Shown here: one piece after another, positions 1-64,000 of the stretch
Numbering within the stretch: the stretch's first letter is position 1
How the letters are laid out: every line of letters begins with the position of its first letter
Source of the DNA: Lysobacter arenosi
Lineage (GTDB): Bacteria > Pseudomonadota > Gammaproteobacteria > Xanthomonadales > Xanthomonadaceae
Reading direction: 5' to 3'
DNA: 64,000 nucleotides
Assembly: GCF_016613475.2 (NCBI RefSeq)
Contig: NZ_CP071517.1
Coordinates: 3,038,001-3,102,000 of the forward strand
Translations under genes and position numbers: made by a program
The notes under the pieces: model-generated
What the model was told of the DNA's origin: nothing
The model's database searches: none
Seen by the model: only the letters and a program-made list of their open reading frames with translations

Positions 1-90
1 CCCCCTGACTCAGGGGGCTGGTACCGTGCTCCGGGGCCTCGTTGCCGCTGTCGAAGGCGAGCTCGTGCCAACAGGCGGTGGTTTGGCGGG

Positions 91-120
91 TTGACCTGCG
101 GTTCTTCGACCCGCTAGAAT
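91..120 (+). promoter_or_regulatory. Probable sigma-70 promoter of rpmH
   Basis: TTGACC at 91-96 and TAGAAT at 115-120 are separated by 18 bases and lie 37 bases before the rpmH start. This is close to the consensus for a housekeeping promoter and fits the strong expression expected for a ribosomal protein gene. A short palindrome (CCCCCTGA/TCAGGGGG) near position 1-17 lies upstream. No DnaA boxes are visible here, although rpmH usually sits beside dnaA and oriC. Confidence 0.6.
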
Positions 121-156
121 CGCCGGTCCTATTTGACGTTTTCGCAGAGCCGGATC

Positions 157-297
157 ATGGCCACCAAGCGCACCTATCAGCCCAGCAACCTCAAGCGCAA
201 GCGCGACCACGGCTTCCGTGCCCGCATGGCGACTGCCGACGGCCGCAAGATTCTTGCCCGTCGTCGCGCCAAGGGCCGCAAGCGTCTCTGCGCCTAA
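157..297 (+). CDS. rpmH: 50S ribosomal protein L34
   Basis: This 46-residue basic protein is L34 of the large ribosomal subunit. It begins [16 protein letters not shown] and contains the GFRARM and RRAKGRKRL motifs that are nearly invariant in the family. The length is typical. It is followed by rnpA, yidC and mnmE on the same strand, the conserved order near the replication origin in Gammaproteobacteria. The last two residues are Cys-Ala where Ser-Ala is more usual, a small variation. The gene is too short for many automated ORF cut-offs. The assignment is secure. Confidence 0.97.
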
Positions 298-353
298 GCG
301 TCGCTGCCGCCGCACCTCGCGGCGGCCGACCGGCACTCGCCGGTAGTCCCTAG

Positions 354-812
354 ATGATATCGGCCCGCTTCCCGCGCACGGCGCGGGTACGCGCGCGTTC
401 CGACTTCGATCGCATCTTCCAGCATGGCCGGCGCGTAGCGCTGCCCGTGCTGGCTTTGCATTGGCAGGCCAGCCAGACACCTGCGCGCCTGGGCCTTGCC
501 GTCTCGCGCAAGGTCGATCCCAACGCGGTCGGCCGCAATCGCATCAAGCGCGTCCTGCGCGATACCTTCCGCAAGATCCGCGGCGAACTGGCCGCGGGCG
601 ACTACGTCGTGGTCGCCCGTCCCGCCGCCGCACGCAGCACCGGCCCGGAACTCGCCGCGGCCCTGCGTGGTCTGTTGCAGCGCTGCGGCGCCTTGCCCGC
701 CGCGTCGACCTCCACTGCGTTGCCCGCGACTTCATTGCCCCCAACATCCGTGGACGGCACAATGCCGGCCGCTTCCCCTTCCGCCCCAATGCCTGACTCC
801 GGTCAAGGCTGA
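354..812 (+). CDS. rnpA: Ribonuclease P protein component
   Basis: This is the protein subunit of RNase P, which binds the catalytic RNA that trims the 5' leader of precursor tRNAs. The RNR signature (RNRIKRVLRD) lies at residues 61-70, and the N-terminal RARSDFDRIF segment is typical. At 152 residues it is longer than the usual ~120. The extra part is a Ser/Thr/Pro/Ala-rich tail from about residue 112 that looks unstructured. Only 15 bases separate it from yidC, so the yidD gene found between rnpA and yidC in E. coli is absent. Start ATG at 354; it is probably co-transcribed with rpmH. Confidence 0.95.
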   Translation: MISARFPRTARVRARSDFDRIFQHGRRVALPVLALHWQASQTPARLGLAVSRKVDPNAVGRNRIKRVLRDTFRKIRGELAAGDYVVVARPAAARSTGPELAAALRGLLQRCGALPAASTSTALPATSLPPTSVDGTMPAASPSAPMPDSGQG

Positions 813-827
813 GCCCGCCTGTCGCCC

Positions 828-2552
828 ATGAACCAGACCCGTGTTTTTCTGATCTTCGCCTGGCTAATGGTGGCGACCCTGCTGTGGATGGAGTGGGGCA
901 AGGAAAAGGCCTTGCCGGCCGAAGCCGCGCAGACCTCGACTGCGACCGCGACCAGCGCCGCTGCCAACGGCTCCGTGCCGGGCGCACCGTCGGCTCCGGC
1001 CGCTCCGGGCGCCGTGCCCAGCGCACCGAGCATGGCCGCCGCCGCATCGCCGGCCACGGCGGGCGCAGCCTCGTCGCCGACCGCGACCGTCACCACCGAC
1101 GTGCTCAATGTCGTCCTCGATGGCGGCGAACTGCGCCAGGCTGACCTGCTGAAGTATCCGAGCACGGCCGACCGCGACAGCGCGCCTGTGCGCGTGTTCG
1201 CGCAGGACCCGGCGAACTACTTCGTCGCGCAGAGCGGCTGGGTCCAGAGCGGTTCGGCCAATGGCCAGAATGCGCCGACGCATCAGGCCGGCTTCGTGCC
1301 CGAAGGCGGCAAGACCGACTACACCCTGGCCGACGGCGCTTCCAGCGTCGACGTGCCCTTCGTCTGGACCGGCGCCAACGGCGTGACCATCCGTCGCACC
1401 TATACCTTCAGCCGCGGCGACTACGTGGTGAAGGTGCGCGACGAAGTGATCAACGCCGGCAGCGCGCCGTGGCAGGGCTTCGTCTATCGCCAGCTCAGCC
1501 GCGTTCCGCGCGCACTGGTGAAGAAGGGCCCGATGAGCGCCGAGCAGTACAGCTTCCAGGGCGCGGCGTGGTACTCGAGTACCGACAAGTACGAGAAGCG
1601 CAAGTACGAAGACTTCGTCGACGACGGCCCGATGCAGAAGGAAGTCACCGGCGGCTGGATCGGCATGCTGCAGCACCACTTCTTCTCGGCCTGGATCCCG
1701 GGCGCCAACGACAAGAGCACCTTCTCGCTGGCGACCACGCAGGGCACCGGTGGCACCCAGTACGTGGTGCGCGAGGTCGGTCCGGGCGTGAACGTCGCCC
1801 CGGGCGCCACCGCCAGCACCGAGGCGCGCCTGTGGGTCGGCCCGAAGCTGGTCAAGGCGATCGAAGCACAGAACGTCCCCAACCTCGATCGCGCGGTCGA
1901 CTTCAGCAGCTTCAGCATCATGGCGACGATCGCCGGCTGGCTGTTCTGGGTGCTCGAGAAGATCTACGGCCTGGTCGGCAACTGGGGCTGGGCGATTGTC
2001 GGCCTGGTGCTGCTGATCAAGCTGGCGATGTACCCGCTGTCCGCGGCGCAGTACAAGTCGATGGCCAAGATGCGCAAGTTCCAGCCGCGCATGGCGCAGC
2101 TCAAGGAGCGCTACGGCGACGACAAGCAGAAGCTGCAGATGGCGATGATGGAGCTGTACAAGAAGGAGAAGATCAATCCGGTCGGCGGCTGCCTGCCGAT
2201 CCTGCTGCAGATGCCGGTGTTCCTGGCGCTGTACTGGATGCTGTCGGAGTCGGTCGAGCTGCGCCACGCACCGTGGATCGGCTGGATCACCGACCTGACC
2301 GCGCGCGATCCTTACTTCGTGCTGCCGCTGATCAACGTCGCGGTGATGTGGTTCACGCAGAAGCTCAACCCGACCGTCGGCATGGATCCGATGCAGGCGA
2401 AGATGATGCAGTTCATGCCGCTGGTGTTCGGCGTGATGTTCGCCTTCTTCCCGGCCGGCCTGGTGCTGTACTGGGTGACCAACGGCGCGCTCGGCCTGCT
2501 GCAGCAGTGGTGGATGGTCAAGCGCTACAGCGAGGAGCCGGCCAAGGCCTGA
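828..2552 (+). CDS. yidC: Membrane protein insertase YidC
   Basis: YidC inserts and folds inner-membrane proteins, alone or with SecYEG. The 574-residue protein has an N-terminal membrane anchor, an Ala/Pro/Ser/Thr-rich linker (about 30-85), a large periplasmic domain and a C-terminal 60KD_IMP domain with the [21 protein letters not shown] cytoplasmic segment and the motif [16 protein letters not shown]. All match the Gram-negative form. The groove residue that is Arg366 in E. coli (RGIMYPL) is a lysine here (K398 in LIKLAMYPL), a conservative change that keeps the positive charge. It lies between rnpA and mnmE and is followed by a terminator. Confidence 0.97.
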
Positions 2553-2574
2553 GCCTTGCGGCAATGAACCCACG

Positions 2575-2600
2575 AAGCCCGCCGAAAGGCGGGCTTTGTG
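2575..2600 (+). terminator. Rho-independent terminator after yidC
   Basis: A 9-bp stem AAGCCCGCC / GGCGGGCTT with a GAAA tetraloop (2575-2596) is followed by a T-rich stretch. It closes the rpmH-rnpA-yidC unit and separates it from mnmE, which starts 63 bases later. Confidence 0.75.
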
Positions 2601-2662
2601 TTTGTGGGGCCAACAGGCCTCCGAGGTGGGCCAGGGAGAGGGCTATCTGCGACCATATCGCC

Positions 2663-4010
2663 ATGATTACGCCCGACCGCGACACCATCGCCGCGATCGC
2701 CACCGCCCCGGGCGCGGGCGGCGTCGGCATCGTGCGCCTGTCCGGTCCACGCTCGCGCGCCATCGCCGAGCATCTGTGCGCGCGCACGCTCAGGCCGCGC
2801 CATGCCCACCACGTCCGCTTCGCTGCCGAGGATGGCGGCGCCATCGACGATGGCATCGCCCTCTACTTCGCCGCGCCCGCCAGCTATACCGGCGAGGACG
2901 TGGTCGAGCTGCAGGCGCACGGCAGCCCGGCCGTGCTGCAGGAACTGGTGACGCGTTGTGTCGCGCTGGGTGCGCGACGGGCGCGACCGGGTGAGTTCAG
3001 CGAGCGCGCCTTCCTTGAAGGTCGCCTCGACCTGGCCCAGGCGGAAGCGGTCGCCGACCTGATCGCCGCTGCCGATGTCCGTGCCGCCCGCGCGGCGCGA
3101 CGCGCACTCGACGGTGAGTTCTCGCGCCGCGTCGATGCGCTGGCCGACGAGCTGCTGGCCATCCGCGTGCACGTCGAGGCGGCGATCGACTTTGCCGACG
3201 AGCCGATCGACACCCTCGGCGGCGCCCAGCTCCGCGCGCGACTGGCGACCACGGCTTCGGCCCTGGACGAACTGCTCGCCGCCGCCGAACGCGGCCGCCG
3301 CCTGCGCGACGGACTGCATGCCGTGATCGTCGGCCCGCCCAACGCCGGCAAGAGTTCGCTGCTCAACGTGCTCGCCGGCAGTGACCGCGCCATCGTCACC
3401 GATATCGCCGGCACCACACGCGACCTGCTGCACGAAACCATCCGCATCGATGGCGTCGAACTGACCCTGGTCGACACCGCTGGATTGCGCGAAGGCGGTG
3501 ACGTCATCGAGCGCGAGGGCATGCGCCGTGCGCGGGGCGAACTCGGGCGCGCCGACCTGGCCATCGTCGTGCTCGATGCGCGCGAGCCCGAAGCCGGCCG
3601 CGCGGCCGTGATCGACGCGATCGCCGATGTTCCCCAGCACCTGTGGCTGCACAACAAGGCCGACCTGCTCGCCGCGCCGGTCACGGCCGTCGCCGCCGAC
3701 ACGCTCCAGGTCTCGGCACGAACCGGGCTCGGCGTGGAAGCGCTGCACGCCCGCCTTCGCGAGCTCGCCCAGGGCAACGACGACGCAGCCGGCGAAGGTG
3801 CCTTCACTGCCCGTGCCCGCCATGTCGATGCCCTGGTCCAGGCCAGGGTCGAACTGGTCGACGCCCGCGCCCACCTCGATCACGAGGCGCTGGATCTGGC
3901 CGCCGAAGCCCTGCGCCTTGGCACACGACCAACTGGGTGAGATCACCGGGCGCGTCCGCGCCGATGACCTGCTCGGGCACATCTTCTCGAGCTTCTGCAT
4001 CGGCAAGTAG
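2663..4010 (+). pseudogene. mnmE: tRNA modification GTPase MnmE, frameshifted near the C-terminus
   Basis: With MnmG, MnmE adds the carboxymethylaminomethyl group at C5 of wobble uridine. From ATG 2663 the frame shows the N-terminal tetrahydrofolate-binding domain and the G domain: GPPNAGKS (224-231), AGTTRD, DTAG (271-274) and NKAD (331-334). The frame stops at TGA 3938-3940 after 425 residues, ending [10 protein letters not shown]. Removing one base from the run at 3914-3918 restores [11 protein letters not shown] and continues to the family-typical end FSSFCIGK, stop at 4008-4010, giving 448 residues. The lost tail contains the conserved FCIGK cysteine needed for activity. It may be a real mutation or a single-base sequence error; the rest of the gene looks intact, which favours an error or a very recent event. 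Confidence 0.9.
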
Positions 4011-4036
4011 TCCGCGCAGTGGCAATTGCGCCGCGA

Positions 4037-4050
4037 TTGACCCGGATCAA
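4037..4050. promoter_or_regulatory. FNR/ANR-type binding site upstream of ubiM
   Basis: TTGACCCGGATCAA fits the FNR/ANR family consensus TTGAY-N4-RTCAA and lies about 80 bases before the ubiM start. The position suits control of ubiM by an oxygen-sensing FNR-like regulator. This is inference from the motif alone. Confidence 0.5.
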
Positions 4051-4128
4051 AGCGCTCGCCCCGCGCGCGACCGCAAAGTGCGCCGAAAGGGCGACGCACT
4101 CCGCGTTGCCATGGCTCAGGAACGCGCG

Positions 4129-5367
4129 ATGGAAACCCTCGACACCGACGTGACCATCATCGGCGCAGGCCCGGTCGGCCTGTGCCTCGCCCGTGCCCTG
4201 TCGAGTGCGGGGCTGGACATCACCGTGGTCGACCGGCAAGCCAGGTCGGCGTTGTCGACCCCGGCTTTCGACGGCCGCGAGATCGGCCTGACCCATCGCT
4301 CGCGGGCGCACATGCAGCAACTGGGGTTGTGGCAGCGACTGGCGGCCGAGGACGTGTCGCCGTTGCGGGACATGCAGGTGTTGAACGGCGACTCCCTGCA
4401 ATCGATGCACGTCAGCCACCGCGGCAGTGGTCGCGATCAGCTGGGCTACCTGGTGTCCAACCAGGGCATCCGCGCGGCCGCGTTCGCCGCGGTCGGCGAA
4501 GCCGACGACATCCGGCTCCTGGACAGCGCCCGCGTCACCGACGTCGACAGCGACGCCGACTGCGCGCGCGTGCGACTGGAAGGAGGGCGCGAGCTGGTGT
4601 CGAAGTTGCTGGTCGCCGCCGACAGCCGGTTCTCCGAGACCCGTCGCGCCTTCGGCATCGGCACACGCATGTTCGACGTGGGCCGGTCGATGCTGGTGTG
4701 CCGGGTCACGCACGATATCCCTCACCACGACATCGCCTGGGAGTGGTTCGGTGTCGGCCAGACCCTGGCCCGCCTGCCGTTGGGCAGCGCGCAGCCACTC
4801 GGGCATCGATCCTCGCTGGTCCTGACCCTGCCGGCGCGGGAAATGCGCGGTATCCAGGCGCTGGACGAGGAAGCGTTCGCACGCGAGATGGAGCGCCGAA
4901 GCGGGGGCCGCCTGGGCGCCATCCATTCGGTCAGCGAGCGCCATGTCTATCCATTGGTCACCACCTATCCCAGGCGATTCAGCGGCGATCGCTTCGCCCT
5001 GATCGGCGACGCCGCGGTCGGCATGCACCCGGTCACCGCACACGGATTCAACTTCGGACTGATGAGCGTGCAGACCCTCGCCCGCGAGATCCTGCAGGCC
5101 ACCGCAGCCGGCACGGACATCGCCGCGCCGGAGCGGCTGGCGCGATACGACCGCGAACACCGCCGCGCGACCTTGCCGCTGTACCTGGCGACGCGGGGCA
5201 TCGTCGGCCTGTACACCGACGACCGCCGTCCGGTGCTGCGCGCGGCACTGCTGCGCGTGGGCGACGGGCTGGTGCCATTCAAGCGACTGCTGGTGGCCTC
5301 GCTGACCGATGACGGCACCCGGTTGCCCCGCGCGGCGTTGCGGCCGGCGCCCCGGGGCGGTGCCTGA
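4129..5367 (+). CDS. ubiM: FAD-dependent ubiquinone hydroxylase, UbiM-like
   Basis: This 412-residue flavoprotein monooxygenase belongs to the UbiH/UbiF/Coq6 group, which hydroxylates the ubiquinone ring. It has the N-terminal FAD-binding motif GAGPVG (12-17), the GD motif LIGDAA (G293, D294) and AHGFNFG after it. FDGREIGLTHRS at 47-58 is the segment I associate with UbiM, the 5-demethoxyubiquinol hydroxylase of some Proteobacteria. I chose ATG 4129 over ATG 4111 because CAGGA lies 7 bases before it. An FNR-like box lies upstream. UbiH or UbiF is the alternative if the subfamily call is wrong; membership of the superfamily is secure. Confidence 0.8.
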   Translation: METLDTDVTIIGAGPVGLCLARALSSAGLDITVVDRQARSALSTPAFDGREIGLTHRSRAHMQQLGLWQRLAAEDVSPLRDMQVLNGDSLQSMHVSHRGSGRDQLGYLVSNQGIRAAAFAAVGEADDIRLLDSARVTDVDSDADCARVRLEGGRELVSKLLVAADSRFSETRRAFGIGTRMFDVGRSMLVCRVTHDIPHHDIAWEWFGVGQTLARLPLGSAQPLGHRSSLVLTLPAREMRGIQALDEEAFAREMERRSGGRLGAIHSVSERHVYPLVTTYPRRFSGDRFALIGDAAVGMHPVTAHGFNFGLMSVQTLAREILQATAAGTDIAAPERLARYDREHRRATLPLYLATRGIVGLYTDDRRPVLRAALLRVGDGLVPFKRLLVASLTDDGTRLPRAALRPAPRGGA

Positions 5368-5509
5368 ATGGGTCAAAGCGAAAACCCTTGTTCCGACCCG
5401 GGCCGGGCAGATGGTAGGCTGCTGCCGCCACCGCTTGACAAACACGGCCCGCTCACGCGATTAAGAGCCGTGTGCTCGTGACGGCGCACTTCAGGGGAGC
5501 TTTGCCAAT

Positions 5510-6547
5510 ATGACCGTCGTAAATCCGCAAGCCCGGCGTTCCAGCCGGCTGTCCGCCGTAAAGCAGCTGTCCGTCGTGCTGGCAATCGCCTGCGCGCTGG
5601 TCGCCTGCCAGAAAGAAGAGCCAGCGCCGGAGAGCGCGGCTGCACCAGCAACCACCGCAGCCGCACCCGCGGTGACGGCCGACACCGCGGTGTCTGCCAA
5701 GGTAACGGCCATGACGGCCGACCAGTTGCGCGAGGCGGCCCGCAAGGCCTATGCCGAGAACCGCCTGTACGCTCCGGCCGAGGACAACGCGGTCGAGTAC
5801 TACCTCGCCCTGCGCGACAAGGCACCCGGCGACGCCGCCGTGTCGAGCGCGCTGACCGACCTGCTGCCGATGACGGTCATCGCCATCGAACAGAGCGTCA
5901 ACCGCGAAGACTTCACCGAAGCGCAGCGCCTGTCGGCCCTGCTCGAGAAGGCCGACGCGCAGCACCCGGCGCTGGCCCGCCTCAAGACCAGCATCGCCGC
6001 CCAGCAGGAAGCCGTGGGCAAGCGTGCCGCCCAGCAGCAGCTGACCGCCGAGGAAGAGACCAAGCGCAAGGCCGAGCTCGAACTCAAGCGTGTCGAGGAC
6101 CAGAAGAAGCAGCAGGAAGAAGCTGCCAAGCTCCTCGCCCAGCAGAACAAGGCCGCTGCCGACAAGGCTGCCGCGGACAAGATCGCTGCCGACAAGGCGG
6201 CTGCTGACAAGGCGGCTGCCGATGAGCGTGCTGCCGAGCAGCGCGCTGCGCTGGCACGCCAGACCGCCGCGGCTCCGGCCAGTGCCAATGCCAGCGATCT
6301 GCGTCCGCTGTCGATGCCGCCGCCGCGTTATCCGCCGGAGGCACTGCGTGCCGGTACCTCGGGTGAGGTGCAGGTCGAGTTCACCGTCGGTACCGATGGT
6401 TCGGTCACCGCCGCCCGCGTGGTGCGTTCCAACCCGGCGCGCATCTTCGATCGCGAAGCGGTCAACGCTGTACGCAAGTGGCGCTTCCAGCCGGTCGATT
6501 CCCCGGTGACCACGCGCCGCACGATCGGCTTCAATCCGCAGAGCTGA
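5510..6547 (+). CDS. Lipoprotein with C-terminal TonB domain
   Basis: The 345-residue protein begins with a signal sequence ending in the lipobox LVAC, so it should be lipid-anchored. A mid-section of about residues 165-250 is Ala/Lys/Glu-rich and charged, with repeated AADKAA units that look helical or coiled. A TonB C-terminal domain follows (about 262-345), with PPRYPPEALRAG, VEFTVGTDGSV and the AVRKWRFQP end. TonB domains contact TonB-dependent receptors, but here the usual N-terminal transmembrane helix for ExbB/ExbD is replaced by a lipid anchor, so energy coupling is doubtful. AGGGGAGC precedes ATG 5510. It stands alone between ubiM and a terminator. Confidence 0.8.
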   Translation: MTVVNPQARRSSRLSAVKQLSVVLAIACALVACQKEEPAPESAAAPATTAAAPAVTADTAVSAKVTAMTADQLREAARKAYAENRLYAPAEDNAVEYYLALRDKAPGDAAVSSALTDLLPMTVIAIEQSVNREDFTEAQRLSALLEKADAQHPALARLKTSIAAQQEAVGKRAAQQQLTAEEETKRKAELELKRVEDQKKQQEEAAKLLAQQNKAAADKAAADKIAADKAAADKAAADERAAEQRAALARQTAAAPASANASDLRPLSMPPPRYPPEALRAGTSGEVQVEFTVGTDGSVTAARVVRSNPARIFDREAVNAVRKWRFQPVDSPVTTRRTIGFNPQS

Positions 6548-6605
6548 TCAGGCCAGCGTCGCGGGGACGGTTGGGGAACCGGACTCGCAGATGCCAGCCA
6601 GCAAC

Positions 6606-6641
6606 AAAAAGAGCCCGGCGCAAGCCGGGCTTTTTCTTTGC
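6606..6641. terminator. Bidirectional terminator between the TonB-domain gene and the ABC operon
   Basis: The stem AGCCCGGC / GCCGGGCT with loop GCAA (6612-6631) is flanked by AAAAA on the left and TTTTT on the right. It can therefore end transcription from both convergent neighbours. Confidence 0.85.
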
Positions 6642-6652
6642 ACGGAACAACC

Positions 6653-7867
6653 TCAGCCAGAGATCGCCAGGCGCTCCTGGTGGTAACGCCGCACCGCCGC
6701 GAACCACAGCAGCGCCGCCACACCGAAGCCCGCCGCCAGGTAGATCGCCCACACCTGCGGGTCGATCGACTCGCCACGGATCACCTTCAGCAGCATCTGG
6801 TTCTGCGCGAGGAACGGCACCGTGAACTGCCACATCTGCGTCTTGATCGGATTCACCGCCAGCGCGATCGTCGGGATCATCGGCAGCAACATCAGCCACG
6901 TCATGTGGCTCTGTGCCTCCTTCATGCTCTTGGCCGTTGCCGACAGCAGCGTCAGCAGCGTCGTGCCAATGAACAGCATCGGCAGCAGCACCAGCAGCAT
7001 CTTGCCGATCGCGGCGAAGCTGACGTCGAGCATCTTGCCGACACTGGTGCCGACCTGCGCGCTGAACTTGAAGGCGAGCAGCGTCAGCAGCAGCGACAGC
7101 AATCCAAGCGCACACGCCGCGGCGATCTTGCCGCTGACGATCGCACCGCGACGGGCCGGAGTGGCCAGCAACGGTTCGAGCGACTGACGCTCACGTTCGC
7201 CTGCGGTCGCATCCATGATCAGGTACGCGCCGCCGAGGAACGACATCAGGATCAGCAGGTACGGCATGATCGACGACAGCACGATGCCGCGCTTCGCATC
7301 CTCGGTGGCGAGGTCGCGACTGCCGACGTTGAGCGCGCGCGTGATCGACGGATCGATGCCGCGGGCGAGCAGGCGCAACGCACCGACCTGGTCGCCGTAA
7401 GCCGTCAGCGCCGCGCGCAATCGTGCACCCGGAATGTCGCTGTCGCGACGCGTGCTGTCGCGAACGATCTCCACCAGCGCCGGCTGGCCGTCGTGCCAGT
7501 TGCGGGCGAAGCCGACGCTGATGCGCATGGCGACGTCGATGTCCTGTCGCGCGATCGCCGCATCCAGGTCGGCCGGCGCCGGCTTGGCCTGGATGCCCTG
7601 CGTGGCCAGGAACGCCACCAGGTTCGGCGCGCGCTCGATGCCGACGGTTGGCACTTCGAGGACTTTGTCGAGCTGCGTCTTGGCGCGGCTCTCGGCGAGC
7701 GTGCCGATGCCGATCATCAGCAACGGGTACAGCAGCGGTCCCATCAGCAGCGCGAGTGCCAGCGTGCGGCGGTCACGCGAGATGTCGCGCAGTTCCTTGT
7801 GCATCACCGCCCACAACGTCGCGATGCTGCTGTTGCGAGGAGCCTTGGTGCTCTGGATCGAACTCAT
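6653..7867 (-). CDS. natB: ABC transporter permease, NatB-like
   Basis: This 404-residue ABC-2 type permease has one transmembrane helix near residues 37-58, a long extracytoplasmic region to about 225, then a cluster of hydrophobic helices. The element GERERQSLEPLLATPA is typical of NatB-type exporters. Its start overlaps the stop of the ATPase gene by four bases (ATGA), so the two are translationally coupled. NatAB of Bacillus exports sodium, but many relatives export other substrates, and the substrate here cannot be read from sequence. The operon also encodes a secreted peptidase-like lipoprotein. Confidence 0.85.
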   Translation of the reverse strand: MSSIQSTKAPRNSSIATLWAVMHKELRDISRDRRTLALALLMGPLLYPLLMIGIGTLAESRAKTQLDKVLEVPTVGIERAPNLVAFLATQGIQAKPAPADLDAAIARQDIDVAMRISVGFARNWHDGQPALVEIVRDSTRRDSDIPGARLRAALTAYGDQVGALRLLARGIDPSITRALNVGSRDLATEDAKRGIVLSSIMPYLLILMSFLGGAYLIMDATAGERERQSLEPLLATPARRGAIVSGKIAAACALGLLSLLLTLLAFKFSAQVGTSVGKMLDVSFAAIGKMLLVLLPMLFIGTTLLTLLSATAKSMKEAQSHMTWLMLLPMIPTIALAVNPIKTQMWQFTVPFLAQNQMLLKVIRGESIDPQVWAIYLAAGFGVAALLWFAAVRRYHQERLAISG

Positions 7868-8610
7868 GCGTGCAGGCCCTCTTCCGAACCGATCGCCTTG
7901 ACGAAGGCATCCTCGAGATTGGCTTCGCCGGTCTGCGCACGCAGCTCGTCGGCACTGCCGGCGGCGACCACCTGGCCCTTTGCGATGATGACGATGCGGT
8001 CACACAGCGCGGCGACCTCCTGCATGATGTGGCTGGAGAAGATCACGCAACGGCCCTCGGCGCGAAGCTGCTGCAGGAAGGTGCGCATGGCGCGCGTGGT
8101 CATCACGTCCAGGCCGTTGGTCGGCTCGTCCAGGATCACGTTGCGCGGATCGTGCACGAGTGCGCGCGCGATCGCGGTCTTGGTGCGCTGGCCCTGCGAG
8201 AAGCCTTCGGTCTGGCGGTCGAGGATGTCGTGCATCTGCAACGCGTCTGCCAGCGTCTGCGTGCGTTGCGCGATCGCCTGCGCGGACATGCCATGCAGCT
8301 CGCCGAAGTAGGCGATGTTCTCGCGGGCGGTCAGGCGCTTGTAGACGCCGCGGGCATCGGGCAACACGCCCAGTGCACGGCGCACCGCCTCGGGGTCGCG
8401 CGCGGCATCGACGCCGTCGACCATGACCTCGCCGGCATCGGGTTTCATCAGCGTGTAGAGCATGCGCAGCGTGGTGGTCTTGCCGGCGCCGTTGGGTCCG
8501 AGCAGGCCGGTGATCTGGCCGTCGTGCGCTTCGAAGTTGACGCCATCGACGGCGCGCACGGTACCGGTCTTGGTCTTGAAGCTCTTGTGCAGGTCGTTGG
8601 CGATGATCAT
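7864..8610 (-). CDS. natA: ABC transporter ATP-binding protein, NatA-like
   Basis: This 248-residue nucleotide-binding subunit pairs with the NatB-like permease. It carries Walker A (GPNGAGKTT), a FSQGQRTK signature loop in place of the usual LSGGQ, Walker B (VILDEPTNGLD) and the switch histidine (SSHIMQEV). The FSQGQ variant is known in NatA-type proteins. The start MIIANDLHKSF is ATG 8610, overlapping the upstream lipoprotein stop by four bases (ATGA); upstream in-frame codons are shadows of that gene. The product should sit on the cytoplasmic face. Confidence 0.9.
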   Translation of the reverse strand: MIIANDLHKSFKTKTGTVRAVDGVNFEAHDGQITGLLGPNGAGKTTTLRMLYTLMKPDAGEVMVDGVDAARDPEAVRRALGVLPDARGVYKRLTARENIAYFGELHGMSAQAIAQRTQTLADALQMHDILDRQTEGFSQGQRTKTAIARALVHDPRNVILDEPTNGLDVMTTRAMRTFLQQLRAEGRCVIFSSHIMQEVAALCDRIVIIAKGQVVAAGSADELRAQTGEANLEDAFVKAIGSEEGLHA

Positions 8611-10166
8611 GGTTCCCACCCATTGAAGCCGGTGAACGGAGGCACGTAGCCGATCGTGTCCAGGCACTTGGCATCGAGCTTTCGCGCGTCGGTCGATTCA
8701 ATGAACTGGCCGACCAGCTTGGGCAGGCAGCCGACGCCGCCGACGTTGTGGCCCTGTCCGCGCAGAACGAGATGACGTCCGTTGGGCAGATCCTTGAGCA
8801 CCTGTTCGCCATAGGCAGGCGGTGTCACCGGATCGATCTCGCCCGACAGCAACAGTGCCGGCACCTTGGACTTCAGCGGCTCGTTGAACCCGGCCGGTCG
8901 CGACCCGTGCGGCCAGCTCTTGCAGGCGGCGAAGAACGCCGTTGCCACGTCGGCGCCAAGCACGGTCCCGGCATCGTTCGGGTCCGGCTGATAGCGATCG
9001 GCATCCTCGGCGCAGATCACCGACCACTGCATGGTCCGCGACATCTGCCCGCCGACTTCACGCGTCATCATCTGCGACAGCGCCATCAGCGGTGCGTAGC
9101 GGCCGCGATCGGCCTCGTCGATCACCACCGGCAGCAGCGATGCCATCTGTGGCATGTAGGAGAACAGGTGGGTCAGGCCGACCACGGTGTCGGCGGTGAG
9201 CGTGTCGTGCTTGACCTCGGCACTGGCGGGATCGCGGTACTCGACCTCCACTGGTGCGGCGGCAAGACGCGCCTTCAGTGAATGCAACTGCGTGCGCAGG
9301 TCCTGCGGGAAGCGCTTGCGACAGCTCTCCAGCTTCTGGCATTGCGCGACCTGCAGGCCGAGCGCGCGCTCGAAGGTGCGGGCGAACTCGCCACCGACGA
9401 CCAGCGAGTTGGGAGCGACGCCATCGAGCACGATCGAGCGCGTGTGCTGCGGGTAACGTGCCGCGTACTGCTGCGCCACGCGCGTGCCGTACGAGACGCC
9501 GACCAGGTTGATGCGATCTACACCGAGTGCGGTACGCACCGCGTCGAGATCGGCGATGGCCTGGGTGGTGGTGTAGAAACGCGGATCGGCCTTGCCGGCC
9601 AGCGCCTGCGCGCAGCGCCCGGCGTAATCGGCGATCGCGTTGGCATCGGTCTCGTCGGCATCGGGCAGCGCCAGCTCGCGGCCATTGCCGTCGCGGCAAT
9701 CGAGCGGGCTGAGCTTGCCGGTACCGCGCTGGTCGACCAGGACGATGTCACGCTGCTTGCGCACGTCGCGCAGCGCCATGTCGATCTGCGCGGCGTACTC
9801 GGTCGCGGCCTGGCCGGGGCCGCCGGCGAGGAAGAACACCGGGTCGCCGGTGCCGCCGGACTGGTCGGCGGCAGGCAGCCAGGCAATGTTGAGCGGGATC
9901 TTCCTGCCCGCGCTCCTGCCAGCATGGGGCGCGGCCGGATCTTCTGCGACCTCGAACTTCGCGCATTGCGCGTCGATGCTGGTCGGCGAGAGCGGCGCCG
10001 ACAGCGTGCACGGCTCGAATGCGATGGTGCCGTACATCCGCTTGCCGGCGTCCTTCGCCGGCGCAGGGTCCGCGACCTGCGAACTGCAGCCCGACAGCAG
10101 CAAACCCAATGACAACGGAACCGCCGCGAGCGCGGAAGTCCTTCCCCAGATACTGCACGTGCGCAT
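8607..10166 (-). CDS. Secreted alpha/beta hydrolase lipoprotein, tripeptidyl aminopeptidase-like
   Basis: The 519-residue product starts with a lipoprotein signal ending LLLSGC (Cys27). It has the proline iminopeptidase / tripeptidyl aminopeptidase alpha/beta fold: FFLAGGPGQ oxyanion-hole loop, DQRGTGKLSP, nucleophile elbow GVSYG (about 223-227, catalytic Ser225), acid in SGEIDPVTPP and histidine in GQGHNVGG. The likely role is removal of N-terminal peptides or cleavage of a small exported molecule outside the inner membrane. I chose ATG 10166 because GAGAGG lies just upstream. It is first in a three-gene operon with natA and natB, each junction an ATGA overlap, which suggests it acts on what the transporter moves or protects against it. 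Confidence 0.85.
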   Translation of the reverse strand: MRTCSIWGRTSALAAVPLSLGLLLSGCSSQVADPAPAKDAGKRMYGTIAFEPCTLSAPLSPTSIDAQCAKFEVAEDPAAPHAGRSAGRKIPLNIAWLPAADQSGGTGDPVFFLAGGPGQAATEYAAQIDMALRDVRKQRDIVLVDQRGTGKLSPLDCRDGNGRELALPDADETDANAIADYAGRCAQALAGKADPRFYTTTQAIADLDAVRTALGVDRINLVGVSYGTRVAQQYAARYPQHTRSIVLDGVAPNSLVVGGEFARTFERALGLQVAQCQKLESCRKRFPQDLRTQLHSLKARLAAAPVEVEYRDPASAEVKHDTLTADTVVGLTHLFSYMPQMASLLPVVIDEADRGRYAPLMALSQMMTREVGGQMSRTMQWSVICAEDADRYQPDPNDAGTVLGADVATAFFAACKSWPHGSRPAGFNEPLKSKVPALLLSGEIDPVTPPAYGEQVLKDLPNGRHLVLRGQGHNVGGVGCLPKLVGQFIESTDARKLDAKCLDTIGYVPPFTGFNGWEP

Positions 10167-10281
10167 GATGACCTCTCGTCCATAAGGCAAAGCGCCTTCA
10201 AGGATGCCAGACGAGGGGCAAGGGAAGAACGTGACCCGGTGCGGGCGGCGTCAGCCGGAGCTGTCACCGCCAGCGGCAGCC

Positions 10282-11049
10282 CTACTTGCTGCTGACGTAC
10301 TTCTCGCGGCGGATCTGCGGCACCGGCAGGCCATGGACCTTGAGCGCCTCGAAGCAGGCATCGACCATGTTCGGATTGCCGCACAGGTAGGCGATGTCGT
10401 CGCCGGCACTGGGCGCGAACTCGTCCAGGTACTGCTGCACGTAACCGTGGCGGACATCGGCATGCGCCTGCGCCGAACCCGGCTCGGGCAACTCACGCGA
10501 GAAGCAGGGGACGAAGCGGAAGTTCTGCGGGTGCCTGGCGGCGAATTCGCGGAACTCGTCGCCGTAAAGCAGCTCCACCGGCGTGCGTGCGCCGAACAGC
10601 AGCACGACCTGGATGTCGCGCTCGCGGATCAGCGCATCGAGCTGCGGCAGCATCGCCCGGTAGGGGGTCACGCCGGTGCCGGTGCCGATCAGCAGGTAGC
10701 GCTTGTTGGCGTCGGCCGGCATCAGGCAGAAGCGGCCGAACGGACCGCTGGCGTCGACCCGGCCGCCGCCCTCCAGGCCCTCGAACAACGCAGTCGCGGC
10801 ACCACCGGCGACGTAGCTGACGGCGATCTCGACCGCCTCGCCAGGCCCCAGGGCGTGGTCGTGGATGGTTGCCAGCGAGTAGCTGCGCTTGGTCGCGGTG
10901 CCGTCGGCGTAGGTGAAGTGGACCTGGATGAACTGGCCCGGGATGAAATCCAGCGGCTGGCCATCGTCGCGGACGAAGGTGTAGTGGCCGACCGTGGGGG
11001 CCAGCATCCGGCGCGAAACGAGCTTGAGAGGGAAGTGCTGGATGGCCAC
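10282..11049 (-). CDS. fpr: Ferredoxin-NADP reductase
   Basis: This 255-residue flavoenzyme exchanges electrons between NADPH and ferredoxin or flavodoxin. The FAD-binding segment KRSYSLAT, the NADP-binding GTGTGVTPYRAML and the C-terminal YLCGNPNMVDACFEAL are diagnostic. I placed the start at GTG 11049 (MAIQHFPLKLVSRR); the reading frame continues upstream into the divergent ABC gene but resembles nothing there. The ribosome-binding site is weak, so the start is less certain than the identity. The gene is divergent from the yadG-like ABC gene. Confidence 0.9.
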   Translation of the reverse strand: MAIQHFPLKLVSRRMLAPTVGHYTFVRDDGQPLDFIPGQFIQVHFTYADGTATKRSYSLATIHDHALGPGEAVEIAVSYVAGGAATALFEGLEGGGRVDASGPFGRFCLMPADANKRYLLIGTGTGVTPYRAMLPQLDALIRERDIQVVLLFGARTPVELLYGDEFREFAARHPQNFRFVPCFSRELPEPGSAQAHADVRHGYVQQYLDEFAPSAGDDIAYLCGNPNMVDACFEALKVHGLPVPQIRREKYVSSK

Positions 11050-11167
11050 GACAATACCGATGGAAGTTGCAACAGACTGTAGCCGGAGTGCCGGCACGAG
11101 GCCGCCTATACTACCGGTTATCGCTGCGCGGCTTGCCGCGAAGGCGCGCTCCACAACAGGCCCCCAG

Positions 11168-12205
<1,038 letters not shown>

Positions 12206-12237
12206 CGCCACACACACAACGCATTGCAGGACGAAGC

Positions 12238-13038
12238 ATGAACACCGCCGTCGCCAAGGAACTCACCGACCACCAGCGCAACCTGGTGGCGCTGGGCACA
12301 ATTGTCCGTCGCGAGATCAACCGCATCCTGCGCATCTGGGGCCAGACCCTGGTGCCGCCGGCGATCACGATGACCCTGTACTTCCTGATCTTCGGCGGCC
12401 TGATCGGTTCGCGCGTGGGCGAGATGGACGGCATCAAGTACATGGACTTCATCGTCCCCGGGCTGGTGATGATGAGCGTGATCCAGAACAGCTACGGCAA
12501 CATCTCGTCCTCGTTCTTCGGCGCCAAGTTCGGCCGCCACGTCGAGGAGCTGCTGGTCAGCCCGATGCCGAACTGGGTGATCCTCGGCGGCTACGTCGCC
12601 GGTGCCGTGCTGCGCGGCCTGATGGTCGGCGCGATCGTGCTGGTGATCGCGATGTTCTTCACCAAGGTGCGCATCCCGCATCCGCTGGTCACCTTCACCA
12701 CCGTGCTGCTGGGCGCGACGATCTTCTCGCTGGCCGGTTTCGTCAACGCGGTCTACGCCAAGAAGTTCGACGACATCGCGATCGTGCCGACCTTCATCCT
12801 GACCCCGCTGACCTACCTCGGCGGCGTGTTCTATTCGGTCAAGCTGCTGCCGCCGTGGGCCGAGGCGATGACCCATGCCAACCCGATCTTCTACATGGTC
12901 AACGCCTTCCGCTACGGCCTGCTCGGTGTCAGCGACGTGCCGGTGTGGGTCGCCTACACGCTGATGATGGCCTTCGTCGTGGCGCTGGCATCGCTCGGCC
13001 TGTGGCTGCTCAAGCGCGGTGTCGGCCTGCGCAGCTGA
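12238..13038 (+). CDS. ABC-2 type transporter permease, YadH-like
   Basis: The 266-residue membrane protein has six hydrophobic segments and the ABC-2 family features FGRHVEELLVSPMPNW and TPLTYLGGVFYSV. It forms an exporter with the ATPase encoded just upstream. CAGGACGAAGC before ATG 12238 gives a good ribosome-binding site; the longer open frame to the left belongs to the ATPase gene. The E. coli counterpart YadGH has no established substrate, so none is proposed here. Confidence 0.88.
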   Translation: MNTAVAKELTDHQRNLVALGTIVRREINRILRIWGQTLVPPAITMTLYFLIFGGLIGSRVGEMDGIKYMDFIVPGLVMMSVIQNSYGNISSSFFGAKFGRHVEELLVSPMPNWVILGGYVAGAVLRGLMVGAIVLVIAMFFTKVRIPHPLVTFTTVLLGATIFSLAGFVNAVYAKKFDDIAIVPTFILTPLTYLGGVFYSVKLLPPWAEAMTHANPIFYMVNAFRYGLLGVSDVPVWVAYTLMMAFVVALASLGLWLLKRGVGLRS

Positions 13039-13048
13039 GGGTTTCTAC

Positions 13049-13996
13049 ATGCCGGCCTCAAGCATGCGCGTCCTGGTTCTCGGTGCCGGTGGAACCGGCG
13101 GCTACTTCGGCGGGCGCCTGGCGCAATCGGGCGCGGACATCACCTTCCTGGTGCGTCCGGCGCGCGCGGCACAACTGCACGCGGACGGCCTGGCATTGCG
13201 CAGCCCGCTTGGCGATGCCGACCTCCAGGTCGCGCATGTCACCGCCGATGCACTTCCGGCGCTTGCGCGCGAGCGTCCGTTCGACCTGGTGCTGCTGAGC
13301 TGCAAGGCCTACGACCTCGACAGCGCGATGTCATCGGCGGCGCCAGCCGTCACCGCCGACACCGCGATCCTGCCGATCCTCAATGGACTCGCTCATTACC
13401 CGTTGCTCGACGCCAGGTTCGGCGCGCAGCGAGTGCTCGGTGGCCTGTGCTTCATCAGTGCGATGAAGGGAGCCAACGGTGAAGTGCTCCACCTGGGTCG
13501 CCCGGCATCGATCACCTTCGGCGAGCGCGACGGCGATCCCGACAGCGAGCGCACGATCGCGTTCGCCCGCCTGTGCGCGAATGCCGGCATCGACCACGTG
13601 CGCTCGCAGCGCATCGCCGCCGATCAGTGGGCCAAGTACACGTTCCTGTCGACATTGGCTGCGGCCACCTGCCTGATGCGCGCCTCCGTCGGCGGTATCG
13701 TCGCCGCCGAGGGCGGAGAGGCCTTCATGCGCGCGCTCTACGACGAATGCCTCGCCGTCGCGATGGCCGAAGGCGAGCCGATCGTGGAATCGGCGCAGCA
13801 GGCCGCACTGACGACGCTGACCCAGGTCGACTCGCCATTGAAGGCGTCGATGCTGCGCGACCTGGAAGCCGGTCAGCCGGTCGAGGCGATGCAGATCGTC
13901 GGCGACATGCTGCACCGCGCGCGCGCGGCCGGACAGTCGGCGCCCCGGCTCGCTGCTGCGTGGTGCCATCTGCAGGCGTACGAAGCGGGGCGCTAG
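13049..13996 (+). CDS. panE: 2-dehydropantoate 2-reductase (ketopantoate reductase)
   Basis: This NADPH-dependent enzyme reduces ketopantoate to pantoate for pantothenate and CoenzymeA synthesis. The 315-residue protein has the nucleotide-binding motif GAGGTGGYFGG, the LLSCKAYDL segment, the conserved lysine in QWAKYTFLSTLAA and the C-terminal SMLRDLEAGQPVE motif. All match ApbA/PanE proteins. GAGGG lies 8 bases before ATG 13049. Its TAG stop and the TAG stop of the convergent regulator share the palindrome CTAG at 13993-13996. Family members can act on other 2-oxoacids; KPR is the most likely. Confidence 0.85.
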   Translation: MPASSMRVLVLGAGGTGGYFGGRLAQSGADITFLVRPARAAQLHADGLALRSPLGDADLQVAHVTADALPALARERPFDLVLLSCKAYDLDSAMSSAAPAVTADTAILPILNGLAHYPLLDARFGAQRVLGGLCFISAMKGANGEVLHLGRPASITFGERDGDPDSERTIAFARLCANAGIDHVRSQRIAADQWAKYTFLSTLAAATCLMRASVGGIVAAEGGEAFMRALYDECLAVAMAEGEPIVESAQQAALTTLTQVDSPLKASMLRDLEAGQPVEAMQIVGDMLHRARAAGQSAPRLAAAWCHLQAYEAGR

Positions 13997-15960
13997 TCGC
14001 AGGCCATGCCGTTGCCGTCGGCGTGGCACACATCCGGCCAGCCATGCTCGCGCCAGTACGCGGCGATTCCGCTGCGCAGCAGGTAACGCTGGAACGCCGG
14101 GTCCTGGCGCAATGCGCGCGATTCGGGTTGCCAGAACACCCACTGGTACGAGGCATAGCCGGCTTGCTGCACGGCATCGAGGCCGTCGATGTCGCGCGCG
14201 TAGTCGCGCACCGGCAACAGCAACCGGGTGAAGTCGTACGGAACCTGGCCATGCAGCGGATGCCGCTCGGAGAGCTCGATCGCCGGGGTCACGGCCGGCC
14301 ATAACGTCGGATCACGCAGGGCGGCAACGGCTGCCAGTTCCGAGGCGCGCCAAGGCAGGTCAGCGGGCAGTGCTTCAACCAGGCGCTGCGCGGTGGCGTA
14401 GTCGCGACGCCATACCGCATTGAAGAAACTCGCGGTCGCGGCGCGATCGGGCGGGGCCAGGGCGAGGTGCTCGCGTGCCTCGTCGTGGCGGCCCAGCGTA
14501 TCGAGCAAGCGGCCTCGCCAGAAATGCAGGTCCGGGTCGAAGGGCGCCAGCTTCAGGGCTTCGTCGGTCTCGCGCAGCGCCTGCTGGACGTAGCCGAGCG
14601 TGGCCAGGCGGTAAGCGTGCCAGCCGCGGCACCAGGTATCGGAAGGTGCCAGTTTGATCGCGAGCTGCGACAACCGCATGCACTCGCTCCATTGCTGCGA
14701 CCGACAGGCCTTTGCCGCGATGACGGCGTGTGCTTCGGGTTGTCGCGGGTCAAGTTGCAGCGCCCTTGCCGCCACCTGCTCAGCCTCTGCGCGCAGCTCG
14801 TCGCGCCCGGGCCGCGCCGACAGTGAGCGTCCCCACAGGATCACCGCCAGTCCGCCCTGCGCCCGCGCGTAGCCGGGATGCTCGCGGGTCAGTTCGCGCA
14901 GCGCGGCTTCCGCTGCCTCGGCGCGATCCTCGCCGACGCGCGGCGACGCGTTGCGCGCCAGCAGGTAGCGCCGGTACAGCGCGGGATCCTCGCCGGGGCC
15001 AGACGAAATCACCGACAGCCCCAACTGCAGTTCCAGCGTGTTGGCGATGGCGTAGGCGATGCTGCGCTGGACGACGAAGATGTCGCGGAATTCGCGGTCG
15101 AAGCTCTGCGACCAGACGGTGCGATTGCCGCTGGCTTCGACCAGGTGCAGGCTGATGCGCAGGCGCTCGCCGTCCTGGCGCACACTGCCCTCGAGCAGGT
15201 GCGTCGCCTGCAGCTGCCGGGCGACTTCGGTCATCGGCAATGCGCCATCGCGGAACTTGAACGACGCGGTGTGCGAGATCACGCGCAAGCCGTCGATGTG
15301 GGCCAGTAGCCCGATCATCTCCTCGCTCAGGCCGTCCGCGAAGGCCTGGCCGCGCGGGTCCTCGCCGACCGCGCGCATCGGCAGCACGGCCAGCACCGGC
15401 GATGCCACTGCAGTGCCCGTCGGACGTGGCCATAACCAGACGGTCAGGGCCACCGCGATGAGTACGGTTGCGGCGACGGCGTATGCCAGCCAGGGTCGCA
15501 GTCGCGGCCGGGTGCGCGCTGGCTGTGTTGGCGCGGGCGCCGCCGGCGCGGAGACCAGGCTCTCGTCGACCACCTCCGCGGCGTCTTCCACCTCTGCCTC
15601 GGGCACCTGAACCGGCGCTTCCGATGCGCCACTGTCCGCCTGCGCCGGCAGGTCGAAGCGATAGCCATAGCCGTGCACGGTATGCAGGTAGCGCGAGCTG
15701 TGTGCGTCTTCACCCAGCGCGTGCCGGACCAGGGTGATCACGCGGTTGAGCACGCCGGGAGTGACGTGGCGATGGCCCCAGACTTCGTCGAGGATCTCGT
15801 CGCGGCAGAAGACCTGGCCCGGCGAGCCCGCCAGCAGTTCGAGCACCGCGAAGGCCTTGGGCTCGAGCGACTGCGGCTGGCCCGCGCGCAGCAGGCGCCG
15901 GCCTGGCAGGTCCAGGACGATGTCGTCGAAGCGGAGCACTGGGGGGACAGGTCGGGTCAT
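13993..15960 (-). CDS. Winged-helix DNA-binding regulator with TPR domain, CadC-like
   Basis: The 655-residue protein starts with an OmpR/PhoB-type winged helix (about 8-100: LEPKAFAVLELL, ILDEVWGHRHVTPGVLNRVI, YLHTVHGYGYRF). A Pro/Glu-rich linker leads to a single membrane helix at about 155-175. The periplasmic part begins with a TolB-N-like domain (VLPMRAVGEDPRGQAFADGLSEEMIGLLA) and continues with TPR-like repeats to the C-terminus. This is the architecture of membrane-bound one-component regulators such as CadC, where the outside domain senses a signal and the inside domain binds DNA. The target is unknown; the divergent small secreted protein at 16150 is the nearest candidate. Confidence 0.85.
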   Translation of the reverse strand: MTRPVPPVLRFDDIVLDLPGRRLLRAGQPQSLEPKAFAVLELLAGSPGQVFCRDEILDEVWGHRHVTPGVLNRVITLVRHALGEDAHSSRYLHTVHGYGYRFDLPAQADSGASEAPVQVPEAEVEDAAEVVDESLVSAPAAPAPTQPARTRPRLRPWLAYAVAATVLIAVALTVWLWPRPTGTAVASPVLAVLPMRAVGEDPRGQAFADGLSEEMIGLLAHIDGLRVISHTASFKFRDGALPMTEVARQLQATHLLEGSVRQDGERLRISLHLVEASGNRTVWSQSFDREFRDIFVVQRSIAYAIANTLELQLGLSVISSGPGEDPALYRRYLLARNASPRVGEDRAEAAEAALRELTREHPGYARAQGGLAVILWGRSLSARPGRDELRAEAEQVAARALQLDPRQPEAHAVIAAKACRSQQWSECMRLSQLAIKLAPSDTWCRGWHAYRLATLGYVQQALRETDEALKLAPFDPDLHFWRGRLLDTLGRHDEAREHLALAPPDRAATASFFNAVWRRDYATAQRLVEALPADLPWRASELAAVAALRDPTLWPAVTPAIELSERHPLHGQVPYDFTRLLLPVRDYARDIDGLDAVQQAGYASYQWVFWQPESRALRQDPAFQRYLLRSGIAAYWREHGWPDVCHADGNGMACD

Positions 15961-16050
15961 CGCGGCACGTGGAAAACACCCATCTACGGATACGCGGGCC
16001 GGTCGTGCACACGGCCTAAGCTTTCCCCAAGGTTTGGCTGCGGGCCCAAC

Positions 16051-16066
16051 ACAAGCCTGCGCTTGT
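16051..16066. promoter_or_regulatory. Perfect inverted repeat in a divergent promoter region
   Basis: ACAAGC-CTGC-GCTTGT is a perfect 6-bp inverted repeat with a 4-base spacer. It lies midway between the divergent starts at 15960 and 16150. It could be an operator for the CadC-like regulator. No -35/-10 pair stands out. Confidence 0.3.
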
Positions 16067-16149
16067 CCTCAGCCCATCCTCAAGACCTGCGGCGGGCACG
16101 GCGCGAGTCTGGTCGCGCCGGAATCGACCGGCGTCGCCCGGAGATTCAC

Positions 16150-16452
16150 ATGAACACCCGTCTCGCAGTCCTCATGCTGGCCGTCGTCACGTCCTCGGCC
16201 GCCGCCCAGTCCGCCGCAGCCCAGTCAGCCCCGGATCCGATGGTCCCGACCATCACCATCGACTGCCAGCGCCCGCTGCTGCCCAGTCAGCAGGACATCG
16301 CCCGCCTGACCGGCGTCGACAACCTCGGCCAGGCCTATACCGTGCGCACCCGCCTGATGATCGACACCCAGCGCGCCTGCCAGCGCAACGCCGGCATCGT
16401 CCAGCTGGTGCTCGCCAACCCGAAGGCAACCAGGCGCCTGGCCAGCCGTTGA
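16150..16452 (+). CDS. Small secreted protein of unknown function
   Basis: The 100-residue product has a clear signal peptide, MNTRLAVLMLAVVTSSAAAQ, with cleavage likely after an AAAQ-SAAAQ repeat. The mature part of about 75 residues has two cysteines (IDCQRPLLPSQ and RACQRN) that may form a disulphide. I do not recognise the family. It is divergent from the membrane regulator gene and convergent with tatD. A periplasmic location is the only function-related inference supported. Confidence 0.7.
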   Translation: MNTRLAVLMLAVVTSSAAAQSAAAQSAPDPMVPTITIDCQRPLLPSQQDIARLTGVDNLGQAYTVRTRLMIDTQRACQRNAGIVQLVLANPKATRRLASR

Positions 16453-16458
16453 GCGACC

Positions 16459-17265
16459 TCAGGCCGGCAGGCGGAAGAACGCGCGCGCCGTGGCGGTGCT
16501 GTTGGCCGCGGCGGTGGCGACGTCCTCGCCGCGGTCGCGGGCCAGCTCTTCCACGATATGGGCCAGGTACATCGGCTCGTTGCGGCGGTGCGGCGGTGCT
16601 GGACGGATCGTGCGCGGCAGCAGGTAGGGCGCGTCGGTCTCGATCATCAGGCGGTTGGCCGGGATCGACTTGACCAGCTCGCGCAGGTGCTGGCCGCGGC
16701 GCTCGTCGCAGAGCCAGCCGGTGATGCCGATGTGCCAGTCGCGGTCGAGGTAGTCGAACAACTCCTCGCGCGTGCCGGTGAAGCAATGCACCACTGCCGG
16801 GCCGATGCGGCCATCGAAGTTGTTCATCATCGCCATGAAATCGGCGTGGGCATCGCGCTGGTGCAGGAACAGCGGCTTGGCCACGCCGTCGACAGCGTGG
16901 TCGACGGCGATCTGCAGCTGCTGTTCGAACGCCCGCCGCTGCGCGGGCCGCGGCGAGAAATCGCGGAAGTAATCGAGCCCGCACTCGCCCACGGCGACCA
17001 CTTCGGCATGCGAGTGCAGTTCGCGCAGCTCCGCATCGCACTCGCTGGTGTACTCGCTGGCGTGGTGGGGATGCACGCCAGCGGTGGCGAACAGCTCACC
17101 GGGATGTCGCTTGGCCAGCTTCAGCGCCAGCGGCGAATGCTCGCGGCTGGCACCGGTGATCACCATCTGCGCCACGCCGGCTTCGCGCGCACGTGCGAGC
17201 ACGGCATCGCGATCGTGGTCGAACGAGTCGTGGGTGAGGTTGGCGCCGATGTCGACCAGTTGCAT
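16459..17265 (-). CDS. tatD: TatD family metal-dependent DNase
   Basis: The 268-residue TIM-barrel metallo-hydrolase has the family metal ligands: DIGANLTH at the N-terminus (the TatD-type variant of HxH), Glu in GECGLDYF, His in FLHQRDAH, His in VHCFTGT and Asp in METDAPYLLPR. The N-terminal pattern matches E. coli TatD rather than YcfH or YjjV. TatD proteins act as 3'-5' exonucleases in repair and DNA degradation. It is divergent from hrpB. Confidence 0.92.
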   Translation of the reverse strand: MQLVDIGANLTHDSFDHDRDAVLARAREAGVAQMVITGASREHSPLALKLAKRHPGELFATAGVHPHHASEYTSECDAELRELHSHAEVVAVGECGLDYFRDFSPRPAQRRAFEQQLQIAVDHAVDGVAKPLFLHQRDAHADFMAMMNNFDGRIGPAVVHCFTGTREELFDYLDRDWHIGITGWLCDERRGQHLRELVKSIPANRLMIETDAPYLLPRTIRPAPPHRRNEPMYLAHIVEELARDRGEDVATAAANSTATARAFFRLPA

Positions 17266-17361
17266 GTCTGAAGGGGCATTGCGGGGCGGGGCAGTTTAGC
17301 AACTGTGTCCCGGCAGGCCGGTTTCGACCTGCACCGCGCGCCCACGCCTTATCCTTGTGCG

Positions 17362-19881
17362 GTGAACGAGCAAGCCCGGCAAGCGCCCACCTTCCCGATC
17401 GACGAGCTGCTGCCGCGCATCCGCGACAGCCTGGCCGCGCATCCGCGCCTGGTCCTGGAGGCACCGCCGGGCGCCGGCAAGACCACGCAGGTGCCTCCGG
17501 CGCTGCTGGATGCGCCGTGGCTGGGTGGCCAGAAGATCGTGATGCTGGAGCCGCGTCGTGTGGCCGCGCGCGCCGCCGCCGGTTTCATGGCCCGGCAGCG
17601 CGGCGAGCCGGTGGGAGAGACGGTCGGCTACCGCATCCGCTTCGAGAACAAGGTGTCGGCGCGCACGCGCATAGAAGTCGTCACCGAAGGCATCCTGACG
17701 CGGATGCTGCAGGACGATCCGATGCTCGAAGGCGTCGGCGCGCTGCTGTTCGACGAATTCCACGAGCGCCACCTCGCCGCCGACCTCGGCCTGGCGCTGG
17801 CGCTGGACGTGCAGTCGGGCCTGCGCGAGGACCTGCGCATCGTGGTGATGTCGGCCACGCTCGATGGCGAACGGCTGGCCGCCTTCCTCGACGCACCGCG
17901 CCTGAGCAGCGCCGGACGCAGCTATCCGGTCACCGTCGCTCACTTCCCGGGGCGGCGCGAGGAGGCGCTCGAGCATCAGGCGCGCCGCGCCGTCGAACAG
18001 GCGCTGACGCAGCATCCCGGCGACGTGCTGGTGTTCCTGCCCGGGCAGCGCGAAATCGCCAGGGTGCAGGCGGCGCTGGAGGCGAGTGCGGCGTCGGCGA
18101 GCGCCGATATGCTCACCTTGCACGGCGAGCTACCGGTCGAACAGCAGTCGCGCGTGCTCCAGCCCGACCCGGACGGACACCGCCGCGTCGTGCTCGCCAC
18201 CAATGTCGCCGAATCGAGTGTCACGCTACCCGCTGTGCGCGTGGTGATCGACAGCGGCCAGGCGCGCGAACCCCGTTACGACCCCAACAGCGGCTTCGCC
18301 CGACTCGACGTGGTCACCATCGCCCAGGCCTCCGCCGACCAGCGTGCAGGCCGCGCCGGTCGCGTCGCCGAAGGCTGGGCGTACCGGTTGTGGCCCGAGT
18401 CGCAGCGCCTGGAACCGCAGCGCCGGGCGGAAATCGGACAGGTCGAACTGGCCGGCCTGGCGCTGGAACTGGCGGCGTGGGGCGATGCCAACCTGCGTTT
18501 CGTCGATGCGCCGCCCAGTGGCGCGCTCGCGGCCGCGCGCGAACTTCTTCAGCGCCTGGGCGCGCTCGACGGCGGCGCGATCACGCCGCTGGGCCGACGC
18601 ATGCTCGCACTGGGCACGCACCCGAGACTGGCAGCGATGCTGCTGGCGCCGACGCAGGCCAGCGAGCGTGCGCTGGCCTGCGATCTCGCCGCGCTGATCG
18701 AGGCGCGCGATCCCCTGCGCTCGCGCAGCGATGCGGTGGCCGAGCGCTGGCAGGCGCTGGCGGCGTTCCGTGTCGGTCGTGTCGGCGGCGATGCCTCGCG
18801 TTCGGCGCTGGCTGCCATCGACCAGGCCGCGAAGCAATGGCGCCGGCGTCTGCGCGTCGATGCACCGCCACCGGCTTCCGCGCCGCCGCACCTGCTTGGC
18901 GATCTGTTGCTGCATGCGTTCCCCGATCGCATCGCGCGCCAGCACCCGAGCGATCCGTATCGCTACCAGCTCGCCAACGGCCGCAGTGCAAAGCTGTTCG
19001 ATGACAGCGCGCTGTATGGCGAGCCGTGGATCGCGATCAGCGAGCTGCGCGATGACCCGCGCGATGCCCGTGTGATGCGCGCCGCACCCCTCGACGAACA
19101 GCGGCTGCGCAGTGATTTCCCCAAGCGCTTCGTCAGCGAGGACCGCGTCGTCTGGGACAGCGCATTGCGTGGGATAGCCGCCGTGCGCGAGCAGCGCTTC
19201 GACCGCATCGTCATCGACAGCCGGCCGCTGGCAAAACCCGACCCGTCGCGCTACGCCGATGCGCTGGTCGATGCCGTGCGCCAGCTCGGCCTGCAAGCGC
19301 TGCCGTGGACACCATCGCTGTCGCAATGGCGCGCACGCGTGCGCTGCCTGCGCGCCTCGCTGCCCGAACTCGAACTGCCCGACCTGTCGGACGACGCGCT
19401 GATGGCCACCGTGGAGCAGTGGCTCAAGCCCGTGCTCAGCGGCAAGACCCGTCTGGATGCGCTGTCGGAACAGGAACTGGGCGAAGCGTTGCGGTCGCAG
19501 CTCGACTGGTCATTGCGGCAGAAGATCGACGCACTGGCGCCGACGCGGATGGCAGTACCATCGGGCATGGAGCGGTCGATCGAGTACGCCTTCGACGATG
19601 CCGCCGACACGCCGGTGGCGCCGGTGCTGGCGGTGAAACTGCAGGAGCTGTTCGGCCTGGCCGACACGCCGCGCATCGCCGAAGGCCGCGTGCCGCTGAC
19701 GCTGCACCTGCTCTCGCCGGGCGGCAAGCCGCTGCAGATCACCCAGGACCTGCGCGGCTTCTGGGACCGCACCTATCCGGAAGTGAAGAAGGAAATGAAG
19801 GGTCGTTATCCCCGGCATCCGTGGCCCGACGACCCGTGGACGGCGGCGGCGACCCACCGCGCCAAACCCCGCGGCACGTGA
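17362..19881 (+). CDS. hrpB: ATP-dependent RNA helicase HrpB
   Basis: This DEAH/RHA-family helicase is about 839 residues from GTG 17362. It has motif I APPGAGKTTQVP, motif II DEFHERH, motif III SATLDGERLA, motif VI QRAGRAGR and the HrpB C-terminal domain ending with FWDRTYPEVKKEMKGRYPRHPWPDDPW, residues in line with the family. The start is uncertain: GTG 17305 is also in frame, but the sequence from NEQARQAPTFPIDELLP fits the family N-terminus better. E. coli HrpB has no clear phenotype, so the biological role is not settled. Confidence 0.92.
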   Translation: MNEQARQAPTFPIDELLPRIRDSLAAHPRLVLEAPPGAGKTTQVPPALLDAPWLGGQKIVMLEPRRVAARAAAGFMARQRGEPVGETVGYRIRFENKVSARTRIEVVTEGILTRMLQDDPMLEGVGALLFDEFHERHLAADLGLALALDVQSGLREDLRIVVMSATLDGERLAAFLDAPRLSSAGRSYPVTVAHFPGRREEALEHQARRAVEQALTQHPGDVLVFLPGQREIARVQAALEASAASASADMLTLHGELPVEQQSRVLQPDPDGHRRVVLATNVAESSVTLPAVRVVIDSGQAREPRYDPNSGFARLDVVTIAQASADQRAGRAGRVAEGWAYRLWPESQRLEPQRRAEIGQVELAGLALELAAWGDANLRFVDAPPSGALAAARELLQRLGALDGGAITPLGRRMLALGTHPRLAAMLLAPTQASERALACDLAALIEARDPLRSRSDAVAERWQALAAFRVGRVGGDASRSALAAIDQAAKQWRRRLRVDAPPPASAPPHLLGDLLLHAFPDRIARQHPSDPYRYQLANGRSAKLFDDSALYGEPWIAISELRDDPRDARVMRAAPLDEQRLRSDFPKRFVSEDRVVWDSALRGIAAVREQRFDRIVIDSRPLAKPDPSRYADALVDAVRQLGLQALPWTPSLSQWRARVRCLRASLPELELPDLSDDALMATVEQWLKPVLSGKTRLDALSEQELGEALRSQLDWSLRQKIDALAPTRMAVPSGMERSIEYAFDDAADTPVAPVLAVKLQELFGLADTPRIAEGRVPLTLHLLSPGGKPLQITQDLRGFWDRTYPEVKKEMKGRYPRHPWPDDPWTAAATHRAKPRGT

Positions 19882-19903
19882 TCGTCTCGCTACACTCGGC
19901 GGC

Positions 19904-20938
19904 ATGACGTCACCGCTGGACGATCCGGGTTTCCTGCCCTTCAAGCTCGACCTGGTCGGGCGTCGCCTGCTGTGGCTGCGACTGGATGCGGCGCAGCGAC
20001 GTGATGCGGCGTTCCTCGACGATCGCGCGCTGCCGGCCAACGCCGAGGGCGGCTGGATGCCGCTCGATGCCGTGCTCGCCCGCGATGCGGATGCCGCACA
20101 CGCAGACGCCCGCAAGCCGGCCGACGCGATCTTCCATATCGGCCACTGCGGCTCGACCCTGCTCAGCCGGTTGCTCGACAGCTGGCCACAGGTGCAGGGA
20201 CTGCGCGAGCCGTTGCCGTTGCGCACGCTGGCCGAGGCCTGGCCCGGGTTGAATACGCCGCAGTCGCGCCTGTCCGCCGCGCAGGCATCGCAGCTGCTGC
20301 GCCTGCTGTGGTCGCGCTGGTCGCAAACACTGCCGCCGCAGACCCGCAGCGTGGTCAAGGCCACCAGCAGCTGCAACGGCCTGATCGCGCCGCTGCTTGC
20401 ACTGCATCCGACGATGCGTGCCGTGCTGCTCGACATGCCGCTGCGGCCCTACCTGGCGACGCTGCTCAAATCGCCGGCGTCGGTGCTGGACGCGGCCAAT
20501 GCCGCCGGCGAGCGCCTGCACGACCTGCACGCACGCGGCTACGCCGATGGCATCGCCCTGCATGCATTGAGCCTGCCGCAGCAATGCGCAATGGGTTGGC
20601 TGGCCGAGCGGATCCGATTCGCTGCCATCGCGAACGGTGACCACGCGGCACGCGTGCTGCGCGTGGACTTCGACGCGTTGCTGACGCAGCCGCGCGAGCA
20701 GCTCCATCGAGTGGCCGATCACCTCGGCCTAGATCCGGAAGGTGTCGATCAGGCGATGACCTCACCGGCCTGGGGTCGCTACTCGAAGGCGCAGGCGCAC
20801 GACTACAGCCGTGATGATCGTGCCCACGATCTTGCGCTGGCGATGCAGCGGCACGGGCCCGAGATCGCCGAAGGGCAGGCGTGGGTGGAGGCGCTGCTGC
20901 AACAGCATCCGCGCCTGCGCGACGTTGCCGTCGCCTAG
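19904..20938 (+). CDS. Sulfotransferase-like P-loop protein
   Basis: The 344-residue protein has a P-loop-like motif HIGHCGSTLLSRLLD at about residues 82-96, which matches the PAPS 5'-phosphosulphate-binding loop of sulfotransferases. A second element, VLLDMPLRPYLATLL, fits the 3'-phosphate-binding region. The C-terminal WGRYSKAQAHDYS segment resembles the end of such proteins. It is not close to any characterised sulfotransferase I know, and the acceptor is unknown. It is convergent with a PKHD-type dioxygenase, their stops five bases apart. Confidence 0.65.
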   Translation: MTSPLDDPGFLPFKLDLVGRRLLWLRLDAAQRRDAAFLDDRALPANAEGGWMPLDAVLARDADAAHADARKPADAIFHIGHCGSTLLSRLLDSWPQVQGLREPLPLRTLAEAWPGLNTPQSRLSAAQASQLLRLLWSRWSQTLPPQTRSVVKATSSCNGLIAPLLALHPTMRAVLLDMPLRPYLATLLKSPASVLDAANAAGERLHDLHARGYADGIALHALSLPQQCAMGWLAERIRFAAIANGDHAARVLRVDFDALLTQPREQLHRVADHLGLDPEGVDQAMTSPAWGRYSKAQAHDYSRDDRAHDLALAMQRHGPEIAEGQAWVEALLQQHPRLRDVAVA

Positions 20939-20942
20939 CGGA

Positions 20943-21608
20943 TCAGGTGTCGGCCCACATCCGGAACAGATTGGTCCGCAGCGATTCCAGCAGCACCTGC
21001 AGACGCTGGCGGTCGCCACCGCTGGCAGCCAGTGCCCGCGCTTCTTCCAGCTGCACCAGCAGTTCGCGCTGGCCGCTGTCGGCGACCCAGCTCTGCAGCC
21101 ATGTGATCGCCGCCAGGCGCACGCCACGCGTGACCGGCGTGACGCGATGGATGGTGGTGGACGGATACAGGATCGCGCTGCCGGGCTCGAGCTTGTAGGA
21201 CAGCTCCTGCGCGCCCAGCTGGATGGTCAGTTCGCCGCCGTCGTAGTCGCCCGGCTCATTGAGGAACACCGTGCACGACAGATCGCTGCGCATCGGCGGC
21301 GTCGACGGGAACAGCGCCTCGTCGACATGCCAGCCGTAGTTCATGCCCGGCTCGTAGCGCACGACCGTGGTCCGCGCCATCGTCCGTGGCTGCGCGAACA
21401 CGCGCAGCTCCGGATAGCGCATCAGTGCATCGCGGGCGATCTGGGCGATGCGGGCATTGGCCGGATCCTCCTGCGGCGCCTGCAGGTTCTGCTTCACCGA
21501 CGAGTCGGGATTGGTGATGCGGCCGTCGCCGAAGCGCACCTGCGGCAACAACTCGCGCACCGCCTGAAGTTCGGCGGCGGAGAGCACGTTGGGCAACACT
21601 CGGATCAT
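20943..21608 (-). CDS. Fe(II)/2-oxoglutarate-dependent dioxygenase, PKHD type (PiuC/YbiX-like)
   Basis: The 221-residue protein has the iron ligands His94 and Asp96 (WHVDEALF) and distal His154 (TIHRVTPVTRGVR), with Arg161 or Arg164 placed to bind 2-oxoglutarate. The N-terminal MIRVLPNVLS and the region LSCTVFLNEPGDYDGGEL are typical of the PiuC/YbiX prolyl-4-hydroxylase-like family. I chose ATG 21608; the longer frame from 21653 adds 15 residues without support. PiuC usually neighbours the siderophore receptor PiuA; no receptor is adjacent here. The substrate is unknown. Confidence 0.88.
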   Translation of the reverse strand: MIRVLPNVLSAAELQAVRELLPQVRFGDGRITNPDSSVKQNLQAPQEDPANARIAQIARDALMRYPELRVFAQPRTMARTTVVRYEPGMNYGWHVDEALFPSTPPMRSDLSCTVFLNEPGDYDGGELTIQLGAQELSYKLEPGSAILYPSTTIHRVTPVTRGVRLAAITWLQSWVADSGQRELLVQLEEARALAASGGDRQRLQVLLESLRTNLFRMWADT

Positions 21609-21750
21609 GGCGGACCGCGCTGGAGCGAACGAGGCAATGGCCATGATCGGCATTCAGCCACGAGCCGGCAACCTCGCGTCCCGCTCACGCCGCTTCAACG
21701 AACCGGCGTGGACACTGCACCCCTGTCACCGTTTCCCCGGGTTATCCACG

Positions 21751-22107
21751 ATGAGCAAGCTCTCCGACCTGCCCGAACGCGCCCTGGAACTGGCTTCCGC
21801 GGTCAGCGACAACATCCGCCATGCCGTGCCCGGCGTCACCCAGCAGGCCGGCAAGTGGCTCGAAACCGGTGCCAAGCTCGGCGTGGTCAAGAGCGGCGTG
21901 CAGGTGGCGGGCAAGTTCGCGCGCCGCAATCCGGTGCTGGTCGCCGCTGCCGTCGCTGGCGCCGGCCTGCTCTGGTATGCGGCCAAGCGACGCGCCCGCC
22001 AGGCCGAGAACGGCGAAGCGATCGAAGGCTCCTCGCGCCGGGTCGAGGCGCAGCGCAGCACCAAGCGGCCCGCCCCGCGCCGCAGCCGCCGCGTCGAAAG
22101 CCAATAG
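21751..22107 (+). CDS. Hypothetical membrane-anchored basic protein
   Basis: The 118-residue protein begins MSKLSDLPERALELASAV, has one hydrophobic segment (NPVLVAAAVAGAGLLWYAAK, about 67-86), and ends in a tail rich in Arg, Ala and Ser. Short amphipathic stretches precede the membrane segment. The layout resembles small inner-membrane proteins of the ElaB/YqjD sort, but I cannot assign it to that family. The stop lies three bases from the convergent sensor kinase gene. Confidence 0.6.
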   Translation: MSKLSDLPERALELASAVSDNIRHAVPGVTQQAGKWLETGAKLGVVKSGVQVAGKFARRNPVLVAAAVAGAGLLWYAAKRRARQAENGEAIEGSSRRVEAQRSTKRPAPRRSRRVESQ

Positions 22108-22109
22108 CC

Positions 22110-23228
22110 CTACAAGCTGATCGGCGCCGCTTCCGGCAACTCGATGATGAAGCGCGAGCCGCCGTGGCGGCGCGGTTCGTACCAGAGCTGGCCGCCGGCA
22201 TTGGCGATGATGCGCTTGGCCAGCGACAGGCCCAGGCCATTGGACAGGCCGTCGGCGTCGGTGCCTTCGTGCAGCCGCACGAACGGTTTGAACAGCTCGC
22301 GCTGGCGGTCGGCCGGAATGCCCGGTCCGCGGTCGGCGACGATCAGCTGCCAGTAGCCCGGCGCACCGCTGCGCGCGGTCAATAGCAGCTCGCAGTCGGG
22401 CGCGTACTTCATCGCATTGGTCACCAGGTTCTCGCTGACCTGGCGCAGCACGCGCGGGTGGATCGCGACTTCGGCGCGGCCGGCCGGCGGTCGCAGGTCG
22501 ATGCGGATGCCGCGGGCTTCCAGCTGGATTTCGTAGCGCTGCAGCAGCCATTCCAGCGTCTCGCCGACGTCGGCGCGCTCGGCGGGAAACTCCTGCTTGA
22601 GCCGCCCGGCCTGGCTTTCCAGGTAATGGCGGATGTAGCCCAGGGCGTCGTCGGCGCTCTCGTGGATCATCTGCAGGTAGCGCGGCACCCGCTCGGGCTT
22701 GCACACGCCACTGCGCAGCAGCTCGCCGGCGAACAGCACGCTGCTGAGCGGATTCTTGAGGTCGTGGGCGACGAGGTTGACCAGTTCCTCGCGCTCGCGG
22801 GCAACGCGCTCGAGGCGGTCGCGAGTCAGCTTCAGGCCCACGTGGGCGTTGACCCGGGCCAGCAGCTCTTCGGGCAGGAACGGCTTGGTGACGTAATCGA
22901 CCACGCCGGCGTCGAAGGCGCGCAGCAGCAGGTCGCGGTCGTGGGCGGCGGTAACGAAGACCACCGGCACCTGCAACGGACCCAGGTCGTGCAGCGAGGC
23001 CAGCACGTCGAAGCCGTCCATGCCGGGCATCATCATGTCGAGCAGGATCAGGTCGGGTGGCGATTCGACGTAGCGCTGCAGCGCTTCCTCGCCGCTGCCA
23101 GCGGTGATCACCTCGTAGCCCTGGCGGACGAGGAGGGTTCCGACCACGCGCAGGTTCACGTTCTGGTCGTCAACGACCAGGATGCGTCCCGATGTGTTCG
23201 GGCCTGCGTTGCTTGTTGCCATGGCCAT
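22110..23228 (-). CDS. Response regulator-histidine kinase fusion protein
   Basis: The 372-residue protein carries an N-terminal receiver domain (phosphoacceptor Asp64 in LLDMMMPGMDG, Lys115 in TKPF) followed by a HisKA dimerisation domain (His155 in VAHDLKNPL) and a HATPase domain (N box SENLVTNAMKYAP, G1 DRGPGIP, G2 GLGLSLAKRII). There is no membrane or sensor domain, so it is cytosolic and probably receives phosphate from another kinase or is phosphorylated in cis. I chose ATG 23228; ATG 23222 is an alternative two codons in. No cognate output regulator is nearby. Confidence 0.88.
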   Translation of the reverse strand: MAMATSNAGPNTSGRILVVDDQNVNLRVVGTLLVRQGYEVITAGSGEEALQRYVESPPDLILLDMMMPGMDGFDVLASLHDLGPLQVPVVFVTAAHDRDLLLRAFDAGVVDYVTKPFLPEELLARVNAHVGLKLTRDRLERVAREREELVNLVAHDLKNPLSSVLFAGELLRSGVCKPERVPRYLQMIHESADDALGYIRHYLESQAGRLKQEFPAERADVGETLEWLLQRYEIQLEARGIRIDLRPPAGRAEVAIHPRVLRQVSENLVTNAMKYAPDCELLLTARSGAPGYWQLIVADRGPGIPADRQRELFKPFVRLHEGTDADGLSNGLGLSLAKRIIANAGGQLWYEPRRHGGSRFIIELPEAAPISL

Positions 23229-23462
23229 GCGTCCGTGTCCCCGTGGCGGCGACGTCCCCTCTCGCGCCGCGGCAGCATCGGCCCAGACGTTAGCAGAAAC
23301 CCGCCTGATTGCGTGCATTTGACACCCCATCGCCCGCAATCCAGTGCCGGCATCGGTCGACATCCGGTCATGATCCGCAACACGGCGTTGCGGGATGCGT
23401 CTGCCCCAACGACCACAACGCGCCGCATCATGTAACACCCTACTCCTGCCGCGACCCCCCCA

Positions 23463-24416
23463 ATGCGCCAGTCCCTCCGCCCGCTCGGCCGTTCGTCGCT
23501 GCAGGTCGCCCCGCTTGCCTTCGGCGGCAACGTGTTCGGATGGAGCGCCGACGAGGCGACGTCCTTCGCCCTGCTGGACGCCTTCGTCGAGACCGGCTTC
23601 GACCTGGTCGACACGGCCGACTCGTACTCGTACTGGGTCCCGGGCAACCAGGGCGGCGAATCGGAGACGATCCTCGGCCGCTGGTTCAAGCGCAGCGGCA
23701 AGCGCGACCGGGTCACCGTGGCCACCAAGCTGGGCAAGTGGGAGCGCCATCGCGGGCTGTCGCCGGGCAACATCCAGGCCGCGGTCGAGGGTTCGCTGCA
23801 GCGCCTGCAGACCGACGTGATCGACCTCTACCAGGCCCATGCCGACGACCCCGACACGCCCCTGGTCGAAACCCTGGGTGCCTTCTCGCGGCTGATCGAC
23901 CAGGGCAAGGTGCGGGTGATCGGGGCATCCAACTACAGCGCCGCGCGCCTGGCGCAGGCGCTCGACACCGCCGAGCGCCACGGCTTGCCGCGCTACGAAT
24001 GCCTGCAGCCGGAGTACAACCTGCATGACCGCGCCGGCTACGAATCGGAACTGGAGCCGCTGGTGCTCGCCCACGGCATCGCCGTGATTCCTTATTACTC
24101 GCTGGCCAGCGGCTTCCTCAGCGGCAAGTACCGCAGCGCCGCCGACATCGGCAAGAGCGCCGCCCGTGCCGGCGCCATCGGCAAATACCTCAACCCCAAG
24201 GGGCTGCGGATCCTGCAGGCATTGGACGATGTCGCCGCCAGCCATGGCGCGACGCCGGCACAGGTGGCGCTGGCCTGGCTGATGGCAAGACCGTCGATCA
24301 CCGCGCCCATCGCCAGTGCCACCAGCGTGGCGCAGCTGCATGAACTGCTGGCGGCGGCGCGGCTGTCGCTGACACCGGCGCAGATCGCCCAGCTCGATGG
24401 CGCCAGCGCCGAATGA
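23463..24416 (+). CDS. Aldo/keto reductase
   Basis: The 317-residue TIM-barrel oxidoreductase uses NADPH to reduce aldehydes or ketones. The catalytic set is visible: Asp in LVDTADSYSYW, Tyr in the same segment, Lys in VATKLGKW and His in LYQAHADDP. VIGASNYSAARL and the C-terminal APIASATSVAQL are typical of the AKR family near YajO/YghZ-type proteins. The stop overlaps the start of the EamA transporter gene by four bases (ATGA), so the two are coupled. The substrate is unknown. Confidence 0.88.
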   Translation: MRQSLRPLGRSSLQVAPLAFGGNVFGWSADEATSFALLDAFVETGFDLVDTADSYSYWVPGNQGGESETILGRWFKRSGKRDRVTVATKLGKWERHRGLSPGNIQAAVEGSLQRLQTDVIDLYQAHADDPDTPLVETLGAFSRLIDQGKVRVIGASNYSAARLAQALDTAERHGLPRYECLQPEYNLHDRAGYESELEPLVLAHGIAVIPYYSLASGFLSGKYRSAADIGKSAARAGAIGKYLNPKGLRILQALDDVAASHGATPAQVALAWLMARPSITAPIASATSVAQLHELLAAARLSLTPAQIAQLDGASAE

Positions 24417-25408
24417 ACCGTCCCGCTGACGCCATCGCTCTCCACGACCCGGCCGCGCGTCGCGCTCGCAAGGTCGGCTTCACCCTGGCTGCGGTCGGCG
24501 CGGTGCTGTTCTCGGCCAAGGCGATCCTCGCCAAGTTCCAGTATCGCTACGGCATCGATGCGCTCGACGTGCTGGCGCTGCGCATGCTGATGTCGCTGCC
24601 GCTGTTCGTGATCCTCGGCATCCACGAATCGCGGCGGCCCGGCCGGACGCCGATGAGCCGTCGCGATTTTGGCCTGATCCTGATCCTGGGCGTGCTCGGC
24701 TACTACCTCTCCAGCCTGTTCGACTTCTGGGGGCTGGAGTACGTGCCGGTGTCATTGGAGCGGCTGATCCTGTTCCTCAATCCGACCTTCGTGCTGCTGA
24801 TCGGCGTATTCGCCTTCGGCCGCAAGGTCGCGCGCAAGGAATGGATCGCGCTGGCGGTGAGTTACGCCGGCGTCGCCCTGGTCTTCGTCGAGAACCTGCG
24901 CGTGCAGGGCGAGCACGTGCTGTTCGGCAGCGGCCTGGTGCTGCTGGCCGCGCTGAGCTATGCGCTGTACCTGGCGATGTCGGGCCAGCTGATCCAGCGC
25001 ATCGGTTCGCTGCGGCTGGTGGCGTATGCGATGTGCGTGTCGACCGCGGCGACGGTGATCCACTACCTGCTGCTGCGCGACCCGATGCACCTGCTGCAGC
25101 TGCCCACGCCGGTGTACTGGCTGGCACTCATCAACGCGATCTTCTGCACGTTCCTGCCGGTGACCTTCACCATGGGCGCAGTGGCGCGACTGGGCGCCGG
25201 ATCGGCGGCGCAGATGTCGGTGATCGGGCCGGTGTCGCTGGTGTTCCTCGGTGCCTGGCTGCTCGGCGAACCGATCACGGCAGTGCAGCTGGTCGGCACC
25301 GCGGTGGTGCTCAGCGGTGTGCTGCTGCTGACGAGACCGGGGGCGAACTCGGTGCCGGTGGCGAACTTTCCCGCCGACACCGATCCGCGCGAAGAAACGC
25401 GGGGCTGA
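24413..25408 (+). CDS. EamA/DMT family transporter
   Basis: The 331-residue membrane protein has about ten hydrophobic segments in two EamA repeats, for example DVLALRMLMSLPLFVILGI and ARLGAGSAAQMSVIGPVSLVFLGAWLLGEP. The second repeat ends with the family motif GEPITAVQLVGTAVVLSGVLLL. Such proteins usually export metabolites or amino acids. Start ATG 24413 overlaps the aldo/keto reductase stop, suggesting the transporter handles the product or substrate of that enzyme. Confidence 0.85.
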   Translation: MNRPADAIALHDPAARRARKVGFTLAAVGAVLFSAKAILAKFQYRYGIDALDVLALRMLMSLPLFVILGIHESRRPGRTPMSRRDFGLILILGVLGYYLSSLFDFWGLEYVPVSLERLILFLNPTFVLLIGVFAFGRKVARKEWIALAVSYAGVALVFVENLRVQGEHVLFGSGLVLLAALSYALYLAMSGQLIQRIGSLRLVAYAMCVSTAATVIHYLLLRDPMHLLQLPTPVYWLALINAIFCTFLPVTFTMGAVARLGAGSAAQMSVIGPVSLVFLGAWLLGEPITAVQLVGTAVVLSGVLLLTRPGANSVPVANFPADTDPREETRG

Positions 25409-25414
25409 GCGTTC

Positions 25415-25948
25415 CTAGATTTCGCGCCACTGGCCGGGGGCGAGATCACCGAGCCGGTAGGGCCCGATCGCCACGCGCACCAGGCGCAATGTCGGCAGGC
25501 CGACCGCGGCGGTCATGCGCCGTACCTGGCGGTTGCGGCCTTCGCTGATTGCGATCTCGAGCCAGGCATCGGGCACGGTCTTGCGAAAGCGCACCGGCGG
25601 ATCGCGCGGCCATAGCGTTGGCCCCTCGATTCGCCGCGCCTGCGCCGGACGCGTCGGTCCATCGTTGAGCACGACACCGCGCGCGAGCATCGCGACCTGT
25701 TCGTCCGTCGGATCGCCTTCGACCTGCACCCAGTAGGTCTTGGGCTGCTTGTGGCGCGGATCGGTCAGGCGATGCGCCAGCGTGCCGTCATCGGTGAGCA
25801 GCAGCAGGCCTTCGCTGTCGTGGTCGAGGCGGCCGGCGGCATAGACCTGCGGCGGCAGGCCGAAACCCGCCAGCGTCGGTCGCGGCGGGGTGCTGCGGTC
25901 GGTGAACTGGCACAGCACGCCATAGGGTTTGTTGAAGGCGATCAGCAT
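25415..25948 (-). CDS. rluE: 23S rRNA pseudouridine synthase, RluE-like
   Basis: The 177-residue protein is a single-domain RsuA/RluB/RluE-family pseudouridine synthase with no N-terminal S4 domain. It starts LIAFNKPYGVLCQF and has the catalytic-Asp motif GRLDHDSEGLLLLTDDG, and the GRNRQVRRM motif. The absence of S4 and the short length favour RluE, which modifies U2457 of E. coli 23S rRNA. It is convergent with the EamA gene. Confidence 0.88.
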   Translation of the reverse strand: MLIAFNKPYGVLCQFTDRSTPPRPTLAGFGLPPQVYAAGRLDHDSEGLLLLTDDGTLAHRLTDPRHKQPKTYWVQVEGDPTDEQVAMLARGVVLNDGPTRPAQARRIEGPTLWPRDPPVRFRKTVPDAWLEIAISEGRNRQVRRMTAAVGLPTLRLVRVAIGPYRLGDLAPGQWREI

Positions 25949-25993
25949 GCGTGCAGGCGCGGGAAGCGGAGGCCGCTTCCCGCGCTGTCGAGG

Positions 25994-26869
25994 TCACTTC
26001 GCCTTGCGGAACCGCAGCGTCATCCGATCGCTTTCACCGATGGCCTTGTACTTGGCGTCATCGGCGGCGTCGTGGCGGTTGACCGGCGGCAGCGTCCACA
26101 CACCGTTGGGATGGTCGGTGGTGTCCTTGGCGTTGGCGTTGATCTCGCTCTTTTCATCGAGCACGAAACCGGCGCCCTGGGCGAGCTGGATCACCAGCGC
26201 TTCGGTCAGGTAGCCCGACTTCTTCTGAGCATCCAGGCTGGCGTCCGGCTTGGCGCGATGGTCGACCACGCCGAGCGTGCCGCCCGGCTTGAGGACATCG
26301 TGGAATGCCTTGAAGTAGGCCTCGGCATTGCCGTCGCTGACCCAGTTGTGGGCGTTGCGGAAGGTCAGCACGGTATCGGCCGAGCCGGCCGGGCCGAAGT
26401 TCGGCGCCTTCGGATCGAACACGCGCACTTCCGGCGTGCCGTAGACGGCGGCGTTGCCGGCGAACTTGCCGCGCAGGGTCTTGTTGAGGTCGTAGCGGTA
26501 CTTGGGCTGGCCGGGGATCGCGTCGTCCCAGACCGCGGCGACATAGTGGCCGCCGTTCTTCAGGTACGGCGCGAGGATCTCCGAATACCAGCCGCCGCCC
26601 GGGGTGATCTCGATGACGGTCTGCTGCGGCGCCACGCCGAAGAAGGCCAGCGTCTCGCGCGGGTGGCGATACTGGTCGCGCACGACATTGCGCGGATCAC
26701 GGTTGCTGCCGGCGATGGCGGCATCGAGGGCGGCGCTGTTGTCCGGCTTGGCGCTCGCGCCAGCGGCGGCGGCCGCTTCGGTGGTGGAGTCGTGCGCGCT
26801 GCTGGCGCAGCCGGCAAGTGCGACGGACATCAGGCTGGACAGCAGGACGACGGGCAGCGTGCGTTTCAT
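25994..26869 (-). CDS. Exported SAM-methyltransferase-like lipoprotein
   Basis: The 291-residue protein has a lipoprotein signal ending VALAGC (Cys21) at the start I chose, ATG 26869. The rest is a class I methyltransferase fold: motif I VIEITPGGGWYSEIL, a mid-region VLTFRNAHNW and VLKPGGTLGVVDHR. Lipoprotein export would place it where S-adenosylmethionine is not normally available, so methyltransferase activity is questionable; related exported proteins occur in other Proteobacteria. It is followed downstream by rluE and preceded by a LysR gene on the same strand. Confidence 0.78.
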   Translation of the reverse strand: MKRTLPVVLLSSLMSVALAGCASSAHDSTTEAAAAAGASAKPDNSAALDAAIAGSNRDPRNVVRDQYRHPRETLAFFGVAPQQTVIEITPGGGWYSEILAPYLKNGGHYVAAVWDDAIPGQPKYRYDLNKTLRGKFAGNAAVYGTPEVRVFDPKAPNFGPAGSADTVLTFRNAHNWVSDGNAEAYFKAFHDVLKPGGTLGVVDHRAKPDASLDAQKKSGYLTEALVIQLAQGAGFVLDEKSEINANAKDTTDHPNGVWTLPPVNRHDAADDAKYKAIGESDRMTLRFRKAK

Positions 26870-26936
26870 GCGGCGGGCTCCAGGCCTTGGCTCGGTACGG
26901 GGGCGCCAGCCTAACCCCAAGCGCACGCGGCGGCCA

Positions 26937-27914
26937 TCACCCGCCCTTGCGGCGCCGGGTGGCCGGGGTCGTCTTCGGCGTCTTGACCACCTTGGTCGCC
27001 TTGCGTGCAGCACCGACATGGCGCGGCGGTATGGCTTCGGCCGCCTCGTAGACCTGCGCTTCCTCCAGCAGCCAGTCGCGGAACACGGCCAGTCCGCGGT
27101 GCCCGCGCGAACGCGGCGGGAACACCAGGTAATGGGCGAACTCGGCCTTGAAGCGTTCGTCGAACAACGTCACCAGGCGTCCGGCCTCGATCAGCGGACG
27201 CGCCAGCGTCATCCGTCCGAGCACGATGCCAAGACCTTCGACGGCAGCGCGGTGCAGGTTTTCCGAATCGTCGAGGATGGCGACGAAGCGTTCCGGCGGC
27301 GTGCCGCCGAACTCGGCGAACCATTCGCTCCAGCGACCGCCGGGGGCGCCGAGCAACGGAAAGCTGCCGAGCGTCTGCAGCGTCGGGTAGCCCAGGCGTT
27401 CGAGCAGTGCCGGACTCGCGGTCGGCGTCACCCAGTCGTCGAACAGGTGCACCGCTTCCAGTCCCGGCCACTTGCCCGGACCGAAGCGGATGCCGGCATC
27501 GATCACCGTTTCGCGGGCGAAGTCGACCACGCCGATGTTCGATTGCAGGCTGATCTCCAGTTGCGGATGCGCGGCGAGGAAGCGCGGCAGGCGTGGCACC
27601 AGCCAGCTCGATGCGAACGACGGCATCAAGGTGATCGTCAGCGAGTCGTCGCGGCAAACGCGCGGCTGCAGCGCACGCTCGATTGCGTCCAGGTGCGGCG
27701 CGATGCGTTCGTACAACGCCTGGCCGTCGTCGGTGAGGCGCACGCCGCGTGCGCCGCGCACGAACAGGCGTCGTCCAAGCCGCTCTTCGATGGCGCGGAT
27801 CTGATGACTCAGGGCGCTGACCGTCAGGTGCATCGACTCGGCCGCGCGGGTGAGGTTGCCCATGCGCGCGGCGGCGGCGAATCCGATCAGGGCCTGCAGG
27901 GGCGGACGACTCAT
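26937..27914 (-). CDS. LysR family transcriptional regulator, GcvA-like
   Basis: The 325-residue regulator has an N-terminal winged helix (LQALIGFAAAARMGNLTRAA, HLTVSALSHQIRAIEERLG), then an effector domain with LTITLMPSFASSWLVPRLP and DAGIRFGPGKWPG, which place it with GcvA-like members. The C-terminal 30 residues are strongly basic (ARKATKVVKTPKTTPATRRRK), unusual for the family. It is divergent from two small genes at 28074 and 28436, and a LysR-type inverted repeat lies between them, so these are the likely targets. Confidence 0.88.
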   Translation of the reverse strand: MSRPPLQALIGFAAAARMGNLTRAAESMHLTVSALSHQIRAIEERLGRRLFVRGARGVRLTDDGQALYERIAPHLDAIERALQPRVCRDDSLTITLMPSFASSWLVPRLPRFLAAHPQLEISLQSNIGVVDFARETVIDAGIRFGPGKWPGLEAVHLFDDWVTPTASPALLERLGYPTLQTLGSFPLLGAPGGRWSEWFAEFGGTPPERFVAILDDSENLHRAAVEGLGIVLGRMTLARPLIEAGRLVTLFDERFKAEFAHYLVFPPRSRGHRGLAVFRDWLLEEAQVYEAAEAIPPRHVGAARKATKVVKTPKTTPATRRRKGG

Positions 27915-27948
27915 GGACGGTTTCCAGTGCCGGTTGTCATGCCAAGAC

Positions 27949-27963
27949 TTGAGCAGAACTCAA
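27949..27963. promoter_or_regulatory. LysR-type binding motif in the divergent promoter
   Basis: TTGAG-CAGAA-CTCAA is a perfect 5-bp inverted repeat of the T-N11-A form typical of LysR operators. It lies 35 bases upstream of the lysR start and 111 bases before the small gene at 28074. A possible promoter for the latter is TTTACT (27987-27992) with TATCTT (28009-28014). This is inference from position and symmetry. Confidence 0.45.
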
Positions 27964-28073
27964 TCCTTGGTTGCAAAACTGTCGCTTTTACTTCGAAACC
28001 TGCGGGCCTATCTTGCATCCTGTTCAAGGAAGTTGTCCACGCCAGGCAGGCAAGATCAATCCGGGAGTCCGCC

Positions 28074-28289
28074 ATGAACATCTTCACCAACCTGCTGTTC
28101 CTGCAGACCAATCAGCCCGATCCGCACCCGTTCGACGAGGACGATGACCGTTACTCGCACGGCTACGGCAATCGCGCCGCATCGGAGAAGTACTTCGCTC
28201 CGCTCGGCCACGCGCGCGCTGCCCGCCGCGCTGAGGAGACGCGCTCCACTCCTGAGTTGGATGCCTGCGCCGTCGGCTGCTGCGCCTGA
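28074..28289 (+). CDS. Small protein of unknown function, cysteine-rich C-terminus
   Basis: The 71-residue product begins MNIFTNLLFLQTNQPDP, has an acidic stretch (FDEDDDR), a YGNRAASEKYF segment and ends in DACAVGCCA, with three of its cysteines in the last nine residues. I do not recognise it. GGGAG lies about 9 bases before ATG 28074. It is divergent from the LysR gene and followed by another small gene. The C-terminal Cys motif suggests metal binding or modification, but that is speculation. Confidence 0.6.
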   Translation: MNIFTNLLFLQTNQPDPHPFDEDDDRYSHGYGNRAASEKYFAPLGHARAARRAEETRSTPELDACAVGCCA

Positions 28290-28435
28290 ATGGCCCGGTT
28301 GGCAACGCGGAACAAAACGGCAACGCACGCGAAGGCGTGATGTAACCGTCGACCGCTAGCCTGGACATGAAGTCGAGAGGGCGCCACGGATGGCGCCAGG
28401 GCTCGGCTACTCCCTCCCCCCAACGGAGTAATGCC

Positions 28436-28699
28436 ATGCAGCTGTTCAAGAACGAGTCCTTGCGCGACACCGGTCCCATCGGCCACGAGCTGACCTTTGG
28501 CAACCCGCTGTTTGGCCAGCGCTACGCTCGCCACCCCGGCCAGCCACGCGCGTTTGCACTCTCGAGCGCAGGCCTGCACGGCGACGACATCGATGAATCG
28601 GCGTTCGCCCGCTCCATCCACGCTCCCGAAAGCGAGGCCCCCGAAATCGAGGCCGAGCCGCCCCTCGTCTATCCGCCGCTGCACCTGATGCGCCTCTGA
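28436..28699 (+). CDS. Small protein of unknown function
   Basis: The 87-residue product begins MQLFKNESLRDTGPIGHEL and contains PLFGQRYARHPGQPRAF and an acidic C-terminal part (APESEAPEIEAEPP). It has no cysteine and no signal peptide. CGGAGTAATGCC precedes ATG 28436, a good ribosome-binding site; an out-of-frame ATG at 28431 is nearby. The 146-base spacer from the previous small gene holds a GGCGCC-N6-GGCGCC repeat at about 28380-28400. The FGQRYA segment loosely recalls YGNRAA in the upstream small protein, so the two may be related. Confidence 0.55.
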   Translation: MQLFKNESLRDTGPIGHELTFGNPLFGQRYARHPGQPRAFALSSAGLHGDDIDESAFARSIHAPESEAPEIEAEPPLVYPPLHLMRL

Positions 28700-28806
28700 A
28701 TCGCCGCCGTCCGAATCCGCGCCCTCGAAATCCGCGCCGTCATGCCCGCCGATCAGCACGGGCATGACGGCTGCAGGCAGGGCGCGGCGAGTGGCATCAT
28801 CGGCGC

Positions 28807-29628
28807 ATGCAAGGCGTCCCCCTCCAGTTCGAGCACCCGCAGGACGTGGCGCAGTTCCGCCGGCCGGCGCACCGCCCCGGCATCGAGCTGTATCGCGCGC
28901 ACATCGTCCGCCACGCCTTCGAGCCGCACACGCACGAAGCCTTCGGCCTGGGCGCGATCGAATCCGGGGTCGAGCGCTTCCGCTATCACGGCAGCGAGCA
29001 CCTGGCACCGGCGGATTCACTGGTACTGATGAATCCCGATGCGTTGCATACCGGTCGCGCCGAGACCGATGGCGGCTGGCGCTACCGCATGGCCTACATC
29101 GATCCGGACGTGGTGGAGTCCGTCACCGGCGAGCGCGGCTGGTGGTTCGCCGATGCCGTCGCCCACGATCCTGCAAGCGCGAAGCAAGTGACGGCGTTGC
29201 TCGACGGCCTGTGGTGGGCACGCGAACCATTGGCGTTCGACAGTCTGTTGTCGCAGTTGCTCGACACCTTCGCCCGCCAGGCCCGGCGCCCACCGGTTGC
29301 ACGCCAGGCTGCGCCGCGCTTCGCGCCGGTCATCGAGTACCTGCGTGCGAACCTCGACCGGTCGATGACGCTGGAAGAACTGGCCGGCGTGGCGGGACTG
29401 AGCCCCTTCCACTTCCTGCGCAGCTTCCGCGCGGTCCACCACGCCACGCCGCAGCAGATGCTGATGGCGTTGCGCCTGTTCGAAGCCAAGCGACTGCTGG
29501 CGGGTGGCCAGGCACCCGCACGGGTGGCTGCCAGCGTCGGCCTGAGTGACCAGGCCCACCTCACGCGCGCCTTCGCCGCCCGTTACGGCGTGACGCCGGC
29601 GCGCTACCGCCGGCAGCTGCGCCAGTAG
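28807..29628 (+). CDS. AraC family transcriptional regulator
   Basis: The 273-residue regulator has an N-terminal AraC-ligand-binding cupin domain (HAFEPHTHEAFGLGAIESG, LAPADSLVLMNPD) and two C-terminal HTH motifs (MTLEELAGVAGLSPFHFLRSF and VAASVGLSDQAHLTRAFAARYGVTPARYR). An AraC protein followed by an EamA transporter is a common pair in which the regulator controls export. Here the transporter starts 57 bases downstream on the same strand. The effector is unknown. Confidence 0.9.
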   Translation: MQGVPLQFEHPQDVAQFRRPAHRPGIELYRAHIVRHAFEPHTHEAFGLGAIESGVERFRYHGSEHLAPADSLVLMNPDALHTGRAETDGGWRYRMAYIDPDVVESVTGERGWWFADAVAHDPASAKQVTALLDGLWWAREPLAFDSLLSQLLDTFARQARRPPVARQAAPRFAPVIEYLRANLDRSMTLEELAGVAGLSPFHFLRSFRAVHHATPQQMLMALRLFEAKRLLAGGQAPARVAASVGLSDQAHLTRAFAARYGVTPARYRRQLRQ

Positions 29629-29685
29629 CCCGCGACCGCAATCTGGTTCAAGACAAATGCCGCCGATCCGCCCACGCTGCACCCC

Positions 29686-30654
29686 ATGTGGATCGGAACC
29701 CTCTACGCGCTAGCTGCCGGCCTGATGTGGGGCCTGGTCTTCGTTGGCCCGCTGTTGCTGCCCGAGTATCCCGCGGCGCTGCAGTCGGTCGGCCGCTACC
29801 TCGCCTTCGGCCTGATCGCGCTGCCGCTGGCGTGGATGGACCGCGCCGCGCTGCGACGGCTCTCGCGCAGCGACTGGCGCGAAGCAGTGAAGCTGGTCCT
29901 CATCGGCAACCTGCTCTATTACCTGTGCCTGGCCAGCGCCATCCAGCTTGCCGGTGCACCGCTGCCGACGATGATCATCGGCACCTTGCCGGTGGTGATC
30001 GCGATCAGTGCGAACCTGCGCGACCACCGTCGTGATGGTCGCCTGCCGTGGCGCGCGCTGCTGCCATCGCTGTTGCTGATCGCCGCCGGCATCGGCTGCG
30101 TAAACCACGTCGAACTGCAGGCACTGCGTGCCGATCCCGACGCTGATCCGGCTCGCTACGCCCAGGGCGCGCTACTCGCGATCGTCGCCGTCGCCTGCTG
30201 GACCTGGTACCCGCTGCGCAACGCCGACTGGCTGCGTGCCCACCCGGACCGCAGCCCGCGCACCTGGGCGACGGCGCAGGGCGTGGCCACGCTGCCGCTG
30301 GCCGCGGCGGGCTATGGCCTGCTGTGGATCGGCATGGCGCTAGCCGGTGCGGAATTCCAGATGCCGTTCGGTCCGCGGCCGTGGTTCTTCATCGGCCTGA
30401 TGGCGGCGATCGGCCTGTTCGCCTCCTGGCTGGGCACGACCTGCTGGAACGAAGCCAGCCAGCGCTTGCCGACCGCGCTGGCGGGGCAGCTGATCGTGTT
30501 CGAGACCCTGGCAGCGCTGGCCTATGCCTTTGCGCTGCGCGGTCAGATGCCGGGCGCATTGACGCTGCTGGGCATCGCGCTGCTGATTGGCGGCGTCATG
30601 TGGGCGGTGCGGATCCGCCCGGAGCAGGCCGTTGCCGAGGTCCACGCTTCCTAG
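29686..30654 (+). CDS. EamA/DMT family transporter
   Basis: The 322-residue membrane protein has about ten transmembrane segments, for example LYALAAGLMWGLVFVGPLLL and GALLAIVAVACWTWYPLRNA. It lies directly after the AraC gene and is probably controlled by it. The C-terminal hydrophobic segment MPGALTLLGIALLIGGVMWA matches the last helix of the family. Its TAG stop falls at the end of the first copy of a 16-bp tandem repeat. Confidence 0.85.
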   Translation: MWIGTLYALAAGLMWGLVFVGPLLLPEYPAALQSVGRYLAFGLIALPLAWMDRAALRRLSRSDWREAVKLVLIGNLLYYLCLASAIQLAGAPLPTMIIGTLPVVIAISANLRDHRRDGRLPWRALLPSLLLIAAGIGCVNHVELQALRADPDADPARYAQGALLAIVAVACWTWYPLRNADWLRAHPDRSPRTWATAQGVATLPLAAAGYGLLWIGMALAGAEFQMPFGPRPWFFIGLMAAIGLFASWLGTTCWNEASQRLPTALAGQLIVFETLAALAYAFALRGQMPGALTLLGIALLIGGVMWAVRIRPEQAVAEVHAS

Positions 30655-30670
30655 GGTCCACGCTTCCCAG
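30639..30670 (+). repeat. 16-bp tandem repeat across the end of the EamA gene
   Basis: GGTCCACGCTTCCTAG (30639-30654) is followed directly by GGTCCACGCTTCCCAG (30655-30670). The first copy ends with the transporter's TAG stop; in the second the T is a C. A third partial copy, GGTCC, follows. Confidence 0.85.
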
Positions 30671-30776
30671 GGTCCGGGCACCTGAACACGACGACGGTTC
30701 CGTCGTCACGCCCAAGCCGCTACGATCCGGGCGTGGCCGTGGTACGCCACGCCTGTGAAGCGCAACGGGGAAGCGC

Positions 30777-31841
30777 ATGTCGCCAAGAGTCCTGATCGTC
30801 ACGTTGTCGTTGGCCCTGGGTGCGGTCAGCGGTGCCTTCGGCTATTCGTTGATCGTCGCCAAGCGTGAGCCGGCGAAGCTGGCCGCGGCACGCGCCGAGG
30901 GCCGGGCCGAAGGTCGCGCCGACGCCGAGAAGGCGGTCAGCGACGAACTGGCCGCGCTCAAGCCGGTCGTGTTCGGCAAGGCCGCCAATGCCGAGTCCAA
31001 GGTCGGTGGCGTGCAGTTCGGCTTCGAGTACGTCAAGCCGAAGACACCGGCGCTGGAGGAGTACTACAAGCTCGCCCATGACGGCGACATGCTGCACAAG
31101 CTGCCGGAAGTGCAGGCCATCGACGGCATGCTGATGCTGCCGCGACAGATCAACTACCTCACCGCCGAGTGCGGCGAGCCCAACGCGTTCTACTCGCCCG
31201 AACGCGGCGAAGTGGTGATGTGCTACGAGACGATGAAGGTGCTGCTCGAGCGCGGTCGCGAGATCGCCGCGCAGAACAAGCTCGGCGACGACTATGCGCA
31301 GCGCTACCTCGAGGCGAACGTGCGCTTCATCCTGCTGCACGAGACCGGCCACGCGCTGATCAACATGCTGCAGATCCCGATCACCGGGCGCGAGGAAGAC
31401 GCGGTCGACCAGCTGGCCACCACGCTGATGCTGCGTTTTGCAGGCCTCGACGAGTCGACCACGGTGGTGACCGAGAACCTGCGCATGGCCTCGAACTGGT
31501 TCCTTGCGCGCAGCACCGGTGAGTACAACCTCGATGCCTACGCCGACCAGCACGCGCTGGGCGAGCAGCGCTACTTCAACCTGCAGTGCCTACTGTACGG
31601 CAGCGATCCGGCGCGTTACCTCAGCATCGTCACCGATGGTGACCTGCCGGAAGCGCGCGCGAAGGGTTGTCCGGAAGAGGCACGACGCATCAGCCGTTCG
31701 TGGCTGCGCCTGCTGCTGCCGTACGTGGCGCCGAAGTTCGAGATGACCGAAGAGAAGGCCAACCGCTTGTTCCAGCAGCGCGAGCAGGAGCGGGATCGCA
31801 ACGCATCGTTGCCTTACGTGCGTCCTTCGACGTCGCAATAG
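30777..31841 (+). CDS. DUF4344-domain putative metallopeptidase
   Basis: The 354-residue protein has an N-terminal hydrophobic segment ([24 protein letters not shown]) that is a signal anchor or signal peptide, then a charged Ala/Glu/Arg-rich stretch. The core holds [30 protein letters not shown], split here as HETGH plus a downstream Glu/Asp pair, which fits a zinc metallopeptidase HExxH-like site of the DUF4344 family, with Glu in place at position two. Location is probably periplasmic. A strong terminator follows. The substrate is unknown. Confidence 0.75.
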
Positions 31842-31861
31842 CGCAATCGCGCTGGCCAGAC

Positions 31862-31893
31862 AAAAAAAGGCCCGGCTTGCGCCGGGCCTTTTT
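31862..31893. terminator. Bidirectional terminator between the DUF4344 gene and icd
   Basis: The 10-bp stem AAGGCCCGGC / GCCGGGCCTT with loop TTGC (31867-31890) is flanked by a run of As on the left and Ts on the right, so it can serve both convergent genes. Confidence 0.88.
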
Positions 31894-31916
31894 CATGCAG
31901 CGATGGTGATCCGGCC

Positions 31917-34211
<2,295 letters not shown>

Positions 34212-34373
34212 TCACGCCGGTGCTTGCCGATGGCGACGCGCGCCCGCAGGCGCGCAACCGTCGCATTGTCGCGGTTTAGCGGGGGCGGGCAAAGCGCCGG
34301 GGCGCAACGGTGTGGGTCATGAGCGCGTGGCCAGATCCATACGCGGCCGTGTTGAACCCGTCCCGCCCCGACC

Positions 34374-35081
<708 letters not shown>

Positions 35082-35188
35082 GGGGGAACTCGCGATCACA
35101 GAAACGCGACATGGTAGTCGCATGCGTGTTTTCTCGCCGAGAATGGGGGTCCCCGTATCCCGGGCAGCCCGGTTCAGCGTCGCATTCC

Positions 35189-35566
35189 ATGACAGTCATG
35201 TGTCCCTGCGGCCTCGGCCGCCCGTATGCCGCCTGCTGCGGGCTGCTGCACGCCGGCGCCATTGCCGAAACCGCCGAAGCGCTGATGCGATCGCGTTACA
35301 GCGCCTATGTCCTGGGCGACATCGACTACCTGCTGGCGACCTGGCATGCCGATACCCGACCCGCCCGGTTCGACCTGGGCGATGCCGCGGCAACGCGCTG
35401 GCTCGGGCTGGAGGTCAGGCGGCATGCGATGACAGGCGCCGACAGCGCCATCGTCGAATTCGTCGCCCGTTACAAGTCGGGCGGATCGCCGGCGGTGCGA
35501 CTGCACGAACTGAGCCGCTTCGTGCGCGAGGACGGACGCTGGTTCTACGTCGACGGCGATCACTGA
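35189..35566 (+). CDS. ychJ: YchJ family protein (UPF0225)
   Basis: The 125-residue protein starts with one SEC-C zinc-binding motif, [13 protein letters not shown], followed by an NTF2-like domain ([47 protein letters not shown]). E. coli YchJ has a second SEC-C at the C-terminus; this protein ends right after YVDGDH and lacks it. ATG 35189 and ATG 35198 are both in frame; the first is used here. Function unknown. Confidence 0.85.
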
Positions 35567-35575
35567 TCTACGCGC

Positions 35576-35606
35576 AAAAAAAGGGGCGCGGCAAAGGACC
35601 GCGCCC
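35576..35606 (-). terminator. Terminator after the lipoprotein gene
   Basis: The stem GGGCGCGG / CCGCGCCC (35584-35591 and 35599-35606, loop CAAAGGA) is followed on the minus strand by seven Ts (35582-35576). It ends transcription of the lipoprotein gene at 35650 and overlaps the region after ychJ. Confidence 0.8.
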
Positions 35607-35649
35607 ATGCTTGCCCACCATGAGGTGGGGGAGAGAGAGTGTTGACGCC

Positions 35650-36141
35650 TTACTTGACCTCGAACTCGGTGGTCGAAGCCGGCGCGCCGTTGACGGTCAC
35701 TTCGGCCTTGTACTTGCCGGTCGGCCACGGCTTGGCATTGGTGAACTCGAAGTTGGTCGTTTCCGCGCCCGTGGTGTTGAGGGCCTGCTTCATCTCGCCG
35801 GCGGTCTGGCCGTCCTGGAAGACCAGGCGGGTGGCGACTTCGGCATTGCTGGCCGTGCCGTCGGTGGCGACCGAGACGATGATCTTGTCCTTCGGCGTGA
35901 AGGCCATGGTCGGTGCGGCGATCTTCTTGTCGGCGCCCGCGGCCGTGCCGAGGGTGACGCTGGAAACGGCCACGCCTGCCGGCACCGGAGCCGGCATCGG
36001 TTCGGCCGGCGCAACCGGCGCGGTCTCGACCGGCGGCGGGGTTACTGCGACGGGTTCTTCTTTCTTCTTGCAGCCCACCACGGCGACCGATGCCAGCAAG
36101 GCAACAGCGACGGCGTAGTGCAGGCGATTGCGGTTCATCAT
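35650..36141 (-). CDS. Lipoprotein of unknown function
   Basis: The 163-residue product has a signal ending VAVVGC-KKKEEP, so it is a lipoprotein with a lysine/glutamate-rich start. A Pro/Val/Ala-rich linker (about 28-55) precedes a beta-rich domain (PTMAFTPKDKIIVSVATDG, KPWPTGKYKAEVTVNGAP) that looks like an immunoglobulin-like fold. I do not recognise the family. It lies downstream of the LysM gene on the same strand, 52 bases apart, and may be co-transcribed. Confidence 0.7.
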   Translation of the reverse strand: MMNRNRLHYAVAVALLASVAVVGCKKKEEPVAVTPPPVETAPVAPAEPMPAPVPAGVAVSSVTLGTAAGADKKIAAPTMAFTPKDKIIVSVATDGTASNAEVATRLVFQDGQTAGEMKQALNTTGAETTNFEFTNAKPWPTGKYKAEVTVNGAPASTTEFEVK

Positions 36142-36193
36142 GAGTCGATCTCCTTGGAACTCTGACGCAAAGGGAAAGGGGGAGGGAGTGAGG

Positions 36194-36493
36194 TCAGTCC
36201 TGCGGCGGAATCTTCAGCACCTGCCCTGGCTGGATCCTGTCGGGATCGTCCAGCTGGTCGCGGTTGGCCTCGAAGATCGCGTTCCACTTGTTCGCACTGC
36301 CGTAGAACTGCTTGGCGATATGCGAAAGGGTGTCGCCCTTGGCGACGGTATAGGTCTGCTCGCCGACTTTTTCGGCGGTGGTGTCGACCGATGCGGTCAC
36401 GCCAGAGAAATCGGCCTTCTCGACCTTCTCGGCGGTGGTGTCGACGTTGGCGCTGACGCCGGAGAAATCGGCTTTCTTGTCCGGTGTGGTCAT
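36194..36493 (-). CDS. LysM domain protein with duplicated N-terminal unit
   Basis: The 99-residue protein ends with a LysM peptidoglycan-binding domain ([41 protein letters not shown]). The LysM part resembles that of E. coli Kbp/YgaU, but the BON domain is missing. Its place is taken by two copies of a ~18-residue unit, [18 protein letters not shown] and [18 protein letters not shown]. No signal peptide is visible at ATG 36493. Function is uncertain; cell-wall or cytosolic potassium-related roles by analogy with Kbp. Confidence 0.8.
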
Positions 36494-36640
36494 GGGTGGG
36501 CGGCTCCTGCCGGAATGGCGGGAGCACCATGACATGCGCCTTGTTAAGGAAATATGGCGGCCGGGTGAGCCTTGTCTCAGTTCACCGGCGCTTGCATGAG
36601 TCCGGTCTCATTTCGCTTGCGATGAGATGAACGAACGCTG

Positions 36641-37462
36641 TTACTGCCGTTCGTCGCGCCCGGCGGTGGGCTGCTCGCTGCCCGGTGTTGCGCGCCACGG
36701 ATTGATGTCCAGGCCACCGCGACGCGTGTAGCGAGCCTCCACCGACAGACGCTGCGGTGACGCATGCGCGACCAGATCGGAAAAAATGCGTTCGACGCAC
36801 TGCTCGTGGAACTCGGCGTGGTCGCGGAAAGAGACCAGGTAGCGCAGCAGGCCAGCGCGATCGAGCTGCGGACCGTGGTAGGTGATCACCACGCGCGCCC
36901 AGTCGGGCTGTCCGGTGACCGGGCAATTCGACTTCAGCAGCGAACTGGTCAGCGTCTCGGTGACGACATGCGCTGGATCGGCGGCAAGGTGCGCCGCATT
37001 CGGCGGGCCGTAATCGTCGATGGCGACATCGAGTCCGTCGATGCAATCGACGATGGCGTTGTCGGCACTCTCGTCGATCGGCGGCAGGCCGAAGGCGACC
37101 TCCACCGGCGCACCCGCGGCGCGCGTCAGATCGGCGGCCATGCGTTCGCGCACGGCCTGGTCGCTGTCGAAGCGCGAGGAGTTGAACGAGTTGAGGTACA
37201 GCTTCAGCGACTTCGACTCGATCAGGTTCGGTGCCGTCGCCGGCACCGTGATCGTCGCCGTGCCGACGTGCGGCTTGCCATGGGCATCGAGCCAGCTCAG
37301 CTCATAGGCATGCCAGCGGTCGAGGCCGATGAAGGGCAACGCATCGTCGTCGATGCCGATGTGGCCGCGGCCGAGCGCACGGGCGATCGGGAACAGCAGG
37401 GACGCGTCGTACTCGCGCGGGTAGTCGACGTGGCGGCCGAGCGGCAGGTCTTGGTGGGTCAT
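36641..37462 (-). CDS. queF: NADPH-dependent 7-cyano-7-deazaguanine reductase QueF
   Basis: QueF reduces preQ0 to preQ1 in queuosine synthesis. The 273-residue protein is the long bimodular E. coli type. It has the QueF motif [13 protein letters not shown] (about 82-94), catalytic Cys180 in [13 protein letters not shown] with Asp187, and the C-terminal [14 protein letters not shown] chose ATG 37462, giving [15 protein letters not shown]; the longer frame to 37597 runs into the region upstream of gst. No preQ1 riboswitch is visible in the leader. Confidence 0.94.
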
Positions 37463-37589
37463 GGCGGCGATTTTACCTGCGGTGGCGAGCGCCAACCTGA
37501 CCGGTGAGCGGGCGGCGCTGCAAGGATCGGATAGCGGGGGCCGTGGCAGCGGTCGAAACTGCCGCCATCGACCACACCGGGACCCTCCT

Positions 37590-38231
37590 ATGCTCACCCT
37601 CTACGACTACCTGCCTTCCCGCAACGCCTGGAAGGTGCGCCAGCTGCTGCAGCACCTGGGGCAGCCCTGGCAGACCCGCATCGTCAGCATCTTCGAGGGC
37701 GAAGGGCGCCGGCCGGACTACCTGGCGATCAGCCCCACCGGCACCGTGCCGGCGCTCGAACTGGACGACGGACGCACGATCGCCGAGTCCAACGCGATCC
37801 TGATGTACCTCGCCGAAGGGTCGCAGTACCTGCCCGACGATGCCTACGGGCGAGCCAGGGTCTGGCAATGGCTGTCGTTCGAGCAGGAGCGCATCGAGAG
37901 CCAGATCGGTGCGCTGCGCCATTGGACGCTGACCGGAAAGCTGGCGCGCCGGCCGGAGGCGCTGGTCGCGATCAAGCGTGCCGCCGGTGCGAACGCACTG
38001 GCCATCCTCGAACGCGAATTGTCGACGCGCGAGTTCATCGCCGGCGACCGCTATGGCATCGCCGACATCGCGGTGTTCGCGTATGCCGGCGTGGCCGGTG
38101 AAGCGGGATTCAATCTGGATGCCTATCCGAACGTGAGCGCGTGGATCGAGCGCGTGACGCAACAGCCGGGGCACCTGGCGCAGGTGCACCCGTACTCGAT
38201 GGATCCCAACTCGGTGAAGGAGTTGGGATGA
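37590..38231 (+). CDS. Glutathione S-transferase family protein
   Basis: The 213-residue protein has an N-terminal thioredoxin-like GST domain ([48 protein letters not shown]) and an alpha-helical C-terminal domain with [16 protein letters not shown], the GST N-capping box. It is divergent from queF. The reaction, if any, is conjugation or reduction with glutathione; the substrate is unknown. Start ATG 37590. Confidence 0.88.
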
Positions 38232-38238
38232 CGGGCTC

Positions 38239-39588
38239 TCAGTCGTTGCCCGTCTGCGCCACCGCAACCGCCTGCGGCTGATGCAGGTAGTCCAGCGTCA
38301 CCTGCAGCAGCGCGCGCAGGCCCAGGTCCAGCGCCGACTCGTCCAGTGCGAACTGCGGCGAGTGGTTGCTCGGCGCCGTCACCGGGTCGATGCCCTTGGC
38401 CGTGGCGCCGACGAAGAAGAACATCGACGGCACTTCCTTGGCGAAGTAGGAGAAGTCCTCGGCGCCCATCTGCAGCGACGGCTCGACCACGTTGTCGGCG
38501 CCGGCCACCGCCTGCAGGCTTGGCAGCATGCGCGCGGTCAGCGCCGGATTGTTGAACGTCACCGGATTGCCCTGGCTGTCGGGGACATTGGCGATCGCGG
38601 TGGCGCCGTTGGCGCTGCTGACATGCTCGGCGACGTTCTTCAGGTCGCTGAAGATCTTCTGCCGCATGCCTTCGTCGAAGGTGCGGATGGTGCCGACCAT
38701 TTCGACTTCGTCGGGAATGATGTTGTAGCGGATGCCGCCGTTGATCGCGCCGAAGGTGACCACCGCCGGCAGCTTGGCGATGTCGGTGCGACGGCTGACG
38801 ATGGTCTGCGCGGTGCCGATGACGTCGGCGGCGGCGACGATCGGATCGATGCCGCCCCACGGCCGCGAACCGTGCGTCTGCCGGCCCTTGATCTTGATGG
38901 TGAACTTGTCCGAGGCCGCCATCAGCGGACCCTGGCGAACGCCGATCTGCCCGGCCTGCAAGGTCGAGAACACGTGCAGTCCGAACATCGCGTCGGGCTT
39001 GAAGGTCTTGAACACGCCTTCTTCCAGCATCAGCGATGCGCCGCCCTCCTCGCCATCGGGCGCGCCTTCCTCGGACGGCTGGAACACCAGCATCACCGAG
39101 CCGGGCAGGTCGGCCTTCATCTTCACCAGCGCATCGGCGATGCCGAGCAGGATGCCGGTGTGGGCATCGTGGCCGCAGGCGTGCATCACGCCGACGGTCT
39201 GCCCGCGGAAAGTCGCGGTGGCCTTCGAGGCGAACGGCAGGTCGACCTGCTCGGTCACCGGCAGTGCGTCCATGTCGGCGCGCAAGGCGACGCGCGGGCC
39301 GGGCTTGCCGCCCTGGATGATCGCCACGACGCCGTTATGGGCGATGCCGGTCACCGGCTTCAGGCCGAGCGCGCGCAGGTGCTCGGCGACCTTGGCTGCG
39401 GTGCGCGTCTCGCGGTTGGACAGCTCCGGGTTCTGGTGGAAGTCGCGGCGCCAGGCCACGACCTTCTGCTGCACGGACTTGGCTGCGGCGGTGACCTCCG
39501 GCCGCTCGGTGCCTTCCGCGGCATGGACCGGTGAGGCGAGCAGGGCGGCAATCAGGGCAGGCAGGACGTGCAGGACGGGACGACGCAT
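38239..39588 (-). CDS. M20 family amidohydrolase, exported (copy 1)
   Basis: The 449-residue protein has a signal peptide (ALIAALLASPVHAAEG) and an M20D peptidase/amidohydrolase fold: RDFHQNPELSNRE, ALRADMDALPVTE, GVMHACGHDAHTG, FQPSEEG and GAEDFSYFAKEVPSMFFFVGA. These include the metal-binding Cys and His of the HACGHDAH motif. Members remove N-acyl groups from amino acids or peptides. It is the downstream member of a tandem pair with a similar protein at 39669, 80 bases apart. Confidence 0.9.
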   Translation of the reverse strand: MRRPVLHVLPALIAALLASPVHAAEGTERPEVTAAAKSVQQKVVAWRRDFHQNPELSNRETRTAAKVAEHLRALGLKPVTGIAHNGVVAIIQGGKPGPRVALRADMDALPVTEQVDLPFASKATATFRGQTVGVMHACGHDAHTGILLGIADALVKMKADLPGSVMLVFQPSEEGAPDGEEGGASLMLEEGVFKTFKPDAMFGLHVFSTLQAGQIGVRQGPLMAASDKFTIKIKGRQTHGSRPWGGIDPIVAAADVIGTAQTIVSRRTDIAKLPAVVTFGAINGGIRYNIIPDEVEMVGTIRTFDEGMRQKIFSDLKNVAEHVSSANGATAIANVPDSQGNPVTFNNPALTARMLPSLQAVAGADNVVEPSLQMGAEDFSYFAKEVPSMFFFVGATAKGIDPVTAPSNHSPQFALDESALDLGLRALLQVTLDYLHQPQAVAVAQTGND

Positions 39589-39668
39589 CGATTACTCCGG
39601 TGTGGTCGGTGCCGCGATCGACGACCGCGGCAGGGATTCGAAAGGGAAAGTTTGCCGGGGCGCCGGGG

Positions 39669-40979
39669 TCAGCCGCCGCCGTGCAGGTAGTCCAGCGCCA
39701 CCTGCAGCATCGCGCGGGTGCCGACGTCGAGCGACTGCTCGTCGAGCAGGAACTGCGGCGAGTGGTTGATCGGTGCGCGCGCCGGATCGATGCCGGCCGA
39801 AGTGGACCCGACGAAGAAGTACAGGCCCGGCACGGTGTTGGCGAACTGGGCGAAGTCCTCGGCCACGGTCACCATCGGCATCTCGACGACGTTGTCGGCG
39901 CCGACCGCGCGCTGCAGCGACGGCCGCACGCGGGTGGTCAGCGCGGCGTCGTTGATCGTCGCCGGTGCATTGCTGGCCACCTCGAGCTTGGCGGTCGCGC
40001 CGCTGGCGTGGGCGAAGTCCTCGGCGGTGCGACGGAAGCGCGTGATCACGTCCTCGCGCACCTTGGCGTCGAAGGTGCGCAGCGTGCCGACCACCTTGGC
40101 CTCGTCGGGGATGATGTTGAAGCGCACGCCGGCATTGAACTGGCCGGCGGTCAGCACCACCGGCGTCGCGGCGATGTTGACCTGGCGCGCGATCAGGCTC
40201 TGCGTGCCGAGCAGGATCTGCGCGGCGACGGTGATCGGGTCGACGCCGTCCCACGGACGCGAGCCATGGGTCTGCTTGCCGTTGACCGTCAGGCTCCACT
40301 CGTCGGCGGCGGCGAGCATCGGACCGCTGCGCACGCCGACCTGCCCGACCGGCAAACCGGCCCAGACATGCAGGCCGAACACGGCGTCGGGCTTGAAGTC
40401 GCGGAACACGCCTTCGTCGAGCATGAGCTTGGCGCCGAAGGTCTCACCCGGATTCGGCGGACCTTCCTCGGCCGGCTGGAAAACGAACATCACTTCGCCC
40501 GGCAGCTCCTGCTTCTGCGCCGCCAGCGCGGTCGCCACGCCCAGCAGGATCGCGACATGGGCATCGTGGCCGCAGGCGTGCATCACGCCGACCGCCTGGC
40601 CGCGATACTGCGAGGTCACCTTCGATGCGAACGGCAGGCCGGTCTGCTCGGTCACCGGCAATGCGTCCATGTCGGCGCGAATGGCGATGCGCGGACCGGG
40701 ACGGCCGCCCTTGAGCACGGCAACGACGCCGGTATGGGCAATGCCGGTGCGCGGTTGCAGGCCGAGCTTGCGCAGCTGCTCGGCAATCACTTTCGCCGTG
40801 CGGACTTCCTGGTTGCCCAGCTCGGGATGCTGGTGGAGGTCGCGGCGCCAGGCGACGACCTGCGGCTGCACTGCCTTGGCGGCGGTGGTCGCATCGGGTG
40901 ACGGGGCATCTGGCGTCTGCGCGCTCGCGGACGGGGCCAGCAATGCGGCGAGCAGGGCAGGCAGGATCAAAGGGCGCAT
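39669..40979 (-). CDS. M20 family amidohydrolase, exported (copy 2)
   Basis: The 436-residue protein has a signal peptide (LPALLAALLAPSASAQ) and the same M20D features as its neighbour: RDLHQHPELGNQE, AIRADMDALPVTEQ, GVMHACGHDAHVA, FQPAEEGPP and VAEDFAQFANTVPGLYFFVGS. It is clearly paralogous with the downstream gene, a tandem duplication with later divergence. I chose ATG 40979; the open frame runs further upstream without a family match. The substrate is unknown, probably an acylated amino acid or short peptide in the periplasm. Confidence 0.9.
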   Translation of the reverse strand: MRPLILPALLAALLAPSASAQTPDAPSPDATTAAKAVQPQVVAWRRDLHQHPELGNQEVRTAKVIAEQLRKLGLQPRTGIAHTGVVAVLKGGRPGPRIAIRADMDALPVTEQTGLPFASKVTSQYRGQAVGVMHACGHDAHVAILLGVATALAAQKQELPGEVMFVFQPAEEGPPNPGETFGAKLMLDEGVFRDFKPDAVFGLHVWAGLPVGQVGVRSGPMLAAADEWSLTVNGKQTHGSRPWDGVDPITVAAQILLGTQSLIARQVNIAATPVVLTAGQFNAGVRFNIIPDEAKVVGTLRTFDAKVREDVITRFRRTAEDFAHASGATAKLEVASNAPATINDAALTTRVRPSLQRAVGADNVVEMPMVTVAEDFAQFANTVPGLYFFVGSTSAGIDPARAPINHSPQFLLDEQSLDVGTRAMLQVALDYLHGGG

Positions 40980-41053
40980 CAAGCAGGCACTCCGGGACAC
41001 TCCGGGAATAGAACCCGATGCTAGCCGGCGCGACCTGCCCCGTGTAGTCCGGA

Positions 41054-41419
41054 TCAGGCGTCGTTGCCCAGCACCTGCGCCTGGCGCTTGCGGCTCAGGC
41101 CGTCCAGCGCGCGCCGGTACGACCACTCCACCAGCTCGACCAGGTAGTCCTCCGGTACCCGGCGCACATCGACGATGGTTATCCAGCGGAAGCGGCCCAT
41201 GAAGCGTGCCGGCTTCATGCCGGGGACATCGGTGAGCTCGACGAAGCGCTCCGGCGAGACCTTGATGCTGAAGCGCCAGCGCTCGGGTTCGCTGGTCTTG
41301 AAGTAGGCGAAGGTCTTGTCGCCGACGTTGTAGACCAGGATGTTGCGCGGCTCGGGATGCAGCGTCACCGTCGCGCCGCGCAGGCCCGCGCAATGGGCCT
41401 GCAGTTGCAAGGTATCCAT
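41054..41419 (-). CDS. MmcQ/YjbR family protein
   Basis: The 121-residue protein matches the MmcQ/YjbR (CyaY-like fold) family: LRGATVTLHPEPRNILVYNVGDKTFAYF, RFSIKVSPERFVELTD, GRFRWITIVDVRRVPEDYLVELVEWSY; each segment is in the usual order. E. coli YjbR binds DNA in vitro, but its role is unknown. It lies between the bufferin operon and the M20 pair, all on the same strand, with 36 bases to bufC. Confidence 0.85.
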   Translation of the reverse strand: MDTLQLQAHCAGLRGATVTLHPEPRNILVYNVGDKTFAYFKTSEPERWRFSIKVSPERFVELTDVPGMKPARFMGRFRWITIVDVRRVPEDYLVELVEWSYRRALDGLSRKRQAQVLGNDA

Positions 41420-41455
41420 GGGCGGGATTCTGGCACCGTCGGCTGCCAGAAACTG

Positions 41456-42247
41456 TCAGTACAGTCGCGACAGCCATCCTTCGGCGCACCATGACTGCAG
41501 ATGGCCGATGGCGACGACGGGCACGTCACTCACCTCAAGCTCAGTGGCCAGTGCCTCGCACAGGCCGGCGAAACTTCCGCCGTGGAGGAGGTGGCTGATC
41601 GCCAGCCGTTCGACCGGATCGATCGAGCGGAATCGGCAGACCCGCTCTTCGTCGCGCCACAGCGCCCAGCTCGCGTGCGCGGCAACCGCGGCCGGCGGCG
41701 ACTGCCCGGCCTTGATCGCCTGCCAGGTCTCGACGCTGTTGTACCCGCCCTCGAACAGCCGGAAGCTGGGATGCAGCGCCAGCCGCAGGCTCGCCCAGTC
41801 CGCCTGAGGCAGAGCCCGCAGGTCGTCCCAGGCCAGGCGAACGCCATCGGCCGCGTCGAATCCGTCGAGCAGGCAGCGCTCGAACCGGGCCAGCTCCGCC
41901 AATTGCGGGTGCGCAGCGAAGGGATCGGCCCTGGCAAGGAAACCGGGCAGGCCCGAGCCGAAATCGCGCAACGAGCGAACACGTGAGGGATGCATTGCGA
42001 TGAAGTCCTCGCACATGCGCGCCCACAGCTCATCGCCCAGGTAGGTGCCCAACACCGGGTGGTCGTGCTCGAGCGCCTCGCGCAGCCGCGCGCCATAGGC
42101 GTTCCCATAGATGCCAAGGCCAAGCTCCGCGGGCATCCGGCCAGCGGCGAGCAGGCCGTCGACGTTGTCATCGCTACCGCGAACCTGCGCCAGGAACTGT
42201 CGTTGCAGCCGCGCCAGCGGATCACTCGTGGCCGATCGGGAAGTCAT
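41456..42247 (-). CDS. bufC: DUF2063 protein, BufC/HvfC-like partner of the MNIO enzyme
   Basis: The 263-residue protein has the N-terminal DUF2063 domain (LARLQRQFLAQVRG, GLGIYGNAYGARLREALEHDHPVL, YLGDELWARMCEDFIAMHPS). In this family the domain helps the MNIO enzyme recognise its precursor peptide. Its ATG 42247 overlaps the bufB stop by four bases (ATGA), and bufB is in turn coupled to bufA2. No DoxX gene (bufD/hvfD) follows; the next gene is yjbR. The role as a RiPP recognition subunit follows from family knowledge and operon context. Confidence 0.85.
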   Translation of the reverse strand: MTSRSATSDPLARLQRQFLAQVRGSDDNVDGLLAAGRMPAELGLGIYGNAYGARLREALEHDHPVLGTYLGDELWARMCEDFIAMHPSRVRSLRDFGSGLPGFLARADPFAAHPQLAELARFERCLLDGFDAADGVRLAWDDLRALPQADWASLRLALHPSFRLFEGGYNSVETWQAIKAGQSPPAAVAAHASWALWRDEERVCRFRSIDPVERLAISHLLHGGSFAGLCEALATELEVSDVPVVAIGHLQSWCAEGWLSRLY

Positions 42248-43131
42248 GCCGCCATCGCCGGCATGGCGCGCGCAAACGCCGCGCGTGCCAGATCGAGTTC
42301 GGCCAGCAGCTCCGGCAGCGGCGGAAAGTGGTCGTCCCGCTCGATCATCGTGCTGACCGCGCCGAACCGTGCGATCGCATTCTCGTACAAGGACCACACC
42401 GAGTCGGGCACTTCGTGGTCGTGGGTATCGACGCAGTACGTGCCGTAGTCGCTGTGGCCGGCCAGGTGAATCTGCCAGACACGATCGGCGGGAATCCCGG
42501 CGAGGTAATCGTGCGGATTGAATCCGTGATTGCGCGCGCTGACCTGGATGTTGTTGACGTCCAGCAGGATCCGGCAGCCGCTGCGCCGTGCGATGCAGGC
42601 AACGAACTCCCATTCGGGCATGTCCGACCCGTGGAACTCGACATAGCTGCTCAGGTTCTCCAGCAGCAGTTCACGGCCGAGATACTCCTGCACCCGCTGC
42701 ACGCGTTCGACCACGTGGGCGATGGTTGCTTCGTTGTACGGCAGCGGCAGCAGGTCGTGGCTGTTGATGCCATCGACGCCGGTCCAGCACAGGTGATCGG
42801 AGACCCACGCCGGTTCGATGCGATGCATCAGCTCGCGAAGACGCTTGAGGTAGGCGCGGTCGAGCGGGTCGGTGCCGCCGATCGACAGCGACACGCCGTG
42901 CATGGCGATCGGATGCTGCGCGCGGATCCGATCGAGATAGTGCAGCGGCTTGCCACCGTCGACCATGAAGTTCTCGGAAATGATCTCGAACCAGTCGACC
43001 GTCGGCGGCGAAGCCAGGATCTGTTCGAAGTATTCGGGGCGCAGCCCCAGCCCGAAGCCGAGCCACGGACGGGACTCCGGCGCACGCGCGCCGGAGTCGC
43101 CTGCGCCGCTGTTCGCGACGCGCTTGCTCAC
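42244..43131 (-). CDS. bufB: MNIO family (DUF692) peptide-modifying enzyme, BufB-like
   Basis: The 295-residue protein is a multinuclear non-haem iron-dependent oxidase of the DUF692/MbnB family, which modifies cysteines in precursor peptides, for example to thiooxazoles in bufferins. Candidate metal ligands and conserved sites are His78 ([11 protein letters not shown]), Glu158 (LENLSSY), Asp191 (LLDVNN), His207, His222 and His226 (IHLAGHSDY), Asp235-His239 (DTHDH) and Glu264 (IERDDH). It starts at GTG 43131, which overlaps the bufA2 stop by four bases. The N-terminal 20 residues are not conserved. Role: modification of the BufA2 peptide. Confidence 0.92.
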
Positions 43132-43577
43132 CCGGCGTTGCCGCCGGTGTTGGCGCAGCTGGCGGCCGGCAGGGTGACGAAACCCTTGCCCTTGCAGCTG
43201 CCGTGGCCCTTGCAGGCGTTGTCGGCGGTCTTGCAGTCGTTGTGTCCCTTGCAGGCGTTGACGCCGTAGCAGTGCACCTGGCTACCGGCCTCGGCCTTGA
43301 AGCTGATCCTGGGATCGACGCGGGTGCCGCCGATGTCGCCACAGGCCTTCTTGGATGCGGCGACAAAGCCCTTGCCCTTGCAGCTGCCCTCGCCCTTGCA
43401 GGCGTTGTCGGCGGTCTTGCAGTCGTTGTGGCCCTTGCAGGCATTGACGCCGGAACAGTGCACCAGCTCGGCCGCGTCCGATGACTTGGCCTTGGCGCTG
43501 GCGGGTGCGGCGAAGGCCATGCCGGCGGCGATCAGCGCCAGGGCAACGCCGGAAACGGGAACGATAGGGGACTTCAT
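43128..43577 (-). CDS. bufA2: BufA2-type bufferin precursor with two tandem Cys-rich units
   Basis: The 149-residue product has a signal peptide ([20 protein letters not shown]) for export. The mature part holds two copies of a six-cysteine unit, [20 protein letters not shown] at 39-58 and [20 protein letters not shown] at 101-120, each continuing to [12 protein letters not shown] and a last Cys. Cysteines are 41, 47, 53, 60, 66, 79 and 103, 109, 115, 122, 128, 141, each pair exactly 62 residues apart. Known BufA2 precursors, as I recall them, have a single unit. Bufferins are copper-buffering RiPPs modified by the adjacent MNIO enzyme. Start ATG 43577 with GGAG upstream. Confidence 0.9.
43176..43280 (-). 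repeat. 105-bp repeat within bufA2, distal unit
   Basis: This encodes the second cysteine unit of the precursor. It matches 43362-43466 at about 96 of 105 positions by hand count, with no gaps, a period of 186 bp. The similarity at DNA level points to a recent internal duplication or continued gene conversion. Confidence 0.9.
43362..43466 (-). repeat. 105-bp repeat within bufA2, proximal unit
   Basis: This encodes the first cysteine unit. See the partner copy at 43176-43280. Differences include GAG versus CAC codons at one position (Glu versus His before GSCKG) and Ser versus Tyr after the first cysteine. Confidence 0.9.
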
Positions 43578-43798
43578 ATGGGGATATCTCCAGTAGCGGG
43601 GCAGGGACGCGAACTTGCGAATCGGCCGCGACGGCTGGGAGATGGGCGTTGCCCTCGCCGTGCCACCGCGTCCTCGGTCCATAAGAGGTGGCACAGGGGT
43701 AGGAAGGTGCGCACGAGGGCTGGCATCGCAGAGGCAACGGCATTGCAAAACGCGGCGAACCTCCTCGATGCGCTGCCGGGAGGCTTCCCGTCGATGCA

Positions 43799-43831
43799 AA
43801 AAGAAAAGGCCGGCTCCTCGGAGCCGGCCTT
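43799..43831 (-). terminator. Terminator after the indolepyruvate oxidoreductase gene
   Basis: A near-perfect palindrome, AAGGCCGGCTCC / GGAGCCGGCCTT (43806-43831), is followed on the minus strand by TTTTCTTTTT. It ends the 43878-47561 gene and isolates the buf operon, whose promoter must lie in 43578-43800. Confidence 0.85.
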
Positions 43832-43877
43832 CGCATTCAAACGATCGCGCGCTGGAACCAGCGTCGCGCCGGGGCGC

Positions 43878-46800
43878 TTACGCCACCTTGACGATCCGCA
43901 GCGGGTTGTCCCACTCCTTCAACAGCTCGGCCTCGCGCGCCTTGGCCTTGTGCAGGTGGTCTTCCTTGACGTGGCCGTAGCCGCGAATGTGCTCGGGGAT
44001 GCTGGCGATCTCGGCGGCGAGGCCGACATTGCTGCGGTCGAGCTTGCCGAGCAGGCCTTCGATCGTCTTGAAGTAGTCGACGATCAGCTGGCGCTCCATC
44101 TTGCGCTCCTCGGTCTTGCCGAAGATGTCGAAGGCGCCACCGCGCAGGAAGCGCAGCTTGGCCATCCACTTGAACGCGGTGAACACCCACGGACCGAACT
44201 CCTGCTTGATCAGGCGGCCCTGCGCGTCCTTCTTCGCCAGCAGCGGCGGCGCGAGGTGGAACTTCAACTTGTAGTCACCGTCGAACTGCTGCTCCAGCTT
44301 CTTCTGGAAGTCGCCGCTGGTGTACAGGCGCGCGACCTCGTACTCGTCCTTGTAGGCCATCAGCTTGAAGGCGTAGCGGGCGACGGCCTCGGTCAGGTCG
44401 GTGGTGCCGGCGACGTTGCGCTCGGCGGCGTGCACGCGGGCGACGAAATCGCTGTAGCGGCGGGCGTAGGAGGCGTCCTGGTACTCGGTCAGGAACGCCA
44501 CGCGGCGCGAGATGACCTCGTCGAGCGAACGCGACAGGCGCGCGTCGTCGAGCGGCAGGAACGCGACGTTGTCGCCGCCATGGGCAGGCACGTGGCGCAG
44601 TTCGTCTTCCTTGCGGGTCGTGCGCGGCGCGCTTGTGGCGCCCCACTCGTTGCCTTCCCAGGCACCCGGCGACAGCATCGGCAGCTCGTGCGGGGTCGAC
44701 TCGGCAGCGGTCTGGGCGTTGCGCACCAGGCCGGCCGACTCGGCCACGGCCTGCGGATCGATCACGGCCAGGCGGCCCCAGGCGAACGCGGTCTTGTTCA
44801 TCTCGATCGCGGCGCCGTTGAGCTCGACCGCACGCATGATCGAATCCAGCGACAGCGGCACCAGGCCCTGCTGCCAGGCGTAGCCGAGGATGAAGAGATT
44901 CGACGCGATCGCATCGCCCATCAGCGCGGTGGCGAGCTGGGTGGCGTCGACCACGTGCGGATCCTTGCCACCGAGCGCGACCTTGATCGCGGCGATGATG
45001 TCGGTCGCCGGGAACTGCATGTCCGGACGCGTGGTGAACGTGCCCGGCATCGCTTCATAGCTGTTGAGCACGACCGAGCTGCGGCCCGAACGCACCTTCG
45101 ACAGTGCCCAGTAGTCGTTGACCACGACCATGTCGCAGCCCAGCACCAGGTCGGCCTCGCCGGCGGCGATGCGCACGGCGTGGATGTCGGCCGGAGTGCG
45201 GGCGATGCGGATGTGGGTGGTGACCGCGCCGCCCTTCTGGGCCAGGCCGGTCTGGTCGAGCACGCTGGCGCCCTTGCCTTCGAGGTGGCCGGCCATGCCG
45301 AGCAGCGCGCCGATCGTCACCACGCCGGTACCGCCGACGCCGGTGATCAGGATGTTCCAGGGCTGGTCGAGCGACGGCAGCTTCGGCAGCGGCAGGTCGC
45401 TCAGGCGATCCTTTGCACCGGAACCCTTCTTCTTGCGCAGGCCGCCGCCTTCCACCGTCACGAAGCTCGGGCAGAAGCCGTTGACGCAGGAGTAGTCCTT
45501 GTTGCAGTTGGATTGATCAATCTCGCGCTTGCGGCCGAACTCGGTTTCCTTCGGCAGCACCGACACGCAGAACGACTTCTTGCCGCAGTCACCGCAGCCC
45601 TCGCAGACCAGCGAGTTGACCATCACCCGCTTCTGCGGATCGACCATCTTGCCGCGCTTGCGGCGGCGGCGCTTCTCGGTGGCGCAGGTCTGGTCGTAGA
45701 TCAGGACGCTGGTGCCCTTCACTTCGCGCAGGCGCTTCTGGACGTTGTCCAGTTCCTTGCGGTCGAAGAACTCGATATCCGACGGGAAGAGCTCGCGCTT
45801 GCTCCACTTGGCGATGTCGTCCGACACCAGCACGATGGTCTGCACGCCTTCCGAGCGCACCTGGTGGGCGATCTGCGGCACCGACAGCGTGCCGTCGACC
45901 GGCTGGCCGCCGGTCATCGCGACCGCATCGTTGTAGAGGATCTTGTAGGTGATGTTGACGCCGGTCGCGACCGACTGGCGGATCGCCAGCGAGCCGGAGT
46001 GGAAGTACGTGCCGTCGCCGAGGTTCTGGAACACGTGCGGCGTTTCGGTGAACGCCGCCTGCCCCGACCACGTCACGCCTTCACCGCCCATGTGGGTGAA
46101 GGTGTCGGTGCTGCGGTCCATCCAGGTGACCATGTAATGGCAACCGATGCCGCCGAGCGCGCGCGAGCCTTCCGGCACGACGGTCGAGGTGTTGTGCGGG
46201 CAGCCGGAGCAGTAGTGCGGCACGCGCGGGAACTGCGCGCGCGGCAGGGCCAGCTCGGATTCCTTCTCGGCCATCCACTTGAGCACGTTCTCGATGTGCT
46301 CGGAGTTATGGAACTTCTGGATGCGGCGGCCAATCACGCCGGCGATGGTCGCCGGGGTCAGTTCGCCCGTGGACGGCAGGATCCACTCGCCTTGCTCGTC
46401 GTACTTGCCGACGATCGACGGACGCTGGCCGCTCCAGTTGTACATGTACTCCTTCATCTGGCGTTCGATGAAGGCGCGCTTTTCCTCGACGACGACGATG
46501 TCCTCCAGGCCCTGCGCGAAGCGGGTGATGCCGACCGGCTCCAGCGGCCGGGTCATGCCGACCTTGTAGACGCGGATGCCCAGGTCGGCGCAGGCGTTCT
46601 CGTCCAGGCCCAGGTATTCCAGCGCCTGCAGCACGTCGAGGTAGGACTTGCCGGTGGTGACGATGCCCAGGCGCGCGCGCGGCGAATCGATGACGGTGCG
46701 GTCGATGCCGTTGGCGCGGGCGAAGGCCTGCGCGGCCTTGACCGCATAGCGGTGCAGGCGCATTTCCTGGTCCATCGGCGGATCGGGCCAGCGGATGTTG

Positions 46801-47561
46801 AGGCCGCCGGCGGGCATCTCGAAGTCCTCCGGCAGGATGATCTGCATCGCCAGCGGGTTGACGTCGATGGACGCCGACGACTCGACCGTCTCGGCGATCG
46901 TCTTGAAGCCGACCCAACGGCCGGTGTAGCGCGACATCGCCCAACCGAGCACGCCCATGTCGAGGATGTCCTGGACGCCGGCCGGGTTGAGGATCGGCAT
47001 CATCGCGCTGACGAACTCGTCTTCCGAGCCGTGCGGCAGCGTCGACGAGCGGCAGGCGTGGTCGTCGGCGGCAAGCGCGAGCACGCCACCGAACTTCGAC
47101 GTGCCGGCGGCATTGGCGTGCTTGAACACGTCACCGGTGCGGTCCACGCCCGGACCCTTGCCGTACCACATGCCGTACACGCCTTCGACCTTGGCGCCCG
47201 GGAACAGGTTGGTTTGCTGGGTGCCCCAGACCATGGTCGCGCCGAGGTCCTCGTTGAGGCCCGGAGTGAACTTCACGCCGGCCGCTTCCAGGTGCTTGCG
47301 CGCGCGCCACAGCTCCAAGTCGAAGCCGCCCAGCGGGCTGCCGCGGTAACCGGAGATGAAGCCGGCGGTGTTGAGGCCGGCGGCCTGGTCGCGCAGGCGC
47401 TGCATCAGCGGCAGGCGCACCAGCGCCTGCACACCACTGAGGTAGATGCGGCCTTGTTCGCGGCTGTACTTGTGCTCGAGCGAGTAGTCGGTATCGAGCA
47501 CCGAGTTGGTAAGCGCGGTGTTCGCCGAGGACGGCGAGCTGAGTTCGGCGGTGCTGGTCAT
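43878..47561 (-). CDS. Indolepyruvate ferredoxin oxidoreductase family protein
   Basis: The 1227-residue protein fuses all parts of a 2-oxoacid:acceptor oxidoreductase. The N-terminal part binds thiamine diphosphate (SGYRGSPLGGFDLELW, GLNEDLGATMVWGTQQ). A ferredoxin-like region has CEGCGDCGKKSFC and CNKDYSCVNGFCPSF cysteines for an iron-sulphur cluster, and the C-terminal gamma-type domain has ITGVGGTGVVTIGALLGMAGHLEG. Such enzymes decarboxylate indolepyruvate or related aryl or branched 2-oxoacids to acyl-CoA. Start ATG 47561; the open frame extends upstream with no family match. It is monocistronic. Confidence 0.92.
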   Translation of the reverse strand: MTSTAELSSPSSANTALTNSVLDTDYSLEHKYSREQGRIYLSGVQALVRLPLMQRLRDQAAGLNTAGFISGYRGSPLGGFDLELWRARKHLEAAGVKFTPGLNEDLGATMVWGTQQTNLFPGAKVEGVYGMWYGKGPGVDRTGDVFKHANAAGTSKFGGVLALAADDHACRSSTLPHGSEDEFVSAMMPILNPAGVQDILDMGVLGWAMSRYTGRWVGFKTIAETVESSASIDVNPLAMQIILPEDFEMPAGGLNIRWPDPPMDQEMRLHRYAVKAAQAFARANGIDRTVIDSPRARLGIVTTGKSYLDVLQALEYLGLDENACADLGIRVYKVGMTRPLEPVGITRFAQGLEDIVVVEEKRAFIERQMKEYMYNWSGQRPSIVGKYDEQGEWILPSTGELTPATIAGVIGRRIQKFHNSEHIENVLKWMAEKESELALPRAQFPRVPHYCSGCPHNTSTVVPEGSRALGGIGCHYMVTWMDRSTDTFTHMGGEGVTWSGQAAFTETPHVFQNLGDGTYFHSGSLAIRQSVATGVNITYKILYNDAVAMTGGQPVDGTLSVPQIAHQVRSEGVQTIVLVSDDIAKWSKRELFPSDIEFFDRKELDNVQKRLREVKGTSVLIYDQTCATEKRRRRKRGKMVDPQKRVMVNSLVCEGCGDCGKKSFCVSVLPKETEFGRKREIDQSNCNKDYSCVNGFCPSFVTVEGGGLRKKKGSGAKDRLSDLPLPKLPSLDQPWNILITGVGGTGVVTIGALLGMAGHLEGKGASVLDQTGLAQKGGAVTTHIRIARTPADIHAVRIAAGEADLVLGCDMVVVNDYWALSKVRSGRSSVVLNSYEAMPGTFTTRPDMQFPATDIIAAIKVALGGKDPHVVDATQLATALMGDAIASNLFILGYAWQQGLVPLSLDSIMRAVELNGAAIEMNKTAFAWGRLAVIDPQAVAESAGLVRNAQTAAESTPHELPMLSPGAWEGNEWGATSAPRTTRKEDELRHVPAHGGDNVAFLPLDDARLSRSLDEVISRRVAFLTEYQDASYARRYSDFVARVHAAERNVAGTTDLTEAVARYAFKLMAYKDEYEVARLYTSGDFQKKLEQQFDGDYKLKFHLAPPLLAKKDAQGRLIKQEFGPWVFTAFKWMAKLRFLRGGAFDIFGKTEERKMERQLIVDYFKTIEGLLGKLDRSNVGLAAEIASIPEHIRGYGHVKEDHLHKAKAREAELLKEWDNPLRIVKVA

Positions 47562-47646
47562 GCGTGGCTCCGGCGCGCCGGGGGGCGCGGGGGTGGCTGC
47601 GGACGCCCGTAACCATGCCTCGCGACCGGTGGCCGCGACGCAAAAG

Positions 47647-47664
47647 TCCGAGCAAAGACTCGGA
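47647..47664. promoter_or_regulatory. Inverted repeat upstream of the oxidoreductase gene
   Basis: TCCGAG-CAAAGA-CTCGGA is a perfect 6-bp inverted repeat 86-103 bases before the start at 47561. On the minus strand a TACAAT (-10-like, 47670-47665) lies just before it, so the repeat would fall at the transcription start. It may be an operator or a 5' leader hairpin. Confidence 0.35.
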
Positions 47665-47759
47665 ATTGTAGCAGTCAGACCACTCTGAGCCGGGTATCGG
47701 GCACGGCGAACCCTCGCGGCGGGCGCCGCGCCCCATTCAGCCAATCCCGCAATCCGTGC

Positions 47760-48896
47760 TCAGCTCTGGCCGTTGATCCAGGTGCCCCGCACCTGCAGCG
47801 CCTCGTCCAGTACCACCAGGTCGGCGCGGAAGCCCGGCGCGATTCGCCCCAGTTCGCCGCCCAGGCCAAGGAACTCGGCCGGGTAGGTCGAGGCCATGCG
47901 GCAGGCTTCCTCCAGCGGGAGACCCAGCCGCTCGACCGTATTGCGGACCGCGCCGGCCATGTCCAGCGCCGAGCCGGCGAGGGTGCCGTCGGCGGTGGTG
48001 CACTTGCCGTCGCGGCAGGTCATGGTCACGCCGTAGAGCTCGAAGTCCTCGCGCTCGCCACCGACCGGTGGCATCGCGTCGGTCACCAGCATCATCTTTC
48101 CGGGCGGTCGCGCCGCGATCGCCACCCGCAGTGCGGCGTCGTGGACGTGGTAGCCATCCACGATCAGGCCGCACCAGGTGTACTTGTTCTCGAGTGCGGC
48201 GCCGACCCCGCCGGGTTCGCGACTGTTCATCGGCGTCATCGCGTTGAACAGGTGGGTGACGCCGCGGATGCCGGCGCTGAAGCCGTCGCGCATCTGTTCG
48301 TAGGTGGCGGCGGTATGACCGGCGCAGAGGATCAGGCGCCGCGCGGCCAACTCGCGCAGCGTGTCGGCAGAGAAGCGCTCCGGCGCCAGGGTCAGCATCG
48401 TGCGGCCGTTGCCGAGCGAGGCGACCAGGTCGAGTTCGTCCTGGTCCGGAGTGTGGAACTTGGCCGGGTCGTGCACGCCCTTGCGCGCGGCATTGAGGTA
48501 CGGGCCTTCGAGGTGGATGCCGAGGATGCCCGGCACGCCCTGCGCGATCGCCTCGCGAGTGGCCGCGATGGCGCGCGCCATCACCTCGGTGTCGTCGCTG
48601 ATCAGCGTCGGCATCATGCCGGTGGTGCCGTACTTGCGGTGCGCGCTGGCAATGGTGCGCAGGCCCGCCACGGTCGGCTCGTCGTTGAACAGCACGTCGC
48701 CGCCACCGTTGACCTGGGTGTCGATGAATCCCGGCACCAGGTAGCCGCCGGCGAGATCCACGACCGTTGCGCCCTTGGGCGCCTGGCCGGGCAGCACGGC
48801 GACGATGTGGCCGTCTTCCACGATCACGCAGACGTCGGTCTCGAAGCCGTGGTCGGTGAGGACGTGGCCGTTGTGGAAGGCAGTGGTGGTGGTCAT
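47760..48896 (-). CDS. nagA: N-acetylglucosamine-6-phosphate deacetylase
   Basis: NagA removes acetate from GlcNAc-6-phosphate to give glucosamine-6-phosphate. The 378-residue protein has GFIDTQVNGGGD, HLEGPYLNAARKGVHD (metal Glu), CAGHTAATYEQM and THLFNAMTPMNSREPG (metal His residues) and the catalytic Asp in VTDAMPPVGG. The C-terminal FLGLGGELGRIAPGFRADLV is typical. ATG 48896 lies four bases after the nagB stop, so the two are one operon. Confidence 0.94.
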   Translation of the reverse strand: MTTTTAFHNGHVLTDHGFETDVCVIVEDGHIVAVLPGQAPKGATVVDLAGGYLVPGFIDTQVNGGGDVLFNDEPTVAGLRTIASAHRKYGTTGMMPTLISDDTEVMARAIAATREAIAQGVPGILGIHLEGPYLNAARKGVHDPAKFHTPDQDELDLVASLGNGRTMLTLAPERFSADTLRELAARRLILCAGHTAATYEQMRDGFSAGIRGVTHLFNAMTPMNSREPGGVGAALENKYTWCGLIVDGYHVHDAALRVAIAARPPGKMMLVTDAMPPVGGEREDFELYGVTMTCRDGKCTTADGTLAGSALDMAGAVRNTVERLGLPLEEACRMASTYPAEFLGLGGELGRIAPGFRADLVVLDEALQVRGTWINGQS

Positions 48897-48900
48897 CGCG

Positions 48901-49935
48901 TCACACCGTCTCGGTGACCTTGTTGAGGTGCGGCGGCACGTCGGGGTTGTGCCCGCGCGCCACGGCCAGTGCATTGACCGCCTTGTAGAAGCTCTGCACC
49001 GCCAGCAGCGGCGTGCAGGCCGGATGCGGCGAGGCCGGCATCGGCAGGGCATCGTCGCGATGCTCGCCCGGACGTGCCAGCCAGACCGGTGCGCCGCGCT
49101 TGTGGAACTCCTCCACCACCGCCACGGTGCCGGCGCCGGTGTCGTCATCCTGGGCAAACGCCAGCACCGGGAAGCCGGGGCCAACGATCGCCATCGGGCC
49201 GTGCTTGACCTCGGCCGAGGAGAACGCCTCGGCGTGCAGGCCGCAGGTTTCCTTGAACTTCAGCGCCGCTTCCTGGGCCGCGCCGAGGCCGAGGCCGCGA
49301 CCGACCACGAACAGGTTGTGCGCATCCTTCAGGCCTTCGACCAGCGGCGACCAGTCCTGCGCCCAGGCGGCGCGAAGGGCCGCCGGCAGTTCTTCGGTGG
49401 CCTTGAGCAGCGCGGCGTCGCCGCTCCAGCGTGCGGTCAGCTGCAGCAGCGCGGCCAGCGAGGACAGGTAGCTCTTGGTCGCCGCGACGCTGGTTTCCGG
49501 GCCGGCGCGCAGCGGGATCACGGTGTCGGCGATCTTCGCCAGCGGCGAGTCCTCGACATTGACCAGGGCCACGACGAGCGCGCCGGCGGCCTTGGCGATC
49601 TCGGCATTGCGGACCAGGTCCGGGCTCTTGCCCGACTGCGAGATCGCCACGAACAGCGCGCCTTCCATGTGCGGCTGGATGGCATAGACCGAGCCGACCG
49701 AGGGCGAGGCCGAAGCGGTGATCAGGCCGAGCGTGGTCTCGAACAGGTACTTGCCGTAGGTGGCGGCGTGGTCGGAGCTGCCGCGTGCGCAGGTGACGAT
49801 GAAACGCGGCGGATCCTGCTTCAGCCGGGCGACAAGTGCGTCGATGATGCTGGCATTGGCGGCAAACTGGCCGGCAACGACGTCAGCGGTCTGCTGCGCT
49901 TCGGCGTACATCCTGGTCGCGGTGGGGGCGATCAT
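48901..49935 (-). CDS. nagB-II: Glucosamine-6-phosphate deaminase, SIS type (NagB-II)
   Basis: The 344-residue protein has two SIS domains and matches the NagB-II / AgaS-like deaminases that convert glucosamine-6-phosphate to fructose-6-phosphate and ammonia, replacing the unrelated NagB. Key segments are CARGSSDHAATYGKYLFE, SQSGKSPDLV, ETSVAATKSYLSSLAAL, CGLHAEAFSSAEVKHGP and a C-terminal QSFYKAVNALAVARGHNPD. There is no glutamine amidotransferase domain, so it is not GlmS. Start ATG 49935 has AGGA upstream. It lies between nagQ and nagA, with a terminator hairpin in its leader. Confidence 0.9.
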   Translation of the reverse strand: MIAPTATRMYAEAQQTADVVAGQFAANASIIDALVARLKQDPPRFIVTCARGSSDHAATYGKYLFETTLGLITASASPSVGSVYAIQPHMEGALFVAISQSGKSPDLVRNAEIAKAAGALVVALVNVEDSPLAKIADTVIPLRAGPETSVAATKSYLSSLAALLQLTARWSGDAALLKATEELPAALRAAWAQDWSPLVEGLKDAHNLFVVGRGLGLGAAQEAALKFKETCGLHAEAFSSAEVKHGPMAIVGPGFPVLAFAQDDDTGAGTVAVVEEFHKRGAPVWLARPGEHRDDALPMPASPHPACTPLLAVQSFYKAVNALAVARGHNPDVPPHLNKVTETV

Positions 49936-49953
49936 GCGGTGGTCCTGGAGAAG

Positions 49954-49989
49954 AAAAAACCGCCACTTCCGACTGCGCGGGAATGGCGG
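49954..49989 (-). terminator. Terminator or attenuator between nagQ and nagB
   Basis: On the minus strand CCGCCATTCC ... GGAAGTGGCGG forms a hairpin (plus-strand positions 49960-49989), followed by six Ts (49959-49954) about 19 bases before nagB. It lies after the nagQ stop at 50018 and could limit read-through into nagBA. Confidence 0.75.
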
Positions 49990-50017
49990 GTGGAGAGAGG
50001 GGTCGGGTCGCCGGCGC

Positions 50018-50761
50018 TCATTCGCTCTGCAACTCGGCAACGAAATCGTAAGCATCGCCGCGGTAGAACGAACGCGTGTATTCAACGATGCGGCCGTCAT
50101 CAAGGAAGGTGCGGCGCTCGATGAAAAGGCCGGGGCTGCCCTCGGCCAGGTTCATCAGCCGCGCCTGCTCGGCGTCGAAGGCGATCGCGCGCAAGCGCTG
50201 CAGCGCACGGGTCGGGCGCAGGCCGAGCTTGGTGAAAGCCTCGTACAGCGAGTTCTCGACCAGGCTCGGGTCGGCCAGTACCGACTGCGGAACGACGGTG
50301 CGTTCGAGCGCCAGCACGATGTCGTCGGCGATGCGCAGGCGGTAATAGCGAACGACCTGGGCGCCCGGCGACAGGTTCAGCGCCATCGCCTCGTCGGGCG
50401 TGACCTCGCCGACGCTGCGCTCGAGGAAGCGCGAGGTCGGGTCCAGGCCACGCGCGCGCAGGTCGTCGGTGAAGCTGGTGAGCTTGGAGAAGGATTTGAC
50501 GATGCGCTCGGCGACGAAGGTGCCGGCGCCCTGGCGCTGCATCAGCAGGCCATCGCCGACCAGGCCGGCAATGGCCTTGCGCACGGTGACCCGCGACAGG
50601 TCGAGCAGCTTGCTCAGCTCGCGCTCGCTCGGCAGGGCCTGGCCGGCGGTCAGTTCGCCGTTCTCGATGGCGTGCTGCAGGGTCCGGCGCAGGTGCTGGT
50701 AGGCCGGCGCGCGTCGCGCATCGGCCTGGCGGCTGAACTCGTTGACGAGATAGTCCTGCAT
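50018..50761 (-). CDS. nagQ: GntR family regulator NagQ
   Basis: The 247-residue regulator has an N-terminal GntR winged helix (ALPSERELSKLLDLSRVTVRKAIAGLVGDGLL) and a C-terminal UTRA effector domain (LERTVVPQSVLADPSLVENSLYEAF, GLFIERRTFLDDGRIVEYTRSFYRGDAYDFV) that binds phosphorylated amino sugars in NagR/DasR-type members. Start ATG 50761 (MQDYLVNEFS). Context with nagB and nagA fits NagQ of Xanthomonas. Two NagQ-box-like repeats flank the divergent promoter region. Confidence 0.9.
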   Translation of the reverse strand: MQDYLVNEFSRQADARRAPAYQHLRRTLQHAIENGELTAGQALPSERELSKLLDLSRVTVRKAIAGLVGDGLLMQRQGAGTFVAERIVKSFSKLTSFTDDLRARGLDPTSRFLERSVGEVTPDEAMALNLSPGAQVVRYYRLRIADDIVLALERTVVPQSVLADPSLVENSLYEAFTKLGLRPTRALQRLRAIAFDAEQARLMNLAEGSPGLFIERRTFLDDGRIVEYTRSFYRGDAYDFVAELQSE

Positions 50762-50769
50762 GGACAAAA

Positions 50770-50787
50770 GATACCAGTGAGATACCA
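50770..50787 (-). promoter_or_regulatory. NagQ-box-like site on the nagQ side
   Basis: Read on the minus strand, TGGTATCTCACTGGTATC carries two TGGTATC half-sites separated by 4 bases. It lies 9 bases before the nagQ ATG. The form TGGTAT[TC]-N4-TGGTAT[TC] is what I remember of the Xanthomonas NagQ box. It suggests autoregulation of nagQ-nagB-nagA. Confidence 0.65.
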
Positions 50788-50850
50788 ATGACGGCAACCC
50801 GCCCCCGAATACGTATTCAGGACTCGACTAAAGTCGGGGGTTTGCGGACC

Positions 50851-50880
50851 TGGTATTTGACTGGTATCGTCACTGGTATG
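50851..50880 (+). promoter_or_regulatory. NagQ-box-like site on the zwf side
   Basis: TGGTATTTGACTGGTATC (50851-50868) matches the nagQ-side copy at 16 of 18 positions and is followed after 5 bases by a third half-site, TGGTATG (50874-50880). It lies 53 bases before the zwf start, overlapping a possible TTGACT -35. It would place zwf-pgl-edd-eda under NagQ. Confidence 0.65.
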
Positions 50881-50933
50881 GTTCTGGTCTGGTTCTCTTT
50901 GACAACCCCCACCCCCTCCGCGCGGAGCGTCCC

Positions 50934-52409
50934 GTGAGCCCCTCCATCGCGCCGATGGCGCCCTTCGATCTGATCATCTTCGGCGGCACGGGCGACCTGG
51001 CCCTGCGCAAGCTGCTGCCGGCCCTGTTCCACCGCTATGTCGACGGCCAGATCGTCGCCGGCACCCGGATCCTCGGTCTCGCCCGCGACACCCTCGGCGA
51101 CGAGGCCTACCGCGAACGCGTCCGCGAGGCTCTGCAGAAGACCCTCGCCGACGACCCGCGTTCGCCGGCGGCACTGGAACCGTTCCTGGAGATGCTCGGC
51201 TATCGCCGCATCGACCTCAGCGCCGACACCGGCTGGGCGGAACTGGCGGGCGAGCTGTCCGACGAGTCGCGGGTCCGCGTGTTCTACCTCGCCGTCGGCC
51301 CGGACCTGTTCGGCAGCGTCGGCGCCCGCCTGCAGGCGCATGGCCTGACCGGTGCCAACACCCGCGTGGTGGTGGAAAAGCCGATCGGCCACGACCGCGC
51401 CAGCGCGGTGGCCATCAACGATGCACTCGGCAAGGTCTTCGACGAATCGCAGATCTATCGAATCGACCATTACCTCGGCAAGGAAACGGTGCAGAACCTT
51501 ATCGCGCTGCGATTCGGCAATGCCCTGTTCGAGCCGTTGTGGAAGGCCGAGCACATCGACCACGTGCAGATCACCGTGGCCGAGACCGTCGGCCTGGAGC
51601 GTCGAGCCAGCTACTACGACAAGTCCGGCGCGCTGCGCGACATGGTCCAGAACCACATCCTGCAGCTGCTGTGCCTGGTGGCGATGGAACCGCCGTCGTC
51701 GCTTGCCGCCGATGCGATCCGCGACGAGAAGCTGAAGGTGTTGCGCTCGCTGAGCCCGATCGAGAACGGCGCGACTTCGCAGCTGACGGTGCGTGGCCAG
51801 TACCGTGCCGGCGCCGTCGAAGGCCGTCCGGTGCCGGGCTACCTCGAAGAGCTGGGCCGCAACGATTCGCGCACCGAAACCTTCGTCGCCCTCAAGGCCG
51901 AAGTGCGCAACTGGCGCTGGGCCGGCGTGCCGTTCTACCTGCGCACCGGCAAGCGCCTGACCGATCGCATGTCGGAGATCGTGGTCACCTTCCGCCAGGT
52001 GCCGCACTCGATCTTCGGCGAGCTGGCCGAACCGATCTACCCGAACCAGCTGGTGATCCGCCTGCAGCCCGACGAGGGCGTGAAGCTGTGGCTGATGAAC
52101 AAGGTGCCCGGCCCGGGTGGTCTGCGCCTGCGTCGCGTGCCGATGGACCTGAGCTTCGCCGAGACTTTCGGCGGCCGCCAGCCGGAAGCCTACGAGCGCC
52201 TGCTGATGGACGTCGTGCGCGGCAACCCGATGCTGTTCATGCGCCGCGACGAAGTCGAAGCGGCGTGGGCCTGGATAGATCCGATCCGCGCCGCGTGGGA
52301 GGCCAGCGCCGACGCGCCCAAGGCCTATACCGCCGGCAGTTGGGGCCCGAGTGCGGCAGTAGCGCTGATCGAGCGCGACGGAAGGACCTGGCATGAAGAC
52401 GCTGTCTGA
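50934..52409 (+). CDS. zwf: Glucose-6-phosphate 1-dehydrogenase
   Basis: The 491-residue enzyme oxidises glucose-6-phosphate to 6-phosphogluconolactone, the first step of the Entner-Doudoroff and pentose phosphate routes. It has the nucleotide-binding motif FGGTGDLALRKLLPALFHRY and the active-site signature RIDHYLGKETVQN. The start is GTG 50934, with GGAG upstream. It overlaps pgl by 17 bases and is first in the zwf-pgl-edd-eda operon, divergent from nagQ. Confidence 0.96.
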   Translation: MSPSIAPMAPFDLIIFGGTGDLALRKLLPALFHRYVDGQIVAGTRILGLARDTLGDEAYRERVREALQKTLADDPRSPAALEPFLEMLGYRRIDLSADTGWAELAGELSDESRVRVFYLAVGPDLFGSVGARLQAHGLTGANTRVVVEKPIGHDRASAVAINDALGKVFDESQIYRIDHYLGKETVQNLIALRFGNALFEPLWKAEHIDHVQITVAETVGLERRASYYDKSGALRDMVQNHILQLLCLVAMEPPSSLAADAIRDEKLKVLRSLSPIENGATSQLTVRGQYRAGAVEGRPVPGYLEELGRNDSRTETFVALKAEVRNWRWAGVPFYLRTGKRLTDRMSEIVVTFRQVPHSIFGELAEPIYPNQLVIRLQPDEGVKLWLMNKVPGPGGLRLRRVPMDLSFAETFGGRQPEAYERLLMDVVRGNPMLFMRRDEVEAAWAWIDPIRAAWEASADAPKAYTAGSWGPSAAVALIERDGRTWHEDAV

Positions 52410-53187
52410 CCCTCTGAAAGCCGCACCGCCATCCGGCGCGCAGGCTCAACGAATCCATGCGGAGCGATTCACCGTGCTGACCCCGGATCCCCTGCCGCTG
52501 CGCGAGCACCTCTTCGATGACCGTGCCGATCTCGCCGTGGCGCTGGCCGAGGCGGTCGCCGCCGACCTGCGCGCGGCCATCGCCCGACGCGGCCATGCCC
52601 GCCTGGCGGTATCCGGCGGCACCACGCCGCGCGCTTTCCTGATCGAGCTGTCGAAGCAGACGCTGGACTGGGCGCACGTCACCGTGGTGCCGGTCGACGA
52701 TCGCTGGGTTGCGCCCGACCACCCGCGCTCCAACGAGCGCCTGCTGCGCGAGACGCTGTTCCAGGGCGACGCCACGCAGGCACAACTGCTGCCGCTGCGA
52801 CGCCCGACCGAAACCCCGGAAAGCGCATTGCTGCCGGTGCTGACGCAGGTCGCCAACGAGGCGTTGCCGCTCGACGTGGTGGTGCTGGGCATGGGCGAGG
52901 ACGGTCACGTCGCATCGCTGTTCCCGGATCTGCAGCGACGCGACATCGGCCTCCAGCCCACCGGCCGTGCGCCGGTGCTGGCGGTTCGCAGCGCCTCGGC
53001 GCCGGAGCCGCGGATCACGCTGACGCTGAGCGCGATCTTCACCGCGCCGTCGCTGTACCTGCATATCGAAGGCGCGAAGAAGCGTGGCGTGCTGGATGGC
53101 GCCGCATGCGATCCGCGTTCGAAGCTGCCGATCCGTTCGGTGCTTTCCGGTGCGCCGGTGGTGCCGATGCTGTTCTGGAGTCCTTGA
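52393..53187 (+). CDS. pgl: 6-phosphogluconolactonase
   Basis: The 264-residue DevB-type enzyme hydrolyses 6-phosphogluconolactone to 6-phosphogluconate. It has RLAVSGGTTPRAFLIELS, VVPVDDRWVAPDHPRSNERLLRETL (shown here in part) and the family signature LGMGEDGHVASLFP. The first ~25 residues are extra compared with the usual start near ERFTVLTPDPL. It overlaps zwf and precedes edd by 27 bases. Confidence 0.94.
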   Translation: MKTLSDPLKAAPPSGAQAQRIHAERFTVLTPDPLPLREHLFDDRADLAVALAEAVAADLRAAIARRGHARLAVSGGTTPRAFLIELSKQTLDWAHVTVVPVDDRWVAPDHPRSNERLLRETLFQGDATQAQLLPLRRPTETPESALLPVLTQVANEALPLDVVVLGMGEDGHVASLFPDLQRRDIGLQPTGRAPVLAVRSASAPEPRITLTLSAIFTAPSLYLHIEGAKKRGVLDGAACDPRSKLPIRSVLSGAPVVPMLFWSP

Positions 53188-53214
53188 AAGGACTGACCCC
53201 GGGAATCGAAGTCC

Positions 53215-55041
53215 ATGTCTGCCCTGCACCCCGTAGTTGCCGAAGTCACCCAACGTATCGTCGAGCGCAGCCGCGATCGCCGCGCCGCCTACCTGGCGCG
53301 CATCGATGCCGCCGCCGGGCGCGGACCGCATCGCGCCACGCTGTCGTGCGGCAATCTCGCCCACGGTTTCGCCGCGTGCTCCGCCAGCGACAAGGCCGCA
53401 TTGCGCAGCGGCCAGGCGCCGAACCTGGGCATCGTCAACGCCTACAACGACATGCTCTCGGCGCACCAGCCGCTGGAGCGGTTTCCCTTCCTGCTCAAGC
53501 AGGCAGCGCGCAGCGTCGGTGCGACCGCGCAGGTTGCCGGCGGCGTGCCGGCGATGTGCGACGGCGTCACCCAGGGCCGCGCCGGCATGGAGCTGTCGCT
53601 GTTCTCGCGCGAAGTGATCGCGCTGTCCACAGCGGTGTCGCTCTCGCACGACATGTTCGACGCCGCGCTGTACCTGGGCGTGTGCGACAAGATCGTGCCG
53701 GGCCTGCTGATCGGCGCATTGAGCTTCGGCCACCTGCCGGCGATCTTCGTCCCGGCCGGGCCGATGACCTCGGGCCTGCCCAACGATGAGAAGTCGCGCG
53801 TGCGCCAGCGCTATGCCGTCGGCGAAGCCACGCGAGAGGAACTGCTCGAGGCGGAAGCGCAGAGCTACCACGGCGCCGGCACCTGCACCTTCTACGGCAC
53901 CGCCAACTCCAACCAGATGCTGATGGAGCTGATGGGCCTGCACCTGCCCGGCGCCAGCTTCATCAACCCGGACAACCCGCTGCGCGATGCGCTGACCGCG
54001 CAGGCCGCGCGCCGCGCCGCGCAGATCACCGCGCTCGGCGACGACTATCGCCCGGTCGGCCGCATCATCGACGAGCGCGCCATCGTCAACGGCGTCGTCG
54101 GCCTGCACGCGACCGGCGGCTCGACCAACCACCTGCTGCACCTCATCGCGATTGCCGCGGCGGCCGGCATCGAGCTGCGCCTGGAAGACTTCGATGCGTT
54201 GTCCTCGGTGGTGCCGCTGCTGGCGCGCGTGTATCCCAACGGCAGCGCCGACGTGAACCATTTCCACGCCGCTGGCGGGCTTGCCTTCCTGATCGGCGAG
54301 CTGCTCGATGCCGGGCTTGCGCACGGCGACGTCGAAACCATTGCCGGCCCCGGCCTGGCGCGCTATCGCGTCGAAGCCAGGCTGGCGCCGGACCAGCAGG
54401 TCGAATACGTGCCGGCGACCGGACGCAGCGGCGATCCCACGGTCCTGCGTCCGGTTGCCGACCCGTTCCGTGCCGACGGCGGCTTGCGCGTGCTGCATGG
54501 CCCGCTCGGCACGGCCGCGATCAAGGTCTCGGCGGTTCCGGAGGATCGCTGGGTCGTCGAAGCGCCGTGTCGCGTCTTCTCCGAACAGGGCCAAGTCAAG
54601 CACGCATTCGAGCGCGGCGAACTCGACCGCGACGTGGTCGTCGTGGTGCGCTTCCAGGGGCCGCGTGCGAACGGCATGCCGGAGCTGCATCAGCTCACGC
54701 CGACGCTCGCCGTGTTGCAGAAGCGCGGCCACCGCGTTGCACTGGTAACGGACGGGCGCATGTCCGGCGCGTCGGGCCAAGTGCCTGCGGCGATCCATGT
54801 CAGCCCCGAGGCGGCGTGTGGTGGCGACATCGGCCTACTGCGCGATGGCGACGTGGTTCGCGTCGACGCGCGCAACGGCAAGCTCGAAGTACTGGTGGCG
54901 GCGGACGAATGGAAGCTGCGCGAGCACGCCAGCGCCGATCTGTCGTCCAGCCATGTCGGCATGGGGCGCGAGCTGTTTGCGGTGTTCCGCAATGCGGCGG
55001 CGACGGCTGACCTGGGTGGCGGGATCTTCGGCGTTGCCTGA
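53215..55041 (+). CDS. edd: Phosphogluconate dehydratase
   Basis: The 608-residue IlvD/Edd-family dehydratase converts 6-phosphogluconate to 2-keto-3-deoxy-6-phosphogluconate. It has the cluster-binding segments [17 protein letters not shown] and [20 protein letters not shown], the start region [19 protein letters not shown] and the C-terminal [17 protein letters not shown]. The length is normal for Edd. Third gene of the operon. Confidence 0.96.
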
Positions 55042-55064
55042 GCAAAGACACTGGGGAGCGCCGC

Positions 55065-55095
55065 TTGAAAGAGCCGGCCTTCGCGGGAACGACGA
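55065..55095 (+). repeat. Degenerate REP-like intergenic element
   Basis: The segment around GGCCTTCGCGGGAACGACGA resembles the dispersed element seen better at 59549-59577 (GGCTTTCGCCGGGATGACGG). It lies in the 80-base spacer between edd and eda. Confidence 0.35.
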
Positions 55096-55121
55096 TGAAT
55101 TCATACCTGGAGAACTCATAG

Positions 55122-55748
55122 ATGGGTCTGCTTGAATCCGTACTGCACGTAGCCCCGGTCATGCCGGTGGTGGTGATCGAGGACGCCCGCCACGCCGTGT
55201 CAATGGCGCGCGCGCTGGTCGCCGGCGGTATCCCCGCGATCGAGATCACGCTGCGCACGCGCGCGGCACTCGATGCAGTGCGCGCGATCGCCAACGAAGT
55301 GGAAGGCGCGATCGTCGGCGTCGGCACGGTGCGCAAGCCGCAGGACCTGCTCGATGCGCAACAGGCCGGCGCGCGCTTCGCCGTCTCGCCGGGCTCGACG
55401 CCGGACCTGATCGCCGCGGCCAAGGATTCGCCGCTGCCGTGGCTGCCGGGTGCGGCCACCGCGAGCGAGGCGATGACGCTCTCCGAGCACGGCTTCATCT
55501 TCCAGAAATTCTTCCCGGCCGAAGCCGCAGGCGGCGCCGCGGCGCTGCGTTCGCTGCACGGCCCGTTGCCGGAGATCCGCTTCTGCGCGACCGGCGGCAT
55601 CGGCGCGCACAACGCCCGCGATTACCTCGCCACGCCGAATGTCGCCTGCGTCGGCGGCTCGTGGATCACGCCGTCGCGTCTGGTGGCGGCTGAAGAATGG
55701 GGCGCGATCGAAGCGCTGGCCCGCGCGGCGACGCTGCTGCGCGCCTGA
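55122..55748 (+). CDS. eda: KDPG aldolase
   Basis: The 208-residue class I aldolase splits 2-keto-3-deoxy-6-phosphogluconate into pyruvate and glyceraldehyde 3-phosphate. It has the catalytic Glu in [11 protein letters not shown] and the Schiff-base Lys in [12 protein letters not shown], plus [12 protein letters not shown] and the phosphate-binding [20 protein letters not shown] lies before ATG 55122. Last gene of the Entner-Doudoroff operon. Confidence 0.96.
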
Positions 55749-55828
55749 GCCGCGAAAGCAAAGCGTGAAGGGCGCGCACACAGAGTCCGTCCTAGCATCG
55801 CCCCACCGTCGAAGCGTGGGGCCGTGCC

Positions 55829-57289
55829 ATGAAGCATTCCTTGTCGGGCGTCCGACTGTCCGCATTGCTCGTCGCAGTCGCCCTGTCGCTGGCGCTGCCC
55901 GCCTGCAAGCCCGAAACGCCGCCGGCAACACCTACGGCTGAGCAGCCCGCGGCAGCAGGCCAGGCCGATCAGGCCACCGAAGCCCGCGCCATCGCCAAGG
56001 ACGCCTACATCTGGGGCTTCCCGATCGTGGAAAGCTACAAGTCGATGTACGCGCAGGCCATCGACGCCAAGGGTCCCGACTTCCACGCGCCGTTCAACCA
56101 GATCGGAAGCGCCGCCAGCGTCGCGACGCCCAAGGACACGGCGATCATCACGCCGAACTCGGACACGCCTTACTCGTTCCTGTGGATGGACCTGCGTGCC
56201 GAACCGGTGGTGATCACGATCCCGGCACTGGGCGGGAAGCGCTACTTCTCGGTCCAGCTGATCGACATGTACACCCACAACTTCGCCTACATCAACAAGG
56301 CGCTGACGCAGGGCAAAGCCGGCAAGTACCTGATCGCCGGTCCCGACTGGAAGGGTGAGACGCCCAAGGGAATCGACAAGGTATTCCCGGCCGAGACGCA
56401 GTTCGCCTATGCCCTGTTCCGCACGCAGCTGTTCGCACCGGACGACCTGGCCAACGTGAAGAAGCTGCAAGCCCAGTACACGGCCCAGCCGCTCAGCCAG
56501 TTCCTCGGCACGCCGGCACCGGCATCGGCGCCGAAGATCGAATTCCCGGCATACGACGCGGCCAAGGCCAACAGCCTGGGCTTCTTCGGCTACCTCAACT
56601 TCCTGCTGCAGTTCATGCCGCCCAATCCGGCCGACGCCGACGCGCGCAAGCGGTTCGAAACGATCGGCGTCGCCCCGGGCCAACCGTTCGACGAAGCGGC
56701 GCTGTCGCCGCAGACGCGCCAGGCCCTCCTCGACGGTATCGCCGATGCCGACAAGGACCTGCAGGAGTTCACCGCCACCAGGATCAACACCGAGCAGGTA
56801 TCCAGCGCCGATCTGTTCGGCACGCGCGACTTCCTCAAGGGCAACAGCCTCTACCGCTTTGCCGGCGCCAAGCTCGGCATCTACGGCAACTCCGGCTCGG
56901 AAGCCGATTACCTGAGCTATTTCGTCGACGCCAAGGGCGCACCGCTGGATGCCTCCAGGCACGATTACACGCTGCACTTCGGCAAGGATGCCCTGCCGCC
57001 GACCAATGCCTTCTGGTCGATCACCATGTACGACGGCAAGAGCAAGCTGCTGATCGACAATCCGATCAACCGTTACCTGATCAACTCGCCGATGCTGCCC
57101 AGGCTCAAGCGCGATGCCGACGGCGGCCTGACGCTGTACCTGCAGCACGCCTCTCCCGGCAAGGACAAGGAAGCCAACTGGCTGCCGGCGCCGAACGGGC
57201 CGTTCTACGCGATCCTGCGCAACTACAGCCCGGCACCGGCGGTGGTCGATCGCAGCTGGAAGAAACCGCCGCTGGAAGTGACGCGCTGA
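55829..57289 (+). CDS. DUF1254/DUF1214 lipoprotein
   Basis: The 486-residue protein has a lipoprotein signal ending LALPAC (Cys28). The DUF1254 domain follows (DAYIWGFPIVESYKSMYAQ, ATPKDTAIITPNSDTPYSFLWMDLRAEP) and a C-terminal DUF1214 domain (YTLHFGKDALPPTNAFWSIT, LYLQHASPGKDKEANWLPAP). Related proteins are common in Proteobacteria, with no agreed function. It is 80 bases after eda, so read-through from the operon is possible but not shown. A hairpin follows. Confidence 0.88.
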   Translation: MKHSLSGVRLSALLVAVALSLALPACKPETPPATPTAEQPAAAGQADQATEARAIAKDAYIWGFPIVESYKSMYAQAIDAKGPDFHAPFNQIGSAASVATPKDTAIITPNSDTPYSFLWMDLRAEPVVITIPALGGKRYFSVQLIDMYTHNFAYINKALTQGKAGKYLIAGPDWKGETPKGIDKVFPAETQFAYALFRTQLFAPDDLANVKKLQAQYTAQPLSQFLGTPAPASAPKIEFPAYDAAKANSLGFFGYLNFLLQFMPPNPADADARKRFETIGVAPGQPFDEAALSPQTRQALLDGIADADKDLQEFTATRINTEQVSSADLFGTRDFLKGNSLYRFAGAKLGIYGNSGSEADYLSYFVDAKGAPLDASRHDYTLHFGKDALPPTNAFWSITMYDGKSKLLIDNPINRYLINSPMLPRLKRDADGGLTLYLQHASPGKDKEANWLPAPNGPFYAILRNYSPAPAVVDRSWKKPPLEVTR

Positions 57290-57306
57290 CGGCAGCCGTC
57301 CATTCA

Positions 57307-57346
57307 AAAGCACGGAAGGGAGCCATCGGGCTCCCTTCCTGCTTTC
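57307..57346. terminator. Hairpin terminator between convergent DUF1254 and cupin genes
   Basis: An 11-bp stem GGAAGGGAGCC / GGCTCCCTTCC with loop ATCG (57314-57339) is extended by AAAGCA / TGCTTT around a mismatch. T-runs are short on both sides (CTTTC right, CTTTTG on the minus strand), so termination is likely but not strong. Confidence 0.65.
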
Positions 57347-57366
57347 GACAGCCGTTGCCGCAAACA

Positions 57367-57732
57367 CTACTTGAGCTCGATCACCACCGTCTTGACCGCG
57401 GTCTTGCCGGAGTTGGTGGTGTCGTGCGTGACCGGGCCGCTCCAGATCGCTTCGCCGGGCTTGCGGGTCATGGTCTTGGACTCGCCATTGGTGACCTGCG
57501 TCGCCGTGCCGCCGGTGACGAAATAGACGACGTTGTCGCCGTGGGAGTGCAAGCCGGTGCTGGCGCCGGGTGGCATGTTCAGTTCCAGCACGCGCACCTT
57601 CTCGTTGTCGAGCAGGACCTTGACGTTCTTGCCTGCGGTCGTGGCCATGTCCTGCGCGCAGGCGACCGAAGCAAACAAACTTGCGCACGCGAATCCGACC
57701 AGGCACATGGCCGGCACGATGATGGCTTTCAT
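57367..57732 (-). CDS. Exported cupin-domain protein
   Basis: The 121-residue protein has a signal peptide (PAMCLVGFACASLFASVACA) and one cupin barrel: VKVLLDNEKVRVLELNMPPG, HSHGDNVVYFVTGG (metal-binding His) and PGEAIWSGPVTHDTTN. I chose ATG 57732 with GGAG upstream. It lies alone, convergent with the DUF1254 gene. Function unknown; cupins of this size can be small metal-binding or isomerase-like proteins. Confidence 0.8.
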   Translation of the reverse strand: MKAIIVPAMCLVGFACASLFASVACAQDMATTAGKNVKVLLDNEKVRVLELNMPPGASTGLHSHGDNVVYFVTGGTATQVTNGESKTMTRKPGEAIWSGPVTHDTTNSGKTAVKTVVIELK

Positions 57733-58126
57733 GAGGGAGTCTCCGTGGCTCACCGCGAGCGCGAAGATCCGATCTCAGGGCATGCCTGCACGCATGGACG
57801 CAACCGGAGTGGTCACTCGCAGTTCGGGGTGCCGGCCTGGTCAACCCGTCCACCCCGGGGCCGGTAACCGGGCGGACCGCGATGCGCGGCACCGTCCTTC
57901 GATGCCGGAACCGGGGATTTCCCGTCGCTGGATGCGCGGGCTGCAGATCGGGCCGGTCGAGACCAATAACGCCGGCCGGTGGCGGACAAGGCCATGGGTT
58001 ACCTGGCCCCGACGGGGAGCGGACGCAGCGTCTGGAAGAACAGCAGGGGCTTGTCCCCGCTCTCGCCCGAATGCAGCGTGACGACGCGCCCATCGGCGGG
58101 GCCGCGGATGCGATTGCTGCGCGGGA
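57733..58126. other. 394-base stretch without a recognisable gene
   Basis: No open frame here shows family motifs. A minus-strand frame overlapping the end of the QEGLA gene contains a readable tail but no start or homologous features. Several GC-rich short inverted repeats occur (for example GCCGGTAACCGG near 57860), none with a T-run. The upstream side should hold the cupin promoter. Confidence 0.5.
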
Positions 58127-59455
58127 TCAGCCGCCGATGCCCGATTCCTCGACCGTCTCGGCTTCGGCGTCGACGAAGCGTTGCAGCGTCAGATGCTCCA
58201 GGCGCAGGCGCTGCACCACCATGGAGAACGCCATCACCGACAGCACCCGCTGCGGGTCGCGCGCCCACGGTGGCAGGTAGCGCGGCGGCACGATCAGGCC
58301 GTTGTTGCGGTAGGGCTCCAGCACCACCGTGTCGGCGACGGTCACGCGTCCGCAGAACAGCAGCGGCAGCAGTTCGCCGCGGCCTTCGTGCAGGGCCTTG
58401 CAGATGAAGGCGTAGATCCGCAGCACGCCTTCCAGGTAGGCGCCGTCCTTGGTGAAGCAGACCAGGCCGCGCACATTGCCGCCGCGGAAGATGCGTGCCG
58501 CGCTGCGGTAACTCTCGACATCGCTCTGCCCGGCATCGAGGAAGCCGCGGAAGACCTCGATGAAATCGGCGCCCTTGAGCGCCTGTTCGACCATCACCAC
58601 GCGCAGCGCGACGCGGCGCAGCCGCGCGATATCGATCGCACCGGTGATGATCTCGGAGAACGTCGCCAGCCCTTCCTGGGCACGGGTGGTTCGCGGTGCG
58701 CCGCAACCCAGCGATGTCAGGTAGGGCTGGTGCTTGCCGTTGAGCGCGGTCAACGTGTGGATGAAGGCTTCGTGCTGGATCAGCTGTTCCAGGTCGCGCT
58801 CGGAAAACATCGCCGTCGCCCGCAGCGTCACCCGCTTGCTGCCGGCGGTGGCCTTGGAGGCCAGGTTCGGATCGAGCACGACCTCGACCTTGTCGTGGGT
58901 GAAGAACGGATCGATGCGCTCGCGCAGGCGCCGGGCGAACTCCGGCGCCTCGATGTCGACCGGTATCTCCGGCAGCAGGCGGTCGTTGATCAGCTCGTCG
59001 GTTACGCGCAGCAACTCGCGGGCTACGTCGGCATTGGTCGATTCCTGGTTCGGATAGAGATGGTCGGGGCGGCCGTAGAGCAGGGCCGAGCAACGGGTGT
59101 ACTCGGGCGTGCCGATCGCGCCGAGCATCTGCGCGGCGACGCGATAGCTCCAGGCCGACTTGTACAGCCACATGCCCAGCGGATGGCCGCGGTCGATGCG
59201 GCCGAGCAGGTCGTCGAGGCCTTCGATTTCCGCTTCCATCGGCTGCGGCTGCGTGGTCGGTTCCGGCAATTCGGGACGGCCGACCCGCCAGCCGGCCAAG
59301 AAGCGATCCTCCAGCTCCATCGGCCAGTCGATGGCCTTGAGCACGCGGATGCCGCGGCCGAGTTTGACCAGGGTGCGGTCCTGCTCGAACAGCGGGACCA
59401 GCGCCGGATCCTTCAAGGCATCGGGCGCAGGCGGGGCGGTGGGCAGGGCCGACAT
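58127..59455 (-). CDS. DUF1704 protein, flavohemoglobin-expression-modulating QEGLA type
   Basis: The 442-residue protein carries the family motif RAQEGLATFSEIITGA, an HEAFIH site upstream of it that may bind metal together with the QEGLA glutamate, and the N-terminal DRTLVKLGRGIRVLKAIDWP. The name comes from a proposed effect on flavohaemoglobin expression; the biochemical role is unknown. GAGGGGAGC lies before ATG 59455; a longer frame to 59548 adds Arg-rich residues without support. The glutathione-synthetase-like partner that often accompanies it elsewhere is not adjacent. Confidence 0.85.
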   Translation of the reverse strand: MSALPTAPPAPDALKDPALVPLFEQDRTLVKLGRGIRVLKAIDWPMELEDRFLAGWRVGRPELPEPTTQPQPMEAEIEGLDDLLGRIDRGHPLGMWLYKSAWSYRVAAQMLGAIGTPEYTRCSALLYGRPDHLYPNQESTNADVARELLRVTDELINDRLLPEIPVDIEAPEFARRLRERIDPFFTHDKVEVVLDPNLASKATAGSKRVTLRATAMFSERDLEQLIQHEAFIHTLTALNGKHQPYLTSLGCGAPRTTRAQEGLATFSEIITGAIDIARLRRVALRVVMVEQALKGADFIEVFRGFLDAGQSDVESYRSAARIFRGGNVRGLVCFTKDGAYLEGVLRIYAFICKALHEGRGELLPLLFCGRVTVADTVVLEPYRNNGLIVPPRYLPPWARDPQRVLSVMAFSMVVQRLRLEHLTLQRFVDAEAETVEESGIGG

Positions 59456-59548
59456 GCGAAGCTCCCCTCGGGCGAGGAATCGTGGCCGCAGCAGCCTGCG
59501 CGATGGCGCGATAAAGGCAGGTGATGGCCGACGCTTGAGCGAGCGCAA

Positions 59549-59577
59549 ATGGATCCCGGCTTTCGCCGGGATGACGG
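59549..59577. repeat. REP-like dispersed palindromic element
   Basis: ATCCCGGC-TTTC-GCCGGGAT (59553-59572) followed by GACGG is a common intergenic element type in Proteobacteria. It lies between the QEGLA gene and nagR. Only this and a degenerate copy at 55065 were noticed in the window. Confidence 0.65.
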
Positions 59578-59605
59578 TGCGAGGCCTGGTGCGAGGCCTG
59601 CGGTG

Positions 59606-60640
59606 TCAGGCCTTCGGACGCGGCGGCGCGGTCGAACCGCGCACCACCAGCTCGGGGCTGAAACCCTCGTTGGGCAGCGGCCGGCTCGGTGCGTGCTCGC
59701 GGATTTCCTGCAGCAGGCGGTGCGCGGCGTGGCGGGCGATTTCCTGCGTCGCCTGCTTGGCCGTGGTCAGCGCCGGCCAGCTCTGCTTGGAGAACGGGCT
59801 GTCCTCGAAGCCGGCGATCGACAGGTCGTAAGGCACGTTCATGCCGCTGGACTTGGCTGCCGCCAGCACGCCGGCGGCGATCTCGTCGTTGCTGCCGAAG
59901 ATCGCGGTCGGCCGGTCGGCCAGCGCGAACAGGCGGCGGGCGCCGCGGAAGCCGTCGTCGAAGGAGTAGTCGCCCTCGACCACCAGCTCCGGGTCGAGCG
60001 TGAAGCCGTACTCGTGCAGCGCTTCCTCGTAGCCCTTGTAGCGCTCCCAGGACGAGCCGTGCGACTTGCCGCCCCAGAGGAAACCGATGCGGCTGTGGCC
60101 GAGCTGGATCAGGTGCTCGGTGATCTCGTAGGCCGCGTCCTTGTCATCGACGTAGACGCAGGCGCTGCCGTCCTGCGGGTCGGCGGCCGCCGACACGATC
60201 CGGACCAGGCGCACGCCGTGGGCGACCAGCTCGGTCACCAGTTCGTTGCGCTCGGACATCGGCGGGGCCAGTACCAGACCGGCCAGGCGCGAATGCTGGA
60301 CCAGGTCGATCAGCTCGCTGGCGAGGTTGGGCGAGGACGAATCGCAGGGGTGGATCTGCAGGCCGTAGCCGGTCTCGCGGCAGACCGACAGCACGCCGTT
60401 CTGCACCGCGATGACGTAATAGGGATTGGGGTTGTCGTAGACCAGGCCGAGCGCATAGTTCTGCGCGCTGCGCAGGCTGCGTGCCGACGGGTCGGGCTGG
60501 TAGCCCAGGTCGTCGATGGCGCGCTGCACGCGGGCACGGGTGCTCGCCTGCACGCTGGGTTCGTCGTTGATGACGCGCGAGACGGTCTTGAGCGACACCT
60601 CGGCGCGCTCTGCGACGTCTTTTATCGTGGGTCTGCGCAC
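59606..60640 (-). CDS. nagR: LacI family regulator, NagR-like
   Basis: The 344-residue regulator starts with the LacI HTH (TIKDVAERAEVSLKTVSRVI) and hinge helix (PDPSARSLRSAQ), followed by a periplasmic-binding-protein-like effector domain (AIFGSNDEIAAGVLAAAKSSG, DLSIAGFEDSPFSKQSWPALTT). It is downstream of nagP on the same strand. Two LacI-type palindromes beside nagP and the kinase fit its control of GlcNAc uptake genes, as for NagR of Xanthomonas. Effector not determinable from sequence. Confidence 0.88.
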   Translation of the reverse strand: MRRPTIKDVAERAEVSLKTVSRVINDEPSVQASTRARVQRAIDDLGYQPDPSARSLRSAQNYALGLVYDNPNPYYVIAVQNGVLSVCRETGYGLQIHPCDSSSPNLASELIDLVQHSRLAGLVLAPPMSERNELVTELVAHGVRLVRIVSAAADPQDGSACVYVDDKDAAYEITEHLIQLGHSRIGFLWGGKSHGSSWERYKGYEEALHEYGFTLDPELVVEGDYSFDDGFRGARRLFALADRPTAIFGSNDEIAAGVLAAAKSSGMNVPYDLSIAGFEDSPFSKQSWPALTTAKQATQEIARHAAHRLLQEIREHAPSRPLPNEGFSPELVVRGSTAPPRPKA

Positions 60641-60653
60641 CGAAGCCTCGCGT

Positions 60654-60704
60654 GGTTCCGGCGGAGTTGCCGCCGGTGGAACCGCCGCGTCGTGTGACGC
60701 GGCG
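60654..60704 (-). promoter_or_regulatory. Two stable hairpins in the nagR leader
   Basis: GGTTCCGGCGG / CCGCC-ggt-GGAACC (60654-60683) and a 9-bp perfect stem CGCCGCGTC / GACGCGGCG with loop GTGT (60683-60704) lie side by side before the nagR ATG. Neither is followed by a T-run on the minus strand, so they are leader structures or mRNA-end stabilisers for nagP rather than clear terminators. Confidence 0.5.
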
Positions 60705-60802
60705 TAAAGACGACTAGCCTACCCACCAGCGCAGGTGATGTGAATCGAATTTCCTGCGTCGCCAACAGCATCCGGTGGCGTGTGGACTGGTCGCACGGAT
60801 GG

Positions 60803-62116
60803 TCAGCCGCGCTGCGAAGCCGGCGCACCGCTGGCGACGGCGGGAGCATGGCCAACGCTGTGCCCGCGCAGCGCGAAGTACAGGATGTACAGGTAGCACG
60901 GCACCATCAGCAGCACGAACACGAGCTGGAAGTCGTGCTGCTGCTTGAAGTGCACGAACAGCTGCGGAATCACCGCGCCGCCGGAAATGCCCATGATCAG
61001 CAGCGCAGACCCATATTCGGTGAGCCGGCCCAGGCCCTGGATCGCCAGCGGGAAGATTGCCGGCCACATCATCGCGTTGGCGAATCCCAGCGCGGCGACG
61101 AAGCCGACCGAAACGTAGCCGGTGGTCAGGAACGCACCGACGGCGAGCAGCACGCCCAGGATCGCCGAGAGCGACAGGTAGCGCTCCTGCGAGATGAAGC
61201 GCGGAATCGCGACCAGGCCGATCAGGTAGCCCAGCAGCATCCCGCCGAGCGTCAGCGAAGTGAAGAACTTGGTCTTGTCCAGCGGCAGGCCGAAGCCCTC
61301 GCCGTAGGTGCCGATCGCGTCGCCGGCCATCACTTCCACGCCGACGTAGACGAAGATGCACAGCGCGCCGAGCCACACGTGCGGGAACTGGAACAGGCTC
61401 TTCTTGCCGCCGAGCCTGCCGCTGTCGCCTTCGGAGTTGACGTCTTCCGGGCGGATCTCCGGCAGCGGCGAAAACAGGATCGCAACCGCCAGCAGGGCCA
61501 GCAGCCCGGCCATCAGCATGTACGGGTCGTGGATGCGCGCGGCGAACTCGTTGAGCAGCTGCTCCCTGGTCGCCGCATCGGCGCCTTCGACCTGCGCGGC
61601 GAGGTCGCCCATGCCGTGCATCACCAGCGTGCCGATGACGAGCGGGGCGAGGATGCCGGCGACCTTGTTGCAGATGCCCATCACCGCGATGCGCTGGGCC
61701 GCGCCCTCGATCGGGCCGAGGATGCTGATGTAGGGGTTGGAGGCGGTCTGCAGGATCGCCAGGCCGGCACCGATGATGAAGATGCCGGTCACCGCGCCGC
61801 CGTAGACCCGCGCCGTCGTGTACTGGCCGAACACCACCGCGCCTACGGCCATCAGGAACAGGCCCAGCGCCATGCCCTTCTTCATGCCGGTCTTCTTCAG
61901 GATCATCGAAGACGGCAATGCCAGCACGAAGTACGAAATGTAGAAGGCGAACGGAATCAGGAACGCCAGCGCTTCGCTGACGTTGAAGGCGAGCCTGGCG
62001 AACGAGATCAGCGGGCCGTTGAGCCAGGTGACGAAGCCGAAGATGAAGAACAGCGCGCCGATGATCGCGATCGAGCCGTAGTGGCTGCGCGAGCCGGTGG
62101 CGATGGTGGTGGACAT
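60803..62116 (-). CDS. nagP: N-acetylglucosamine MFS transporter NagP
   Basis: The 437-residue protein is a 12-helix major facilitator of the FucP/GluP/NagP sugar group: LFFIFGFVTWLNGPLISF, LALPSSMILKKTGMKKGM, GAGLAILQTASNPYISILGP and a C-terminal half with ALGFANAMMWPAIFPLAI. GGGAGGGG lies before ATG 62116. Linkage with nagR, a kinase and a TonB-dependent receptor supports GlcNAc as the substrate, imported across the inner membrane by proton symport. A NagR-type palindrome lies 59 bases upstream. Confidence 0.88.
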   Translation of the reverse strand: MSTTIATGSRSHYGSIAIIGALFFIFGFVTWLNGPLISFARLAFNVSEALAFLIPFAFYISYFVLALPSSMILKKTGMKKGMALGLFLMAVGAVVFGQYTTARVYGGAVTGIFIIGAGLAILQTASNPYISILGPIEGAAQRIAVMGICNKVAGILAPLVIGTLVMHGMGDLAAQVEGADAATREQLLNEFAARIHDPYMLMAGLLALLAVAILFSPLPEIRPEDVNSEGDSGRLGGKKSLFQFPHVWLGALCIFVYVGVEVMAGDAIGTYGEGFGLPLDKTKFFTSLTLGGMLLGYLIGLVAIPRFISQERYLSLSAILGVLLAVGAFLTTGYVSVGFVAALGFANAMMWPAIFPLAIQGLGRLTEYGSALLIMGISGGAVIPQLFVHFKQQHDFQLVFVLLMVPCYLYILYFALRGHSVGHAPAVASGAPASQRG

Positions 62117-62174
62117 TGGTTCCCCTCCCAAGGAATGCGGTCAATGTCGCACGATGACTCATGCGACATCCGTC

Positions 62175-62188
62175 GGCCAACGTTGTCA
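62175..62188 (-). promoter_or_regulatory. NagR-type operator upstream of nagP
   Basis: Read on the minus strand, TGACAACGTTGGCC shares the TGACAACGTT half and AACGTT core with the perfect palindrome at 62331. It lies 59 bases before the nagP start, in a position to control it. Confidence 0.65.
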
Positions 62189-62329
62189 CAAGTCGGGACG
62201 CCACGCTAGAGGCCCCTTCCTATAAGGGTTTCAGGGTCAGTCCCATGGTCACGCCTTGCTGCGTCGCAGCAAAAATCGACCCCGTCGGCGCCCGGATTCC
62301 GGCCTTTCTGACAATTTCGTAACTTTCTG

Positions 62330-62359
62330 TTGACAACGTTGTCAGAGGCGAGCCAAATT
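62330..62359 (+). promoter_or_regulatory. NagR-type operator overlapping the kinase/receptor promoter
   Basis: TGACAACGTTGTCA (62331-62344) is a perfect 14-bp palindrome of the LacI operator type and resembles the NagR box of Xanthomonas. Its left half forms a consensus -35, TTGACA (62330-62335), with CAAATT (62354-62359) 18 bases on as a weak -10. A repressor bound here would block the promoter of the leader ORF, kinase and probably the receptor gene. Confidence 0.75.
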
Positions 62360-62399
62360 CGGCCCGTGCCGGTGGGGAACCGGCGCCAGCGGAGGGAAC

Positions 62400-62480
62400 A
62401 TGCAGTGGGATTCGAAGGAAACGCCAAGCCAGTCATGCCCTCTCGTGAGCGCGCAGCCCATGCGCGCCGGCCGCGGGTGA
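62400..62480 (+). CDS. Possible 26-codon leader peptide coupled to the kinase gene
   Basis: ATG 62400 has the best ribosome-binding site in the region (GGAGGGAAC). It opens a 26-codon frame starting MQWDSKETPSQSC and ending at TGA 62478-62480. That stop overlaps the kinase GTG at 62477 (GTGA). The kinase start itself lacks a good ribosome-binding site, so translation of the leader may deliver ribosomes to it. Alternatively the true kinase start is ATG 62435 in the other frame. Confidence 0.45.
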   Translation: MQWDSKETPSQSCPLVSAQPMRAGRG

Positions 62481-63496
62481 GCGCCGTGCCTACGCTCGTG
62501 CATCCCGATACCCGCTTCATCGCCGCCGACGTCGGTGGCACCCACACCCGCGTCGGCCTGGTCCGCGCCGGTGGTTCCGACGAATCGCACGTGGTGGTCC
62601 TGGCGCACCGCAAGTACGTCTGCGCCGACTACCCGAGCCTGGCCGCGATCCTGGCCGACTTCATCGCCGGCAACAGCGCCTGCGCCGGCATCGACCGGGT
62701 CGCCATCGCCAGCGCCGGCGTCGTCCTCGACGACGCGGTCATCAATTCCAACCTGCCGTGGCGCATTTCGCTGTCGCAGCTGCGCAGCGAGCTGCACCTG
62801 AGCGAGCTGCAGTACATCAACGACTTCCAGGCCGCCGCGCACGCCGCGCAGTGCATGGATCCGGGCGACTCGCTGCTGCTCACCCCGGGCGTCAGCGACG
62901 CCTCCGCCGGCCCGGTGCTGGTGGTGGGCCCGGGCACCGGCCTGGGCGCAGCGATCCGCATCCCGCATCGCGGTGGCACCGTGGTGCTGCCGACCGAAGC
63001 CGGCCACACCGCCTTCGCCCCGGGCAACGCCCGCGAAGCGGCGATGCTCGACTGGGCGCGCCAGCGTGGCCAGACGCATGTGCCGACCGAGCGCTTCGTT
63101 TCCGGCCCCGGCCTGGTGCACCTGTACGAGGCGATCTGCGCCATCGACGGCATCGAGCCGAGCCTGCGCGCCCCGGCCGCGATCACCGAGGCCGCGCGCC
63201 AGGGCGACGTGCCCGCACGCGAGGCCGTGATGACTTTCTGCGCCCTGCTGGGCAGCGTGATCGGCGACCTGATCACCGTCAGCAGCGCCAAGGCGGTGTT
63301 CATCGCCGGCGGCATCCTGCCGCGGCTGAAGGACTTCCTGCCGCAAAGCCAGTTCCATGCACGCCTGCTCGACAAAGGCGTGATGCATGCCGCGCTCGAG
63401 CGCGTACCGGTGCGGCTGATCGACAACGAGCGCCTTGGCGTCATCGGCGCGGCCAGCTGGTATCTCGAGCACTCGTCGCTGCAGGCAGGCGAATGA
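62477..63496 (+). CDS. Glucokinase-family sugar kinase, probable GlcNAc kinase
   Basis: The 339-residue protein belongs to the Glk family: phosphate-binding ADVGGTHTRVGLV (from about residue 17), INDFQAAAHA, GPGTGLGAAIR, EAGHTAFAPGN, and the adenosine-binding VFIAGGILPRL near the end. Between NagP, NagR-type operators and a TonB receptor it most likely phosphorylates imported GlcNAc or glucose. Start choices in frame are ATG 62435, GTG 62477 and GTG 62486; I prefer 62477 because it overlaps the leader stop. Confidence 0.85.
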   Translation: MSAVPTLVHPDTRFIAADVGGTHTRVGLVRAGGSDESHVVVLAHRKYVCADYPSLAAILADFIAGNSACAGIDRVAIASAGVVLDDAVINSNLPWRISLSQLRSELHLSELQYINDFQAAAHAAQCMDPGDSLLLTPGVSDASAGPVLVVGPGTGLGAAIRIPHRGGTVVLPTEAGHTAFAPGNAREAAMLDWARQRGQTHVPTERFVSGPGLVHLYEAICAIDGIEPSLRAPAAITEAARQGDVPAREAVMTFCALLGSVIGDLITVSSAKAVFIAGGILPRLKDFLPQSQFHARLLDKGVMHAALERVPVRLIDNERLGVIGAASWYLEHSSLQAGE

Positions 63497-63635
63497 ACCA
63501 GGCACGAAACAGCAGTTTCAGGACAACGGATCCGGGTCGCGGCACACGCCGGGCGCGGACCAGAAAACTGGCTCCGTAACGCCGACGCAAGAAACGGCAT
63601 AGCGGAGTCGCACACAGCCCGTGGGAGGGAGAGCA

Positions 63636-64000
63636 ATGAAAGTCCGCAAAACAGCACTATCGGCCAGTATCGTCCTTGCGCTGAGCATCGCCGGCAGCGC
63701 CGCCGCACAGCAGACCAGCACGTCCAGCGCCGACCAGCAGGCACCGGCCTCCTCGCAGGAGGCCACCGACATCGACGCGGTCGTCGTCACCGGCATCCGC
63801 GCCAGCCTGATGAAGTCGCTCGACACCAAGCGCAGCGCCGACGCCGTCGTCGAAGCGCTGACCGCCGAGGACATCGGTGACTTCCCGAACACCAACGTCG
63901 CCGAAGCGATGATGCAGATCCCGGGCGTCACCATCGACCGCCGCTTCGGCCAGGGCGAGCGCGTCAGCATCGACGGCACCGATCCCAGCCTCAACCTGAC
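63636..64000 (+). CDS. TonB-dependent receptor, N-terminal part (cut by the window end)
   Basis: Only the first 121 codons are visible. They show a signal peptide (SASIVLALSIAGSAAAQQ), a linker, a TonB-box-like DAVVVTG and the start of the plug domain (IRASLMKSLDTKRSADAVVEALTAEDIGDFPNTNVAEAMMQIPGV, shown here as several motifs run together only in description). This N-terminus is typical of carbohydrate receptors in Xanthomonadaceae. GGGAGGGAGAGCA precedes ATG 63636. It follows the kinase by 139 bases and probably imports GlcNAc or chitin oligomers across the outer membrane. Confidence 0.88.
   Translation, partial: MKVRKTALSASIVLALSIAGSAAAQQTSTSSADQQAPASSQEATDIDAVVVTGIRASLMKSLDTKRSADAVVEALTAEDIGDFPNTNVAEAMMQIPGVTIDRRFGQGERVSIDGTDPSLNL

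Follow-up and report, generated by a model that had tools for sequence, protein, structure and literature searches.

The closest described relatives of the gene considered here are the Buf2 (BufA2) bufferin precursors, which contain six conserved cysteines in 90% of cases and twelve in the remainder, the family having formerly been named Buf_6/12Cys (Antoine et al., 2025, PMC12452194). The 12-Cys precursors have been modelled with duplicated domains, one of the two Buf2 models in the published figure being from Cognaticolwellia aestuarii, and although that study describes the Buf2 modification as not identified, the mass loss per cysteine and the absorbance match those of Buf1 (PMC12452194). 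The Buf1 (DUF2282) precursors, which give structural models related to those of Buf2, have four conserved cysteines, of which the central ones are modified and the outer ones are in a disulfide (PMC12452194). Repeated cysteine motifs on one chain that is served by one MNIO-DUF2063 pair are likewise found in the EGKCG oxazolin, fontiphorin, and bulbicupramide precursors (captophorins), and in the case of FonA a single such pair acts at seven sites on one chain with the loss of four hydrogens per repeat (PMC12668002). Herein we consider a gene in a 64,000-nucleotide stretch of the Lysobacter arenosi genome, termed the window, and we propose that it encodes a two-domain, 12-Cys BufA2/Buf2 precursor in which both units would be modified by BufB and BufC to give one copper-buffering chain, and that the duplication is ancient, a reading to which we assign a probability of about 0.85.

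The bufA2 gene is a single open reading frame (43128–43577, minus strand) that runs from an ATG and encodes a precursor of 149 residues. A hydrophobic N-terminus, judged by eye, indicates a probable Sec signal peptide of approximately residues 1–28 that ends in PASA (43494–43577, minus strand). Two six-cysteine units follow, unit 1 spanning residues 40–84 (43326–43460, minus strand) with Cys 41, 47, 53, 60, 66, and 79, and unit 2 spanning residues 102–146 (43140–43274, minus strand) with Cys 103, 109, 115, 122, 128, and 141, giving twelve cysteines in six pairs that are each exactly 62 residues apart. The NCBIfam model for BufA2, NF050166, which has a length of 79 and thus represents a single unit, matches the precursor in two stretches (148.3 bits vs a cut-off of 60, E 5.3e-44). 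By its score and the six conserved cysteines of each unit the protein belongs to BufA2, and by having the 6-Cys domain in duplicate on a single chain it belongs to the 12-Cys type of Buf2, where the structure model is of moderate confidence. That model, made with AlphaFold2, has a mean pLDDT of 64.9 and a pTM of 0.54, with values below 50 for residues 1–32 and of approximately 51–66 for the core loops, and it repeats, with moderate confidence and 62 residues apart, the strand before the first cysteine, the post-core strand, and the following helix. When the model was compared with PDB folds, no useful match resulted (three matches, best E 4.2).

The adjacent genes complete an operon of the kind expected for this family. 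The bufB gene (42244–43131, minus strand) encodes an MNIO maturase with an ERDD motif, its GTG start overlaps the bufA2 stop by 4 bases, and its product is a BufB-type MNIO as judged by NF050167 (385.7 bits, cut-off 310) and PF05114 (367.3 bits). The ATG of bufC (41456–42247, minus strand) overlaps the bufB stop, also by 4 bases, and its product is the DUF2063 partner (PF09836, 70.6 bits, cut-off 27.2), which falls below the HvfC model NF050145 (42.2 bits vs 142 needed). The initial annotation, which had read from the sequence a BufA2-type precursor with two near-identical six-cysteine units in a bufA2-bufB-bufC operon, is borne out by these matches. The 4-base overlaps suggest that translation of the three genes is probably coupled. 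A terminator-like hairpin with a T run, read directly from the sequence (43801–43829, minus strand), lies between an upstream indolepyruvate oxidoreductase gene and bufA2, and past bufC are the gene of a YjbR protein and then that of an M20-type amidohydrolase, the latter named from its sequence. The YjbR gene is directly beside the oxidoreductase gene, and neither bufB nor bufC is matched in the interval, in 8 of the 10 other same-genus loci with YjbR, while the remaining two have no oxidoreductase match inside the short locus; M20 is beside YjbR in three of the ten, with no bufB or bufC there, a count that could miss an M20 gene given that each locus is only approximately 3.4 kb. The YjbR and M20 neighbors are thus independent of the operon, as they occur together in same-genus loci that contain neither bufB nor bufC. 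A buf operon is at the same place in genome G007 and has the same neighbors in Lysobacter prati, and since it is present in some and absent from other same-genus loci, the operon has been sporadically inserted into the YjbR-oxidoreductase interval or lost from it.

Compared with the published 12-Cys Buf2 precursors (PMC12452194) no difference in kind was found. They likewise have duplicated 6-Cys domains, adjacent MNIO and DUF2063 genes, and membership of NF050166, and the differences are that the period is 62 residues in the Lysobacter group versus 61 in many marine loci, and that no DoxX match was found among the five proteins of the window that were put to Pfam. The one-unit BufA2 precursors have the same unit and the same enzymes with half the cysteines. 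The window gene shares the MNIO/DUF2063 system with Buf1, whose four conserved cysteines contrast with the six of each unit here; PF10048 matches unit 2 at 22.6 bits, just above its cut-off of 22.4, and a whole-genome PF10048 search gave no match at E ≤ 0.001. The captophorins differ in that they are built of short Lys-Cys pentapeptide repeats, whereas the window precursor consists of a duplicated domain.

How common the doubled form is was assessed in four sets of genomes, in which BufA2-positive denotes an NF050166 match above the cut-off and units are adjacent matches within one open frame. Two units in one frame occur in 5 of 30 BufA2-positive genomes in a family sample (297 genomes), 4 of 26 in a phylum sample (398 genomes), all four being in the window's class, 2 of 67 among the matches listed in a class sample (369 genomes), and 6 of 12 among 99 near-relative genomes, own genome included; the samples overlap and each includes the window's genome. 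Two further genomes of the class sample, G1053 and G1063, gave several matches in one frame and were rejected as two-unit upon inspection, being core-expanded. Within the genus, BufA2 is present in three of 12 genomes, two with two units and one with a one-unit gene, the BufB of which is placed elsewhere in the tree. A protein search found 1918 homologues among 2046 candidates at E ≤ 1e-3, and 119 of the 120 listed of these 1918 are two-unit by a strict pattern, with the remaining one, P0053, having two units but missing C3 of unit 1. Similarly, when genome contigs were searched with the window protein, 79 of the best 80 of 189 loci have the two-unit architecture, including that of C. aestuarii, and L085 alone departs from it, with a tandem pair of one-unit genes. 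These homologue and locus sets are biased to two-unit forms by the window-protein query and under-sample two-unit proteins with very different cores. The statement in the initial annotation that BufA2 precursors have one unit therefore agrees with the published majority (PMC12452194) and with the minority of two-unit genes in our family, phylum, and class samples, but its suggestion that a doubled unit is unexpected does not, as the 12-Cys type is already published (PMC12452194). The doubled BufA2 is the published subtype and not a new architecture, and the window gene looks like an ordinary example of it.

The age of the duplication was approached through BufB. The 82 two-unit loci require two label changes in a tree of 129 rows, where the shuffled mean is 38.4, and also two in a tree of 157 rows that includes class-wide one-unit loci, where the shuffled mean is 52.7 and the two changes are forced by starred branches. 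Both are quick trees, with no mixture model or bootstrap and with long branches flagged, and both exclude L063, one of the 83 two-unit genes, which has a short BufB. With midpoint rooting of the 157-row tree, all 82 two-unit rows are within one set of 88 rows, whose two basal branches are weakly supported (62 and 54), and 69 of the 75 one-unit or tandem rows are outside it. The set spans Lysobacteraceae, Shewanellaceae, Colwelliaceae, Oceanospirillaceae, Marinicellaceae, and Methylophilaceae among other families. Two Methylophilaceae MAGs and the MAG containing L063, which is titled Verrucomicrobia, are outside Gammaproteobacteria by NCBI names, so that either two-unit genes have spread beyond the class as so named or some of the bins are wrong. 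Loci L001, L006, and L021 (Lysobacter prati), close relatives with the window among them, share the same unit-specific differences at the same codons (TGT/TGC, Ser/Tyr, and Glu or Gln/His), and TGT in unit 1 with a silent TGC in unit 2 is found in six of seven related loci among those listed. One BufB set across families, together with unit differences common to relatives, indicates that the duplication long predates the window's genome, and the recent duplication suggested in the initial annotation is thereby contradicted; as judged from these sequences it is ancient. The data are most simply read as one origin that has been retained with its own BufB clade, although this is not proven.

The other six of the 88 rows are one-unit loci of one family code in the window's class (L129–L132, L135, and L137), with BufB nested in the two-unit set, and these are possible reversions from two units to one. 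A second observation concerns adjacent small BufA2 genes beside a bufB, found in L085 (2816–3376), L190 (1165–1734, minus strand), and L199 (1024–1727, minus strand), in which one gene has a lipoprotein-like and the other a soluble Sec-like N-terminus by eye, with cores that are closely similar in L085 and L190. The existence of such tandem pairs is consistent with an origin of the two-unit gene by fusion of tandem one-unit genes, and L085 adjoined the two-unit set in the 129-row BufB tree. In the 157-row tree the BufB proteins of these three loci form their own group (99*) and the nearest outside row to each is one-unit; fusion is a possible origin.

A mechanism for the maturation of both units can be put forward from the residues around the cysteines. 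Lysine follows all four inner cysteines (C2–C5) of both units in the window precursor and does not follow C1 or C6. Among the 83 two-unit genes, a lysine after C2, C3, and C5 is present in 66, 73, and 76 genes in unit 1 and in 80, 79, and 79 genes in unit 2, but after C4 in only 33 (unit 1) and 26 (unit 2), and after C1 in none, and since C4 is without a following lysine in most of these genes, four modified cysteines per unit may not hold generally. The ERDD motif is present in the window BufB and in 55 of the 82 rows with two units and 43 of the 47 with one, where the solved MNIO structure 3bww has ERDF. An aspartate at this position is reported for Cys-Lys MNIOs (PMC13097082), and by our own reading of the alignment the ERDD aspartate would be that published site. 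The lysines after the inner cysteines, the ERDD motif, and the Buf1-like mass loss together point to up to four oxidized cysteines and one disulfide per unit. We infer that one BufB, with BufC, would oxidize the inner Cys-Lys cysteines C2–C5 of both units in the cytoplasm, that the products are probably 5-thiooxazoles, and that within each unit C1 and C6 are probably joined in a structural disulfide like that of the outer cysteines of Buf1. One chain with two putative copper-binding domains would then be exported by means of the signal peptide and would buffer excess periplasmic copper. A copper stoichiometry per chain that is doubled and modification at two sets of sites, both raised in the initial annotation, are plausible.

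An alternative is that one unit is the functional substrate and that the other stays unmodified, as a spacer, a follower, or a recognition domain. Modification of both units is, after all, a deduction from their residues, the homologue P0053 has dispensed with a cysteine of unit 1, and unmodified precursors have been raised as a possibility, although for whole precursors and not for units (PMC12452194). In a spacer, the cysteines and the lysines that follow them should tend to be lost, yet all twelve cysteines are invariant in 66 of 66 aligned rows (66 of 121 proteins, P0053 excluded) and the lysines after C2, C3, and C5 are kept in both units in most of the 83 genes, and we regard such a division of roles as quite improbable. 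The two units might instead be separated, as the initial annotation also suggested, by cleavage of a pro-polypeptide between them to give two metallophores. Some other RiPP precursors have repeated cores that are released as separate peptides, and the M20 family, to which the product encoded two genes downstream of the operon is assigned by sequence, includes peptidases. An M20 gene, however, accompanies YjbR in some relatives with no bufB or bufC at that place, no dedicated protease was recognized in the operon, the linker runs into a strand predicted for domain 2, and the distance from first cysteine to first cysteine stays at 60–63 in the two-unit loci among the best 80 of 189, making cleavage into two products exceedingly unlikely. 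Our preferred reading remains that of one chain with both units modified.

The third alternative, that a recent tandem duplication in the window gene or ongoing gene conversion between its units took place in its lineage, arises from the DNA itself. A base-by-base comparison of the two core copies, codons 38–72 (43362–43466, minus strand) and codons 100–134 (43176–43280, minus strand), gives identity at exactly 96 of 105 bases, as the earlier hand count of about 96 had it. Given both proteins and the codon usage of 33 window ORFs, 87.0 (sd 2.9) would be expected and at least 96 is reached in approximately 1 of 1000 draws, which by itself pointed to recent duplication or conversion. That indication was overturned by a control within the gene, in which synonymous codons of the two cores were shuffled among same-residue positions: the same codon is used at 22 of 26 positions versus 22.0 expected, and in another form of the control at 23 of 27 versus 22.0, with the limitation that this permutation has an sd of 0 and little power, the codons concerned being nearly all preferred ones. 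Within that low power, the agreement of observed and expected codons leaves no excess that needs a recent event, and conservation of the protein and the strong codon bias of the window gene suffice for the DNA match. Across the family there is a modest excess of same codons in favor of such events (1178 of 1890 vs 1096.7 by permutation, z 5.6; in another control 1264 of 2040, or 62.0%, vs 54.4%, positive in 59 of 83 genes), which holds when each of 50 genus labels is represented by a single gene (median z 4.4 and range 3.3–5.7 over 200 draws) and amounts to 4.0 points within proteins versus 0.4–0.7 between genera, and L079 has the same extra glycine in both units (CKGQGGF), the only such case shown among the 83 genes. 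Only two of the 83 genes, however, reach p < 0.01 singly in the same-codon permutation, and concordant silent changes in disjoint sister pairs show no clear excess over control (19 vs 18.5 in 24 pairs, 8 vs 8.0 in 17 pairs, and 45 vs 38.8 in 35 pairs). For the window gene a recent event is also contradicted by the unit-specific differences it has in common with its relatives, and by the single BufB set of two-unit rows. We consider recent duplication or conversion very unlikely, and the ongoing homogenization suggested in the initial annotation finds no support in either the codon comparison within the window gene or the sister-pair comparison. Older gene conversion in the family is possible, while recent conversion is unsupported.

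The ancient duplication that we favor is accompanied by a resemblance of the two cores that extends across the family. In 83 distinct two-unit genes, mostly from the window-protein search (best 80 of 189 confirmed stretches), the 32-residue cores are 86.7% identical within a protein versus 78.8% and 80.2% when like units of different proteins are compared, and the 13-residue flank shows the opposite trend (56.4% within vs 67.4% and 59.5% between). When each of the 50 genus labels contributes a single gene, the core value is 86.1%, whereas permuted partners average 77.7% (maximum 79.9% in 20000); here a locus with no named genus is its own label and, with G handles and named records unmatched, near relatives may be counted separately. 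The contrast has its limits, as the flank too slightly exceeds permuted partners in this set (56.8 vs 53.6%, p 0.0013), and the paralogue in the same protein is the sole closest core for 12 of 100 units and tied for 13. Judged from these comparisons, the likeness of cores within one protein probably reflects selection by a shared enzyme on two substrates. We tentatively suggest, at somewhat less than even odds, that the two cores co-evolve with their shared MNIO through this selection and perhaps older conversion, with flanks that are largely unit-specific. No paper on homogenization of RiPP cores was found by title or start of abstract in one search of an open-access library, which does not prove its absence. 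If the suggestion is correct, the co-evolution of enzyme and substrate would be recorded naturally in two-unit precursors, and their matched cores and mostly unmatched flanks would provide data for mapping the core residues that are read by the enzyme. They would also be a convenient natural means of learning if a single MNIO-DUF2063 pair acts on two cores that lie far apart behind the same leader, and if copper capacity rises in step with unit number.

Other arrangements of cysteines were seen in the same searches. A single BufA2-like core is expanded by short internal cysteine repeats in L199 (1338–1727, minus strand) and L200 (1792–2259, plus strand), with 10 and 13 cysteines in the open frame and one-unit neighbors beside them, another way of gaining cysteines and one not seen in the available text of Antoine et al. 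(2025, PMC12452194). The BufA2 model search of the window's genome matched bufA2 as its only BufA2 gene. The same genome has two more MNIO genes, each beside EGKCG-type precursors, at approximately 1.01 and 1.55 Mb (L152 and L153, G000:C1). The precursors of these loci have EGKCG repeats and by eye seem to include EF-hand-like segments, with two such precursors in L152, while L153 lies downstream of a sigma-factor-like gene.
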